The notes below the pieces were generated by a model. That model ran no database searches, was not told where the DNA came from, and saw only the letters and a list, made by a program, of their open reading frames with translations. This document shows, piece after piece, positions 1-44,168 of a stretch of 44,168 nucleotides of DNA (its first letter is position 1; each line of letters begins with the position of its first letter). This stretch comes from Deltaproteobacteria bacterium (GTDB lineage Bacteria; Desulfobacterota; Binatia; UBA9968). The DNA is taken from positions 1 to 44,168 of the forward strand of contig JACPAM010000027.1 in NCBI GenBank assembly GCA_016180805.1, written 5' to 3'. The position numbers were made by a program, and so were the translations under genes.

Positions 1-672
1 TCCCTTCGCGCTCACGATCCCGGCGGTCACGGTGTGGTCCAGGCCGAAAGGGTTGCCGATGGCCATCACCCACTCGCCCACCTCCAGCTTGTCCGAGTCA
101 CCGAGCAGTGCAGAGGGTAAACGGTTTCGCGTGTCGATCTTGATCACCGCGATGTCGGTTTTCTGGTCTCTGCCGACCACCTTGGCTTCGACCTCCCGCT
201 CATCGGCGAGCTTCACCACGATCTTTTGCGCGTTCTCCACCACGTGATTGTTGGTGAGAATCAATCCGTCGCGATCGATAATGAAACCCGAGCCGAGGCT
301 CTTCTGTCGCTGCGGGCCGCGCGGCGGCGGACCACCGAAGAACCGGTGCCAAAACTCGCTAAACGGATCCTCCTCCCCAAACGGACTGCCGAAGCCTTGG
401 AAGCCCTCCGTCACCTGTGTGGTGGCGATGTTCACCACGACCGGACTGAGCGCCTTCGCCAACCCTACAAAATCGGGCAATCCTTGCGCTGGAGGAACGG
501 TACGGATCTCCGATCCCCCTGTTTGACCCGCCAGCCGAACGTTGGCGAAGTGGTCGCCGGATAGCCAGCCCAGGCTCCCGCTCAACCCCAGCCCGACCAG
601 AGCCGAGACGACGCCTACGACGACCAAATCCTTAAAGGTTACTCTTTTAGCCCACATCCCCTTCTCTTCCAT
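1..672 (-). CDS. HtrA/DegP-family serine protease, N-terminal part (cut by window edge)
   Basis: Envelope trypsin-like protease that degrades or refolds misfolded exported proteins. The visible 224 residues begin with a short cytoplasmic stretch and one hydrophobic segment (about residues 15-38) that acts as a signal anchor, followed by a Pro/Gly/Phe-rich linker and the protease domain. The catalytic His lies in TNNHVV (His143) and the catalytic Asp in TDIAVIK (Asp173). The serine motif and the PDZ domains lie beyond the left edge. The start is the ATG at 672; an in-frame ATG five codons later is possible. It sits 9 bp downstream of the DUF1844 gene and is probably co-transcribed with it. The HtrA assignment is secure; which paralogue (DegP, DegQ or MucD) cannot be told. 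Confidence 0.93.
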   Translation of the reverse strand, partial: MEEKGMWAKRVTFKDLVVVGVVSALVGLGLSGSLGWLSGDHFANVRLAGQTGGSEIRTVPPAQGLPDFVGLAKALSPVVVNIATTQVTEGFQGFGSPFGEEDPFSEFWHRFFGGPPPRGPQRQKSLGSGFIIDRDGLILTNNHVVENAQKIVVKLADEREVEAKVVGRDQKTDIAVIKIDTRNRLPSALLGDSDKLEVGEWVMAIGNPFGLDHTVTAGIVSAKG

Positions 673-681
673 GCCATACCT

Positions 682-1116
682 CTATTTCTTCTTCACCGCC
701 TCGACGTACCTCATACGCAGGTCATAGAGCACGTCCTCCATGAGTTTCTCTTCTCCCTGATCCAAGTTCCCCCGGGTTTTCTCCCGCAAAATCCCGATGA
801 TGTCGATCATCTGCTTGGCGACCGGCAGAGCGCTCTCCACCTGGCCGCTGAGCGGATTGGGGATTTCGCCTAAGTGCATCAGCGCCTGCGTGCTGAGACC
901 GATCACGAAGGTAGAGAAACTGATCTCCGGAAGGTCCTCGCCGGCCCCTCCTTCTTTGCCGCTGGTCTTGTCTCCACCGCGCTCGTCCGCTCGGGTTATC
1001 CCCGCCCCCACCTCTCCCGCCTTTCCCTCCCTCGGCTCTCCCGCTTCAGGGGAAAAACGGCGGCGGTCTTGCACCCTAAAACCCTTCTCTGCTCCCTTTT
1101 CTCCCTCTCCGGCCAT
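682..1116 (-). CDS. DUF1844 domain protein
   Basis: Small cytoplasmic protein of unknown function (144 residues). The N-terminal half is charged and low in complexity (Gly/Glu/Arg/Lys). The C-terminal half, from the PEISFSTFVIGLSTQALMHLG stretch onward, is the DUF1844 domain, a helical region rich in Leu/Met that ends in a Lys tail. I chose the ATG at 1116 because GGGAG precedes it by a few bases; a TTG at 1128 would add four residues. DUF1844 genes are common in deltaproteobacteria and related phyla, and here the gene lies directly upstream of an htrA homologue. No function is established for the family, so none is given. Confidence 0.8.
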   Translation of the reverse strand: MAGEGEKGAEKGFRVQDRRRFSPEAGEPREGKAGEVGAGITRADERGGDKTSGKEGGAGEDLPEISFSTFVIGLSTQALMHLGEIPNPLSGQVESALPVAKQMIDIIGILREKTRGNLDQGEEKLMEDVLYDLRMRYVEAVKKK

Positions 1117-1192
1117 AGGATCTCCCAATCTGGGGCCGTGACGAGGAGAACGCTCCCCGGGACACGTCCCGAATCATTCTCCGCTCCGCGCT

Positions 1193-1230
1193 AAAAAAAC
1201 TCGACCTGGCCGACCCAATCAGGCGTCGAG
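1193..1230 (-). terminator. Rho-independent terminator after the family 9 glycosyltransferase
   Basis: On the minus strand CTCGAC pairs with GTCGAG, extended by CTG/CAG across a small bulge, and is followed immediately by seven T. It lies between the glycosyltransferase stop (1385) and the DUF1844 start, so it separates the two transcription units. Confidence 0.75.
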
Positions 1231-1384
1231 GCCCTGTGACCTCTGCAAACGAATCGAGGGCAACCTTTGAAAAGCTTCAGGAAGGAATCTCCCGCCTGTA
1301 AACCTTCAACAGATCCAAGCGTAACAGCGTAACTCAGCACGCTCCTCAAGCGCTATCGCTGCGCTAGACACGCAAAAGTTTAAA

Positions 1385-2449
1385 TTACTTACAAAAAAGA
1401 TTAAACTCTGAACCCCGCCTTGTCAAGGATGCAAGTCCGGTCGGTGAATCGGCGCGCAGCAGACCCTCCAACGTGGCGATGACTTTGTCGGGGCCGAGGT
1501 CGGTTAAGCACATACGGTGCGCGCAAACTTTCCGGTCGTGATCGGAGCACGGTGAACACGCCACGTGCTGCCTTGCGACGATGACGCGTCTTCCCCGCGG
1601 CGCCCACTGGACCGGGTCGCTCGGGCCGAACAGAGCGGCGGCGGGGATTCCGACAGCCGCTGCCAAATGGGTGAGACCGCTGTCGTTGCCGAGGTAGAGA
1701 TCGCATCGGCTGAGCAAAGCCGCGACTTTTCCCAAGCTCTCGTTGCGGACCACCAGCGAGCTTCGACAGAGACTCTCCGCTTCCGATCTCGCTGTCTCCG
1801 CGGGTCCCAGAAACGTCAGGACTTGACCGCGAATGCTTTCTTTCCACCACCGGGCCACGGCGCTGAAAAACTCCGCTGGCCAATTCTTCGCTTTCGACCC
1901 GCTCCCCGGACCGAGCGCGAGCACCCTGCCATCGGCAAGGTCATGCATTCGCCAAAAACGCACGCTCCATTCCAGCGCATCGCCTCGCAGGACAATGCGC
2001 GCCAAGGGTTGTGGCAAAGGGCTCTCGCCGAGACAGGAGAGGTAGTACTCCGTCATGTGCTGCCGCCATTCGCGCGGCCGAAACGGAAAGCTTTTCAGCC
2101 TGCCGTTGGTCAGACTCGAGAGGTTAGCGACGAAAGCCGGCTGGCCACTTGCCATCCACGAGTAGACGTGCGCATAAGGGAGAAAAAATTCCCGCAGCTC
2201 GGCGTCACGGCCTGCGCCCGTGGTGAAAAGGCGCGAGATTTCACGGGACTCCAAGGAGCGAGTCCTTATCCTTGAAGGGAGAATCTCGGCGTACTCCGAG
2301 TGCGCGAACAGATCCGCGTCCCGCCCGGCCGCGAGCCGCTCGAGCGCCGGCAGGAAGCAGAGAAAATCTCCCAGGGCTCCGGGAAAAATGACCAGAATCC
2401 TCTCGGAGCCGACCGGAGAAGCCGTTGGGAAACCGGATTCAATTGACAT
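1385..2449 (-). CDS. Glycosyltransferase family 9 (ADP-heptose:LPS heptosyltransferase-like)
   Basis: Predicted GT-B glycosyltransferase acting on lipopolysaccharide or another surface glycan. The 354 residues show the family 9 pattern: an N-terminal Rossmann start with [12 protein letters not shown] (residues 19-30), the nucleotide-sugar domain opening with [12 protein letters not shown] (about 180-191), and the diagnostic NDSGLTH motif (255-261) followed by ALFGPSDP. Near the C-terminus is a Cys-rich CSPC...CAHRMC segment found in many family 9 proteins. The ATG at 2449 has no clear ribosome-binding site and lies inside the divergent cysK promoter region. The donor and acceptor sugars cannot be inferred, and no other LPS genes lie nearby. 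Confidence 0.85.
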
Positions 2450-2471
2450 TCACGCGGCGAAAATATAGCAT
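2443..2471 (+). promoter_or_regulatory. Candidate sigma-70 promoter for cysK-larE
   Basis: A perfect -35 TTGACA at 2443-2448 is followed after 17 bp by TAGCAT at 2466-2471. This gives a leader of about 50 nt to the GTG start of cysK. It overlaps the start codon of the divergent glycosyltransferase gene. Confidence 0.5.
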
Positions 2472-2526
2472 ACGCCTGATCTCTTTACGATCCTGCCTGA
2501 CCATATATAAAGGAACCGCTCGAACC

Positions 2527-3480
2527 GTGGCGAAACGAAACGGCGCTCGCTCCATCCTGAACCTGATCGGTTCCACTCCTGTCGTCAAAATACGAAATTT
2601 GGCCGGTCCCCATGATGCCGAAGTATGGGCGAAACTGGAGTCGTTCAATCCCGGGGGCTCCGTCAAGGATCGAATTTGTCTGAGCATGATCGAGGCCGCG
2701 GAGCGCGACGGGAAGTTGAAGCCCGGCGCGACCATCGTGGAGCCGACCAGCGGGAACACAGGGATTGGCCTGGCGCTCGTCGCCGCGGTAAAGGGGTACC
2801 GCTTGATTCTGACGATGCCGGACACCATGAGCGAGGAGCGGCGAAGCCTACTCGCCGCCTACGGCGCCAGTCTGATCCTCACGCCGGACACGAAAGGCAT
2901 GGGCGGGGCTATCCGCAAAGCCGAAGAGCTCGTGCTCGAGCATCCGGAGTATTTCATGCCGCAGCAGTTCAACAACCCCGCAAACCCCGAAATCCATCGG
3001 CGCACCACGGCCGTGGAGCTGCTCCAACAGTTTCCGAGAGTCGACGCGTTCGTGGCGGGGGTCGGAACGGGAGGGACCATCACGGGCGTCGGCGAGGTGC
3101 TGAAGGACAAGATGAAAGGGGCCCGGGTCTACGCGGTGGAACCGGCGGCGTCGCCCGTCATATCCGGAGGAGAGCCGGGATACCACAAGATTCAAGGGAT
3201 CGGCGCAGGCTTCATCCCCGCAGTGCTGAACACCCAGATTTACGACGAGGTCATCACCGTCAGCGATGAGGACGCCGCCCTCTGGACAAGGCGATTGGCG
3301 TTGGAAGAAGGCATCCTGGTAGGGATCTCCTCGGGTGCCGCGTGTTACGCTGCCCTGAAGGTCGCCAAGGAAATGGGCCGGGGCCATGTTGTCGTGGCGG
3401 TCTTCCCCGACAAAGGGGAGCACTATCTCAGCACGGAGATTTTCAGCGATCGCCGATGGACACCAAGCTCGAAGGATTGA
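2527..3480 (+). CDS. cysK: Cysteine synthase (O-acetylserine sulfhydrylase)
   Basis: PLP enzyme that makes L-cysteine from O-acetylserine and sulfide in the cytoplasm. The 317-residue protein shows the PLP-lysine motif PGGSVKDR (Lys47), the substrate loop PTSGNTG (about residues 73-79), the phosphate-binding [10 protein letters not shown] and the C-terminal GISSGAA. I chose the GTG at 2527 because AAGGAA precedes it and conserved sequence begins just after it; the open frame runs further upstream but overlaps the promoter. It overlaps larE by 25 bp, so the two are co-translated. The pairing makes sense because LarE takes sulfur from its own cysteine or a bound cluster, so a cysteine supply is linked to a sulfur-transfer enzyme. 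CysK and CysM are hard to separate by eye; CysK fits better. Confidence 0.92.
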
Positions 3481-4268
3481 AAGAAACCCTGCGGGAAACC
3501 GACGGGGTCGTGGTAGCGTTCTCGGGTGGCGTGGATTCTACCTTCCTCCTTAAAGTCACCCATTCGGTGCTCGGCGATCGTGCGGTTGCGCTCACCGCCT
3601 CGTCGCCCACGGCGCCACCGGGAGAGCTCGAGGCGGCTCAGGAACTGGCTCGCCAGATTGGGTGCCGCCACATCATCCTGGACTCGCACGAATTGGAAAA
3701 CCCGGCGTTCGCCCGCAATCCGGTCAATCGCTGCTACTTTTGCAAGGATGAACTCTACCGGATCTGCCGCAGCGAGGCCGAACGCCTGGGATTCTCCACG
3801 GTCGTCGATGGCACGAACTTGGACGACCTTAAGGATCACCGTCCCGGCCTCAAAGCGGCCAAGGAATGGCGGGTCCGTCATCCGTTGGTCGAAGCGCGAC
3901 TAACCAAAGCGGACATCCGGCAATTCAGCCGGGAGCTGAATCTGCCGACCTGGGACAAGCCGGCCATTGCCTGCCTCTCTTCCCGTTTTCCCTATGGGGT
4001 TGCCATCAACATGGACAGACTGGAAAAGATCGCGGCGTGTGAGCGCTTTCTGAGGGAGCTCAACTTCCGGCAGTTTCGCGTCCGGTATCACGGCGAACTG
4101 GTGCGGATCGAGGTCGCCCCGTCGGAAATAGAGCGGCTCTTCGACGCGGCCACTAGAGCGGCGATCGTCGAGCGATGCCAGCAGGCGGGTTTCAGCTTCG
4201 TTACCCTCGACCTTCAAGGGTATCGGACCGGCAGCATGAACGAGCCCTTGCGCCACAAACCCTCCTGA
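3456..4268 (+). CDS. larE: ATP-dependent sulfur transferase LarE, three-cysteine type
   Basis: PP-loop ATPase that inserts sulfur into pyridinium-3,5-biscarboxylic acid mononucleotide during synthesis of the nickel-pincer nucleotide cofactor of lactate racemase-type enzymes. The 270-residue protein has the PP-loop SGGVDS (residues 23-28) and the LarE core. Three cysteines are placed as in cluster-containing homologues: Cys93 and Cys96 in NRCYFCK and Cys173 in [10 protein letters not shown]. Cys173 corresponds to the sacrificial cysteine of single-cysteine LarE. The ATG at 3456 lies inside the end of cysK. No larA, larB or larC is present in the window, so the client enzyme is unknown. Confidence 0.9.
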
Positions 4269-4292
4269 GCACCCAATCCCTAGCCTGGATTC

Positions 4293-4435
4293 CTTCGAAA
4301 GCCTGCCGGGGCCCGAGTCTTCGGGCCGCGGCCGATAGACTAAGCTCCCTCGGGAAGCGCGCTCTCGGCTGCGGCCGATGGGTTCGTGCCATGAGTCGTG
4401 CCGTTTGTAATCGGACGTCCGCAGCCTCGCTCGCG
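4293..4435 (+). repeat. Modular palindromic repeat, copy 1
   Basis: First of three dispersed copies. A left module (about 4293-4335) contains a perfect 7-bp hairpin, GGCCCGA-GTCT-TCGGGCC. A core (4342-4435) contains two GC-rich arms that pair imperfectly and the perfect decamer palindrome CGGACGTCCG. Copy 1 fills the gap between the convergent genes larE and ispD, so it may act as a bidirectional terminator. The core is nearly identical to the copies at 22256-22374 and 23103-23270. Confidence 0.85.
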
Positions 4436-4489
4436 CAGGCTCGGTCTACGGTACGTTGTGACTTTTCCTGCCTTCATGAATAATAGGCC

Positions 4490-5185
4490 CTAGGCATGCT
4501 TTTGGCTTAGCAGCGCTTCGGCAAATAAGAGATCCTCTGGAAACGTGATCTTAATGTTAGTCCGTTCCCCTTCAAGAACCACGACCGGCTTTCCCAGCCG
4601 CTCTACCAACGCGGCGTCGTCGGTGGCCTCAGCATCTTCGTCGACCGTGCTTCGGTGAGCTTCGAGGGCGACCTCGACGCGAAAAGCTTGCGGGGTTTGA
4701 ATCTCCCAGAGGGTTTCTCGATCCAGGGTCTCGCGAACGCGCCGATCCGCGGGCACGATCTTGATCGTATTCCGCGCCGGGACGCCGACCACGGCGGCTC
4801 CTTCCGCCAGCGCCGCCGCCACACAGCGATCGATTAGCCCGGAGGACACCAGCGGGCGGGCCCCATCATGGATGACCACAACCTGGCAATCCGCATCGAG
4901 GCGCGCCAACCCCTGCCGCACGGAATCCTGCCTCCTCGGCCCGCCCGATTGAAATACGCATTCCAGACCGTGAAGTTGGGGAGCGTTGCGGACAATCTCC
5001 TGACACTTCGAGAGATCCTCCTCGGCCGCAACCACGATCACCCGCCGCACGGTTCGGGACTGGGCGAAACGGCCGAGAGTGTGAAGAATAAGGGGAGAGC
5101 CTGCGAGAATCACAAAGGGCTTACGAACCTCCCCGCCCATCCTTCTCCCCTCGCCGGCCGCAACCACCACGGCGTTCACTTGCAT
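4490..5185 (-). CDS. ispD: 2-C-methyl-D-erythritol 4-phosphate cytidylyltransferase
   Basis: Third step of the MEP isoprenoid pathway: CTP plus MEP gives CDP-ME. The 231 residues carry the nucleotidyltransferase loop AAGEGRRMG near the N-terminus, a conserved HDGARP motif in the middle, TPQAF, and EATDDAALVE towards the C-terminus, all typical of IspD. The length matches the family. It lies 84 bp downstream of carD on the same strand, across a terminator. carD followed by ispD is a recurring gene order in deltaproteobacteria and actinobacteria. No ispF follows; the gene is convergent with larE. Confidence 0.94.
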   Translation of the reverse strand: MQVNAVVVAAGEGRRMGGEVRKPFVILAGSPLILHTLGRFAQSRTVRRVIVVAAEEDLSKCQEIVRNAPQLHGLECVFQSGGPRRQDSVRQGLARLDADCQVVVIHDGARPLVSSGLIDRCVAAALAEGAAVVGVPARNTIKIVPADRRVRETLDRETLWEIQTPQAFRVEVALEAHRSTVDEDAEATDDAALVERLGKPVVVLEGERTNIKITFPEDLLFAEALLSQKHA

Positions 5186-5206
5186 GAGCCGATTGCCTTA
5201 TCGAGT

Positions 5207-5241
5207 AAAATAAAGGCCGAGAGAGTCTCCCCTCTCGGCCT
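5207..5241 (-). terminator. Rho-independent terminator between carD and ispD
   Basis: On the minus strand AGGCCGAGAG and CTCTCGGCCT form a perfect 10-bp stem with an 8-nt loop, followed by TTATTTTA. It lies directly after the carD stop. Transcription into ispD therefore needs read-through or its own promoter. Confidence 0.88.
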
Positions 5242-5269
5242 CTGGGAAGCGCGCGTTTCGACAACGCCA

Positions 5270-5752
5270 CTAGTGGGTGAAGATATGGCGCAGCTCCTCC
5301 ATGATCTTTTCCTCCGAGTGGGAGCGAGCGATGGAAAGCTCTTTGACCAGGAGGTTTTTCGCCGTATCCAGCATCTTGCGTTCCCCAAACGAGAGCTCCT
5401 TATCCCCTTTGAGAACGAACAAATCCCGCAGCACCGTAGCAATCTCGAGAATGGATCCGGTTTTGATCTTTTCCGTGTATTCGCGATACCGCCGATTCCA
5501 GGTCTGCTGGTCCGCCTCCACTTTCTTCTGGCGTAAAATTTTATAGACTTTGGTGACCATTTGCCGATCGATGATTTTTCTTAGACCCACGGATTGCACA
5601 TTGTCGATAGGGACCAAAATCTTCATGTCGCTATCGAGAATACGCAGCATATAATACCTTGTTTCCGTCCCGGAGATGATTTGCGTCCGGATCGCCTCGA
5701 TCTGTCCCACCCCGTGGGCGGGGTAGACGACCTTCTCGCCAACCTTAAACAT
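5270..5752 (-). CDS. carD: CarD-family RNA polymerase-binding transcription regulator
   Basis: Binds the RNA polymerase beta subunit and stabilises open promoter complexes, often at rRNA promoters. The 160-residue protein begins MFKVGEKVVYPAHGVGQIEAI, the typical start of the CarD/CdnL/TRCF RNA polymerase-interacting domain (about residues 1-65), and continues with the all-helical DNA-binding C-terminal domain. The ATG at 5752 is fixed by AGGAGG seven bases upstream; the longer open frame is leader sequence. A sigma-70-like promoter lies about 240 bp upstream, so the mRNA has a long leader. Confidence 0.95.
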   Translation of the reverse strand: MFKVGEKVVYPAHGVGQIEAIRTQIISGTETRYYMLRILDSDMKILVPIDNVQSVGLRKIIDRQMVTKVYKILRQKKVEADQQTWNRRYREYTEKIKTGSILEIATVLRDLFVLKGDKELSFGERKMLDTAKNLLVKELSIARSHSEEKIMEELRHIFTH

Positions 5753-5985
5753 ATATGCCTCCTGTCGTTGTATTGCCGCCATCACCGCTGTCGGCGGCGG
5801 AAGTTGCGCGTTTGAAATGGTTCGAAGGCGAAGCGTCTTTAATGACAAAAACCGAAGGCGGGATGAATGGAATGGGAGGTGAAGATAACCGGCAACTTGG
5901 GACGAGCACGATCCCTCCTGTGCGTAAGCACCCGGCAAAAAAATTAGCGGCCGTAAACTTCAGACCGCCATTTCAAAGCCCCTTT

Positions 5986-6015
5986 ACCATAGCGCATCGG
6001 ACCGGGCTTAGTCAA
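5986..6015 (-). promoter_or_regulatory. Candidate sigma-70 promoter of carD
   Basis: On the minus strand TTGACT (6010-6015) and TATGGT (5986-5991) are separated by 18 bp. The rest of the 5753-6122 gap is a leader of about 225 nt before carD, with no open frame I can support. A short CAGCG-AGAG-CGCTG hairpin lies just after the rimI stop. Confidence 0.5.
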
Positions 6016-6122
6016 GGGCACAAAGCCAAAAAACAATACGGAAGAAATTTAGCAGGATGTGAGTAATATCTAACGCATAACTTAAGATTTTTCCAGCGCT
6101 CTCGCTGATGCCAGGGGAGGAC

Positions 6123-6632
6123 TTACCGGCGAATCTCCAGGGCCATGATTACCGCATCTTCACCGTCATCGGAATAATAGCCTCTACGGATTCCCTGGGA
6201 AACAAAGCCTACAGACTGGTACAGGCGCTGCGCCGCCTCATTGGACCTGCGCACCTCGAGCGTTATTCGACTCCGCCCTTCGTGCTTTGCCTCGTCAATG
6301 ACGGCCAGCAGGAGGGAGCGGCCAATTCCCTGCCGGCGATGGGCCGGATCGACCGCCAAATTGTGGATATCGATTTCGCTCGGAAGGAGCCAATAGATAA
6401 CGTAGCCTACGGGCTTGCCCTCGATCATCGCGAGCAGAGAGCGAGCGCATGGAACCCGCAACTCCTGGAGAAAAAAACGCGGGCTCCAGGGATACGCAAA
6501 TGACGCCTTTTCAATTGCCAAGATGTCCTCGAGGTCCGAGGAGGTAACCGATCGGAGCTGGAGCCGGCCTTCAGAAACGGAAAAGTCACGGGACTCACGC
6601 TCTTCCCGCGGCTTTTCCGTCGATCTCTCCAT
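6123..6632 (-). CDS. rimI: Ribosomal protein S18-alanine N-acetyltransferase
   Basis: GNAT acetyltransferase that acetylates the N-terminal alanine of ribosomal protein S18. The 169-residue protein shows the GNAT fold, with IHNLAVDPAHRRQGIGRSLL (acetyl-CoA pyrophosphate loop RRQGIG), then LEVRRSNEAAQRLYQSVGF and the C-terminal YYSDDGEDAVIM segment that marks RimI. It carries about 25 extra N-terminal residues compared with the E. coli protein; the start at 6632 has no strong ribosome-binding site. It lies 13 bp after the ferredoxin-fusion gene, so the two are probably co-transcribed. No tsaB or tsaD is adjacent. Confidence 0.9.
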   Translation of the reverse strand: MERSTEKPREERESRDFSVSEGRLQLRSVTSSDLEDILAIEKASFAYPWSPRFFLQELRVPCARSLLAMIEGKPVGYVIYWLLPSEIDIHNLAVDPAHRRQGIGRSLLLAVIDEAKHEGRSRITLEVRRSNEAAQRLYQSVGFVSQGIRRGYYSDDGEDAVIMALEIRR

Positions 6633-6645
6633 GTCGCGCGTGCCG

Positions 6646-8040
<1,395 letters not shown>

Positions 8041-8060
8041 CTACTTCACCCTGTGGTCTT

Positions 8061-8089
8061 TAATTACTTTTTTCACCCATCCTTGTCAA
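8061..8089 (-). promoter_or_regulatory. Candidate promoter of the ferredoxin-fusion gene
   Basis: On the minus strand a perfect TTGACA (8084-8089) is followed after 17 bp by TAATTA (8061-8066), a poor -10. It lies about 25-60 bp upstream of the ATG at 8028. Confidence 0.4.
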
Positions 8090-8143
8090 TCATCAGTGGC
8101 GGATCTTGAAAGCCGGAGAAAGGCTATGTTAAAGATAAAAAAG

Positions 8144-8219
8144 GGCGGCGTACCCAAGTGGTTAAGGGAGAGGTCTGCAAAACCTCGATGCGGCGGTTCG
8201 AATCCGCCCGCCGCCTCCA
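8144..8219 (+). tRNA. tRNA-Cys (GCA)
   Basis: Complete cloverleaf: acceptor stem GGCGGCG/CGCCGCC, a D arm with CCC/GGG, anticodon stem GAGGT/ACCTC around loop CTGCAAA (anticodon GCA), and T stem GGCGG/CCGCC with TTCGAAT. The discriminator is U, the identity base of tRNA-Cys, and CCA is encoded at 8217-8219. It borders the decayed accessory region that follows. Confidence 0.97.
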
Positions 8220-8597
8220 CTATCTCCTCAATATTCTTACCTAGAATGTTCCCGCCCGTTTCCAAAAATCCCTTCGGTGAGGGGAGCCAGGAAGCCTCGA
8301 TTTTTCGAAGGGATCGGAGCTGGCATCACAGTAGGTGCAAAAACAAATGATTTTGGCGCATACCGAATAAGGATTCCCCTCGGGGTCGTTCCGATTGAGT
8401 CGAGGCGTCGATCAAACCGATCCTGAGACAAAACGAACCAGGGAAAACAGTAAAAGAACGGCTCCTGACTTACCGCCCGGCGGACCGGTTCTGACGGAGG
8501 CTTAGTTACGTCGTGCCGATAGCTGACCGATTGAAGCGGCTTACTCTTCGCTGCTAGACCCCGATCACCGCTGTCTTCACAATTCTATTGAAGCAAA
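8220..8597. other. Gene-free stretch after tRNA-Cys
   Basis: I see no gene, terminator or repeat that I can support here. The only open frame of note (minus strand, 64 codons) has no recognisable motif or ribosome-binding site. Base composition is less GC-rich than the neighbouring genes, as expected for decayed sequence. Confidence 0.5.
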
Positions 8598-8825
8598 CCC
8601 TGATCCGACATTTTTACGGCATGAAATTGCGCTCAGAGCGGCTTGCCGCGCAAACCACGAGCCTATGTTGCTGTGATCGTTAAGTTCACCAATTGTGAGA
8701 AATCTCCGTGCTTGTCAAAACTGCACTCTGCCTTTGAGAAATCTCCGTGCTTGTCAAAACTGCACTCTGCCTTGCGGGACCGGTGTGATCACGATTTCAA
8801 GCCAGTATTTTTTGTCGGATCAGGG
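8598..8825. mobile_element. Small inverted-repeat-bounded element (MITE-like or IS remnant)
   Basis: A perfect 13-bp inverted repeat, CCCTGATCCGACA at 8598-8610 and its complement at 8813-8825, bounds 228 bp. Reading inward from each end, both termini continue with five A/T bases and then TAC. A 4-bp CAAA lies directly outside each end (8594-8597 and 8826-8829) and could be a target duplication. No transposase is inside. Ends starting with CC and a 4-bp duplication resemble the IS1380 family, but this is only a suggestion. Confidence 0.5.
8696..8773. repeat. Perfect 39-bp tandem duplication
   Basis: The unit at 8696-8734 is repeated exactly at 8735-8773. It lies inside the 228-bp inverted-repeat element. 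The unit length is a multiple of three, so a chance open frame (8643-8849) runs through it with a 13-residue repeat, but I see no support for coding. Confidence 0.9.
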
Positions 8826-8895
8826 CAAATTGCTGTCACTTTCGTCTAAAGAGTCAGCCGATAGGTAGGGCAGAAGCGAATATGGAAGTTGCCCC

Positions 8896-8951
8896 AGCCC
8901 GATTCTCTATCAGATGGACCGGTTCGTCTGAGTAGGGAATCGGGCTTTTTT
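8896..8951 (+). terminator. Orphan Rho-independent terminator-like hairpin
   Basis: AGCCCGATTC (8896-8905) and GAATCGGGCT (8937-8946) form a perfect 10-bp stem followed by a T run to 8951. The 31-nt loop holds a second, weaker stem around CCGGTT. No gene ends just upstream, so it may end a small RNA or be a relic of a lost gene. Confidence 0.65.
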
Positions 8952-8953
8952 CA

Positions 8954-9250
8954 TTGACGCTTGACGCCCAGGAGTTCATCCGCCGCTTCCTGCTTCACAT
9001 CCTTCCCGATGGCTTCATGCGCGTGCGTCACTTTGGCTATCTGGCCAACCGAACCAAAAAGCAGAACCTCTCTCGGTGTCGAGAACTTTTGGGACTCAAT
9101 CCCGCTCTGCCCGAAGTCCCCAAGAAGTCCTCTCAGGATCTCATGCTGGAGCTCACCGGCATCGATCTGTCCAGATGCCCCCGCTGCAAGCAGGGAACCA
9201 TGAGGATCGTGGCCGAGCTGCCAAGGATCTCTCCATGGAACTCCTCATGA
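8954..9250 (+). pseudogene. IS91-family transposase, C-terminal remnant
   Basis: The 98-codon frame matches the end of IS91-type Y2 transposases: EFIRRFLLHILPDGFMRVRHFGYLANR, then a leucine-rich stretch, then the CPRCKQGTM cysteine pair and a short tail. The N-terminal zinc finger and the whole catalytic HUH/Y2 region are missing; the frame begins just after the orphan hairpin. No intact copy is present. Clearly a decayed insertion, not a functional gene. The family assignment rests on the conserved RRFLLH..P.GF and H.G.LANR pattern. Confidence 0.75.
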
Positions 9251-9711
9251 ACAATTTCCTCGCTTCACATCTTCTTCCTCTCCTCAACTACCGTCTGTGC
9301 AGGGGTGTGTCTCCACCTGCGCGGATAGCCTGCTCTGCGCTCTTATCAGTGGCTCTGATCTCCCACGGCACGATCCCACAAGGCGGAAGCTTTGACCTTA
9401 TCCCTGCCAACACCCCCATTCCTACCCAACTCCCTGCTCCCGTCTCCCCCGCCATTTCCCTTTACAATACCCATAGCAAGCGGTAAATTCGCGCTCAGCG
9501 GTTTAGTCCAACACCACGTTAGGCCAGCAAATCGCATGAGCTTGATCGAAATCGATTTCACAGGTTCCTCCCATATCACCAGCGACGGTTTCACACGGTC
9601 GGAGCTCCGGGGTCTCTTCACACCAGCGAAGCTTGCTGATCTCCTCGTGGAAGTCTGGGCTGGTTAGGATCTGTGGGGTCCGACCCCTACAATCTAGACA
9701 ATCTCTAAATT
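9251..9711. other. Gene-free stretch between the IS91 remnant and the PIN pseudogene
   Basis: It may contain the terminal part of the IS91-type element, but no defined end can be placed. The short open frames on both strands show no known motif. I see no terminator or tRNA. Confidence 0.4.
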
Positions 9712-9935
9712 TTACTTTTGCTGGGAGCGCAGGTACGCGCGGGGACGGAGGATTCGCAGCCGCCGGAGTCCTACTGTTCTGAGGGCAGTATGTCGGATAT
9801 CTAGCAGATCGCGATCTCCCGTGACGAGGACATCGGCGTCAGCGGCGAGGCAACAAGCAGGCGGGAAACAGCTTGGTAGGGCACTCCGCCGAAGACAAAA
9901 GCGGATACCAGAACGCCGGTGTCAACGACGGCTCG
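9712..9935 (-). pseudogene. PIN-domain ribonuclease toxin, internally deleted and frame-shifted
   Basis: One frame gives the PIN N-terminus, VRAVVDTGVLVSAFVFGG, with the first acidic residue of the active site (usual form DTNVLVSA). After about 25 residues the match passes to another frame that gives AADADVLVTGDRDLLDIR, the PIN C-terminal active-site segment, and ends at 9712. The middle of the domain, several dozen residues, is gone. The start overlaps the end of the 67-residue gene at 9922-10125, the usual arrangement of an antitoxin-toxin pair. It is therefore a dead toxin. Confidence 0.7.
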
Positions 9936-10125
9936 GACCCTTCTTTTGCTTGGCGGCGTAGGCTTTCTCCCTTACCCTTTGAACCGCTGCCTCGACGTCA
10001 GCCAGTTTGAGGGTAGTATTTTTAAAGGCTTCGCGGGCCATATTGAAGGCCGCCTCCAGCCTTTCCCTAGGGGAAAGAACGGCGAGTATGTAATCTTCTG
10101 GGGATACCTTCTTTGCTGCTCTCAT
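9922..10125 (-). CDS. Small hypothetical protein, antitoxin-like by position
   Basis: 67 residues, charged and probably helical, with a basic C-terminal tail (KQKKGPSRR). I do not recognise the family. It overlaps the upstream 77-residue gene by ATGA and runs into the start of the broken PIN gene, so it is in the antitoxin position. Without an active toxin it may be under little selection. Confidence 0.5.
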   Translation of the reverse strand: MRAAKKVSPEDYILAVLSPRERLEAAFNMAREAFKNTTLKLADVEAAVQRVREKAYAAKQKKGPSRR

Positions 10126-10355
10126 CGCGGCAGATCCTTGGGAGCTTTAAAGTAACTTTTAGCGTAAAGAACGGAGCCTGTTCCGTCAAGCGCGGTTAGG
10201 GAACGGATTGGGATCTGTTGGAGCTCCTCGGCCAAGAGATCCTGCTCCCGAAGTAGGCAGAGGAGCTTCTCCTTTCTGGCCCGGTGACTCTTTAGATCAA
10301 ACGCGCCAGTGGTGGTCATCTTCGAGGCAATACGGGAACGTAACGGTGATTTCAT
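10122..10355 (-). CDS. Small hypothetical protein
   Basis: 77 residues with no recognised domain; the middle is leucine- and glutamate-rich (LLCLLREQDLLAEELQQ) and probably helical. It overlaps the next gene by ATGA, which supports real translation as part of a small operon. The N-terminus is basic. Its function is unknown; it lies directly upstream of an antitoxin-like gene and a dead PIN toxin. Confidence 0.4.
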   Translation of the reverse strand: MKSPLRSRIASKMTTTGAFDLKSHRARKEKLLCLLREQDLLAEELQQIPIRSLTALDGTGSVLYAKSYFKAPKDLPR

Positions 10356-10357
10356 CC

Positions 10358-10618
10358 TCAGGCGGTTAGCCCCAAGAGCTGATCGAGCTCTCCCTCGGCG
10401 TCAAGCTCTCTCAGCTCCTGGTAGCCCCCCAAAGGCCTGCCATCGATGAAGATCTGTGGGACAGTAGAGCGGCCCGACATCCTGCGGGCTTCTTCCTGCA
10501 GAAGCTCGTCATCGGTCACATCGATCTCTTCAAAATCGACGCCTTTAGCTCTAAGCAGCGCCTTAGCGGCGTGACAGAAGGAGCAATAATCCTTGGTATA
10601 GACAACGACCCGGGCCAT
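10358..10618 (-). CDS. Glutaredoxin (GrxC-like)
   Basis: Small thiol-disulfide oxidoreductase of 86 residues. It begins MARVVVYTKDYCSFCHAAK, with the redox pair Cys12 and Cys15 (CSFC rather than the usual CPYC), then TVPQIFIDG with the cis-proline and the GGYQEL glutathione-binding segment. The ATG at 10618 lies 4 bp after the TPR gene stop; the longer open frame overlaps that gene. It is the last gene of the pilus operon, which is unusual company for a glutaredoxin. A CPYC-to-CSFC change keeps both cysteines, so dithiol chemistry is still possible. Confidence 0.9.
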   Translation of the reverse strand: MARVVVYTKDYCSFCHAAKALLRAKGVDFEEIDVTDDELLQEEARRMSGRSTVPQIFIDGRPLGGYQELRELDAEGELDQLLGLTA

Positions 10619-10622
10619 TGGG

Positions 10623-11756
10623 TTATCTCTTCGCCACGAGCTCCTGGAGATGGGCGCGAACCCGCTCGACGAGAGCCCGGTTTTCCTCACCGGAAAGATC
10701 AATGAATTTTTGAAAATGAAAGCGCGCCCGCTCAGACTCCCCGATCTCCTCCAGCACCAGCGCAAGGTTATAGTGGGTCTGGGCGAAAGCCGGATTGATC
10801 GCCAGCCCTTTCTCCAAGACTTCGCGCGCCTCGTGGGGCCTCTTCTGGGAGCGATAGACCAAACCCAAGTTGTTATACGAGCTCAAGTAGTTGCGATCGA
10901 GAGCAAGCGCCTTATCGTAGTTTTTGATTGCCGGTTTCCACTCCCCCTTGAGTTGATGGATGACCCCGAGATTGTGATAGGCCATCGCGTAGCGCGGGTT
11001 GAGGGCCAGGGCCTTTTTCAACTCGGCCATCGCCTCGTCGTGCATTCCGAGCTCTTTATAAACGACCCCCAGATTGTTGTGGGCTTCCGCATAGAGCGGC
11101 CACATCTGAACCACCTTTTCGTATGCTCGCCGCGCCTGGGGGAAATTTTTTTCTTCCTGATAGAAAAGCGCGAGGTTGAAATGACGGCGAACCTCCTCGG
11201 AGAGATCCGGCGCGACCGCGACCTTGGGCGCTTCGGCCTCTTTCGCCGGCACTTTGGCTCTTCGCTCCGCGTGAGGCGCGCCCGATCCGCCAGCGGGTTT
11301 TGATCTTTTGTCAGCGGACTTTCTCGCCGATTTTTCCACTTGCTTTTCCCCTTGATCCGGTAGCTTCGTCTCCGTCGCTCTGGCGACGGACGCTTTATCT
11401 TCGAGGATCAGGGGCTCCACCGTGGGCACGGCAGGCGGGGGAGTCAGGATGAGACCCGTCGGACGGCTTGCGACCGCGACCGGTGAAGAAGTGCCGGACA
11501 GACGGGCTTTGAGACTCCCGCCGGAAAGGAAAAAGTAGCTGAACAGGACGAAGAAAAGGAGCACTCCAGAGCCCAGCCCGACTAAAAGAGTGCGTGAGAG
11601 CTGCACCCGGCTCAGTACGGAGCCAAATGGAAGTTCCCTGCCGCTGCGATGGCTTTCCTTCGCCCGGGGCAAAACCCCAGACGGATCAGGAGCGCTGTAG
11701 CGCCTTCCCAGCTTGGCCGACTGGGCTTTTTTTAGCGCGTCCGCGATCAGGCTCAT
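10623..11756 (-). CDS. TPR protein of the pilus operon (MshN/GspB-like)
   Basis: 377 residues. It starts MSLIADALKKAQ, the start seen in GspB- and MshN-like proteins, followed by a transmembrane segment at about 55-77, a low-complexity Ala/Pro/Lys region (about 90-185) and about five tetratricopeptide repeats (188-360). The repeats show the usual pattern, for example AEAHNNLGVVYKELGMHDEA. The TPR part would lie in the periplasm and may assist secretin or pilus assembly. It overlaps the ATPase gene upstream by 4 bp (ATGA). Assignment to MshN rests on position after MshL and MshM and on architecture. Confidence 0.8.
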   Translation of the reverse strand: MSLIADALKKAQSAKLGRRYSAPDPSGVLPRAKESHRSGRELPFGSVLSRVQLSRTLLVGLGSGVLLFFVLFSYFFLSGGSLKARLSGTSSPVAVASRPTGLILTPPPAVPTVEPLILEDKASVARATETKLPDQGEKQVEKSARKSADKRSKPAGGSGAPHAERRAKVPAKEAEAPKVAVAPDLSEEVRRHFNLALFYQEEKNFPQARRAYEKVVQMWPLYAEAHNNLGVVYKELGMHDEAMAELKKALALNPRYAMAYHNLGVIHQLKGEWKPAIKNYDKALALDRNYLSSYNNLGLVYRSQKRPHEAREVLEKGLAINPAFAQTHYNLALVLEEIGESERARFHFQKFIDLSGEENRALVERVRAHLQELVAKR

Positions 11757-13033
11757 GGCGCTTTTTCCCTGGGGCTGTCGAACGAGGTCAAAACCACCTG
11801 GACCTCTGCAAAGCCCTCGACTTTCTTAAACGTCTTGCCCACCTCTTCGGCCTCGCTCTTGTCGGAAAATCTCCCCAAGTATAAACGATGGCGGCCTTGG
11901 CGGTCCGAAACCTCGGGTTTGGCTAAAAAAAGCGGATAGCCCGTAGCTTTAAACCGCGACGCGACCTCCACAGCCTCCGCCTCGGTTCGATAAGCGCCGA
12001 GCTGAACGGTATAGAAAGAACCTGGCTGCGCCTGCCCGGCGTGCGGCGCGACCGCGCCTGTGGCCGGAGAGGAGCCGGCCCCGCGGGCGGGCGTGACCTG
12101 TTTCAGCACCTGCCGATCGGAACGGAGAAGCAGGATCGCCGCAAAAGCGCCGAGAAAAAAAATGACCACGCCTGCCAGCGCTAGGGCCAACCGCGGCGTC
12201 ACCCCGCTCGCCTTCGTTGCCGTTTCTTCCCCTTCGAGGCTCTTCAGCCCTCTGGATACTACCTGCCGCTGAATCTCCCGGGCTTGCTCCGCGTAGCCCG
12301 CCAGCAGGGCGCGGTCGCAGGCCAGGTTGATGAGGCGCGGGATGCCCTGAGAGTAACGATAGATCTCCCGGAGCGCGCCCGGGGTAAAATGCAGGTCCCC
12401 CGTCGATCCCGCCACCGTGAGACGGTGCTGGATGTAGCGCGGGACCTCCTCCCGCGCCAGCGGCTGCAAGTGATAGCGGACTGAGATTCGCTGGTTGAGC
12501 TGGCGCAGCCGCGGCAGGGAGAGCTTCTCTTTCAGTTCGATCTGACCCATCAAGATGATCTGCAGGAGCTTCTCTTTTTCCGTCTCCAGATTGGAAAGGA
12601 TCCGCAGCTCCTCCAGGACCGGAAGCGGAAGGTTTTGGGCTTCGTCGATGATGAGGACCGAGCTGCGGCCGGCCGCCTGTTGGTTCAATAGAAACCGGTT
12701 CAGCCCATCGAGGAGATCTTTTTTGGCAGTCCCGGAGCTGGGTATGCCAAAGTCGCCGAGAATGCATTGCAGGAGCTCCTGCCCGGAGAACATAGGGTTC
12801 AGGACAAGAGCGGTATCGGTCCCTTGAGATTCAAGCTTGTTCAGCAGCGCGCGACACAGCGTCGTCTTCCCGGCGCCGACCTCGCCGGTAATGAGGATAA
12901 AACCCTCCTTCTCTTTGATGCCGTAGAGCAGGTGCTCGAAGGCTCCCCGGTGATTCTCGCTTAAAAAAAAGAAACGCGGATCCGGGGTTAGGTTGAAGGG
13001 TTTTTCCTTGAGGCCGTAGAATTCCTCGTACAT
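11753..13033 (-). CDS. ExeA/MshM-type AAA ATPase with C-terminal SPOR domain
   Basis: 426 residues. The N-terminus MYEEFYGLKEKPFNLTPDPRF is the signature of the ExeA/GspA family. Walker A is GEVGAGKTT (50-58), Walker B is VLIIDEAQN (126-134). A transmembrane segment (281-303) precedes a periplasmic tail ending in a SPOR-like peptidoglycan-binding domain (about 345-420: FYTVQLGAYRTEAEA). In Aeromonas, ExeA with ExeB helps the secretin pass the peptidoglycan layer, which suits this architecture. The stop overlaps the TPR gene and the start lies 7 bp after the secretin gene. In MSHA clusters the gene in this place is mshM. Confidence 0.88.
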   Translation of the reverse strand: MYEEFYGLKEKPFNLTPDPRFFFLSENHRGAFEHLLYGIKEKEGFILITGEVGAGKTTLCRALLNKLESQGTDTALVLNPMFSGQELLQCILGDFGIPSSGTAKKDLLDGLNRFLLNQQAAGRSSVLIIDEAQNLPLPVLEELRILSNLETEKEKLLQIILMGQIELKEKLSLPRLRQLNQRISVRYHLQPLAREEVPRYIQHRLTVAGSTGDLHFTPGALREIYRYSQGIPRLINLACDRALLAGYAEQAREIQRQVVSRGLKSLEGEETATKASGVTPRLALALAGVVIFFLGAFAAILLLRSDRQVLKQVTPARGAGSSPATGAVAPHAGQAQPGSFYTVQLGAYRTEAEAVEVASRFKATGYPLFLAKPEVSDRQGRHRLYLGRFSDKSEAEEVGKTFKKVEGFAEVQVVLTSFDSPREKAP

Positions 13034-13040
13034 TACCGCA

Positions 13041-14588
13041 CTACCATAGAGAGCGACCCCGGGTTTTATTCAGCCGCTCCAGCTCGCGGGTGGTTACCTC
13101 GTCAACCTTTTTTCCAACGAGCACCGTGGGACTCAACAGGACGACGAGCTCGGTCTTTCTCCGCTCCTGAGTTGTGGAGCGGAACAGACGGCCGATCCCC
13201 GGAACATCGCCCAGAAGCGGAATCTTGCTCTCGTCATCGCTCTTCTTTTCTTGGATAAGCCCACCGATGATAATGAACTGGCCCTCCCTCGCCCGCACCA
13301 CCATATCGGCCTCGCGTACGTCGAGGATCGGGAAAATGTCTCCTTCGGGCGATTTTCTCTCCCCGGTCCTCTCGGTTACCGTCGGCCGGATATGAAGGAC
13401 CACGCCACCATCGGGGCCGATCTGGGGGGTAATCGAGAGCACTACCCCTACCGTGATCGTCCGAGGGATCGTCTCTACGACCGTCTGCGGCGCGGCGCCT
13501 GCGACAGGGATGATGGTCACTCGCCTTTCGAAAAACACATCATCGGTCGCGGCGCGGATGAGAGCGGTCTGATTGTTCAGCGTTGCCAGCTTAGGGCTTG
13601 AGAGTACGTTCACCTCGCCCTGGGTACTGAGGACGGAGAGGAGCGCTGAAAAATCCGTGCTCGTTACGCCGACCTGGAATGGCCCGCCTGGAGCTAATCT
13701 CTGCCCTATGATTCTGCTTGGCGAGATCGTCGTGGCCCCTCTCAGAGCGCCCGCCTTGGCGATGGCTCCCCAATCCAGCCCAAACCGGTAATCCCCGGTG
13801 AGGGTTACTTCGAGGATCCTCGCCTCGATGAGGACCTGGCGTTGCACCGATCCCTCAATCTTTTCCAGGAAACTGGCAATCCGATCGAGGAACTTAGGTA
13901 GATCCGTGATCAGGAGATGGCTACCCTGCTTGTCCACAAGCATCTTGCCCGCAGGCGAAAGCAGCTTGGCTACCCCAGCTTCGATATCCCTCCACAGGTC
14001 AGTCTCGGTGGTTGTGGTCACTCTGGTTTCTCCCGTAGCCCGCGCTGCCGCGGCACCTCCACCACCGGCTCCGATCTGCGCCGATGTGGAGGAACTTCCC
14101 GTCCGTTTGAGATTCACGTACTGGAGCGAGAAAATTCTCGTTTCTGGTACGGGCTCGGAAACCCGGATAATGTTCTGCTTGATGCTGTAGGCGACGTCGA
14201 CCAAATCGGTTAGCGTGTCCAAGACCTCGGTGAACGTCACGTTCTTCAAATCGACTGTGACCGCGCCTTTCACCTTTGGATCCACCACGATGTTAAAGCT
14301 GGTCTGCTTGCCGAGGGCCGTCAGCACTTCGCGAATATCCGCGCCGCGCAGCGAAAGGGTGTAAAGTCTCTCCGGCTCCCTCTTTCCCTCGACTTCCGTG
14401 ACGATCAATCCGGGAAGAGCCTCGCGAGGCGGTGTTGCCTCCCGAGCCATCGCAGGCGGCTGCGGCACGGCGGCGGGGCGCGCCGGAGATCTTGCCGGCG
14501 CACATGCCGCTTGGCTGAGCAGAGCCCAGACCAGGCCGGCTCCGACCCAGTGGGGCCAATGGTCGCGAAAAAGCGTTCTTTGCTTCAT
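13041..14588 (-). CDS. mshL: MSHA/type II-type secretin
   Basis: Outer-membrane channel for a pilus or secreted protein. The 515 residues start with a signal peptide ending near Cys29 (LLSQAAC; possibly a lipoprotein, though the lipobox is not canonical). An STN domain follows at about 75-143, then a Gly/Ser/Thr-rich variable loop near 165-185, and the secretin domain from about 250 to 495 with VNVLSSPKLATLNNQTALI and the end signature GGLIQEKKSDDESKIPLLGDV. A 4-bp overlap joins it to the PilP-like gene upstream. A single STN domain and the neighbours MshI-K and MshM-N favour MshL over PilQ or GspD. Confidence 0.9.
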   Translation of the reverse strand: MKQRTLFRDHWPHWVGAGLVWALLSQAACAPARSPARPAAVPQPPAMAREATPPREALPGLIVTEVEGKREPERLYTLSLRGADIREVLTALGKQTSFNIVVDPKVKGAVTVDLKNVTFTEVLDTLTDLVDVAYSIKQNIIRVSEPVPETRIFSLQYVNLKRTGSSSTSAQIGAGGGGAAAARATGETRVTTTTETDLWRDIEAGVAKLLSPAGKMLVDKQGSHLLITDLPKFLDRIASFLEKIEGSVQRQVLIEARILEVTLTGDYRFGLDWGAIAKAGALRGATTISPSRIIGQRLAPGGPFQVGVTSTDFSALLSVLSTQGEVNVLSSPKLATLNNQTALIRAATDDVFFERRVTIIPVAGAAPQTVVETIPRTITVGVVLSITPQIGPDGGVVLHIRPTVTERTGERKSPEGDIFPILDVREADMVVRAREGQFIIIGGLIQEKKSDDESKIPLLGDVPGIGRLFRSTTQERRKTELVVLLSPTVLVGKKVDEVTTRELERLNKTRGRSLW

Positions 14589-15070
14589 GGCTTGCCTTCC
14601 TTGATATCGATGGCGATCGATGGCTCTGCGATTCTGAGCATCCGTTTCCGTCCGTCTTTCTCCAGCACAACCGCATCCGGCCGGATCTCCGAAACCGTTT
14701 CGTCGCCCACCTTGTCTCCGACGACAACCGTATGTCCGTCCAGTGTCGCCACGCCGCGGGGTTGGCCAACGATGATGGCCTTGACCCGGAGAACCTCATC
14801 GGGTTTCCAGCCCCCGCCCTCGGCCGCTTCCTTTTCCGTGAGAAATGGGTTCCTCCCCCACAGAACCTGCTCCGCGACCGGTTCTCCTTTCAGGGCAAGC
14901 TGGGATGAACTCTCGGGCTGAGGCTGGGGTGTAACCGGGGCAAAAGGCGAGGGCGGGGCCGTTGCCACGGGCCGCACAGAGCGGATACCTCCGCCCGGGC
15001 GCAAGTAATAAATGGCCACGCCGACGAACATCAAGATCGACGCGACCAGAAGCCACCGTTCCCGGCTCAT
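14585..15070 (-). CDS. PilP/MshK-like pilus assembly protein
   Basis: 161 residues with one N-terminal transmembrane segment (about 6-24), a Pro-rich stretch (about 30-55) and a compact periplasmic domain (about 85-150: VLRVKAIIVGQPRGVATLDGHTVVVGDKV) like the beta domain of PilP and GspC that contacts the secretin. It overlaps both neighbours by 4 bp. Sequence in this family is poorly conserved, so the call rests on architecture and position between the PilO-like protein and the secretin. Confidence 0.72.
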   Translation of the reverse strand: MSRERWLLVASILMFVGVAIYYLRPGGGIRSVRPVATAPPSPFAPVTPQPQPESSSQLALKGEPVAEQVLWGRNPFLTEKEAAEGGGWKPDEVLRVKAIIVGQPRGVATLDGHTVVVGDKVGDETVSEIRPDAVVLEKDGRKRMLRIAEPSIAIDIKEGKP

Positions 15071-15711
15071 TTCGTGCCTCCCGGCAGGTTCCCTTTTTGA
15101 TAATAGCTGCGCAAGACGATCTCCGCAGAGACCACAGGCACACGTCGGCGCAGATCGAGCGACTGAACCGTGACGAGGCGAGGAATCGTTCTCAGGGCCT
15201 CGAGGAAATAGGCAATCTCGCGATAGTCTCCGGAAAAACTGACCTTGACCGCGAACGACCCTATTGGGCTGGAATCTTCGGAAGGTCCCGGGGGTGGCGC
15301 TGCCGCCTGAGCAGGAGCGACGCGCGGCGGGGACGCCGGGGCCGCACCTTTCTCCGCTCCCGGCTTCACCGCCTGGTCTTCGGCGCCGATCGTCACCTCG
15401 GACAGATTGAATTCGCGGGCCAGACGACTGATTTCTTCATATAGCGCCGGGATCTCTTTCTCCCTCGGCAGGCTCCGGAACAGGCGCTCCTGGGATCTCT
15501 CCAGATCGCCTCTTTTTTCCGGCTCCAATGGCGGATAGCTCCGCCACAGATCCTGCGCGCTCTTCAACTTCCCCTCCGTAAGGGCGACTTGCCACTGCAG
15601 GTGCTGGATGTCGCGAAGCTTCAAGGCCCAGGAAACTGCCAGGAGCAGCGCGGCCACCGCGATGATCCAGCCCGCAAAACCGGGACCCCTTACGAACGAC
15701 GGCCACCGCAT
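15067..15711 (-). CDS. PilO/MshJ-like inner-membrane assembly protein
   Basis: 214 residues: a transmembrane segment near residues 10-32, a coiled-coil-like stretch (about 40-105), an Ala/Pro-rich linker (about 125-150) and a ferredoxin-like periplasmic fold (about 158-200: FAVKVSFSGDYREIAYFLEALRTIPRLV) typical of PilO and GspM. I chose the ATG at 15711 because it sits one base after the stop of the preceding gene with GGAAG upstream. It would pair with the PilN-like half of the upstream protein to hold the platform and motor. Confidence 0.82.
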   Translation of the reverse strand: MRWPSFVRGPGFAGWIIAVAALLLAVSWALKLRDIQHLQWQVALTEGKLKSAQDLWRSYPPLEPEKRGDLERSQERLFRSLPREKEIPALYEEISRLAREFNLSEVTIGAEDQAVKPGAEKGAAPASPPRVAPAQAAAPPPGPSEDSSPIGSFAVKVSFSGDYREIAYFLEALRTIPRLVTVQSLDLRRRVPVVSAEIVLRSYYQKGNLPGGTK

Positions 15712-15712
15712 C

Positions 15713-17296
15713 TTACTTCCCGCTCCAATACGCGCGCAGCTCAAAGCCGATTTTGGTTTTTTTAATTTCTTTGCGCGCTGCCTCGCCCTTGTCCGCTCCT
15801 GCCCCCTCCGCGCTGGTTTGGGCGATATTCACCGCCGCCGGCGCCAACTCGGTAAAGGTCGACATGCGAAGCGGTAACAGCTCAACGCCCTCAACGCGAG
15901 GGGAACCTTTGAAGGCTTGATAAAACCGATTAAAGGCGGCCTGCGCCGAATAGAGATCGGTGGCGACGACCTCCCCGTTGAGCTGGGCCTTCCATTTGCC
16001 CTGATCGGTTCTGAGGCTCACGGCCTGAAGCACGAGATCGGGGGGAACCAAGCGGCTGAGCCACTTGAAAAGGATCACCCATGACACATCAGGGGCACGG
16101 CTCTCGCCCAAAGCGCGCCCGAGGAGCTTTTCGTTCTCGTGAAGCCCGCGGCTCCCCTCGGCCCCCTGGGCTGCCGGGATCCACTCCGCGTAAAGCGCTA
16201 CCCTATTCTCCAAAAGCCTACGGTACTTCGCCTCAGAGGAGTCCAGAAACCATTGCACGCCGATCACAAGAAAAATAACGAGGAAGAGCCAGACCGGCCG
16301 TTGCAGAAAGGAAACATCAAACTGCGGTCGAGGGATCAAAGCGCGCCGCGGCGCCTGGGGGCCGAGATTGATTCCCGGCTCGGCCGAGGCAGCGACCAAA
16401 CCGAGCGCGACGAGAAACATCGGGAAAGACTCGCGGAAGGCTGCGCCACGCTCCTTCAACGGAGTCAAATCCACGCCCCCGCCCGGACGAACGATCTCCG
16501 CCTCGGCGCCTAACTCCTGCTCCAGTCGAGCCTTGAGCGCCTCGAGCTTGTGCTCTCCCCCGAGCAGGAAGCTGATTTTGTGCTCCTCGCGGTGCCGCTG
16601 CCCGAAATAGAGAGGCGCCCGGCTGGCCTCGCGCGCGGCTTCCTCAAGCAAATCCACCTCCGCCGTGTCCCCAGACCGAGCGGAAAATTCGCGCAGGAAA
16701 CCCCACGCTCCATGGCGCAGCCCGAGCAGGTAACCCTGCTCCCGGCCCAAGTACAGCACCACGTGAAGCCCGAGCGCTTCGCCACGAATGAATTTCAGGG
16801 ATCTGAGCAGCGCGAGCGGCGTGGTGGTCACCAGGACCGGCTTGAGACGACACGCCCGAAGCATCTCGACGGTCGCGTCCACCTGAGACTTCGGAGCGAT
16901 CGCCACCAAAACCCGCACCTGCTCGAGGTTTCCCCCTTGGCTCTCCTCGATGACTTCCCAATCGAAACCGACTTCCTTCCCGGCGGTCTCCCCCAGGAGG
17001 CGGATCTCCCTTCCCACCACGGGACCCAGCTCCTTAAGCGGCATCGGCGGAAACTCAAGGACGCGATGCACGACTTCCGGGCCCGAAAGAACACAGGCCG
17101 CCGCGGAAGAGCGCACACCCTCGCGTCGAAGCACTGCGCCGAGCTGTTGGGCGACGTTCTCCGGATTGGCGGTAAAGAAATCCTCCGCCACGAACGTGTA
17201 AACTTTAAGCGCGGCCGCGGACACCGAGCCGTGCAGGAGACGCAGCCGGTTCGAGGCTAAGTCGAGGGCGATGACCCCAGGGCTACCGAATCGCAT
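15713..17296 (-). CDS. GspL/MshI-like protein (PilM and PilN parts in one chain)
   Basis: 527 residues. The N-terminal part (about 1-310) has the actin-like PilM/GspL-cyto pattern, starting MRFGSPGVIALDLASNRLRLL. One transmembrane segment lies at about 335-353 and a PilN-like periplasmic part with a coiled-coil neck follows (about 355-510). So the two subunits that are separate in type IVa pili are one chain here, as in GspL and MshI. The ATG at 17296 is preceded by GGAGG and lies beside the stop of the platform gene; the longer open frame is not used. Confidence 0.82.
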   Translation of the reverse strand: MRFGSPGVIALDLASNRLRLLHGSVSAAALKVYTFVAEDFFTANPENVAQQLGAVLRREGVRSSAAACVLSGPEVVHRVLEFPPMPLKELGPVVGREIRLLGETAGKEVGFDWEVIEESQGGNLEQVRVLVAIAPKSQVDATVEMLRACRLKPVLVTTTPLALLRSLKFIRGEALGLHVVLYLGREQGYLLGLRHGAWGFLREFSARSGDTAEVDLLEEAAREASRAPLYFGQRHREEHKISFLLGGEHKLEALKARLEQELGAEAEIVRPGGGVDLTPLKERGAAFRESFPMFLVALGLVAASAEPGINLGPQAPRRALIPRPQFDVSFLQRPVWLFLVIFLVIGVQWFLDSSEAKYRRLLENRVALYAEWIPAAQGAEGSRGLHENEKLLGRALGESRAPDVSWVILFKWLSRLVPPDLVLQAVSLRTDQGKWKAQLNGEVVATDLYSAQAAFNRFYQAFKGSPRVEGVELLPLRMSTFTELAPAAVNIAQTSAEGAGADKGEAARKEIKKTKIGFELRAYWSGK

Positions 17297-17297
17297 C

Positions 17298-18503
17298 CTA
17301 CCTCCGACCCACCCTGCCAAGGGCATCGTAGAGCGGGATAAAAATCGCCAGCGCCACCGTGAGCACCAGCGCGGCCAGAATGACGATAATGAGCGGCTCC
17401 AGAACCGCAAACATCTTCTTTACGGTGGCCGGGATCTCGCGATCGTAAAATTCCGTCACCTTCTCCAGGGTGCTGTCGACGGTGCCGGTGCTCTCGCCGA
17501 CAAACACCATCCGCACCACCAGAGGCGGGAACGCTCCGGTTTCCTGAAGCGAGCGCCACAGCGAGCCCCCCTGGATGACCTTCTCCCTCGCCTCGCTCAC
17601 CGCTTGGGCGATCACCGCGTTGCCAACCACGTGCGCGGTGATCGAAAGGCTTTGGGTGATGTCCACGCCGGTCTTCAGCAGCAGCCCCAGATGGTGGGCG
17701 AAGCGGGAGAGGCAGATCTTTTCCACCAGGGCGCCGATCACCGGGAGCCTCAGCTTTATCGCATCGATGATCAACCGCCCCCCTTCGTTGGCGCCAAGCA
17801 CCCGCACGAGAACGAACAGACCCGCCATCCCGAGGAGGATCCAAAACCACCCGAAGCGGACGACATCCCCCGCGGCGATGACCGCCCGGGTGACAAAAGG
17901 CAATGGCACCTTGAGGCTGTGAATCACCGGAAGGATACGGGGAAAAACAAAACCCAAAAGGACCCCGATGAGTCCCAGGACCGCCACGAAAACCGTCGCC
18001 GGATAAATCGAAGCCCGGCGGATCTCCGAGGCCAGCGCATTCTGCCATTCCAGAAACTCGACCAGCCGCTGCAGGACCTTGTCCAGGGTCCCGCTGGCCT
18101 CACCTGCACGGGCCATGCTCACGTAAACGTCGCTGAAAATCGCCCGATGGCGCGACAACGCGTCCGAGAGGCTGCTGCCCCCGCTAAGGTCATCGGCGAT
18201 CTCCCGAATGGCTCGCCGCATGCGTTTGTTGGTGGTCTGCTCCTCGCTATCTTCCAGGGCCTGAAGGATCGGGATGCCAGCCCCGATGGAAGTCGCCATG
18301 TGAACGGTGAAAGTGATGAGCTCCCTGACTTTCACCGGCCGGGTGAGGTAGATGGCGTTCCAAGCCCGCTCCGGCCTGGCCGACACCAGATAAAGATCCA
18401 TCCCCCGCAAGGTCATGGCGAGCTGTTCCTCATCGTCAGCGAGCATGGCGCCGTGCACGCTTTGTCCCGCCAAATTCCGTGCTCGATAATTAAACCGCGG
18501 CAT
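17298..18503 (-). CDS. mshG: GspF/MshG/PilC-type inner-membrane platform protein
   Basis: 401 residues with the duplicated T2SSF domain: first half about 67-190 (FTVHMATSIGAGIPILQALE) and second half about 265-390 (FAHHLGLLLKTGVDITQSL). Three hydrophobic segments, near 163-190, 217-237 and 369-396, match the family. It anchors the assembly ATPase and passes force to pilins or pseudopilins. It lies between the ATPase gene and the GspL-like gene. Confidence 0.92.
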   Translation of the reverse strand: MPRFNYRARNLAGQSVHGAMLADDEEQLAMTLRGMDLYLVSARPERAWNAIYLTRPVKVRELITFTVHMATSIGAGIPILQALEDSEEQTTNKRMRRAIREIADDLSGGSSLSDALSRHRAIFSDVYVSMARAGEASGTLDKVLQRLVEFLEWQNALASEIRRASIYPATVFVAVLGLIGVLLGFVFPRILPVIHSLKVPLPFVTRAVIAAGDVVRFGWFWILLGMAGLFVLVRVLGANEGGRLIIDAIKLRLPVIGALVEKICLSRFAHHLGLLLKTGVDITQSLSITAHVVGNAVIAQAVSEAREKVIQGGSLWRSLQETGAFPPLVVRMVFVGESTGTVDSTLEKVTEFYDREIPATVKKMFAVLEPLIIVILAALVLTVALAIFIPLYDALGRVGRR

Positions 18504-18511
18504 CCCCTAGA

Positions 18512-18590
18512 GACTCGCTAATCTTGTCTATTCGGTCTGTTTGGTCATTTCGTCCATTTCGTCGACGGAACAGACGAAAAAGACGAAACG
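18512..18590. repeat. Imperfect palindrome built of 9-bp units
   Basis: In the gap between the platform and ATPase genes, GTC recurs every 8-9 bp on the left (for example TCATTTCGTCCATTTCGTC) and GAC every 8-9 bp on the right, around a central GTCGAC. The whole could fold as a long hairpin with regularly spaced mismatches. It may act as an RNA processing or stability element within the operon. Confidence 0.65.
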
Positions 18591-18614
18591 ACTATTCACC
18601 ATTGACCGATAACC

Positions 18615-20345
18615 TTACGGTTGGTAGGCGACACGAATCACCTCATCGAGAGTCGTTACGCCGCGCGCAGCCTTTTGAATCCCGTCCTCCATCATGTTCA
18701 TCATGCCCTCTTCCCGGGCTTTCTGGAGAATCGCCTGAACCGAACCGCGCTGGGCGATCAACTGGGCGATGGCCGGGGAGACGGCGAGAACCTCGAAGAT
18801 GCCGACGCGACCCCGGTAACCGGTCTGAAAGCAGCGCAGGCACCCCTTGCCGCGATAGAACGTCGCCTCAGGCATGGCCGGGTTCAGACCGATGAGTTGC
18901 AGGAGGGTCCGATCCGGCACTGTACCTTCTCGGCAACGGTCGCAGATCTTCCGCACCAGCCTCTGCGCCACGATGGCGATGAACGTCGAGGCCATCAGCG
19001 CGGGGTTCACGTCCATGTCGAGCAGCCTGGGGATCGCCCCGACGGCGTCATTGGTATGGAGGGTGCTGAACACCAGATGACCGGTCAGCGCCGCGCGGAT
19101 GGCCACATCCACTGTCTCCGCGTCGCGCATTTCTCCTACCAGAATGATGTCGGGGTCTTGTCGCAGCATGGCTCTCAGTCCCGAGGCAAAGGTCAAACCC
19201 GCCTTGGGGTTGATTTGCGACTGGTTGAGATCGGCGATCTCGTATTCCACCGGGTCTTCCAACGTCATGATATTCTTTTCGCTGGTGGTGACGAAGGCCA
19301 ACGTCGAATACAGCGTGGTGGTCTTTCCGGAACCGGTGGGCCCGGTCACCAGGATGATGCCGTTCGGACGCTGCACGCTCTTCTTAAAGGCCTCCAGGGC
19401 CGACGGCGAGAAACCAAGATGCTCCAGGCCCACCACCGTCCTCTCTTTGTCCAGAATCCGCATGACGATCTTTTCGCCGAAGATGGTGGGAAAGGTGGAG
19501 ACTCGAAGGTCGTAGTTTTTTCCTTCCACAGGAAAACCGATACGACCGTCCTGCGGCAAACGGTTCTCCGAGATATCCATATTCGCCATGATCTTGATCC
19601 GCGTGGTAACGGCCGACTGCAGCACCTTGCTGACGTTCGGCCGACCGTGCAGAATGCCGTCGATGCGGAACCGGATCCGGAGGTTTTTCTCTTCCGGCTC
19701 CATGTGGATGTCGGTCGCTTCTTCCCGGACCGCGCGCCCGATGAGCGTATCCACAAGCCGGACGACCTGAGCCCCGGCGGTCTCATCGCCGTCCTCCGCA
19801 CTTGCATACCCACCCTTTTCCTCCCGGGTCTCCGGGCGGGCCACCTCGTTGGCTCCCGCCCCGTAATACCGGGAGATGGCTTCCTTGATCTTGGATTCGG
19901 GGGCAAACCGGGCGTCGATGTAGAGCCGGGTCATAAACTGGAGCTGATCGAGCGTGGAGAGATCAAAGGGATTGGCCATCGCGACGGTAAGCCGATTCTG
20001 CGTCAGGGCGATGGGAATGACCTTGTGATCCGCGGCGAATTGCCCGGGAACTTTCTTCAGGGCCTCGGGATCGATGCGCGTCCGAGCGAGGTCCGCGCTC
20101 TCGATGCCGGCCTCCAGGGCGATCAGGGAGCGAATAGCCTCGGCGCTGAGATTAAAAAGTTCCTGCAAGAGAACCGGAAGCGGCCGGCCGCTTTTTTCCT
20201 GTTCGTGAAGCAGGAGCGCGAGTTGGTCTGCGCCGATCAACCCTGCCTCCACTGCCAGCACTCCCATCCCCTTCCTCTTCAGGGGCTGAGCCTTATCCTT
20301 CACCGCTGCTTGCTCCACTTTCTCCTCATTGAGGGTGTCAATCAT
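18615..20345 (-). CDS. mshE: GspE/MshE/PilB-type assembly ATPase
   Basis: Hexameric motor ATPase, 576 residues from the ATG at 20345. It has an N-terminal T2SSE-N domain (about 20-160), Walker A GPTGSGKT (335-342), an Asp box with MTLEDPVEYE, Walker B IILVGEMRDAETV, and a C-terminal zinc site with two CxxC pairs (CDRC and CLRC). The two CxxC pairs and the MshEN-like N-terminus fit an extension ATPase, not a retraction ATPase. An upstream TTG (20420) would overlap the promoter, so I reject it. First gene of the E-G-I-J-K-L-M-N operon. Confidence 0.92.
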   Translation of the reverse strand: MIDTLNEEKVEQAAVKDKAQPLKRKGMGVLAVEAGLIGADQLALLLHEQEKSGRPLPVLLQELFNLSAEAIRSLIALEAGIESADLARTRIDPEALKKVPGQFAADHKVIPIALTQNRLTVAMANPFDLSTLDQLQFMTRLYIDARFAPESKIKEAISRYYGAGANEVARPETREEKGGYASAEDGDETAGAQVVRLVDTLIGRAVREEATDIHMEPEEKNLRIRFRIDGILHGRPNVSKVLQSAVTTRIKIMANMDISENRLPQDGRIGFPVEGKNYDLRVSTFPTIFGEKIVMRILDKERTVVGLEHLGFSPSALEAFKKSVQRPNGIILVTGPTGSGKTTTLYSTLAFVTTSEKNIMTLEDPVEYEIADLNQSQINPKAGLTFASGLRAMLRQDPDIILVGEMRDAETVDVAIRAALTGHLVFSTLHTNDAVGAIPRLLDMDVNPALMASTFIAIVAQRLVRKICDRCREGTVPDRTLLQLIGLNPAMPEATFYRGKGCLRCFQTGYRGRVGIFEVLAVSPAIAQLIAQRGSVQAILQKAREEGMMNMMEDGIQKAARGVTTLDEVIRVAYQP

Positions 20346-20369
20346 CAACCGGACGTATCGGATTTTTAA

Positions 20370-20399
20370 TTGACATCTCCGTAAGTTAGCGATTATACT
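20370..20399 (+). promoter_or_regulatory. Sigma-70 promoter of the sigma-54 activator gene
   Basis: TTGACA (20370-20375), 18-bp spacer, TATACT (20394-20399). Expected start near 20406, about 77 nt before the GTG start at 20483. Its -10 overlaps the -10 of the divergent pilus promoter. Confidence 0.65.
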
Positions 20400-20420
20400 A
20401 GCGGCGTGCTCAAAAAGCAA
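20392..20420 (-). promoter_or_regulatory. Sigma-70 promoter of the pilus operon
   Basis: On the minus strand TTGCTT (20415-20420), 17-bp spacer, perfect TATAAT (20392-20397). Expected start near 20385, about 40 nt before the ATG of the assembly ATPase. It shares DNA with the divergent plus-strand promoter, so only one can be occupied at a time. Confidence 0.65.
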
Positions 20421-20482
20421 TGAAATACACTGCGGCGAGCATCATTTTAAATTGGTAAATGGTGTTTTATCTGAACTGACCA

Positions 20483-22234
20483 GTGGACCAAAAAGAGCAA
20501 ACGTTCCTGCGCGGCTCTTCGGAAGAGCATCTCCATCTTCGCCTCATCATCATTATTCCCGTCATCTTCATTCTCGTCTCCCTCAGCGTGGGTCTCATCG
20601 CCATGACCTTGACCCAGTGGGTTTTCCGCCCGCCGGAGCCAACCTCCAAGGATCTCCTGCTACTGCGGCTCGGCATTGTCGGATCGTCGCTTTTCGCCGG
20701 CCTGCTCGGCGCGCTGCTCGCCTACAGCATCACCAAGCCGGTAAGAAGGGCGATCGTCGAAGCGGAAAAAATGATCCGCTACGCCAAGGCAGACCCGGTC
20801 CCGATCAACGCGGCAAACGAGGTCGGCGCGTTGTCTGCGCTGTTCGACCAGGCCTTCGTTTCTTTTATCGAGGTGGTGCAGGCGCGAGAAATGCTCGACG
20901 GGATCAACGAGGGGATCATCGCTCTCGACAAGGACGGCAGAGTCGCCGGGATGAATTTACGGGCCCAGGAGACACTCGAGGTCTCGCTGGCCGACGCGCG
21001 CCAGCAAAGCCTGCAACAACTATTGGGCCCCTCGCCGGCCAACGGCCTCCTGCTCGGCATCGCCCAAGGCGTGCTGCGCGAGGAGCAAGAGCGCGGACAC
21101 AACCGCGTTCCCTTTCGCTCCCCTTCAGGTAGGGAACGGCTACTTTCGGTCAAAGCGTCGCCGCTCAGGCTCGGCAACGAGCCCCGGGAATTCATCGGCG
21201 CGATCATGACCTTGAGCGAATATCCCGGTAGTCCACCCCAGTTTCCCGAGATTATCGGACAGAGCGAGCCTTTCACGGAAGTGCTGGACCTCATCGCGAA
21301 AGTCGCCCCGACCGACTCGACGGTGCTCCTCATGGGAGAGAGCGGGACCGGGAAAGAGATCATTGCCGATGCCATCCATCGGTTGAGCCGGCGTAAGGAA
21401 AAGCCTTTCATCAAGCTCAACTGCGCGGCGATCCCGGAAGGGCTCTTAGAGAGCGAGCTGTTCGGCCACGAGAAAGGAGCGTTCACCGGAGCCACGGGCA
21501 AGAAGCCGGGAAAGTTCGAACTGGCCGATGCCGGGACCATGTTTCTCGATGAGATCGGCGACATGAGCCCGTCCACGCAGGCGAAGCTCCTGCGCGTCCT
21601 CCAGGAAAGAGAGGTAACCCCGCTCGGGGGGGCCCAGGTTAAACAGGTAGATGTGAGGATCATCGCCGCTACCAATAAGGAGCTGCTCCAGGAGGTCCGG
21701 GCGGGAAAATTCCGCGAGGACCTCTTTCACCGTCTGAACGTCATGACGATCAGCATCCCTCCGTTGCGGGAAAGAAAATCCGACATCCCTTTCCTGGCGG
21801 ACCACTTTCTCGGCGTGGTCGCCAAAAAAAGCCAGACCGAGAAGAAATCGCTCTCGCGCAGCGCCATGGATTGCCTGTTGGGCTATTCGTGGCCCGGCAA
21901 CGTCCGCGAACTGGAGAACGCCATCGAGCGGGCCTGTCTTCTTTCCAACGGGTCGGTGATCCAGCCCGAGGATTTGCCCCTCGCTTTCACCCCCCCAAAG
22001 CTGGTGGCCCTCGCGGACGCCAACGGTCTCGAAGCGAAGACCGACCGATTGGAGACCAAAGCATCGCTGAACGAGACGCTCGAGGCCATCGAAAAGGAGC
22101 TCATCGTTCAAGCTTTGAAAAAGTGCAAAGGGGTTCAGGTCGAAGCGGCGAAGCTCTTGGGATTGAATCACAAGAACCTGTGGGCCAAGATCAGAAAGCA
22201 CAAGATCGAACCCGGCTACCTCAAGGAAGGATAG
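20483..22234 (+). CDS. Membrane-anchored sigma-54-dependent activator with PAS-like domain
   Basis: 583 residues. Two transmembrane helices (about 19-43 and 58-83), a HAMP-like region, a PAS-like domain (about 140-250: [18 protein letters not shown]), a sigma-54 AAA+ domain with Walker A GESGTGKE (285-292) and GAFTGA (332-337), and a C-terminal Fis-type helix-turn-helix (about 545-578). There is no receiver domain, so the signal is sensed directly, probably at the membrane. The start is a GTG at 20483 and the gene has its own sigma-70 promoter. It lies divergent to the pilus operon, whose visible promoter is sigma-70 type; a sigma-54 promoter is seen at 36774. It may regulate either, or targets elsewhere. 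Confidence 0.9.
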
Positions 22235-22255
22235 AAGAAATTCCGTCGATAACCT

Positions 22256-22374
22256 GTCTTCGGGCCGCGGCCCACGGATTCAGATCCCTCGGGAAGCGCG
22301 TTCTCGGCTGCGGCCGATGGGCCTCTGCCATGGGTCGTACCGTCTGTAATCGGACGTCCGCAGCCTCGCTCACG
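22256..22374 (+). repeat. Modular palindromic repeat, copy 2
   Basis: Second copy. The left module is shorter (GTCTTCGGGCCGCGGCC at its start, without the full hairpin) and the core (22282-22374) keeps the CGGACGTCCG palindrome and both arms, with about ten substitutions against copy 1. It again lies between convergent genes, the activator and merR. Confidence 0.85.
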
Positions 22375-22388
22375 CTCCCCTCGGTCAC

Positions 22389-22742
22389 CTAGGACAGCAT
22401 TTTGCGCAGGGACTGGAGATCCTTTTTGATTTTCATCAGGGCGTGTCGATAGGCCGATTCCGAGAGCGGAAGCTTCAACTGCCGCCGCTCTTCTTTTTTC
22501 GCTTCCTTGAGTTTTTTCCTCGCCCCCTCGATCGTATAACCTTCAGCGTAAAGAAGCCGCTTGATTTCGAGGAGCAACTCGACATCTTTCTTGCGGTACA
22601 GGCGGTGGCGCGACGGCGCCTTGCCCGGCTTTAAGAGATCGAACTCCGTCTCCCAGTACCGGAGAACGTACGGCTTGACACCCACGATGCGGCTGGCCTC
22701 GCCAATCTTGAAATAGAGTTTCTCGGGCAGCCGGACCACCAT
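22389..22742 (-). CDS. MerR-family transcriptional regulator
   Basis: 117 residues. Winged-helix MerR DNA-binding domain: [25 protein letters not shown] (about 10-34), then [33 protein letters not shown]. The C-terminal part is basic and coiled-coil-like, with no effector domain. It is the last gene of the phenylalanyl-tRNA synthetase/IHF operon, 13 bp after ihfA; this pairing is usual in deltaproteobacteria. Targets are unknown. The stop is separated from the convergent activator gene by repeat copy 2. Confidence 0.92.
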
Positions 22743-22755
22743 AAATTTGCGCGGG

Positions 22756-23046
22756 CTAGGTTGACGGAGAAACGCTGTTCAGGTTCTTCTTTAAAATATG
22801 GCTCGGCTTGAACGTCAAGACCTTCCGCCCCACGATGATGATCTCGTCGCCGGTTTGGGGATTCCGACCTCGCCGCGGCCGTTTGCTGTTGACGACAAAG
22901 TTGCCGAACCCCGATATTTTGACTTTCTCCCCGTGCTCCAGGCAATTCTTGATGATTTCAAATGTTGCCTCGACCACATCCGTCGCTTCTTTCTTGGAGA
23001 AACCCACCTTCTCGTAAATTCGCACAATGATATCCGCTTTCGTCAT
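22756..23046 (-). CDS. ihfA: Integration host factor subunit alpha
   Basis: Nucleoid protein that bends DNA, for example between an activator site and a sigma-54 promoter. The 96-residue protein follows the HU/IHF pattern: [23 protein letters not shown], then [11 protein letters not shown], the DNA-binding arm around [12 protein letters not shown] and a Lys-rich end. I chose the ATG at 23046, with AGAGG upstream; a TTG two codons earlier is possible. The position after pheT is typical for IHF alpha rather than HU. Confidence 0.93.
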
Positions 23047-23102
23047 CTCCAACCTCTCTCTTTTTTATTTCTTTCTCGGTACGACCTCGAACGCAAATTC
23101 CC

Positions 23103-23270
23103 TCGAAAGCCTATCGGGGGCCGAGTCTTCGGGCCGCGGCCGTCCCCCCCCACCGACGGGAGCGACCGACGGGGAGCGCGAGCGAGGCTGCGGACGTCCG
23201 ATTACAGACGCTACGACTTATGGCACGAACCCATCGGCCGCAGCCGAGAGCGCGCTTCCCGAGGGAGCTT
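23103..23270. repeat. Modular palindromic repeat, copy 3, core inverted relative to its left module
   Basis: The left module (23103-23141) is in the plus orientation and begins TCGAAAGCCTATCGGGGGCC, as in copy 1. The core (23178-23270) is present as the reverse complement of copies 1 and 2. It fills most of the 323-bp gap between pheT and ihfA, inside an operon rather than at a convergent end. The rest of the gap holds a C-run and no open frame I support. Confidence 0.85.
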
Positions 23271-23375
23271 AATCCAGACATTGGGCTGAGCTCAGTCGAA
23301 GCCTCGTCCGCGGCCCTCTTCCTCCTCCTCTGGCTTTCATCGGCAAGAGCGAAGTTAAACTTCATGAACCGCTTC

Positions 23376-25460
23376 CTACATCCTCAACTGCGCGCCGAAA
23401 AGCCCTCCGATCCGCGCCGCCAACTGTTGGTGAAGCTGGTTCACCTCAGAATCGGTCAACGTCCGGTCATCTGCCCGATAGGAGATCGTGTAGGCCAGGC
23501 TCTTCTTCCCTTCTGGAATCGGCGATCCCCGGTACTGGTCGAACACCTCCACATCCTCGATCAGAGCATGGTTGAGACCTTTGATCCAACGGACAATCCG
23601 CTCAGCGGGGAAGGCATCATCAACCACGACAGCCAGGTCCCTCTCTACACAGGGGAATCGCGGCAGCGGCCGGGCCGTCAATTGACGCGGAGCGTACTCG
23701 GCCAACCCCTCGAAGTCAAGCTCAAATACCACAAACGGCTCAAGCCCGCTCGCCTCACAAAAATCCGGGTGGATCTCGCCGAGATATCCCACATCGCGGT
23801 CCCCGAGCCGGACGACCGCAGCGTTCGCCGGGTGTAAAAACGCGCCGATGTCGGACTTCGAGCAGGCGGGTTCGGGCCCGATTCCCAGCACCTCGAAAAT
23901 CCCTTCGATGATTCCCTTCACTTCGAGAAAGGTCGGCGGGGTTCCATCCTTCGACCTCAATCCTGTGCGCTCCCTTGGACCGTAGAAGAGGCCGGCCAAC
24001 TGTTGCTTTTCTGCGGCCGCGCCCCGTGCGTCCAGAGCAAAGACCTTGGCAAAATCAAAGCCGTGAAAACTCCTGGCTTTGTGCGCCAAATTGGTCCTGA
24101 GGTTTTCGAGCAGGCCGGGAATCAAGCTGAGTCTAAGCTCGGCCTTGTCCTGCGCCAGAGGATTGAGAATGGCCACCGGGCGTCGCTCGCCGCCCCACAA
24201 CCCGCGGAAGCGCTGGTTCATTTCCGCGGAGGTAAAGGGGAGGTTGATCATTTCCGTCAGTCCCTCGCCGAGCAAAAATGCGCGCAACTTCCGTTCCCTG
24301 GGAAGCCGGCGGTCTAAGCCCCCGCCCGCGGGCCGCACCAGCGGGAGCGTCGACGGGATCTTCTCATACCCGTAGAGCCGCGCAACTTCCTCGATGAGAT
24401 CCGCCTCGCGCGCCAGGTCGCGGCGGTAGGAAGGCGGGACCACCCGCACGGCGGCCTTTGAGCGCCCCCGAACCTTCATCCCGAGAGCTTTAAGGATGCG
24501 CTCGGTTTCCCGGCGCGGCAGATCCACCCCCAGGAGCGCGCTCACTTTTTTCTCCCGCAACACAATCGACGCCGGCTTGGCCCGGCGGGGATAGCGGTCC
24601 ACCACCCCCTCGACCGGCGCGGCGCCCGCCACTTCAACCAAGAGAAAAGCCGCCCGGTCGAGCGCGTAGAGCGTCCCTTCCGGATCGACGCCGCGCTCGA
24701 ACCGGTGGGAAGCCTCGCTGTGAATGGCGAGGCGTTTAGCGGCGCGGCGAACGCAGGCCGGGTGGAAGTGAGCGCTCTCTAAAAGCACCCCATGGGTATC
24801 CCACTGAACTTCCGACTCACTGCCCCCCATCACGCCGGCCAGGGCGATCGGAGTGGCCCCATCGCAGATCAGCAGATCTCCCGGGGCCAATTCCCGCTCG
24901 ACGCCGTCCAAAGTGGTGAGCTTCTCAATCGCGCCGGCCTCGCGGACCACGATCCGCTTCGTTGCCAGCCGGTCCGCATCGAAGGCGTGGAGCGGCTGTC
25001 CGGTCTCCAGCATGACGTAATTGGTTACATCCACGACGTTGTTAATCGACCGGATCCCGCAGGCCTCGAGCCTCGTCTTCATCCAATCGGGAGCGGCGGC
25101 CACGTGTACGCCCAAGACCATGCGCGCCGAATAACGCGGGCAGAGATCCGGGCTCAGGATCTCGACATCAACCAGCCGATCGATACCCGAACCCTTAGCA
25201 TGGGGAAGCACAGGAGGGAGGCGCACATGGCCGCCCGTTAAGGCTGCGACTTCGCGAGCGAGACCGAGGATGCCCAAGCAGTCACCCCGATTCGGTGTGA
25301 CCGCAACCGCCATCACCCAGTCTTCGTGCTTTTCCTGCCGGCTCGGCAGCGCCAGTAACGACTCGACCTCAAGGCCCGCCATCGTGAGCGTCTGAGCGAG
25401 CTCCTGAGCCGATCTCTTGAAGTCGACAAATTCCCTGAGCCAACTCAAGGTGAAATTCAT
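23376..25460 (-). CDS. pheT: Phenylalanyl-tRNA synthetase beta subunit, lacking the N-terminal tRNA-binding domain
   Basis: Beta subunit of the (alpha-beta)2 synthetase that charges tRNA-Phe and edits Tyr-tRNA. The 694 residues are about 100 shorter than the usual length. After MNFTLSWLREFVDF...TMAGLEVESL the chain passes within some 15 residues to VAVTPNRGDCLGILGLAREV; the EMAP-like OB fold normally between these points is absent. The B3/B4 editing domain, B5 domain and C-terminal ferredoxin-fold anticodon-binding domain (from about 600, PLPRFPCVERDLAVVVDD) are present. GAGG lies just before the ATG at 25460. It follows pheS by 16 bp. Confidence 0.93.
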   Translation of the reverse strand: MNFTLSWLREFVDFKRSAQELAQTLTMAGLEVESLLALPSRQEKHEDWVMAVAVTPNRGDCLGILGLAREVAALTGGHVRLPPVLPHAKGSGIDRLVDVEILSPDLCPRYSARMVLGVHVAAAPDWMKTRLEACGIRSINNVVDVTNYVMLETGQPLHAFDADRLATKRIVVREAGAIEKLTTLDGVERELAPGDLLICDGATPIALAGVMGGSESEVQWDTHGVLLESAHFHPACVRRAAKRLAIHSEASHRFERGVDPEGTLYALDRAAFLLVEVAGAAPVEGVVDRYPRRAKPASIVLREKKVSALLGVDLPRRETERILKALGMKVRGRSKAAVRVVPPSYRRDLAREADLIEEVARLYGYEKIPSTLPLVRPAGGGLDRRLPRERKLRAFLLGEGLTEMINLPFTSAEMNQRFRGLWGGERRPVAILNPLAQDKAELRLSLIPGLLENLRTNLAHKARSFHGFDFAKVFALDARGAAAEKQQLAGLFYGPRERTGLRSKDGTPPTFLEVKGIIEGIFEVLGIGPEPACSKSDIGAFLHPANAAVVRLGDRDVGYLGEIHPDFCEASGLEPFVVFELDFEGLAEYAPRQLTARPLPRFPCVERDLAVVVDDAFPAERIVRWIKGLNHALIEDVEVFDQYRGSPIPEGKKSLAYTISYRADDRTLTDSEVNQLHQQLAARIGGLFGAQLRM

Positions 25461-25476
25461 GGGCCTCGCACCCGGG

Positions 25477-26517
25477 CTAGGCGAACTGCCTTAGAAAGCG
25501 CAAATCGTTCTGGAAGAACAGGCGGATGTCTTCAATGCCGTACTTGAGCATCGCGATGCGCTCCACGCCCATGCCGAACGCAAACCCCGAGACCCGGTCG
25601 GGGTCGTACCCGACAAAGCGAAAGACCTCAGGATCGATCATCCCGGCGCCGAGAATCTCGAGCCAGCCCGTTCCCTTACACACGCGACACGCCTGCCGCT
25701 CTTGAGTCATGCCCTTGCCGTCACAGAGGAGGCACTGAATGTCGATCTCGGCGCTGGGCTCGGTAAAAGGGAAAAAACTCGGCCGAAACCGCACTCCGGT
25801 CTCGGGCCGGAAGATCTGGCGCAGGAAGTGGGTAAGCACCCCTTTCAAGTCCGAGAACGCGATCTGGCTATCGACCATGAACCCTTCCACCTGATGGAAC
25901 ATGGGCGAGTGGGTCGCATCGTCGTCATGGCGGTAGACGGCGCCCGGGGCGATGACCTGAAGCGGTGGCTTGCGGGTCTCCATCACGCGAATCTGGACCG
26001 GCGAGGTGTGGGTTCGAAGCAGGCGAGCTTCCGAGACGAACAACGTATCCTGCATGTCCCTGGCCGGATGATCCGGCGGCATGTTGAGGGCCTCGAAATT
26101 ATGATAGTCGTCTTCGATGTCGGGTCCCCGCGCGATTTCAAACCCCATGGCGAGAAAGACATCCGTGATCTCATCCATCACGAGCGTCAAAGGATGGACC
26201 CGGCCCCGCTCCCACCGGCTCCCCGGAAGAGTGATATCGACTGTCTCCGCCTTGAGGCTTCGCTCTTTTTCGCGCTGTCTCAACTCCCTGAGCCGAGACT
26301 CAAGCTTCTCCTCCACGAATCGCCTGAGGTCGTTCAGCGCCTCGCCGAGTCCGGGACGCTCCTCGGGGGAAACTTCCTTGAGACCACGGAACATCAACGT
26401 GAGCTTCCCCTTGCGCCCGAGAAACTCAACCCGCAGGCGCTCGACCTCCTGCTCGGACGCGCCGTCTCCGATCCGATCAAGAAACTCGTTGCGCAGCGTA
26501 TCGAGCGACTCTCTCAT
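25477..26517 (-). CDS. pheS: Phenylalanyl-tRNA synthetase alpha subunit
   Basis: Catalytic alpha subunit, 346 residues. An N-terminal coiled coil (about 1-95) is followed by the class II core with HPLTLVMDEI, GFEIARGPDIEDDYHNFEALN, PVYRHDD-type motif 2 (VYRHDDDATHSPMFHQ) and motif 3 GFAFGMGVERIAML. Four cysteines as two CxxC pairs (CLLC, CRVC) lie before GTGWLEILGAGM, as is common in this subunit. It lies 16 bp after rplT and 16 bp before pheT in the translation operon. Confidence 0.96.
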   Translation of the reverse strand: MRESLDTLRNEFLDRIGDGASEQEVERLRVEFLGRKGKLTLMFRGLKEVSPEERPGLGEALNDLRRFVEEKLESRLRELRQREKERSLKAETVDITLPGSRWERGRVHPLTLVMDEITDVFLAMGFEIARGPDIEDDYHNFEALNMPPDHPARDMQDTLFVSEARLLRTHTSPVQIRVMETRKPPLQVIAPGAVYRHDDDATHSPMFHQVEGFMVDSQIAFSDLKGVLTHFLRQIFRPETGVRFRPSFFPFTEPSAEIDIQCLLCDGKGMTQERQACRVCKGTGWLEILGAGMIDPEVFRFVGYDPDRVSGFAFGMGVERIAMLKYGIEDIRLFFQNDLRFLRQFA

Positions 26518-26533
26518 CGGCGGAACGTGGAGA

Positions 26534-26893
26534 TCACGCCGCTAGATGGGACTTCGCGAGCTCGGCGATCTGCCCGAATGCAGCCGAATCCCAAACCGCG
26601 AGATCCGCCAGGATCTTTCGGTCCAGCTCCACCCCCGCGCGCTTGAGCCCGCTGACCAACTGATTATAGGAAAGCCCGCTGAGACGCGCGGCCGCGCCGA
26701 TCCGGGTTATCCACAGACCGCGGAAAGCCCGCTTCCGCACACGTCGATCCCGGTAGGCAAAGGCGAGCGACCGCTCCACGGTCTCCCGCGCCGAGCGATA
26801 CAGCCTGCCGCGCCCTCCGACATAGCCCTTGGCCATTTTCATAATCTTCTTTTTTCGTCGCCTGGATTTGCTTCCGCCTTTCGCTCGTGGCAC
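26534..26893 (-). CDS. rplT: Ribosomal protein L20
   Basis: 119 residues, the expected length, starting (M)[23 protein letters not shown]. The GTG at 26893 is chosen because an AGGAGA lies seven bases upstream; the open frame extends further but that part is leader. In many bacteria L20 also represses the infC-rpmI-rplT mRNA, so the structured gaps upstream could matter for control. Confidence 0.96.
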
Positions 26894-26916
26894 GTTCGTG
26901 TCTCCTTCCTTTAAAA

Positions 26917-26987
26917 AAGCTATCAGCATTTAGCTGTCAGCCTTCAGCATTGAGATTTCGCTGATTGCTGAGAGCTGACTGCTGGCG
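26917..26987. repeat. Heptamer-iterated imperfect palindrome between rpmI and rplT
   Basis: Left arm units of seven (AGCTATC, AGCATTT, AGCTGTC, AGCCTTC, AGCATTG) and right arm units (GCTGATT, GCTGAGA, GCTGACT, GCTGGCG) pair across a short loop. The 25-nt arms 26924-26948 and 26960-26984 match at 20 positions. It would form a long hairpin in the operon mRNA. Confidence 0.75.
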
Positions 26988-26988
26988 G

Positions 26989-27186
26989 CTATAAATATGG
27001 GACCAGCTTGCGGATCGTCTTGCGCTCGCCGGCCGAAACCACCGTGGGTTGTCTGAGCCGCCTCTTCCGTCTTTTCCCTTTGCCCGAAAGAAGGTGGCTC
27101 TTGAAGCCCCGGGATCTTTTGACCTTTCCTGTGGCCGTTACCTTGAACCGCTTCAAGGCTCCTTTATTGCTCTTCATCTTTGGCAC
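26989..27186 (-). CDS. rpmI: Ribosomal protein L35
   Basis: 65 residues, very basic, with the family pattern (M)PKMKSNKGALKRFKVTATGKVKRSRG and a Lys/Arg-rich end. Length matches the family. The start is a GTG at 27186 with AAAGGAGA seven bases upstream. It lies between infC and rplT in the usual order. Confidence 0.95.
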   Translation of the reverse strand: MPKMKSNKGALKRFKVTATGKVKRSRGFKSHLLSGKGKRRKRRLRQPTVVSAGERKTIRKLVPYL

Positions 27187-27196
27187 GTAAGTCTCC

Positions 27197-27284
27197 TTTC
27201 AAACAGGCAAAAGTCGATAGGCAATAGGCATCAGTTTCTCTCTTCTATTTCCTATTGCCTGTTGCCTTGTGCCTGTTGCCTATT
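27197..27284. repeat. Heptamer-iterated imperfect palindrome between infC and rpmI
   Basis: Left units ACAGGCA, AAAGTCG, ATAGGCA, ATAGGCA are followed after a pyrimidine-rich loop by right units CCTATTG, CCTGTTG, CCTTGTG, CCTGTTG, CCTATTT. The two sides are complementary apart from scattered mismatches. Confidence 0.75.
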
Positions 27285-27803
27285 TCATTTGGGCGTCAGC
27301 AGCATCGCCATATTCCGTCCTTCCAACCTGGGTGCAACATCCAGCTTGGCGATGTCCAGCACCTGGTTGAGCACCCCGTTGAGCATGTGCCTGCCGAGTT
27401 CTGGATGGGTGATCTCCCGCCCGCGGAAAAAGACCGATACCTTGACCCTCTGCCCTCTCTCAATGAAGCGACGGATGTTGCGAACCTTGTAGAGCAGGTC
27501 GTGGGGGTCGGTCCGAGATCCCATCTTGACCTCCTTGACGGCCACGTAGGTCTGTTTCTTCTTCGCACCGTGCGACTTCTTTTTCTGGAGATAGCGGTAT
27601 TTGCCGTAGTCCATGATCCGGCAAACCGGCGGCTGCGCCTCGGGCGCCACCTCCACCAGATCCAGGCCCTGAGTCTCCACGAGTCTCAGTGCTTCATGCA
27701 GCGGCATGATTCCCAACTGATCCCCCTGCGGCCCGATCACCCGAACCTCGCGGGCGCGAATCTGCTGATTGATTCTAGCCTCCTTGCTGGCTATGCTGGC
27801 TAT
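27285..27803 (-). CDS. infC: Translation initiation factor IF-3, probably with a non-AUG start
   Basis: IF-3 binds the 30S subunit and checks start codons. The conserved N-terminus reads INQQIRAREVRVIGPQGDQLGI and the C-terminal domain contains VKEVKMGSRTDPHDLLYKV and FRGREITHPELG. No ATG, GTG or TTG in frame lies upstream of the conserved start. Two rare candidates do: ATA at 27803, six bases after a near-perfect AAGGAGGTG, giving 172 residues, and ATC at 27773, five bases after AAGGAGG, giving 162. I use ATA because of length and the better ribosome-binding site. The GTG at 27740 would cut off conserved residues. Rare starts are a known autocontrol device of infC. Confidence 0.85.
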   Translation of the reverse strand: MASIASKEARINQQIRAREVRVIGPQGDQLGIMPLHEALRLVETQGLDLVEVAPEAQPPVCRIMDYGKYRYLQKKKSHGAKKKQTYVAVKEVKMGSRTDPHDLLYKVRNIRRFIERGQRVKVSVFFRGREITHPELGRHMLNGVLNQVLDIAKLDVAPRLEGRNMAMLLTPK

Positions 27804-27827
27804 AGGCCACCTCCTTTTTAATCGGCT

Positions 27828-29789
27828 TTAATCGGCTGTCCCGGCGGTCGGCTTATCGCCGACCAACTCGCGTGCGACCTCCTCCTCACCCAAAAGCTCG
27901 ATAAAGGCACTCACCGACATCGGCTCGAGGGTTTGGCCGCCCCTTCGGCGGGGTGAGACGGTCTGATTTTTCGTCTCCCGATCTCCGATGACCACCGCGT
28001 AAGGGATCTTGGCCATCTGCGCCTCGCGAATCTTGTAGCCGAGCTTTTCGTTTCGCCCGTCGAGCTCCGCGCGCCAGCCCAGGGCCTGGAGCCGCCGCAG
28101 TACCTTCTCCGCGTAGCCCTTCTGCTCGTCCGTAACGGTCATGAGCCTGACCTGCACCGGCGACAGCCACAACGGGAAATTGCCTGCGTAATGTTCGATG
28201 AGGAAAGCCATCATGCGTTCCATCGTGCTGATAACACCACGGTGGATCATCACCGGGCGCTTACGCTGCCCGTCTTTGTCGACATATTCGAGGCCGAAGC
28301 GCTCCGGGAGATAGAAATCAAGCTGCACCGTCGACAGAGTCTCGCTGTGCCCCAAAACATCGTTTAACTGCACGTCAATCTTCGGACCGTAATAGGCTGC
28401 CTCCCCGGTCGCTTCCTTGTAGGCGATGCCGACCTCGGTCAGAGCCTGGCGCAAGTAACGCTCGGCGTTGTCCCACATGGCATCGTTGTCCACGAATTTA
28501 CTCTTGTCCTTCGGGTCGCGAAGCGAGAGACGGTACCAGTAATCCTTGAATCCAAAATCTCGGTACACCCGTTCAATCAGTCGGAGAACCCCCACGGTTT
28601 CCGATTGAATCTGCTCCGGCAGGCAAAAGATATGCGCGTCATTGAGGGTCATCGCCCTCACCCGCGAAAGCCCCGAAAGCACCCCTGAGCGCTCGTAGCG
28701 GTACATTGTCCCTAATTCTGCGAGGCGCAACGGCAGGTCTCTATAACTGTGGAGGTCGCGCCGGTAGATCATAATATGATGCGGGCAATTCATCGGCCGC
28801 AGGACCAGCTCCTCTTTATCCTCGAAACGCATTGGGGGGTACATATTATCCTTGAAATGATCCCAATGGCCCGATTGCCTGTAGAGATCAGTGCGCGCAA
28901 GTTGAGGCGTATACACATGCTGATAGCCCAGGCTGCGCTCGAGATCGACGATATAGCGCTCCAAGATCGAGCGGACCATCGCCCCTTTCGGGAGCCAAAT
29001 CGGAAGGCCCGGCCCGATGGCCTCCGAGACCATGAAAAGACCCAGCTCTTGGCCGAGCTTTCGGTGATCTCTCTTCTTGGCTTCCTCCAAAAGCCGAAGA
29101 TGCTCGCTGAGCGCCTCCTCGCTGTGCCACGAAGTGCCGTAAATCCGCTGCAGCATCTCGTTGCGCTCGTCGCCCCTCCAATACGCCCCGGCGATCCCGG
29201 TAAGCTTAAAGGCGCGAATGACTCCGGTAGCGGGAACATGCGGCCCGCGGCAAAGATCCACCCAGTCGCCCTGACGGTATAGGGAAACCGTGTCGTCGGG
29301 GATCTCTTCCAAGATGGCCACCTTGTAGCCCTCGCCCAAAGAGCGAAACAGCTCGATCGCCTTCTTTCGCGATATCTCCTCGCGTGTAATTTTCAAATCC
29401 GAAGCTGCCAGATCCCGCATGCGCGCTTCAATCGTTTCGAGCTCCTCAGGCGTGAACGAGGACTCCCGGTTGAAATCATAATAGAAGCCGTCCTCGATCG
29501 TCGGCCCGATGGTCACCTGCGTGCCGGGAAAGAGGCCCTGCACCGCCTGCGCCATCAGGTGAGCCGTCGAGTGGCGCAAAATATCCAGGCCCTCCGGGCT
29601 ATCCATGGGGATCCAGTCCAAAGCACAATCCCTGCGGAGCGGCCGGTCGAGGTCGACCGCGACGCCATCGACTCTGGCCGCGATGATATGGCTATTAAGC
29701 CGCAGGGAAGAAACGATCTCCTGAATTTTCATGCCAGGTGGAATCTCCATCACTTTTCCGCCTGGCAAAGTCACGCGGATTGTGTCCAT
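27828..29789 (-). CDS. thrS: Threonyl-tRNA synthetase
   Basis: 653 residues, the usual length. It has an N-terminal TGS domain (MDTIRVTLPGGKVMEIPPGM), the editing domain with HSTAHLMAQAV, the class II catalytic core with the zinc ligand cysteine in RPMNCPHHIMIY, and the C-terminal anticodon domain. The ATG at 29789 is chosen because the TGS domain starts there; no strong ribosome-binding site is visible and the open frame extends seven codons upstream. First gene of the translation operon; its stop is 24 bp before infC and is followed by a tandem AGCCGATTAA. Confidence 0.96.
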   Translation of the reverse strand: MDTIRVTLPGGKVMEIPPGMKIQEIVSSLRLNSHIIAARVDGVAVDLDRPLRRDCALDWIPMDSPEGLDILRHSTAHLMAQAVQGLFPGTQVTIGPTIEDGFYYDFNRESSFTPEELETIEARMRDLAASDLKITREEISRKKAIELFRSLGEGYKVAILEEIPDDTVSLYRQGDWVDLCRGPHVPATGVIRAFKLTGIAGAYWRGDERNEMLQRIYGTSWHSEEALSEHLRLLEEAKKRDHRKLGQELGLFMVSEAIGPGLPIWLPKGAMVRSILERYIVDLERSLGYQHVYTPQLARTDLYRQSGHWDHFKDNMYPPMRFEDKEELVLRPMNCPHHIMIYRRDLHSYRDLPLRLAELGTMYRYERSGVLSGLSRVRAMTLNDAHIFCLPEQIQSETVGVLRLIERVYRDFGFKDYWYRLSLRDPKDKSKFVDNDAMWDNAERYLRQALTEVGIAYKEATGEAAYYGPKIDVQLNDVLGHSETLSTVQLDFYLPERFGLEYVDKDGQRKRPVMIHRGVISTMERMMAFLIEHYAGNFPLWLSPVQVRLMTVTDEQKGYAEKVLRRLQALGWRAELDGRNEKLGYKIREAQMAKIPYAVVIGDRETKNQTVSPRRRGGQTLEPMSVSAFIELLGEEEVARELVGDKPTAGTAD

Positions 29790-29810
29790 TAACACATCAG
29801 GTTCGGGCAA

Positions 29811-29920
29811 CAGGCATCAGGGATAGTTTCCAGTTTCCAGTTATTCGGGAAAACTTAAAACTCAAAATTCAACACTAAAAACTCTCTCCTGTTGCCTATT
29901 GCCTATTGCCTCCTGCCTTC
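29811..29920. repeat. Heptamer-iterated imperfect palindrome upstream of thrS
   Basis: Left units GGGCAAC, AGGCATC, AGGGATA and right units CTGTTGC, CTATTGC, CTATTGC, CTCCTGC flank a middle with TTTCCAG twice and an A-rich stretch. It lies between tRNA-Val and thrS and shares the period, but not the exact sequence, of the two palindromes downstream in the operon. Confidence 0.7.
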
Positions 29921-29927
29921 ATAAAAA

Positions 29928-30002
29928 TGGTAGGCACGGGCGGGATTGAACCGCCGACCTCTTCCGCGTCAAGGAAGCGCTCTCCCACTGAGCTACGTGC
30001 CT
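29928..30002 (-). tRNA. tRNA-Val (GAC)
   Basis: Cloverleaf on the minus strand: acceptor AGGCACG/CGTGCCT, D arm GCTC/GAGC, anticodon stem CTTCC/GGAAG around TTGACGC (anticodon GAC), T stem GGCGG/CCGCC with loop TTCAATC, discriminator A and encoded CCA at 29928-29930. Confidence 0.96.
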
Positions 30003-30069
30003 ACATGGCTCAGGCAACAGACCAACGTTTTTAGCCTGCCACCTGCCGGCCATTGCCTTTGAAATCTAA

Positions 30070-30092
30070 GGGGGGATTTCAAAAATCCCCCC
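30070..30092. repeat. Perfect 10-bp hairpin after pgsA
   Basis: GGGGGGATTT (30070-30079) and AAATCCCCCC (30083-30092) form a perfect stem with a CAA loop in the gap between pgsA and tRNA-Val. No T run follows on the minus strand, so it could be a processing or stability element rather than a plain terminator. Confidence 0.7.
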
Positions 30093-30138
30093 TGGGAACG
30101 CAAGGTTCTGATTTTCCTACCAATTTTTATCACGCCTG

Positions 30139-30705
30139 TCAACTTAACCGGGGCAGGGAGTGAGCGCGGTTCTGAAGCCAGACCAATCCCCGATGGATGT
30201 ACTGGAAGCCCGACACCGCTGTTGTCAGCGCCGTGACAATGATCAGGAGTGCGCGGAGCGATGCGGGGAGAAGCGCCGCGTCGTAGAGGGAAAGTAGCGC
30301 AACACCGACGGTCAAAAGCTGCAGCAACGTGTTCGTCTTGCCGATGGCGGTGGGCTGAATCTTCAGGCGCTCGGCCACGAGGAAATAGATCACCCCGTAG
30401 CCGAACAGAATGATAATATCCCGGCTTAACACGAGGACCACCAACCACGAGGGCAGGCCACCGATCAGGCCGAGCATGATGAAGGAGCTCATGACCAGCA
30501 GTTTGTCGGCCACCGGGTCGAGGTAGGCACCCAAGGGAGTCTGTTGGCCGGTGATGCGCGCTATGGCGCCGTCCGCGGCGTCCGTCAAGCCGCCGAGAAT
30601 CAAGACCGCCAGGGCCTCCAGATAAAGGCTCGAAGAGAGCAGGATCAGAAAAACCGGCACCGTAAGGATGCGGAAGAGCGTCAGGGAATTGGGAAGGTTC
30701 AGCAT
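30139..30705 (-). CDS. pgsA: CDP-diacylglycerol-glycerol-3-phosphate 3-phosphatidyltransferase
   Basis: Inner-membrane enzyme that makes phosphatidylglycerophosphate. The 188 residues begin MLNLPNSLTLFRILTVPVFL and contain the full CDP-alcohol phosphotransferase motif: Asp45-Gly46-x2-Ala49-Arg50-x8-Gly59-x3-Asp63-x3-Asp67. Several hydrophobic helices follow. The start lies 9 bp after hflX, so the two genes are co-transcribed. Confidence 0.93.
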   Translation of the reverse strand: MLNLPNSLTLFRILTVPVFLILLSSSLYLEALAVLILGGLTDAADGAIARITGQQTPLGAYLDPVADKLLVMSSFIMLGLIGGLPSWLVVLVLSRDIIILFGYGVIYFLVAERLKIQPTAIGKTNTLLQLLTVGVALLSLYDAALLPASLRALLIIVTALTTAVSGFQYIHRGLVWLQNRAHSLPRLS

Positions 30706-30714
30706 GGCGAGATC

Positions 30715-32013
30715 TCAACGTCGCAGCGTCGAGCCGCTCTCCCGCAGGCGTTTGCGCACCTGGCCCGCCAACTTCGGCGTGACGAGCGCCGTGACCACGA
30801 TGCCGTCCTCCCGATACTCCTCTTCGAGAATCCGTCCCCGCTGGCGCAAGACGAAAAGGAGGTGCGCTTGCGACGGCGGCAAATGCACGCGCAAGCGCTC
30901 CTTGTCCTGATCGAGCACGCGCTCGACCGCGTGGAGCAGCCGATCGATGCCCTTGCCGGTCAATGCCGAGATGGGACACACGTCGAGTGCCCGATCGCCC
31001 GCAAGCCGTGGAAGCGGAGCTTCGACCGCATCGATCTTATTGGGCACCACCAGTCGTAGCGTGTCTCCGGCGCCGATCTCCCTGAGCACGGCCTCGACCA
31101 CCTGAATCTGCTCTTCATAGAGAGGATGGGTCACATCGACCAGATGCAGCAGGAGATCCGCGGTCGTGACCTCCTCCAGCGTGCTCTTGAAAGCCTGGAT
31201 CAAGGCGTGGGGGATCTTGTTGATGAAGCCCACCGTATCCACCACCATAACCTGCTCGCCGTTGGGAAGCCTCAGGCAGCGTATGGTCGGATCCAGCGTC
31301 GCAAAGAGCTTATCTTCGACCACGACTCCCGCTTGGGTCAGCGCATTCATGAGCGTCGACTTGCCCGAGTTGGTGTAACCAACGAGCCCTACGGTCGGAT
31401 AGGGCACTTCGGTGCGCTCCCCGCGCTGCAAGGCGCGCGTGCGCTCCACCGTGGCCAGACGGCGCTTGAGGGTGCCGATCCGCTCGCGCACCCTTCTGCG
31501 GTCCGCTTCCAACTGGGTTTCACCGGGGCCCCGGGTTCCGATCCCACCGCCGAGCCGCGACAGGTGCGTCCAACGCCGCGTCAAGCGCGGAAGCGCATAG
31601 GCGAGCTGGGCCAGCTCGACTTGCAGCTTGCCCTCATTGCTCTTCGCGCGCTGGGCGAAGATATCGAGGATAAGCTGACTCCGGTCGATAACGCGGATCC
31701 GGAAAGCCGATTCGAGACTGCGCTGCTGGGCCGGAGCCAAGTCCTCGTCGAAAACGACCAGGTCCGGCTTGAGCTCCATCAGCCGCTCACGAATTTCTTC
31801 CACCTTCCCGCGTCCGATCAGGGTGGCCGGATTCACGCTTCTCACCTGCTGGGTGAAGACCCCCACCACGACCGCCCCGGCGCTTTGTGCCAGCTTGTCC
31901 AGCTCGTCCAGGCTACACTTGAGCGGAACCCTCCGGTCGGCTGACGGCAGCTCAACACCGACCAGAACGGCCCGTTCCCGAAGGCGTGGATGAATCGACT
32001 GAGCCCGCTTCAA
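30715..32013 (-). CDS. hflX: GTPase HflX
   Basis: Ribosome-associated GTPase that splits stalled or hibernating ribosomes. The N-terminal HflX domain has NPATLIGRGKVEEI and the glycine-rich linker GTRGPGETQLEADRR; the G domain has GYTNSGKST (G1), VVDTVGF (G3) and NKID (G4). I chose the TTG at 32013, which overlaps the dnaE stop as TTGA and gives 432 residues, close to the E. coli length. The open frame runs further into dnaE but has no family match there. Translation is probably coupled to dnaE. Confidence 0.92.
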   Translation of the reverse strand: MKRAQSIHPRLRERAVLVGVELPSADRRVPLKCSLDELDKLAQSAGAVVVGVFTQQVRSVNPATLIGRGKVEEIRERLMELKPDLVVFDEDLAPAQQRSLESAFRIRVIDRSQLILDIFAQRAKSNEGKLQVELAQLAYALPRLTRRWTHLSRLGGGIGTRGPGETQLEADRRRVRERIGTLKRRLATVERTRALQRGERTEVPYPTVGLVGYTNSGKSTLMNALTQAGVVVEDKLFATLDPTIRCLRLPNGEQVMVVDTVGFINKIPHALIQAFKSTLEEVTTADLLLHLVDVTHPLYEEQIQVVEAVLREIGAGDTLRLVVPNKIDAVEAPLPRLAGDRALDVCPISALTGKGIDRLLHAVERVLDQDKERLRVHLPPSQAHLLFVLRQRGRILEEEYREDGIVVTALVTPKLAGQVRKRLRESGSTLRR

Positions 32014-35000
32014 GATTCTTCTAAAGGGGTGACGGTGAGACGATCGCCGAAGAGCCCTTCGAGCGCCTCCCACACCACGCGACCGGAAGCGACCCTTAAG
32101 TGGGCGGGAAGTTCGATCACGGTCTCTCCCTGCTCCGCCGTCAGCAGATGAAGGTAGACGGGGCATGGCCCCGGGTGGGCGAGCAGGGTGCCGTGGAGCT
32201 GCCGCAGCTCTTCCGAGGTCACCTCGGTACCGCGAACGAAAAGATGGACCTCTTGACCGTTCTCCTCTGCTCTCGAATCCACTTCTGCCTTCCGGCTCGA
32301 ACGAGCCTCGCGCGCCGCCTGCGCGATAGGCGTCACCTCGTTCGCGATGATCTGCACCCTCTCTTCGCCCACCTCCAGTCTTCCGTGAACGAGAATGGGA
32401 TCATCGACCACGAGGGTCTCCATGCAGCGCCGATAGAGATCCGGCCACACAATCACCTCCACAAACCCGGTCCGATCCTCGAGCTGAAAGCTCGCGTAAC
32501 GCTCTCCTTTTTTAGTATTCCTCAATCGGAGCGCGGTGACAACACCGCCGACTTTCACCTCGCCGCTGGAAGCCTTCTCCTTCAGTGCGGCGACCGTGCC
32601 GCTGCACACCCGCCGGATCTCCCGCTCGTATTTGTCGAGGGGATGACCGGTGATGTAGAAGCCCAGGGACTCCTTCTCAAACCCCAGCAATTCCTGCGCC
32701 GACCACTCCTCCACTTGAGGATAGGTATCGACCGCCAGCGCCTCGCCGTTGCCGGCATCCCCCAGCGCATCGAAGATGCTGATCTGGTGGCTCTGACGGC
32801 CTTTCTGATACACTTGACCCACTTTCATAGCCTCGTCCAGAGCCGCCATCATGCGCGCGCGCGATACCCCCGTCGAATCGAAGGCGCCGCATTTGACGAG
32901 ACTTTCCACGACCCGCCGGTTGACGACGCTCAGGTCGATCCGCCGACAGAAATCGAAAATGGACTTGAAGCCGCCGTCGCGCTCGCGGCTTTCCAGGACG
33001 ACGTCGACCGCTTTCCCGCCGACGTTCTTGACCGCCGCCAGGCCAAAGCGAATTTTCTCGCTGACCACGGTGAAGTCGGCGCGGCTCTCGTTGATATCGG
33101 GCGGCAGCACCTCGATACCTCTTTCCCGGCACTCCGCCAGGTTCTTGATCACCTTATCCGTGTCACCCATCTCCGAGCTCAACAGCGCAGCCATGAACTC
33201 GACCGGATAGTGAGCCTTCAAATACGCGGTTTGGTAGGAGATCAACGCGTAGGCGGCCGAATGCGACTTGTTGAAGCCGTACCGGGCAAAGGTCTCCATC
33301 TGATCGAAGATCTCGCCCGCCCGTTTGGTATCAATCCGGTTTTTCACCGCCCCCTGGATGAACCGCTCCCGCTGGCTAGCCATCTCCATGGGATCCTTCT
33401 TCCCCATCGCCCGGCGCAAAATGTCGGCTTCGCCCATGCTGTAGCCCGCCAAGCGCTGGGCGATTTGCATCACCTGCTCCTGATAGACGATGACGCCGTG
33501 GGTGTCCTTGAGGATCGGCTCCAGGGCCGGGTCGAGATAGCGGATTTTTTGCCTTCCGTGCTTGCGCTTGATGTATTCCTCGGCCATCCCGCTGTCGAGC
33601 GGCCCGGGACGGTAGAGCGCCAGGATGGCCACGAGATCCTCGAAACCATGGGGCCGGATCTTGACCGTCATTTCCCGGATGCCCCCGCTTTCGAGCTGGA
33701 AGATGCCCGTGGTGTTGCCGGAGCCGAGCAGCCGATAGGTCTTCTTGTCGTCCAGCGCAAGCTCGTCCAACGCGATCGGGACTCCCCGGCTGGTTTGGAT
33801 GAGCTTGATGCAGTCGTGGATCAGCGTGAGCGTCTTTAGACCGAGAAAATCGAATTTGATGAGACCGATCTTCTCCACGCTTTCCATGTCGAACTGGGTG
33901 ACGATCCCGCCGTCCTTATCGAGGAAGAGCGGGAGGGAATCGATAAGCGGGAGATGGGATAAGACCACGCCGGCGGCGTGGGTGGAGGCGTGGCGCGTGA
34001 GTCCCTCCAGCCGCAGGGCGTGCTCGATCAGGGTTCGAACCCTGGGATCGCTTTTCATCAGCCCCTGCAGGCGCGGCTCCAGCTTGAGGGATTCGACCAA
34101 CGGATAGTCGAACCCTTGCTTGGGGGCGGGAACGAGCTTGGCAATGGTGTCGGTTTCGGCGAAAGAAAAACCCAGCGCCCGGCCGACATCTTTGATGGCG
34201 GCTTTGGCCTTCAGGGTTCCAAAGGTGGCGATCTGCGCGACTCTATCCGGCCCGTATTTTTCCTTTACATACTGGATGACCTGATCCCGACCCCGGATGC
34301 AGAAATCGACGTCGATGTCGGGCATCGAGCGCCGCTCGGGATTGAGAAAGCGCTCAAAGAGAAGGCCGTGACGGATCGGATCGAGATCGGTAATCTTGAG
34401 CGCATAGGCGACCAGGCTGCCGGCCGCGGAGCCGCGGCCCGGGCCGACGGGGATGCCGTGATCCTTGGCGTAGTTGATGAAATCGGCAACGATCAGGAAG
34501 TAGCCGGAGAACTGCATCCCTTTGATCACGCCCAGCTCGTAGTTCAGCCGCTCCTCGTAAACCCCGTACCACGGACTTACGTCCGTGGCCTTGGGGCGCT
34601 GCCCTTCGGGGTAGTTCGGAACATTCATCCCCGCACTCACATGCGGGGCGTTCTGTGGTACGGGGTAAACCCTCCTCGATTCGGCATTCTGCAATCCGCC
34701 ACCCGCATTCCCTTGCCTTTGCAGCCTCTCCTCCAATCCGCGCCGGGCCAGCTCGTCAAGATAGTCATCCAGGCTCTTCCCCTCGGGCGGGTCGAAGCGG
34801 GGAAAATGGTAGCGCCCGAATTCCAGCTCCAGATTGCACCGCCCGGCAATCTCCACCGTGCGCTCCACGGCCGCGGAACAATACGCAAATCCCTCGCGCA
34901 TTTGCTCGGCAGACTTGATGAAGAGTTCATCGGTGGCCATCCTGAGCCGATTCTCATCCTGAACGTTCTTGCCCGTTTGGACGCAGAGGAGAACATCGTG

Positions 35001-35663
35001 GGCCTCGGCGTCGCTGCGCTCGCGGTAATGGCAATCGTTGGTCGCGACCACCGGGATCGAGAGCTCCTTGCCCAGCTCGATGATCAACCGGTTGACCTTC
35101 TCCTGCTCCGGGATCTTGTTGTCCTGGATCTCGAGATAATAACGATCCGTGAAGATCGAGGCGTAGGACTGCGCCGCCGCCCGCGCCTTTTCCACCTGCC
35201 CGGCCGACAGCGCCGAGGCCACCTCGCCCTGCAGACAGGCGCTCAGCGCGATCAGCCCCTTGTTGTGCTCGGCGAGCAGCTCCTTATCGACTCTGGGCTT
35301 GTAATAAAAGCCCTCCATGTAGCCGAGGGTCACAAGCTTGCACAGGTTGCGGTACCCGTCCCGGTTCATCGCGAGCAGGATGAGGTGGTGGTTGTACTCC
35401 TTGTTTCCCTTGTCGACGCCCCTGCGCTCGAACCGGCTCGCCGGGGCGACATAAATCTCGCACCCGATGATCGGCTTGATGCCGTGGCGGACCGCGTCCG
35501 TGTAAAACGCAATCGCCCCGAATAGGTTGCCATGATCGGTCATGGCCACCGCCGGCTGCTTGAGATCCCTCACCCGCTCGAGCAGCGACTCGATCTTATT
35601 GGCGCCATCAAGAAGACTGTACTGGGTGTGACAGTGCAGGTGAACGAAACGGGAATGCTCCAT
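32010..35663 (-). CDS. dnaE: DNA polymerase III alpha subunit
   Basis: Replicative polymerase, 1217 residues. N-terminal PHP domain (FVHLHCHTQYSLLDGA, MTDHGNLFG), palm with PGRGSAAGSLVAYAL and the metal-binding PDIDVDFC, fingers with GNTTGIFQLES and YQEQVMQIA, helix-hairpin-helix region, and an OB fold near the C-terminus (VKVGGVVTALRLRNTKKGE...ASFQLEDRTG). Between GLEERLQRQ and YEERLNYEL there is an insertion of about 45 residues (about 323-369) encoded by palindromic DNA with no counterpart in ordinary DnaE. The frame is intact, so the protein is probably active. ATG at 35663. Confidence 0.96.
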   Translation of the reverse strand: MEHSRFVHLHCHTQYSLLDGANKIESLLERVRDLKQPAVAMTDHGNLFGAIAFYTDAVRHGIKPIIGCEIYVAPASRFERRGVDKGNKEYNHHLILLAMNRDGYRNLCKLVTLGYMEGFYYKPRVDKELLAEHNKGLIALSACLQGEVASALSAGQVEKARAAAQSYASIFTDRYYLEIQDNKIPEQEKVNRLIIELGKELSIPVVATNDCHYRERSDAEAHDVLLCVQTGKNVQDENRLRMATDELFIKSAEQMREGFAYCSAAVERTVEIAGRCNLELEFGRYHFPRFDPPEGKSLDDYLDELARRGLEERLQRQGNAGGGLQNAESRRVYPVPQNAPHVSAGMNVPNYPEGQRPKATDVSPWYGVYEERLNYELGVIKGMQFSGYFLIVADFINYAKDHGIPVGPGRGSAAGSLVAYALKITDLDPIRHGLLFERFLNPERRSMPDIDVDFCIRGRDQVIQYVKEKYGPDRVAQIATFGTLKAKAAIKDVGRALGFSFAETDTIAKLVPAPKQGFDYPLVESLKLEPRLQGLMKSDPRVRTLIEHALRLEGLTRHASTHAAGVVLSHLPLIDSLPLFLDKDGGIVTQFDMESVEKIGLIKFDFLGLKTLTLIHDCIKLIQTSRGVPIALDELALDDKKTYRLLGSGNTTGIFQLESGGIREMTVKIRPHGFEDLVAILALYRPGPLDSGMAEEYIKRKHGRQKIRYLDPALEPILKDTHGVIVYQEQVMQIAQRLAGYSMGEADILRRAMGKKDPMEMASQRERFIQGAVKNRIDTKRAGEIFDQMETFARYGFNKSHSAAYALISYQTAYLKAHYPVEFMAALLSSEMGDTDKVIKNLAECRERGIEVLPPDINESRADFTVVSEKIRFGLAAVKNVGGKAVDVVLESRERDGGFKSIFDFCRRIDLSVVNRRVVESLVKCGAFDSTGVSRARMMAALDEAMKVGQVYQKGRQSHQISIFDALGDAGNGEALAVDTYPQVEEWSAQELLGFEKESLGFYITGHPLDKYEREIRRVCSGTVAALKEKASSGEVKVGGVVTALRLRNTKKGERYASFQLEDRTGFVEVIVWPDLYRRCMETLVVDDPILVHGRLEVGEERVQIIANEVTPIAQAAREARSSRKAEVDSRAEENGQEVHLFVRGTEVTSEELRQLHGTLLAHPGPCPVYLHLLTAEQGETVIELPAHLRVASGRVVWEALEGLFGDRLTVTPLEES
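34562..34665. repeat. Multi-hairpin palindromic element inserted in frame in dnaE
   Basis: Terminal inverted repeats CCCCGTACCAC (34562-34572) and GTGGTACGGGG (34655-34665) enclose two more perfect hairpins: CCACGGAC/GTCCGTGG (34569-34588) and CCCCGCA/TGCGGGG (34629-34648), with a small GGGC-GCT-GCCC stem between. The whole can fold as a cloverleaf. It encodes about 35 residues (333-368) of DnaE. A further 50 bp to 34715 looks like intergenic-type filler. Confidence 0.85.
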
Positions 35664-35739
35664 GAAAGCTAATATACGACTAGCATAAATCCAATGCCGC
35701 TACAAATATTTTTTCTCGGCGGTTCTTGATGAGCGACCG

Positions 35740-36090
35740 TCAGTCCCGTACTTTCGGCACGACGAGGTGAAAGAGCTTCAAGGGCGCGGCGCCGGCTTGC
35801 CTGATGCCGGCCGTCTCGCGAGGTCCGAGATAGACCCCCGCACCTCTGGAAACCTCGTAGTCCTCGTTCTCGAGGGTAATGACCCCGTCGCCTTCCATCA
35901 GATAAATGAGCTGGTGCGCGTCCTGCAAGGACTCGGCATCGAAGCGCTCGCCCGCATCGAGCCAGCGCAGCATACCGACGACATTTTTTGCGCCGCAGAG
36001 ATCCCTATTGACTATTTCGGTGACCGTGCCCTGCGCTCCGGCCAGCTTCACCCGCGGGCATTGGAGAGTGTCGATATAGGTCGTAGCCAT
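35740..36090 (-). CDS. Cupin-domain protein
   Basis: 116 residues forming one cupin barrel. Motif 1 is degenerate (ERFDAESLQDAHQLIYLMEGDGVI) and motif 2 is GAGVYLGPRETAGIRQAG. Metal-ligand histidines are few: His in DAHQ and one near the end (LFHLVV). It lies 28 bp downstream of a second cupin gene. The substrate is unknown; a binding or small-molecule dioxygenase/isomerase role is possible. The open frame ends 76 bp before dnaE. Confidence 0.75.
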   Translation of the reverse strand: MATTYIDTLQCPRVKLAGAQGTVTEIVNRDLCGAKNVVGMLRWLDAGERFDAESLQDAHQLIYLMEGDGVITLENEDYEVSRGAGVYLGPRETAGIRQAGAAPLKLFHLVVPKVRD

Positions 36091-36118
36091 GCGTCAGGCT
36101 TTCCTTTTTCGGACGGGG

Positions 36119-36532
36119 TTAGCTTTGCACCCAGATCCTACCGTCCACCCGTTCCCACTTCAGATCATCATCGGTGCCGTCCAAGATGACCGTTTGGAAG
36201 CGGTTGGGCGCCTGGAATTCGAAATAGAACAAGGCTTGCGTTGCCCGCAGGCGATGTTGGTCTGCGGCGGGAATGAAAATGAGGTCTCCCGCCTTGACCT
36301 CTCTGACACCGTCCGGCGTTTCCACCGTCCCGGTGCCCTCAATGATAAAGTAGAAGTGCTCGCAGTTCTCATGCAGGTGGTAGGGAGACGCGGCGCCCTT
36401 CTTGTACCGCATGATGCCGGCCAGCATGTCATCCATTCCCGCCAGTTCCTTGTTGACGAAGAACACGCGCTCCCGGCCGGGCACGACCGACTTGAGCTTC
36501 GGCAGCTCGTCTTGATGGAAAATATAGGCCAT
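36119..36532 (-). CDS. Cupin-domain protein
   Basis: 137 residues. Motif 1 is complete, YHLHENCEHFYFIIEGTGTVE, with two HxH-type histidines and a glutamate that could bind a metal; motif 2 is GDLIFIPAADQHRL with a third histidine. It probably binds a metal, unlike the neighbour. The two genes are adjacent and in the same direction, so the proteins may act together. No pathway neighbours identify the substrate. Confidence 0.8.
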   Translation of the reverse strand: MAYIFHQDELPKLKSVVPGRERVFFVNKELAGMDDMLAGIMRYKKGAASPYHLHENCEHFYFIIEGTGTVETPDGVREVKAGDLIFIPAADQHRLRATQALFYFEFQAPNRFQTVILDGTDDDLKWERVDGRIWVQS

Positions 36533-36690
36533 AGCTCTTTCTCCCCGTGCCGGCGACTTGGCTCAAGTCTCGAAGGAAACATTATTCGATCCGGTGCGGC
36601 TGCGTCAACCTGAATTAGGGAATAGCTGGGCTGTCCTACCATTTCTTCTTGTCATTTTTTTTCTTTCGGAATTACCCGTTGTCTCAATTT

Positions 36691-36706
36691 GTGACTCGCG
36701 CGACAC
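36691..36706. promoter_or_regulatory. Possible activator site upstream of the sigma-54 promoter
   Basis: GTGACTCGCGCGACAC has partial dyad symmetry (ends GTG/CAC, centre CGCG). It lies about 95 to 110 bp upstream of the expected transcription start near 36800, a usual distance for enhancer-binding proteins. The symmetry is incomplete, so this is tentative. Confidence 0.3.
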
Positions 36707-36773
36707 GGAATTGTGCCTCTCGGATAGCAGGATTTTCTTTAAAAACAGCCAGTTAGACTGTTAGGCCGATCTT

Positions 36774-36790
36774 TGGCATAACCCTTGCTC
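36774..36790 (+). promoter_or_regulatory. Sigma-54 promoter of the sensor operon
   Basis: TTGGCATAACCCTTGCT has the -24 GG (36775-36776) and the -12 GC (36787-36788) exactly 10 bp apart, with good flanking matches to TGGCAC-N5-TTGC. Expected start near 36800, directly before the AGGGGGG ribosome-binding site of the next gene. Confidence 0.75.
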
Positions 36791-36816
36791 AAAGCGATTT
36801 CCAGGGGGGCTCCGTT

Positions 36817-37020
36817 ATGAACAAGACTCGAAATGAGCTTATGCTTCTAACTTCGGAAGAGGCAGCCGAGATTCTTCAGATCTCTAAAAGGACCCTTCTT
36901 AGAATGATCCAAAGAAAGGAAGTTCCGGCTTTTAAAGTTGGGGGCCAGTGGCGCATCCGGGAGAGCCGGCTCAGAAAATGGGTTGAACACAAAGAGAATG
37001 GAGATTCTCAACCAGAGTGA
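36817..37020 (+). CDS. Excisionase-family helix-turn-helix protein
   Basis: 67 residues. LLTSEEAAEILQISKRTLLRMIQRKEVPAFKVGGQWRI is the classic winged HTH_17 (MerR/excisionase-like) fold used by Xis proteins and by many small regulators. AGGGGGG lies seven bases before the ATG. It is the first gene behind the sigma-54 promoter and ends 38 bp before the binding-protein gene. No integrase is near, so it is more likely a regulator of this cluster than a phage excisionase. Confidence 0.88.
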   Translation: MNKTRNELMLLTSEEAAEILQISKRTLLRMIQRKEVPAFKVGGQWRIRESRLRKWVEHKENGDSQPE

Positions 37021-37057
37021 AAAGATGAGGCAACTTAAGGAAAGGGGAGTTCTTCAA

Positions 37058-38293
37058 ATGAAGGTTGAGATATTTAAATTTTTGGCAGAGAGAGAAATTT
37101 TCTCTTACGCGCGATTTCTGGGCCTGATAGGAGCGTTTCTTGGCCTAACTATAATGTCTGCGTGTAAGGCAGGTACGCCAACCGGGGCTCCTGTGAAGAT
37201 TGGGCTGATCGCGCCGCTCTCAGGTGGTTTGGCTGCCTCTGGTGAGGCCATCCAGCGGGGTATGCTCCTCGCAATGGAGGAGGTCAACCGTGAGGGCGGA
37301 GTCCTTGGCCGGCCTCTAGCCCTTGTGGCTCGCGACGTGCAGAATGATCAAGCAGCCGGCGTGGCAGCGCTTCGGGAGCTTGCTGGCAAGGACTCTATTG
37401 TCGCGGTCTTTGGTGGAATCTTCAGCCCGGTGATGCTCGCCCAGATCGACGCCATTCATGAGCTTCGGATTCCGCTCATCAATCCCTGGGGATCAGTAAC
37501 TGGAATCACCAAAAACGGTCGCAACCCCAACTACGCATTCCGCGTCTCAGTGAGCGATGAGTACGCCGATGAGTTCTTGGCTCGCTACGCCATAGAAATT
37601 ACCCGCGCCCGCCGCCCTGGCATTATCGCTGATACCACTGCTTGGGGTGATTCGAATGTCGCAGGGCTGAACGATTGGCTCTCGCGGCTAGGTGTGGCCC
37701 CAGCAGGTGTTGAGCGCTTTGATCAGGGCGACACCAACATGAGCCGCCAGGTTGATCGGCTGCGCAGGGCTGGAGCCGATTCCCTCTTGATGGTTGCGAA
37801 TGCCCCGGAAGGAGCAGCGATAGTTCGCGGGATGGTCACGCTCGGCTGGAAGGTCCCGGTTATTAGCCACTGGGGCATCAGCGGCGGCCGCTTCGTCGAG
37901 CTAGCCGGAGTAGACCACGCCGAGGGGGTATTCACTCTTCAGACTTACTCTTTTTTTGGGTCCCAGTCTTCTAGGGGCGAAGCGTTAACAAAGGCCTATC
38001 ACGCTCGCTTTGGAACCCGAAAGGCCGAGGAGATTCTGGCGCCTGTCGGTGTGGCGCATGGATACGACGGTGTTCATCTACTCGCCAGGGCGATAAGAAA
38101 AGCGCGAACCACTGACGGGCCGAAGGTGCGCGAGGCTCTGGAGCGACTGGAGCCTTACGACGGGCTACTCAAGCGGTATGCTCCACCCTTTACGCCTGAA
38201 CGCCACGACGCGTTAGTTGCGGCAGACTACATTATGGCAGTTTGGCAAGGTGGGAGATTAGTGCCTGCGCCGAAGTCGCGTCTCGGGAAATAA
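37058..38293 (+). CDS. Lipoprotein ABC-type substrate-binding protein (LivJ/amide-urea family)
   Basis: 411 residues. The N-terminal hydrophobic stretch ends at IMSAC (Cys36), a lipoprotein-type cleavage site. The mature part matches Peripla_BP_6: VKIGLIAPLSGGLAASGEAIQRGMLLA, then GVLGRPLALVARDVQND and VFGGIFSPVMLAQIDAIHELRIPLINPWGS. Such proteins bind branched-chain amino acids, amides or urea. The ATG at 37058 is chosen for its GGGGAG and signal peptide. No permease or ATPase gene is present, while a sensor kinase gene starts 5 bp downstream, so a role as a sensory receptor rather than a transporter is likely. Confidence 0.9.
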   Translation: MKVEIFKFLAEREIFSYARFLGLIGAFLGLTIMSACKAGTPTGAPVKIGLIAPLSGGLAASGEAIQRGMLLAMEEVNREGGVLGRPLALVARDVQNDQAAGVAALRELAGKDSIVAVFGGIFSPVMLAQIDAIHELRIPLINPWGSVTGITKNGRNPNYAFRVSVSDEYADEFLARYAIEITRARRPGIIADTTAWGDSNVAGLNDWLSRLGVAPAGVERFDQGDTNMSRQVDRLRRAGADSLLMVANAPEGAAIVRGMVTLGWKVPVISHWGISGGRFVELAGVDHAEGVFTLQTYSFFGSQSSRGEALTKAYHARFGTRKAEEILAPVGVAHGYDGVHLLARAIRKARTTDGPKVREALERLEPYDGLLKRYAPPFTPERHDALVAADYIMAVWQGGRLVPAPKSRLGK

Positions 38294-38298
38294 TCTGG

Positions 38299-41205
38299 AT
38301 GTTAGCTGATCGTTTCAAACTGACGGGAACGATTCGGGCGCGTTTTTTGCTTGCGCTCGGCCTCATCGGCATTGTGCCGCTTGGGGTGGTAGGACTAGGC
38401 ATCGCCCTCTTGGACAGTCGCGCGATCACGGAACAATCGGCGCGGGAGCTCACAGGGCTCGCGCGCGGTTTGGCTGGCCAGCTTGATGTCTATATGTCGG
38501 AGGTCTTTAGCGATACTCGGGCTATGGCCGCTCTGCCGGAAATCGTGAGCATGGATCGCGCTCGGCAAGGCGCCCTTCTCAGGGAACTCTTCCACCATTA
38601 TTCAAAGTACTGGCGCCTTTCGACGTTTGACCGGAGCGGCAGGCTCCTTGCTTCATCGCACCCCGGCGCCCTTCCGTCGATGACGATCCGAGAATCGTTT
38701 CGAACTGCCGCCGAAAGAGGCTATCAGGACTGGATGGTGGCGCCTGCGCTTAGTACCGGACGCTCAGCGTTGTTTGTCCATACGCCGATCCGTAACGCGG
38801 AGCGACGGGTCGTAGGGGTACTTGGTGCAGTCATAGACCTTGAGAATCTCTCCGCAGTGGTCGGGAGGGTTCCGGTCGGTGGAAAGGGCTTCGCGTTTGT
38901 CTTGGACACTAATGGGCGCGTCCTGCTCCATCCCGATCAGGTAGCGGTGCAGGAGCGCCGAGACTACTCCTGGATCGGTGTGCCGTCGGGAGGTCAGGTG
39001 CCGGGACCGGGCACGGTCCGATATGAGTTAGTGAATGAGGCACGCATTGCGGGCTACGCTCCGTTGCGGAAAGTAGGCTGGAGCGTAGTTGTTGAGCGAC
39101 CCGAGGATGAGCTACTGGTCGCCGCGAATCGGTCCTGGCGCCTCGCTCTCGCCGGCTTGATCATGAGCGCGTGTCTTGCTCTTCTGACGGCCGTTTTACT
39201 TGCTCGCAAGCTCACACGACCGCTGGTAGCGCTGGCCGAGGCTGCGCAGGCACTAGGCTCTGGCAGCCCATCCACACCGCTCCCCCCCATGGCGCCAAAC
39301 AGTGGCGAGCTTGGAACGCTTGTCGCGGCTTTCGAAGCAATGCGTAGAGCCGTGGAGGTGCGTGAGGGGGCGTTGGAAAGACAGGCAGAGATCCAAAAGC
39401 TCCTCTTCGATGAGACCAAGGAGAAAGCCAAGGAGTTGGCCGTCGCCTATAAAGCCGCCTTTACTTTCAATCAATCTTTAAACCTTGAGACGACTCTCAG
39501 TGTAGTCCTAGATGAAGTGCTCAGAGTCATCAGCGCGGACAGCGCGTCGCTCCGCGTTCTCACTGAGCGGGAAGGCCTTATGGATTTCGCCGTTAACAAA
39601 GGCTTTCCAGAAGAGTACCTTGCTGCGCGGGCCAGAGCGCAGGATATCGGCAAAGCTGCCCGACATGTGCTCGCCACCGGAGAGGTAGTTATTTCAGATG
39701 ATCTTACAGAACATCCCTTTTTTAAGGGAGGAATACTGGAGAGTTTAGGGTATAGATCGGCAATTTACCTCCCCATTAATGTGCGGGGGACAACCCTTGG
39801 AATCCTTAACCTGGCCAGCCGAGAAAAAGGTCGATTCAGTGAGAGGGAAAAGGTCATACTTTCATCCGTTAGCCATCAGCTTGGTTTGGCGCTGGATAAT
39901 GCTCGTCTCTTTAAAGAGACCCAGCGCAATCTGGAGCGCATACAGGCGCTGCAGGAGATTGATAGGGCCGTAACCTCGACCTTGGATCTCCGTACCGTCT
40001 TGGATCTGCTGTTGGAAAAAATTGATCTTTTCTTTCCCTACCCGTCTGCAACGACTGTCAGATTACTAAATCGAGAAACGGGAGTCTTAGAGGCTCTGGC
40101 CTGTAGGGGCCTGAACGAAAAAGAATGGAGGACACAGGACAGCAGAACCGTCGGCGGGCGTGCCAAAAAGATATTCGAAACCAAGGCACCATTGACGGTA
40201 CGCAACATCCAAACGGACCCGCAAACCTCGAAGCCGGCGATATTTCGCAAGTATGGGCTGGTCTCTCACTTAGGCGTCCCTTTGATTGCCAAGAACGAAA
40301 CCATAGGGGTCCTCGCCCTCTATACAAAAGAAGAGCACGATTTTACCAGCGAAGAGATCGAGTCTCTCTCTAACCTGGCAAGTCAAGCGGCCATCGCAAT
40401 CCACAATTCCGAGCTCTATCAAGAGATGGCAAAGTTAGCGGGCGATCTGGCGAGATCGAATAGGGTCAAAGATGAATTTCTGAGTGTCATGTCCCATGAG
40501 CTTAGAACGCCGCTGAATGTGATCATGGGTTATACCGCGATGCTCAAAGACAGTATGCTAGGGGAGATTAACCAGGAGCAAGAAAAGGCCTTAGAGAAGA
40601 TTTTAGCGCGATCCCAAGAGCAACTGGGAATGATCGGCGGCATACTCGACGCGACCCAGTTGGAGGCTAACAGAGTAAAGGTCGAGCATGAGGAGTTTGG
40701 CCTAAAAGAATTTCTTGAGGAGCTAAGGTCGGACTACCGTTTTCGTCCCCCGCAAGAACTTACGATTGAGTGGGAATATCCCCCGCATCTGCCCGTTGTG
40801 AAAACCGATCGGGAAAAGCTCAAGCAGATCCTGCGGAATCTCATCAACAATGCTATTAAATTCACCCCGAAAGGATCGATAACCATATCAGCGAGGATAA
40901 CCGAGCCTCATGCCCTTATCGAGTTCAAGGTGGCTGATACAGGGATAGGGGTTGCGGAGGAAGACCTTCCCGTTATCTTTGAGAAGTTCCGTCAGCTCGA
41001 CAGCTCAGAGACGAGACTCTATGGGGGTGTGGGAATAGGATTGCATCTTGTGAAGAAATTTACCGAACTCTTGGGCGGAAAGGTTGAGGTTGAGAGCATG
41101 CCTGGCAAAGGCTCAATCTTTACGGTTACGATACCCTGTGAAGTTTATCCGCCAGCAGTGCGCCTACAAGAGCTTGGCATGGAAAGCAAAGACCTGAATG
41201 TTTAG
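38299..41205 (+). CDS. Cache/HAMP/GAF-GAF sensor histidine kinase
   Basis: 968 residues. Transmembrane helix about 11-35, periplasmic double-Cache domain about 36-275, second helix 282-305, HAMP about 306-360, two GAF domains (about 390-545 and 551-710), HisKA with the phosphorylated His733 in VMSHELRTPLN, and an HATPase domain about 835-945 with NAIKFTPKG, DTGIGV and GVGIGLHLVKK. No receiver domain is attached. The gene starts 5 bp after the binding-protein gene, in the same operon. The Cache domain could bind ligand directly or contact the binding protein; the partner response regulator is not in the window. Confidence 0.92.
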   Translation: MLADRFKLTGTIRARFLLALGLIGIVPLGVVGLGIALLDSRAITEQSARELTGLARGLAGQLDVYMSEVFSDTRAMAALPEIVSMDRARQGALLRELFHHYSKYWRLSTFDRSGRLLASSHPGALPSMTIRESFRTAAERGYQDWMVAPALSTGRSALFVHTPIRNAERRVVGVLGAVIDLENLSAVVGRVPVGGKGFAFVLDTNGRVLLHPDQVAVQERRDYSWIGVPSGGQVPGPGTVRYELVNEARIAGYAPLRKVGWSVVVERPEDELLVAANRSWRLALAGLIMSACLALLTAVLLARKLTRPLVALAEAAQALGSGSPSTPLPPMAPNSGELGTLVAAFEAMRRAVEVREGALERQAEIQKLLFDETKEKAKELAVAYKAAFTFNQSLNLETTLSVVLDEVLRVISADSASLRVLTEREGLMDFAVNKGFPEEYLAARARAQDIGKAARHVLATGEVVISDDLTEHPFFKGGILESLGYRSAIYLPINVRGTTLGILNLASREKGRFSEREKVILSSVSHQLGLALDNARLFKETQRNLERIQALQEIDRAVTSTLDLRTVLDLLLEKIDLFFPYPSATTVRLLNRETGVLEALACRGLNEKEWRTQDSRTVGGRAKKIFETKAPLTVRNIQTDPQTSKPAIFRKYGLVSHLGVPLIAKNETIGVLALYTKEEHDFTSEEIESLSNLASQAAIAIHNSELYQEMAKLAGDLARSNRVKDEFLSVMSHELRTPLNVIMGYTAMLKDSMLGEINQEQEKALEKILARSQEQLGMIGGILDATQLEANRVKVEHEEFGLKEFLEELRSDYRFRPPQELTIEWEYPPHLPVVKTDREKLKQILRNLINNAIKFTPKGSITISARITEPHALIEFKVADTGIGVAEEDLPVIFEKFRQLDSSETRLYGGVGIGLHLVKKFTELLGGKVEVESMPGKGSIFTVTIPCEVYPPAVRLQELGMESKDLNV

Positions 41206-41232
41206 CGGATTTCAAGAGCTGATTGTGAACGT

Positions 41233-43427
41233 GTGAGACAATTTTCTTTTTCAAGTCTGCGCGCCCGGTTAATGCTTCTCGTTCTCCTTGCCGTCATCCC
41301 CTCTTTCGGCTTAATCCTTTACGCGGCTTGGGAGCAGCGGCGATTAGCCGCTGTGGAAGTGCAGGAAAACGCGCTGAGGTTGGTGCGGCTTACGTCCAGC
41401 GATCAGGAACAACAAAGGGAGATCCATTCTGCAGCGCTATCCCGATCAAGAAACCGTTCAGCGTGGCCGACCGTGCCTGGTTTCAGCGTGCCGTTCAAAC
41501 CCGTCGCTTTGCCATCGGGGATTACCAGATAGGGCGCGCTAGCGGTAAGGCCTCGCTTAATTTTGGCTATCCTGTCATTAACGAGCGGGGCGATGTCGAG
41601 GCCGTGGTCCTTGCCGGGCTGGATCTTGCGTGGCTCAACCGTCTTGCCGCCAAGGCGCAGTTGCCCGAGGGTTCCGCGCTCACTATGACCGACCAAAACG
41701 GTACCATCCTAGCCCGCCACCCAAACCCAGGGCAGTGGATCGGGAAGTCCGTGCCGGAGGCCTCCATCGTTAAAGCCATTCTGAATCGGGGAGGCGAGGG
41801 AACCGCAAGGGCTTCAGGCATGGACGGCGTCCGGCGGCTATATGCCTTTACCCCGCTGGATAGCACCGCGGAGGCCGGGAAAGTATACCTGAGTGTCGGT
41901 GTTCCCGAGCAAGTTGCCTTTGCGGATGCGGACCGGACTTTCAAACGCAACCTGTTAGGACTCGGGATGGTCGCCGCGCTGGCGCTCACCGCGGCTTGGA
42001 TAGGCGGTGATGTGTTCATCTTACGCCGGGTGAAGGCTTTGATGAAAATAACGAAACGGCTGAGCGAGGGCGACCTGAGCGCGCGGACGGGGTCGTCCGA
42101 TGGACAAGGGGAGCTGGAGCAACTGGCACGAGCTTTTGACCGGATGGCTGATGCTCTTCAAATACGGGAGACTGAATCCCGACGGGCGGAAGAGGCTCTG
42201 CGAAGCCGCTATCAAGAACTGCAAGCTCTCCATGAGATCAGTCATGCAGTCAGCTCGACTTTGGATGTCCATGCGGTACTGGACATCCTCACAAAAAAAA
42301 TCGACATCCTTCTGCCCTACACTGCTGTCCTGGTATGGTTACGGAACGAAGAGAGTGGACAGTTAGAACGTGCGGTCTGCAGGAACCTCGATGAAGAGCT
42401 TTGGAAGGGACGAAAGTCAGCAGGTATCCCCGCTCTCGTGAAAGAAGCAGTTAACGGTAGGGTCCCTGTTGTCGCTAGCGACGTTCAGACAGACTCCCGG
42501 ACACTGGACCCGGAATTTTACCGCAGACATGGGCTGCTTTCCCACCTCTCAGTCCCGTTGCTTGCTAAAGGAGAAGCTCTCGGAGTGGTGGTTTTTCTCA
42601 CCAGAGAGAGACATGACTTCACCAATGAAGAGATCCAGTTTCTCGCTACGCTGACGGGGCAGGCAGCTATTGCAATCCACAATTCTCGACTTTACGAGCA
42701 AACCAGGAAGCAGGCAGTTCAGTTGGAGCAGGCGAACAGAGCCCTGGCGGACTTCACGGCTATGATCGCCCATGATCTACGGTCTCCCCTTACGGCCGTG
42801 GTGTCGGAAGCGGCAATGCTAGAGGACGGTCTATACGGACCGGTCAGCGAGGAGCAGAAGAGGCGGCTGGCCAAGATACAGGCTCACAGCCGGAACCTGG
42901 TGGATTTAGTCAACGATTTTCTCGATCTCTCTAAGCTGGAAGCGGGACGCGTTGACTTAGTTAAACAGGAAGTGAATCTGGGAGATCTGATCCAAGACAG
43001 CTTGGACAATCATCTGCTCCTTGCCCAAAGTAAGAAAATCGCGCTGCGGACCTGCGTTGATCCCGGGCTACCTCGGGTAATAGCCGATCCACGCCGGCTC
43101 GGTCAGGTCCTTAGCAACCTTCTGAGCAACGCTATCAAGTTCACCCCCGAAGGCGGACAGATCGACGTGAGCGCCGGTAAAAACGACGCTACAGGGGTCG
43201 AAGTCTGGGTCAAGGACACGGGATTAGGGATCTCGCCGGAGGAGATCCGCAGTCTGTTCGAAAAGTACGCTCAGACCCGAAGTGGCCAGACTACGAAATC
43301 TAAGGGAACGGGACTGGGACTTGCGATTTGTAAGATGATCGTCGATGCCCACGGCGGCAGGATCTGGGCCGAAAGCGAGGAGGGCAAGGGGACGACCGTT
43401 CGGTTCACGATCCCCTACGCAACCTAA
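41233..43427 (+). pseudogene. Second Cache/HAMP/GAF histidine kinase, disrupted in its Cache domain
   Basis: The first frame gives the N-terminus from a GTG at 41233: FSSLRARLMLLVLLAVIPSF, then QRRLAAVEVQENALRLVRLTSSDQE, up to about 41411. The match then continues in the next frame, from GDPFCSAIPIKKP through the rest of the Cache domain, a transmembrane helix, HAMP, one GAF domain, HisKA (MIAHDLRSPLT, His at 42771-42773) and HATPase to 43427. Compared with similar kinases about 40-60 residues of the Cache domain are missing at the frame change. The downstream frame alone could start at 41328 but would lack the first membrane helix. Either a recent mutation or a sequence error. Confidence 0.8.
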
Positions 43428-43454
43428 AGGCATGACCCATGGGCAACAGGCTCC

Positions 43455-44168
43455 TTATTTCTCGGGGAGCTGTCCGCCCCAGATCTCTTTCAGAAAGCCA
43501 CTTTTGTCCAGGTTTTCGGCAAAGGTGTTGTCAAAGAGGTCTGCCGGTTTTCTCTTGATGTTCGTGCCTGCCTGGCGAGCAACCTCCACCGCCTCGGCAA
43601 CTGCGCTTGCCGGCACGGTTAACCGCCGATTGACGAGCGACTTGGCGTAGGCGTTATAAGCGGATTGTAGAGCCTCTGGGTCATTGAGCCGGAGAACTTT
43701 TGCCACAGAGGCCATGGCCTTGTCCGGATTCTTCTCCACGAAGTGGACGGCTTCAGCTATGGCCGCCACAGATCTTTGAACGAGGGTTGGCCGTTCCTTC
43801 AAGGTCTTCAGGTTTGTGTGCAAGGAGCTGTAAATAAACGCCAGACCCAATTCGTTCAGGTTGTAAATCACGTTGAAGCCGTCCTTCTTGCCGCGAACAT
43901 CTAGCGGAGGCGTCACGAGCAGAGCCTGGATGATGTCCTGCCTCATTGCGTTATAGCGCTCCGGTTGGCTGCCGCCGATGGGCCGCAGCTTTACCTCTTC
44001 TTCCGTCAAGTTGAAATTTTTGAGAAGCACCTTCGACAACCGGTGGGTCAAGTCCCCGGGCCGGGTCACCCCAATGCTCTTACCCCTCAGGTCCTCCATC
44101 TTCCTGATGTCTTTACGGACCAAAAGTACCCAGGGCAAACCTACGAGCGGCGACGCCACCATTTTGGC
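43455..44168 (-). CDS. NMT1/THI5-type substrate-binding protein, 5' end outside the window
   Basis: 237 residues visible. The pattern WVLLVRKDIRKMEDLRGKSIGVTRPGDLTHR and the later domain up to the stop belong to the NitT/TauT/SsuA-like (NMT1/THI5) periplasmic binding proteins. An ATG at 44162 begins an internal match (VASPLVGLPWVLLV), and the frame is open to the edge, so the true start is upstream. Convergent with the disrupted kinase, 27 bp apart, with no clear terminator. The ligand is unknown. Confidence 0.85.
   Translation of the reverse strand, partial: AKMVASPLVGLPWVLLVRKDIRKMEDLRGKSIGVTRPGDLTHRLSKVLLKNFNLTEEEVKLRPIGGSQPERYNAMRQDIIQALLVTPPLDVRGKKDGFNVIYNLNELGLAFIYSSLHTNLKTLKERPTLVQRSVAAIAEAVHFVEKNPDKAMASVAKVLRLNDPEALQSAYNAYAKSLVNRRLTVPASAVAEAVEVARQAGTNIKRKPADLFDNTFAENLDKSGFLKEIWGGQLPEK

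Follow-up and report, generated by a model that had tools for sequence, protein, structure and literature searches.

Three copies of a palindromic repeat in the window

The window, by which we mean the whole stretch of 44,168 nucleotides analysed here (contig JACPAM010000027.1, from a deltaproteobacterium of the Binatia), contains a core of ∼100 bp that recurs at positions 4338-4436, 22276-22380 and, inverted, 23176-23274. In the repeat search of the window, 4317-4436 is 88% identical to 22256-22375, and the third copy aligns in inverted orientation with the first (4338-4436 and 23176-23274, 95% identity) and with the second (22276-22380 and 23171-23275, 90% identity). The BLAST E-values between the copies, 2e-40 and 3e-38, show that the repeat is not a product of chance. 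The near-identical core in three copies, one of them inverted, which had been noted in a preliminary description, is thus upheld by both searches.

Copy 1 (4283-4454, + strand) consists of an outer palindrome arm, A, a complete core and a truncated or diverged right arm, and matches positions 3-175 of the 240-position family profile with 189 bits. Its arm A (4289-4341, + strand), delimited by the repeat search and the boundary profile, runs ATTCCTTCGAAAGCC...TCTTCGGGCCGCGGCCGATAGAC, and its core (4342-4450, + strand) is made up of a left stem arm, LH (AAGCTCCCTCGGGAAGCGCGCTCTCGGCTGCGGCCGATGGG), a loop of ∼30 nt and a right stem arm, RH (CGGACGTCCGCAGCCTCGCTCGCGC...). Copy 2 (22239-22400, + strand) has a degenerate arm A and a core, with a profile match of 156 bits over positions 19-225 and a nominal end at 22444. 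Both lie between convergent genes, as had been described: 3456-4268 (+) and 4490-5185 (-) for copy 1, 20483-22234 (+) and 22389-22742 (-) for copy 2. Copy 3 (23096-23300, - strand) lies between two genes of the same strand (22756-23046 and 23376-25460, both -) and carries a diverged B-type arm at the end opposite to arm A. It is adjoined at 23301-23390 by a B2-type outer segment, which on the - strand reads GGTTCATGAAGTTTAACTTCGCTCTTGCCGATGAAAGCC; the family has several alternative outer ends, of which this is one.

The module TCTTCGGGCCGCGGCC is present in all three copies, at 4318-4333, 22257-22272 and 23126-23141, and had been taken for a left module. In copy 3, with the core on the - strand, the module lies on the + strand as TCTTCGGG; seen from the core it is reverse-complemented and lies on the right instead of the left, together with the rest of arm A (23097-23142 in + strand text). 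It follows that the arms are swappable and that there is no fixed left module. Likewise, the palindrome CGGACGTCCG does occur in each of the three window cores, as stated earlier, but it is a variable feature, and copies from the sister genus often read CTCTACGTCCG instead. The copies are unaccompanied by a transposase, in agreement with the first account, and the family has no gene of its own. A known structured RNA was rejected as the source: the repeat has no Rfam match, the sole Rfam matches in the window being two tRNAs, and the rRNA- or tRNA-like origin that had been raised as a possible objection was not found by this search.

The window holds other repeats as well. A 39-nt unit is perfectly duplicated in tandem at 8696-8773, downstream of the tRNA gene at 8144-8216, and a separate family is represented by an inverted pair of short AGGCAATAGGCA-type repeats (27205-27234 and 29889-29918, 83% complementary). 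The stretches 40336-40409 and 42612-42685, which are 76% identical and lie within the neighbouring large genes 38299-41205 and 41463-43427, are probably paralogous domains.

Copy number and distribution of the family

The genome searched is a draft of 4.46 Mb in 339 contigs, 91% complete. The core 21-mer CGGACGTCCGCAGCCTCGCTC has 258 matches in it (≤3 mismatches), split 133 to 125 between the strands, against none for the reversed control, which corresponds to about one copy per 17 kb. A full query of 211 nt gave at least 40 long matches with 87-97% identity, mostly on separate contigs. The genome count proposed with the preliminary description therefore reveals a dispersed, high-copy palindromic family, and the possibilities considered there, that only three copies exist genome-wide and that they arose by local duplication, are both rejected.

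The same 21-mer has 116 matches in a genome of the same genus and 3-25 in each of four genomes from another genus of the family. When the exact two-half pattern was searched for, the carrier genomes were found to hold 178, 66, 29, 20, 15 and 4 copies, and all fall within 2 of the 13 genera of the family; there were none in the remaining 11 genera, and none in a sample of ∼390 further genomes of the phylum. Such a lineage-restricted and uneven copy number is typical of mobile DNA. Viral contigs gave 0 matches, and a virus origin was rejected on this basis. We found no papers naming the two NCBI genomes.

A core within exchangeable arms

Every copy is an imperfect palindrome of mosaic structure, in which the core hairpin (LH-loop-RH) sits within optional, swappable outer arms. 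In the aligned copies the core is ∼103 nt, with LH reading AGCTCCCTCGGGGAGCGCGCTCTCGGCTGCGGCCGATGG, a loop of ∼30 nt and RH reading CGGACGTCCGCAGCCTCGCTCGCGCTCCCCTCGGTCGC; within it GGCTGCGG pairs with CCGCAGCC, and GGGGAGCGCG with CGCGCTCCCC. LH and RH are almost identical across the two genera, and the loop is diverged or replaced. The optional outer arms, left-hand A (ATTCCCTCGAAAGCTCCTCGGGGGCCGAGCCATCAGGCCGCGGCC) and right-hand B (CCGCGGCCTTCCTCCTCGTCCCCCTCGGGCTTCGAAG), pair with each other, and in the aligned copies the arm pairs change together. In the boundary profile of the family, arm A has a sharp outer boundary at ATTCC/ATTCCC.

Over ∼0.97 Mb the architectures A-LH-RH-B, A-LH-RH and LH-RH alone were found 24, 18 and 15 times, respectively, and the reversed-arm forms LH-RH-A', B'-LH-RH and B'-LH-RH-A' are also present. 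There are, in addition, A-loop-B elements from which the LH and RH stems are missing (for example L091:19464-19616). The elements thus read as nested palindromes with interchangeable arms.

In several elements (L097:3739-4001, L127:6554-6581 and others) another palindromic repeat, GGGGACTGGCTCGCTTGCGTGCCTGTCCCC, has been inserted so as to separate arm A from the core. This repeat is also found standing alone, and it resembles the GGGGWSAS motif that has been reported for repeats next to some tyrosine transposases (PMC3733652). At L168:1555-1715 (G002 C12, a third same-genus genome) the core loop has been swapped for the palindrome ATCTCAGATTTGAGATTTGAAATTTGCCATTTGAAAT, with both stem halves kept. 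The B2-type right ends at L149, L140, L145 and L254 finish in ATTCC, and arm A starts with ATTCC in the same orientation, so that the match between the two ends is direct, not inverted.

A complete form with terminal inverted repeats and empty sites

Eight elements, which we call the T form, have the ends TAATAC...GTATTA, and five of the eight are exactly 272 bp long (L124:5907-6178, L137:10581-10852, L157:13923-14194, L075:5393-5664 and L234:2445-2716). They carry 12-bp terminal inverted repeats (TIRs), TAATACAAACGA, with TA at both ends, and their edges are mostly C-TA and TA-G. Two of the 272-bp copies are 94% identical over their full length, the others about 83%. Genome-wide, TAATACAAACGA occurs at 29 sites (≤1 mismatch), against 3 in the control. 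The T ends are borne by only about a dozen copies, most copies, the three in the window included, being of the A/B type. The window copies share 84-95% identity with the T-form interior over 113-135 nt; the outer ends differ.

For three T-form copies, one of 272 bp and two shortened, orthologous empty sites were found in the other of two sister species. The first, L075:5393-5664, reads AATGAC-TA..TA-GGAAGGGAG where the empty site at L110:16516 reads AATGGCCAGTAAAGGAG; the other two, L159:11107-11250 (144 bp) and L159:14385-14600 (216 bp), are both empty in L239. At all three, a single TA-like dinucleotide is present where the occupied site has two. TIRs together with a TA that collapses at the empty site are the hallmark of a miniature inverted-repeat transposable element (MITE). 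An A-loop-B element also has a clean empty site, of 110 bp (L063:7494-7605 versus L155:4415). For any single empty site, precise deletion of the palindrome is an alternative, and the flanks of the empty sites are only about 80-95% identical between the two sister species. Direct repeats of at least 8 nt around the copies show no excess over permuted flanks, and long target duplications for all copies were rejected accordingly.

Some orthologous sites are shared by the sister species and several are occupied in one of them only; at one site, compared between L088 and L092, the flanks match and the core has the opposite orientation. This combination fits mobile DNA whose palindromes also recombine. 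One could go further and suppose that an old, non-mobile palindrome was dispersed passively, by gene conversion, palindrome-driven template switching and segmental duplication. The nested palindromes, the swapped arms and the in-place inversion fit recombination between palindrome arms, and the coordinated change of arm pairs also favours such an origin. It is nevertheless highly improbable, given the clean single-copy empty sites with intact flanks and TA at the ends, and the ∼260 unlinked positions with unrelated flanks.

Search for a mobilising enzyme

The preliminary description proposed a REP-like family and suggested looking for a linked RAYT. A true REP/BIME (REPIN) family would consist of short hairpins spread by a RAYT, a Y1 HUH transposase, via single-stranded DNA, and RAYTs are described as lying, without exception, between two inverted REPs that have a GT(A/G)G head (PMC2817692). 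The present repeats resemble REP, BIME and REPIN elements (PMC2817692, PMC3116915) in being high-copy, intergenic, mosaic palindromes with two inverted hairpin-forming halves and a variable loop, and candidate enzymes are at hand: 10 Y1_Tnp genes in the source genome, of which six encode 221-336 aa, and another 31 in six relatives. Across the seven genomes 40 Y1 loci were checked, however, and no LH, RH, A or B module lies near any of them, the sole module matches in the scan being at L190, which is not a Y1 locus; no matching pair of T ends surrounds any of the 40 either. Nor does Y1 gene number track repeat number, with 18 Y1 genes and 15 copies in G007 but 1 and 29 in G022. Linkage to a RAYT was therefore rejected.

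The structure of the elements differs too. On reading the consensus, we saw no GTAG or GTGG head at the ends of LH, RH or arm A, and the unit is 103-272 bp, versus 20-40 bp for REPs, with a TA-flanked TIR form. CGTC-tagged repeats, whose short stem (8-9 bp, with a 4-5-nt loop) has CGTC at one of its ends, are similar in having no dedicated transposase (PMC3733652), but their layout is not seen here: the core has an ACGTC next to its RH stem, internal to the element, and by reading no short hairpin follows it. What remains of the REP-like proposal is a dispersed, high-copy, intergenic, palindromic and gene-less family. The unflanked Y1 loci, a GTAG head that was not seen on reading, and the 272-bp form with TIRs and a TA target duplication, which enzymes of the IS200/IS605 type do not make, leave REP/RAYT membership unsupported. 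We consider a true REP/BIME family improbable.

Other transposases fared no better as partners. The seven carrier genomes contain no match to the IS630-type DDE_3 domain (PF13358), none of the 29 TAATACAAACGA sites forms a TIR pair around a gene, and the T-form TIR is absent from the DDE_Tnp_1 loci of two same-genus genomes (two loci in G000, one in G001); IS630-type and DDE_Tnp_1 transposases were rejected, none being found with matching ends. A source transposon with LH and RH split around a gene was not seen in ∼0.97 Mb. The mobilising enzyme may have been lost, may belong to another family, or may lie in the missing part of the assembly.

Gene context and the terminator question

According to a home-made gene caller, applied to stretches chosen for carrying copies, 116 of 119 sampled copies (∼97%) are intergenic and three overlap a called gene. 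For the 102 copies with both neighbours, 62 lie in co-directional, 23 in convergent and 17 in divergent gaps, the baseline for all gaps being 591, 109 and 108, respectively. The excess in convergent gaps is ∼2-fold (odds ratio 2.1), with p=0.008 when gaps are counted and p=0.02 when gap length is used instead; these p-values are uncorrected for multiple tests, and the baseline includes the elements' own length. By length, copies are depleted in divergent gaps, and they are often near stop codons.

These tendencies, together with stem halves that are nearly identical between genera, are what one would expect if the repeat were primarily a two-way terminator, the role suggested earlier, or an element of transcript 3' ends, and if selection maintained it between convergent genes. 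The terminator scan, however, found no intrinsic terminator (a GC-rich hairpin followed by a T-tract) at the window copies, and the terminator-like sites near copies are all unrelated to the core. The core shows no orientation bias relative to transcription (31:31), most copies are in co-directional gaps, 17 of 102 are in divergent ones, and orthologous sites differ in presence between sister species. Folding gives little support either. The consensus DNA strand forms a nested hairpin of -50 kcal/mol with a z-score of -1.8, but two individual window copies fold no better than their shuffles (z of -1.2 and -0.1), and an automatic alignment fold of the core retained two pairs only. The stem is nearly invariant and shows no covariation, its one variable pair being mismatched in 53 of 92 copies. 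A terminator role as the reason for the existence of the family is thus very unlikely, and insertion where it does least harm fits the intergenic placement at least as well.

Discussion

We conclude that the repeats in the window are most probably copies of a non-autonomous, MITE-like miniature mobile element present at ∼260 places in the genome. The family has the size (103-272 bp), the lack of coding capacity and the multiple copies (258 core matches) of a MITE, and the T form adds TIRs and a target-site duplication, seen at three empty sites. The window copies would belong to it by virtue of the sequence they have in common with the T form. Neither a parental insertion sequence (IS) with the same TIRs nor an IS630 transposase, as would mark a MITE derived from IS630/Tc1-mariner, was found, and it is the TA duplication only that would suggest an IS630/mariner assignment. 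In the mechanism we propose, a transposase supplied in trans would recognise the inverted ends and, in the manner of IS630/Tc1-mariner enzymes, insert the element at TA. The window copies would be relatives with the same interior and different or lost outer ends, and such ends may arise by arm exchange, by truncation, or where one palindrome has inserted into another's loop. The intergenic location would then reflect tolerance, with any effect on transcript 3' ends being secondary.

It is also possible, although rather unlikely, that the core (LH-loop-RH) is itself the mobile unit and recruits different outer ends, which would make it a modular element that changes its TIRs and perhaps its transposase. 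The arms would then be exchanged or nested, whilst the centre stays fixed across two genera.

Returning to the MITE-like element, its closest parallels can be sought among other small palindromic repeats. We know of no sequence relation of the family to ERIC/IRU or to Correia elements, the latter having TA as their target. ERIC/IRU and Correia (NEMIS) elements are likewise intergenic, gene-less palindromes of ∼100-160 bp whose copy number differs widely between relatives (PMC10969869); compared by description, the present family differs in having several alternative outer ends around one core. The BOX, RUP and SPRITE elements of Streptococcus pneumoniae are also small modular elements that insert into one another (PMC10969869), but their modules and host are different, and in the present family arms and core alike are palindromic partners.

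Prokaryotic MITEs are 50-500 bp long, with TIRs and direct repeats (PMC10969869). In QMITE2 of Coxiella burnetii full-length copies are few, and truncated ones, which 'more closely resembled' REPs, are many (PMC5896051, described in PMC10969869). The likeness of QMITE2 and QMITE1 to the present family lies in this mixture, in which a few copies are full-length and bear TIRs and direct repeats and many are truncated and look like REPs; the differences are that the organism is unrelated, that the present family also exchanges and nests palindrome arms, and that no parental IS was found for it. The Chunjie MITE of Geobacter uraniireducens, at 178-235 bp with 38 copies plus 57 partial ones (PMC10969869), is of similar size, is intergenic and has many partial copies from which TIRs or direct repeats are missing; by description, the only basis of this comparison, its copy number is lower. 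The family works like QMITE2 and Chunjie, and its T form is a MITE by definition.

This is, then, a real, abundant, lineage-restricted and previously undescribed family of miniature mobile elements, of a well-known kind but with unusually modular ends. What appeared to be a local three-copy repeat ranks among the main dispersed repeats of an uncultivated deltaproteobacterial lineage, and such repeats are likely to break assemblies and to mislead promoter or terminator annotation in the genomes that carry them. A MITE with defined ends and a TA duplication is found here beside many REP-looking relatives with other ends, and their coexistence bears on the origin of REP-like repeats from MITEs.

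Follow-up and report, generated by a model that had tools for sequence, protein, structure and literature searches.

Inverted arrays of 7-nucleotide core-and-spacer units in intergenic regions of a bacterial genome, its relatives and predicted viral contigs

Inverted arrays built from 7-nucleotide units occupy the gaps of a translation operon, and they raise the question of whether they are products of a mutational process, RNA structures selected in this operon, or dispersed elements. A preliminary description of the locus proposed either a process that makes period-7 palindromes, perhaps through repair slippage, or RNA structures under selection in a single operon. The window analyzed here (the whole stretch of 44,168 nucleotides) is contig G000:C301, one of the 339 that make up a 4.46-Mb genome. 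On its minus strand, ARAGORN and NCBIfam models give the gene order tRNA-Val, thrS, infC, rpmI, rplT, pheS, pheT. The observation extends far beyond this operon.

All three gaps of the thrS-infC-rpmI-rplT operon hold inverted pairs of 7-nucleotide units (Table 1). The paired heptamer sets originally described were confirmed by the sequence, by TRF rows and by a symmetry search, and the coordinates first assigned to the gaps proved correct to within about 20 nt. The further statement that the unit differs by gap while the period stays constant holds for the period, which is 7 throughout, but gaps 2 and 3 share TGCCTNN. In gap 1, the arms are separated by a loop, the inverted repeat at 26924-26984 was recovered by symmetry alone, and the element ends before the rplT ribosome-binding site. 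The rplT start in the ORF list, 26929, falls within this array; as read from the sequence, the true start is likely the GTG at 26893, behind AAGGAAGGAG, and the NCBIfam model alignment begins at residue 15. The 5' end of infC may extend farther upstream. Fold z-scores against mononucleotide shuffles were -4.6, -5.0 and -4.6 for gaps 1, 2 and 3. A search of positions 26000-30200 with Rfam returned nothing but the tRNA at gathering score, with no ribosomal protein leader or other curated RNA family.

Table 1. Genes, gaps and array arms of the operon (positions in the window).
Feature	Position	Strand	Units, basis and remarks
rplT	26534-26893	-	NCBIfam TIGR01032; start re-read from the sequence at GTG 26893
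Gap 1	26894-26988		rpmI stop to rplT start; GCTGANN
Gap 1 left arm AGCTATCAGCATTTAGCTGTCAGCCTTCAGC	about 26918-26948		Reverse-complement heptamers NNTCAGC; sequence
Gap 1 right arm GCTGATTGCTGAGAGCTGACTGCTGGCGGCT	about 26960-26990		GCTGANN heptamers; overlaps rpmI stop codon
rpmI	26989-27186	-	NCBIfam TIGR00001 (scanned as 26990-27186); stop read from sequence
Gap 2	27187-27284		infC-rpmI; AGGCNNN / TGCCTNN arms
Gap 2 left arm	27201-27233		AGGCNNN heptamers; TRF row 27205-27230, period 7; symmetry search
Gap 2 right arm	27251-27284		TGCCTNN heptamers, last base at infC stop codon; TRF row 27245-27284, period 7
infC	27285-27740	-	NCBIfam TIGR00168
thrS	27828-29789	-	NCBIfam TIGR00418; likely ATG at 29789, start judged from sequence
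Gap 3	29790-29927		tRNA-Val to thrS; outer TGCCT pair with inner AGTTTCC / AAAACTN pair nested
Gap 3 outer left arm	29805-29822		Reverse complement of TGCCTNN
Gap 3 inner nested pair	29823-29884		AGTTTCC arm 29825-29842, AAAACTN arm 29850-29884; TRF rows, arm pairing
Gap 3 outer right arm	29886-29918		TGCCTNN; TRF row 29888-29911
tRNA-Val(GAC)	29928-30002	-	ARAGORN, Rfam RF00005; upstream of gap 3

The excess of period 7 that the preliminary description led one to look for in other gaps is present. Within the window, lags 7 and 14 exceeded the threshold in gaps 2 and 3 and lag 9 did so elsewhere; no other lag did. An initial 220-kb sample of the genome gave 10 arrays at lag 7, none at lags 4-6 and 8-13, and two at lag 14. 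Of the 384 gaps in 672 kb sampled, 25 passed the score at lag 7 and 20 at lag 14, compared with 0 to 7 at the other lags from 4 to 16. Inverted repeats chosen by symmetry alone (97 intergenic, 65 coding) had a lag-7 identity of 0.396 in intergenic DNA versus 0.261 in coding DNA, and a lag-14 identity of 0.404 versus 0.270. Lag 6 was also elevated in the intergenic set (0.384), a signal that probably comes from a separate dispersed palindrome, GGGGAGCGCGAGCGAGGCTGCGGACG. One copy of that palindrome, with a 38-bp conserved loop, lies at window positions 23170-23261; many others are found in this genome, and it also occurs in genome G002.

With up to two mismatches, TGCCTRTTGCCTRTTGCC has 97 matches genome-wide and none backwards; three successive GCTGANN units have 32 matches in this genome, again with none backwards. 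The 5-mers most often repeated at spacing 7 in gaps are TTTGC, GCTGA, TGCCT, TTGAC, TTGAA and AAACT, together with their overlapping frames. Genome-wide matches and the symmetry search rule out a restriction of the arrays to the translation operon, and the words "within one operon" have to be abandoned, given elements across the genome, in many relatives and in phage contigs. Two other repeats in the window are a 39-bp unit in two exact tandem copies (8696-8773) and a period-9 palindrome, CATTTCGTC / GACGAAACA (18524-18592), in place of which the orthologous gap of G002 has a nested TTGAC and GTTACT array.

The unit consists of a 5-nucleotide core and a free 2-nucleotide spacer (GCTGANN, TGCCTNN, TTTGCAN and others), and the arms have a fixed polarity, with the reverse complement on the left and the core on the right. 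For six words, we counted 29 pairs in this '-+' arrangement, none in the '+-' arrangement and 4 in the same direction, with 122 runs unpaired. When all loci were compared, a partner arm with a core match of at least 0.8 was found for 30 of 61 GCTGA anchors (mirror control, 2 of 59) and for 24 of 77 TGCCT anchors (mirror control, 2 of 77). With the register set by the cores alone, spacers facing each other across the arms were complementary in 14 of 74 cases for GCTGA and in 40 of 100 for TGCCT, with many palindromes counted from both strands; the latter fraction slightly exceeds the roughly 0.33 that a hand estimate gives for the skewed composition of the spacers. Maintenance of a perfect stem by compensatory change is ruled out by spacer complementarity at or near background.

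Genome G019 has 439 matches to three successive GCTGANN units and contains a miniature inverted-repeat transposable element (MITE) of about 150 bp, in at least 40 copies, with GCTGA arms inside it. Across 30 aligned copies, pairwise diversity averages 0.044 for cores, 0.374 for spacers, 0.128 for the loop and 0.710 for the flank. Cores that pair while spacers do not, and spacers that are roughly eightfold more variable, argue against both plain slippage and selection for a perfect stem. Neighboring spacers at the loci counted above for polarity were identical in 13 of 63 cases for GCTGA (5.2 expected) and in 30 of 83 for TGCCT (9.2 expected), so that slippage contributes somewhat to spacer identity but is not the rule. 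Slippage products consist of near-identical neighboring units, and the period-7 arrays do not have this composition. In viral contigs, adjacent spacers were identical in 254 of 772 cases for period-7 GCTGA among the matches listed and in 315 of 420 for period-8 GCTGA. Ordinary exact repeats exist besides the variable-spacer kind: genome G163 has 18 matches to three GCTGANN units, in which every unit is GCTGAAG.

These data bear on the idea of a process generating period-7 palindromes. In its local form, slippage with a preferred 7-nucleotide step, combined with strand switching, would build inverted arrays in place with no recognized factor. Its advocates could point to the very many words in use, including exact arrays of TTTCAAA and TTTCGAA, to length changes of 7 nucleotides between sisters and between MITE copies, and to a related phenomenon, with several other words, in Chloroflexota and Omnitrophota loci. 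From earlier work, PMC4679880 reports the heptanucleotide as the commonest long simple repeat in most genomes, and it cites a guess by Mrazek that the step reflects a 7-nucleotide polymerase footprint. Slippage does not explain words common to genomes and phages, a fixed polarity or a position-specific constraint, however, and it is the period-8 GCTGA arrays, not the period-7 arrays, that look like its products. We therefore regard a mutational generator as unlikely. Plain slippage as the sole cause is ruled out by the core and spacer diversity in G019 and by differing neighboring spacers; as the process first suggested for this locus, it is also disfavored by words that distant genomes share. 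As a separate observation, one 10-kb Candidatus Aquidulcis locus (L141) has five period-7 arrays, built from different words, in a stretch of about 1 kb.

The arrays are biased in their position relative to genes. Among gaps of 30-1000 bp, an array score of at least 11 was reached by 24 of 256 co-directional gaps, 0 of 68 divergent gaps and 1 of 53 convergent gaps (Fisher 7e-4). At a score of 9, the counts were 30 co-directional, 0 divergent and 5 of 53 convergent (p 0.02); both cut-offs were picked after looking at the data. In 19 co-directional gaps of 30-260 bp, the median distance is 4 nt from the stop codon to the array and 17 nt from the array to the next start. Genes of the sampled genome were called with our own hexamer caller, which missed rpmI. 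At L159:12229-12310, a palindrome lies immediately before a prepilin-like GFTLVE motif, with different words there in G002 and G001, and the arrays at this site may encode part of the leader.

Such positions are what one would expect of a selected intercistronic signal, the main rival to the explanation that we prefer. Between genes transcribed together, the palindrome would work as part of the mRNA or as an iteron site bound by a protein, serving for example translation start, coupling or processing; drift or replacement of the word would be tolerated provided that the architecture was kept. Confinement to co-directional gaps and the tight placement between stop and start codons speak for it. 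So does a comparison in place with G002, where three arms differ at 3 of 61 core positions and 5 of 22 spacer positions (p 0.03; the left arm of gap 2 and one lost unit were omitted). Against it stand the non-complementary spacers, which leave no sign of compensatory stem upkeep, and the several words within one operon. The convergent deficit taken alone is not significant (p 0.09), and convergent gaps do score at the lower cut-off, which also weakens the case. For the selected RNA structure proposed at the outset, the location fits, but non-complementary spacers and word swaps disfavor a conserved structure.

Comparison of the same gaps in sister genomes, as the preliminary description had suggested, revealed turnover, and sequences are not conserved at a site. 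The word in the rpmI-rplT gap is GCTGA in the window, L062, L065 and L069, ACTC in L064 and L068, CTCAG in L063, and GCCT in L066 and L067; L070 has only a degenerate palindrome there. At a score of at least 10, a period-7 element is present in this gap in eight of nine genomes scored, with at least four words, which favors a selected signal. L066 and L069 are 91% identical across about 2.5 kb, yet they carry GCCT and CAGC words, respectively, in this gap. The infC-rpmI gap lacks an element in L063, L065 and L070, where the stop-to-Shine-Dalgarno spacer is short; it contains one arm in L066, a GCTGA pair in L067, TTTGCA in L068 and TGCCT-type pairs in the remainder. The element is also missing in a sister at gap 3 and at two L044 sites. 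The three relatives lacking the infC-rpmI element, and the two empty L044 sites, count against a selected signal.

Word replacement is found at other loci as well. At L159:4150, 5070, 10920 and 12225 and at L143:12725, G002 has a different word between flanks of about 72-91% identity, depending on the side; in G001, other sites also differ in word, some with exact flanks on either side. Sisters held an element in 9 of 15 gap pairs in which this genome has one, versus 4 of 16 in which it was scored absent (p 0.07, with one of the 32 gap pairs omitted for its intermediate score); in three of these four "absent" cases, the gap of this genome has, by eye, a palindrome of other or degenerate period. 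Site retention is therefore suggestive. Nested palindromes occur in gap 3 of the window and in the G002 site orthologous to 18459-18614, where TTGAC surrounds GTTACT, and they suggest that new elements enter old loops. At two G002 loci (L245 and L310), a larger element, AGGTTGTGAAAAAAT...ATTTTTTCACAACCT, is inserted within CTCAG/GCTGA-type arms, with the palindromes as insertion targets.

The distribution over genomes is patchy. Three GCTGANN units in succession were found in 58 of 198 genomes of a phylum sample and three TGCCTNN units in 23 of 198; backwards GCTGANN matches are numerous in some of these genomes (for example, 69 in G164, 44 in G184 and 26 in G160). Among the matches listed for viral contigs, GCTGA gave 53 '-+' versus 2 '+-' pairs, and TGCCT gave 39 versus 0. 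Contrary to expectation, the backwards word AGTCG, chosen to serve as a control, had matches in 80 viral stretches and forms a polar palindrome family of its own (10 '+-', 0 '-+'). For TTGAC, the polarity in viral contigs is mostly opposite (10 to 3) to that of the two TTGAC cases in the first polarity count, and period-8 GCTGA patterns, in 94 viral stretches, gave no '-+' pairs.

These viral contigs are IMG/VR predictions, and ten proteins of L426, L427 and L435 were checked against protein families, eight of which match PHROG head or packaging families. L427 has genes for terminase, portal, head morphogenesis, protease and capsid, which mark it as a tailed phage. Its GCTGA palindromes lie directly behind the stop codon in five of six gaps examined between nine ORFs chosen by hand out of 14, and the sixth gap measures 12 bp. 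An element at nearly every gene boundary of a phage again favors a selected signal. Cluster K mycobacteriophages carry start-associated sequences and extended inverted forms, which are repeated intergenic elements at many phage gene starts; they are a phage-specific motif and are not known to be 7-nucleotide iterons.

Mobility is indicated by the G019 element, which has the terminal inverted repeats of a MITE and target-site duplications; for the 22 of 30 copies that were scored, the mean end repeat is 3.41 nt, versus a maximum of 2.95 nt among 2000 shuffles. No consistent duplication was found at the window elements. The 601-bp gap region has matches of just 30-56 bp elsewhere in the genome, so gaps 1 and 2 give no sign of recent copy-and-paste from a master, and copies sharing a word in this genome generally have no common loops or spacers. 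An ATTTTAG element at L159:12231-12295 has copies of 83-97% identity in G002.

One candidate for the machinery is a Y1 transposase (RAYT) serving the arrays as a REP/REPIN system. A Y1_Tnp match is present in 54 of 58 array-bearing genomes versus 87 of 140 genomes without arrays (Fisher 4e-6), a significant co-occurrence that may nevertheless reflect mobile-DNA-rich genomes generally. Four array genomes (G034, G046, G137 and G139) have no Y1 match. REP/REPIN elements flank or accompany the Y1 gene, and in five Y1 neighborhoods examined (four of the ten in this genome and one in G019), we found no period-7 arrays. Service by a Y1 transposase is accordingly improbable. It is far harder still to credit templated synthesis, in which a reverse transcriptase of the DRT10 or telomerase type would add heptamers to both 3' ends at breaks, with arrays converging on the center. 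Converging 3' additions would leave the inverted polarity, and DRT10 produces tandem-repeat cDNA by template re-setting, with a 9-nucleotide period in one system and varying lengths, according to the portions of PMC12632851 that treat this product. A fixed template would not give free spacers, though, and breaks are not expected only in stop-to-start spacers.

Shared words, fixed polarity, constraint on the core only, empty short gaps and a MITE with target duplications together favor dispersed palindromes recognized through their cores. Our tentative preference, held at somewhat less than even confidence, is therefore for REP/MITE-like palindromes with iteron arms, spread by a putative machinery. 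Each core word would define a separate family, and the elements would be miniature non-autonomous repeats that enter the short stretch separating the stop codon of one gene from the ribosome-binding site of the next in the same direction. Elements of this genome may also have spread by insertion, with a trans-acting factor presumably reading the core words. To judge from the nested cases, new palindromes would tend to arise in loops of old ones, whose arms would then decay, resulting in replacement of a word in place. Core constraint in the comparison with G002 is unexpected for dead insertions and counts against a mobile origin. The unshared loops of the gap 1 and gap 2 copies, the co-directional confinement and the phage pattern hold our preference for mobile palindromes to this level; the selected signal is rather unlikely, yet a serious competitor. 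We also entertain, as a speculation with a small chance of being correct, a contagious gene-boundary code common to bacteria and phages, in which palindromic 7-nucleotide iterons would mark the stop-to-start space, each word would be read by a factor of its own, and words would compete for fixed boundaries and displace each other, so that the spelling changes and the mark stays.

Among known systems, the nearest in form are the class 3 predicted global regulator sites of Geobacter metallireducens (PMC2700814). As there described, these are multicopy tandem heptamers (MTYCTGA, with a CTGA core) in strand-switching pairs, known from one genome and 16 sequences, for which regulator binding was suggested. 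The GCTGANN pairs share the opposite-strand tandem heptamers and CTGA-type core, with the Geobacter sites compared by description. Unlike the arrays here, the class 3 sites are presented, in the sections of PMC2700814 that define them, without a core and spacer split, a stop-to-Shine-Dalgarno position, word replacement or phages. TAACTGA repeats of Beggiatoaceae, Cyanobacteria and Bacteroidetes are likewise intergenic heptamers ending in CTGA, present in ribosomal protein operons and patchy across phyla, with a suggested role in translation; they differ in being direct repeats, most of which point the same way, towards the start codon, with 1 inverted case of 170, in the relevant passages of PMC4679880. 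The arrays here are inverted pairs with variable spacers, not direct units of one orientation abutting start codons. The GGGAATC and GGGGA(C/T)T heptamers of Xanthomonas and Nostoc differ in being G-rich and G-quadruplex-forming, as outlined in PMC4692102. REP/REPIN elements with RAYT are similar as dispersed intergenic palindromes with several families per genome; the account of them in PMC6006769, in the parts that describe their structure, reports no 7-nucleotide iteration, and RAYT adjacency was not found here. Searches of the open-access literature found no core and spacer unit, site-wise word replacement or phage cases of this kind, and among the papers listed for literal repeat strings, none concerns such repeats by its title.

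As passages of PMC4692102 and PMC4679880 relate, bacterial gaps have long been known to be overly rich in 7-nucleotide repeats, with no cause assigned. This puzzle gains a testable structure from the core and spacer unit, its polarity, its placement between the stop and start codons of co-directional genes, word swapping at one site and the occurrence in phages. These features imply that the cores are recognized by something, and that turnover is quick enough to follow between close strains.

Follow-up and report, generated by a model that had tools for sequence, protein, structure and literature searches.

A dispersed 104-bp palindromic element, probably mobilized in trans, inserted in frame in dnaE of an uncultured deltaproteobacterial lineage

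Introduction

How does a 104-bp palindrome come to lie, in frame, within the gene of an essential enzyme, and is it a native part of that gene? The question arises from a window of 44,168 nucleotides (contig JACPAM010000027.1, assembly GCA_016180805.1) in which dnaE, encoding the DNA polymerase III alpha subunit, occupies positions 32010–35663 of the minus strand. The gene is a single open reading frame of 1217 amino acids which carries the insertion and includes the Pfam domains PHP, DNA_pol3_alpha, finger, HHH_6 and OB. The best-known protein-coding palindromic elements are those of Rickettsia, a genus of obligate intracellular bacteria. The family described here has different ends and belongs to an uncultured environmental lineage classified under Deltaproteobacteria, and one of its copies lies, as in Rickettsia, in the essential gene dnaE. 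The clean empty sites and defined target of this family make both the movement of the element and its tolerance by genes testable by comparison. The case also cautions annotators that recent selfish DNA may account for a loop of 36 residues in an essential enzyme.

Organization and structure of the element

All features described here are on the minus strand. The element (34562–34665) has its left end, CCCCGTACCACAGAACG, at 34665 and its right end, CCGTGGTACGGGG, at 34562. Read on the dnaE coding strand it is CCCCGTACCAC...GTGGTACGGGG with TTTA at either flank, or in full TTTA-CCCCGTACCACAGAACG...GTCCGTGGTACGGGG-TTTA-C. The target-site copy at the left end (34666–34669; TAAA on the plus strand) is a flank kept across copies of the element and corresponds to the single TTTA of the empty site, while the second copy, at the right end (34558–34561), is followed by the preferred C at 34557. 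The left terminal inverted repeat (11 bp, 34655–34665) is nearly invariant in an alignment of 28 copies and pairs perfectly with the right one (11 bp, 34562–34572); across these copies 97.4% of terminal repeat cells are paired. Wider inverted arms of 15 nt (34561–34575 and 34652–34666) match at 93%. Two subterminal hairpins lie inside. The left one, CCCCGCA..TGCGGGG (34629–34648), has perfect 7-bp arms (34629–34635 and 34642–34648), and the right one, CCACGGAC GTAA GTCCGTGG (34569–34588), has perfect 8-bp arms (34569–34576 and 34581–34588) and overlaps the outer stem of the element, with which it competes.

The element folds as DNA with a z-score of -4.97, none of 200 shuffles being as stable, and the corresponding coding-strand RNA gives a z-score of -4.54. 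Together with the arm coordinates and the open 1217-amino-acid frame, this confirms what the original prediction described: a palindrome of 104 bp, bounded by 11-bp terminal repeats and enclosing two perfect hairpins, in frame in dnaE. The predicted size of the addition (104 bp, about 35 residues) needs correction: the insertion itself is real, but the net gain is 108 bp or 36 codons (residues about 333–368, the gene being otherwise intact) because the 4-bp target duplication adds to the element.

Compensatory changes are found at 4 of the 8 helix pairs of the left hairpin, and none of 500 shuffles equals its structure in paired cells or in covariation score. For both subterminal hairpins compensatory changes exceed 500 shuffles as well as slid controls, although kinship among copies can inflate this result. 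Such covariation beyond the controls suggests that folding of a strand is probably important to the element.

An empty site in a close relative

Both sides of the insertion in DnaE align to 29 orthologous loci from the same order, and not one of these 29 DnaE segments contains the element, that of G001, a genome of the same genus, included. In G001 the dnaE site is empty and carries a single TTTA, reading GAGTGTTTAC|GAGGAG; the filled allele reads GAGGAGGGTTTA|CCCC...GGGG|TTTACGAGGAG compared to GAGGAGTGTTTACGAGGAG in G001. The alignment thus gave the outcome anticipated for an insertion: close relatives are without it and one of them provides a clean empty site. The segments on either side had been described as normally joined closely, which is true of the same-order relatives but not of Thermus DnaE, where a long unrelated segment of its own occupies the same loop. 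Similarly, phmmer alignments with E. coli DnaE are interrupted at the loop, the second stretch beginning at query residue 369. Both observations indicate that the insertion lies in a DnaE loop tolerant of changes in length, between PHP and palm.

This length variation, with the Thermus segment and small insertions in relatives, is what would be expected if the loop were simply native and variable and its DNA palindromic by chance. That reading is hardly credible and was rejected: the same DNA occurs in about 19 dispersed copies, no relative carries the insert, and in the relative of the same genus the site is precisely empty. It is also extremely unlikely that assembly or binning of a fragmented draft produced the insertion. 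The genome is indeed in 339 contigs, but the termini are exact, the frame is preserved and both flanks align continuously to the dnaE of relatives within a 44-kb contig.

Since the reading frame is intact and a second clear DnaE match is absent from the genome itself (91% complete), we infer that DnaE with the insert keeps its function.

An older, separate short insertion (34672–34720), a GATTGCG-type repeat encoding about QGNAGGGLQNAESR, adjoins the element. It is common to G001, where it is present in the empty allele of dnaE, and to two genomes of another genus, and is not found in G002, which belongs to the same genus, or in other relatives. The same DnaE loop of G023, a genome from a different family within the order, holds an insertion distinct from this one, and the loop appears to be a hotspot for insertions.

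A dispersed family

The genome under study (G000) includes about 19 copies of the element (19 matches, E≤2.2e-9), and matches occur in 10 of the 58 genomes searched, its own included. The palindromic family that had been postulated for this lineage therefore exists; the insert is neither a loop native to the relatives nor unique to dnaE. Empty alleles exist for copies other than that of dnaE. G023 contains 141 exact CCCCGTACCAC termini, whereas the reversed control occurs once; judging by the agreement of flanks and counts, this genome appears to be Deltaproteobacteria MAG B24D1T2 (JACZXR). Element ends without a partner in G023 were discounted as decayed or contig-edge copies, or as copies interrupted by another palindrome.

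A scan of 84,980 genomes, one per species, revealed related complete elements in Omnitrophica, in an Actinomycetota MAG and in a Thermodesulfovibrionales genome, some of those outside the lineage being only 44–51 bp long. Short (44–51 bp) and variant forms were observed at L143, L154, L193 and L195 in Actinomycetota, Omnitrophica and Thermodesulfovibrionales MAGs. The short and variant forms suggest spread between phyla. Several single-motif matches in other taxa have no second end; they seem to have arisen by chance in ordinary genes and were not retained. No match to the element was found in viral contigs (0 matches), plasmids or Rfam. Separately, residues 1–33 of the reading frame at copy L009 (G000:C225), upstream of the element, match many places in G000, G001, G005 and G007 and are probably part of another dispersed repeat.

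Insertion into other genes

The expectation that the family tolerates genes is borne out by other copies which are also in frame. One lies in a gene for a DUF3108 protein, directly after the signal peptide (117 bp; the site is empty in G001), and another in a fusion of histidine kinase and phosphatase, within the linker; the reading frame of this fusion is unbroken in G002 as well, as is the available part of it in G001. Further examples are found in the leader of a type II secretion pseudopilin (G005) and in RACo of an Omnitrophica MAG. The dnaE, DUF3108 and pseudopilin copies are all read in one same frame (YPVPQNAPHVSAG...ATDVSPWYGV). Copies with at least 25 codons of a spanning reading frame on each side number 18 of 83; most copies, and nearly all of those in G023, are outside long spanning frames.

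The length of the element plus its duplication (104 + 4) is divisible by 3, and four of the six frames of the consensus are open, a number reached by 5% of shuffles; for these two reasons most insertions into genes keep the frame. The 104-bp copies of G000 have a mean of 3.56 of 6 open frames compared to 1.73 in shuffles and those of G023 have 3.42 where 1.72 are expected, whereas the frame-shifting 102-bp form shows 1.2 open frames with 1.2 expected. The excess for the 104-bp form is suggestive only, because palindromy makes the frames of the two strands non-independent.

Has the insertion been co-opted, its peptide or mRNA hairpins regulating DnaE folding, translation or partner binding? The very stable fold of the coding-strand mRNA and the maintenance of an open reading frame would fit such a role, but both the structure and the open frames belong to the whole family, including copies outside genes, and all relatives do without the insert. 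Co-option therefore seems improbable, and the dnaE insertion is most likely neutral selfish DNA rather than an adaptation.

Target site and orientation

Target and orientation statistics are based on 83 distinct copies. With the element read left end first, the left end adjoins TTTA or a close variant (TTCA, TCTA) in 81 of them. One of the two exceptions represents two adjacent elements read as one and the other has TTTG. The right-hand tetranucleotide is followed by C in 69/83 copies. A 5-bp boundary, TTTAC, was considered and rejected: in the empty alleles of L006 the target is followed by T (TTTAT in G002, TTTGT in G001), which favours TTTA. The empty alleles of L005 are ambiguous on this point.

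Certain copies with a deviant target have the same deviation on both sides (L003, TTCA/TTCA; L021 and L091, TCTA/TCTA), while the flanking tetranucleotides are unequal, for example TTCA/TTTA, in L005, L008, L086, L146, L162 and a few others. Among nine cases of sibling palindromes of the CCCC...GGGG type, eight are flanked by identical tetranucleotides, although the tetranucleotides themselves differ (TTAA, TTGA, TTCA/TGAA, TAAG). Within a single sibling family, some copies show TTCA/TTCA and another shows TAAG/TAAG. From these matching deviant targets and identical sibling flanks we infer that the 4-bp target duplication is real.

A different reading is insertion by an IS200/IS605-type Y1 (HUH) enzyme through a single-strand "peel and paste" pathway, in which TTTA would be the 5' target, the right TTTA would be carried by the element and the duplication would be only apparent. 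Orientation locked to TTTA in 81/83 copies, covarying subterminal hairpins at both ends and the occurrence of Y1 genes in these genomes are all consistent with this pathway. However, neither the matched deviants nor the sibling family with two different matched pairs is expected from a fixed, element-borne right end, and we regard this pathway as possible but rather doubtful.

Several of the sibling palindromes are nested within copies of the 104-bp element. Families with CCCC...GGGG ends (CCCCGTTCCAAC, CCCCGTACGATC and CCCCGATCCGG) are nested in the element with 4-bp duplications at L010, L104, L137, L150, L156, L175 and L180, and a CTGTCGAG...TCGAACGACAG-type palindrome interrupts copies at CCAC|AGAACG in L256, L263, L269 and L271. 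A broader proposal, which we consider unlikely though not negligible, is that the element and its CCCC...GGGG siblings belong to a superfamily of mutually nested palindromes present in several phyla, with oriented, 4-bp-duplicating insertion by an enzyme or structure-guided mechanism yet undescribed.

Candidate mobilizing enzymes

Y1 genes, some of RAYT-like length, are present in genomes of the lineage. None of the Y1, IS1380 and DDE_Tnp_1 genes fetched from these incomplete genomes and scanned for element ends was bounded by them, which, for Y1, counts against the single-strand pathway. Two DDE_5 gene matches overlap DDE_Tnp_1 loci already scanned and gave no autonomous element with these ends. 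Derivation from IS1380 was rejected, the resident IS1380 copies having other ends. The element copy L249 (G023:C74) has a disrupted Y1 transposase gene at a distance of about 450 bp; given the density of copies, this is probably a coincidence.

On the sequence evidence we consider it very probable that the insertion is a copy of a non-autonomous, MITE-like, protein-coding palindrome. An enzyme supplied in trans would move the miniature element, whose insertions would share one orientation relative to a TTTA(C) target and leave a 4-bp duplication of that target. In dnaE it would have struck the loop described above, which tolerates changes in length, and DnaE would have gained 36 residues with the frame kept, since 104 + 4 is divisible by 3 and most frames of the 104-bp form are without stops. 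As to the enzyme, the 4-bp duplication tips the balance slightly towards a transposase of the DDE type. The locked orientation (81/83) counts against the MITE-like explanation in this respect: an ordinary DDE enzyme does not account for it, since such a bias is unusual where the transpososome is symmetric, and with the conserved hairpins it keeps the single-strand HUH (Y1) route open. The same explanation is also weakened by the unequal flanks of some copies and by the failure to find, among the transposase genes fetched, an autonomous element with these ends.

Comparison with known systems

MITEs derived from IS200/IS605 carry subterminal hairpins at both ends and insert in an oriented way at a T-rich tetranucleotide. 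The element resembles them in its hairpins near both ends and its insertion on the same side of a fixed tetranucleotide (81/83 copies), but differs in its matched deviant duplications, its long perfect terminal inverted repeats and the lack of a linked Y1 gene. The absence of target duplication characteristic of IS200/IS605 is not observed here, where deviant tetranucleotides match, a few copies being unmatched.

Mobilization as classical REP/BIME repeats by a RAYT transposase is very improbable. These are also palindromic and dispersed, and Y1-family genes of RAYT-like length are present, but REPs are 20–40 nt, extragenic and RAYT-linked, whereas the element is a longer, 104-bp unit with 11-bp terminal repeats, target duplication and some copies within coding genes, and the RAYT-like loci are without its ends.

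The element has the general features of bacterial MITEs: it is short, multi-copy, without transposase coding capacity and has 11-bp perfect terminal inverted repeats, a target duplication and empty sites (TTTA), with unequal flanks in a minority of copies. ERIC, the 107-bp Correia element of Neisseria and the QMITEs of Coxiella are likewise short and non-autonomous, with terminal inverted repeats, a stable fold and open frames that fuse with genes (PMC2229807, PMC10969869, PMC5896051). It is distinguished from these by its CCCCGTACCAC ends, its 4-bp TTTA-type target and an orientation locked to that target.

A close parallel in behaviour is with the palindromic elements of Rickettsia (RPE) and Wolbachia, which are also palindromic, roughly 100–150 bp long, dispersed and inserted without loss of frame into exposed positions of conserved genes. 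The lineage is distant, and the likeness drawn here is one of behaviour. The ATGAC motif reported for RPE-4, RPE-6 and RPE-7 is absent from the element, and the element has a clear TTTA duplication and empty sites, whereas a 2007 review marked the RPE target duplication as unknown (PMC2229807). The RPE trait of a palindrome in frame within conserved genes is seen in the dnaE, DUF3108, kinase/phosphatase fusion and pseudopilin copies. In R. japonica a 114-bp RPE-4 lies in dnaE itself, and RPE insertions were modelled by the authors of that study in solvent-exposed regions (PMC3767692). The comparison with Rickettsia made in the original prediction thus appears apt as an analogy, extending to the same gene.
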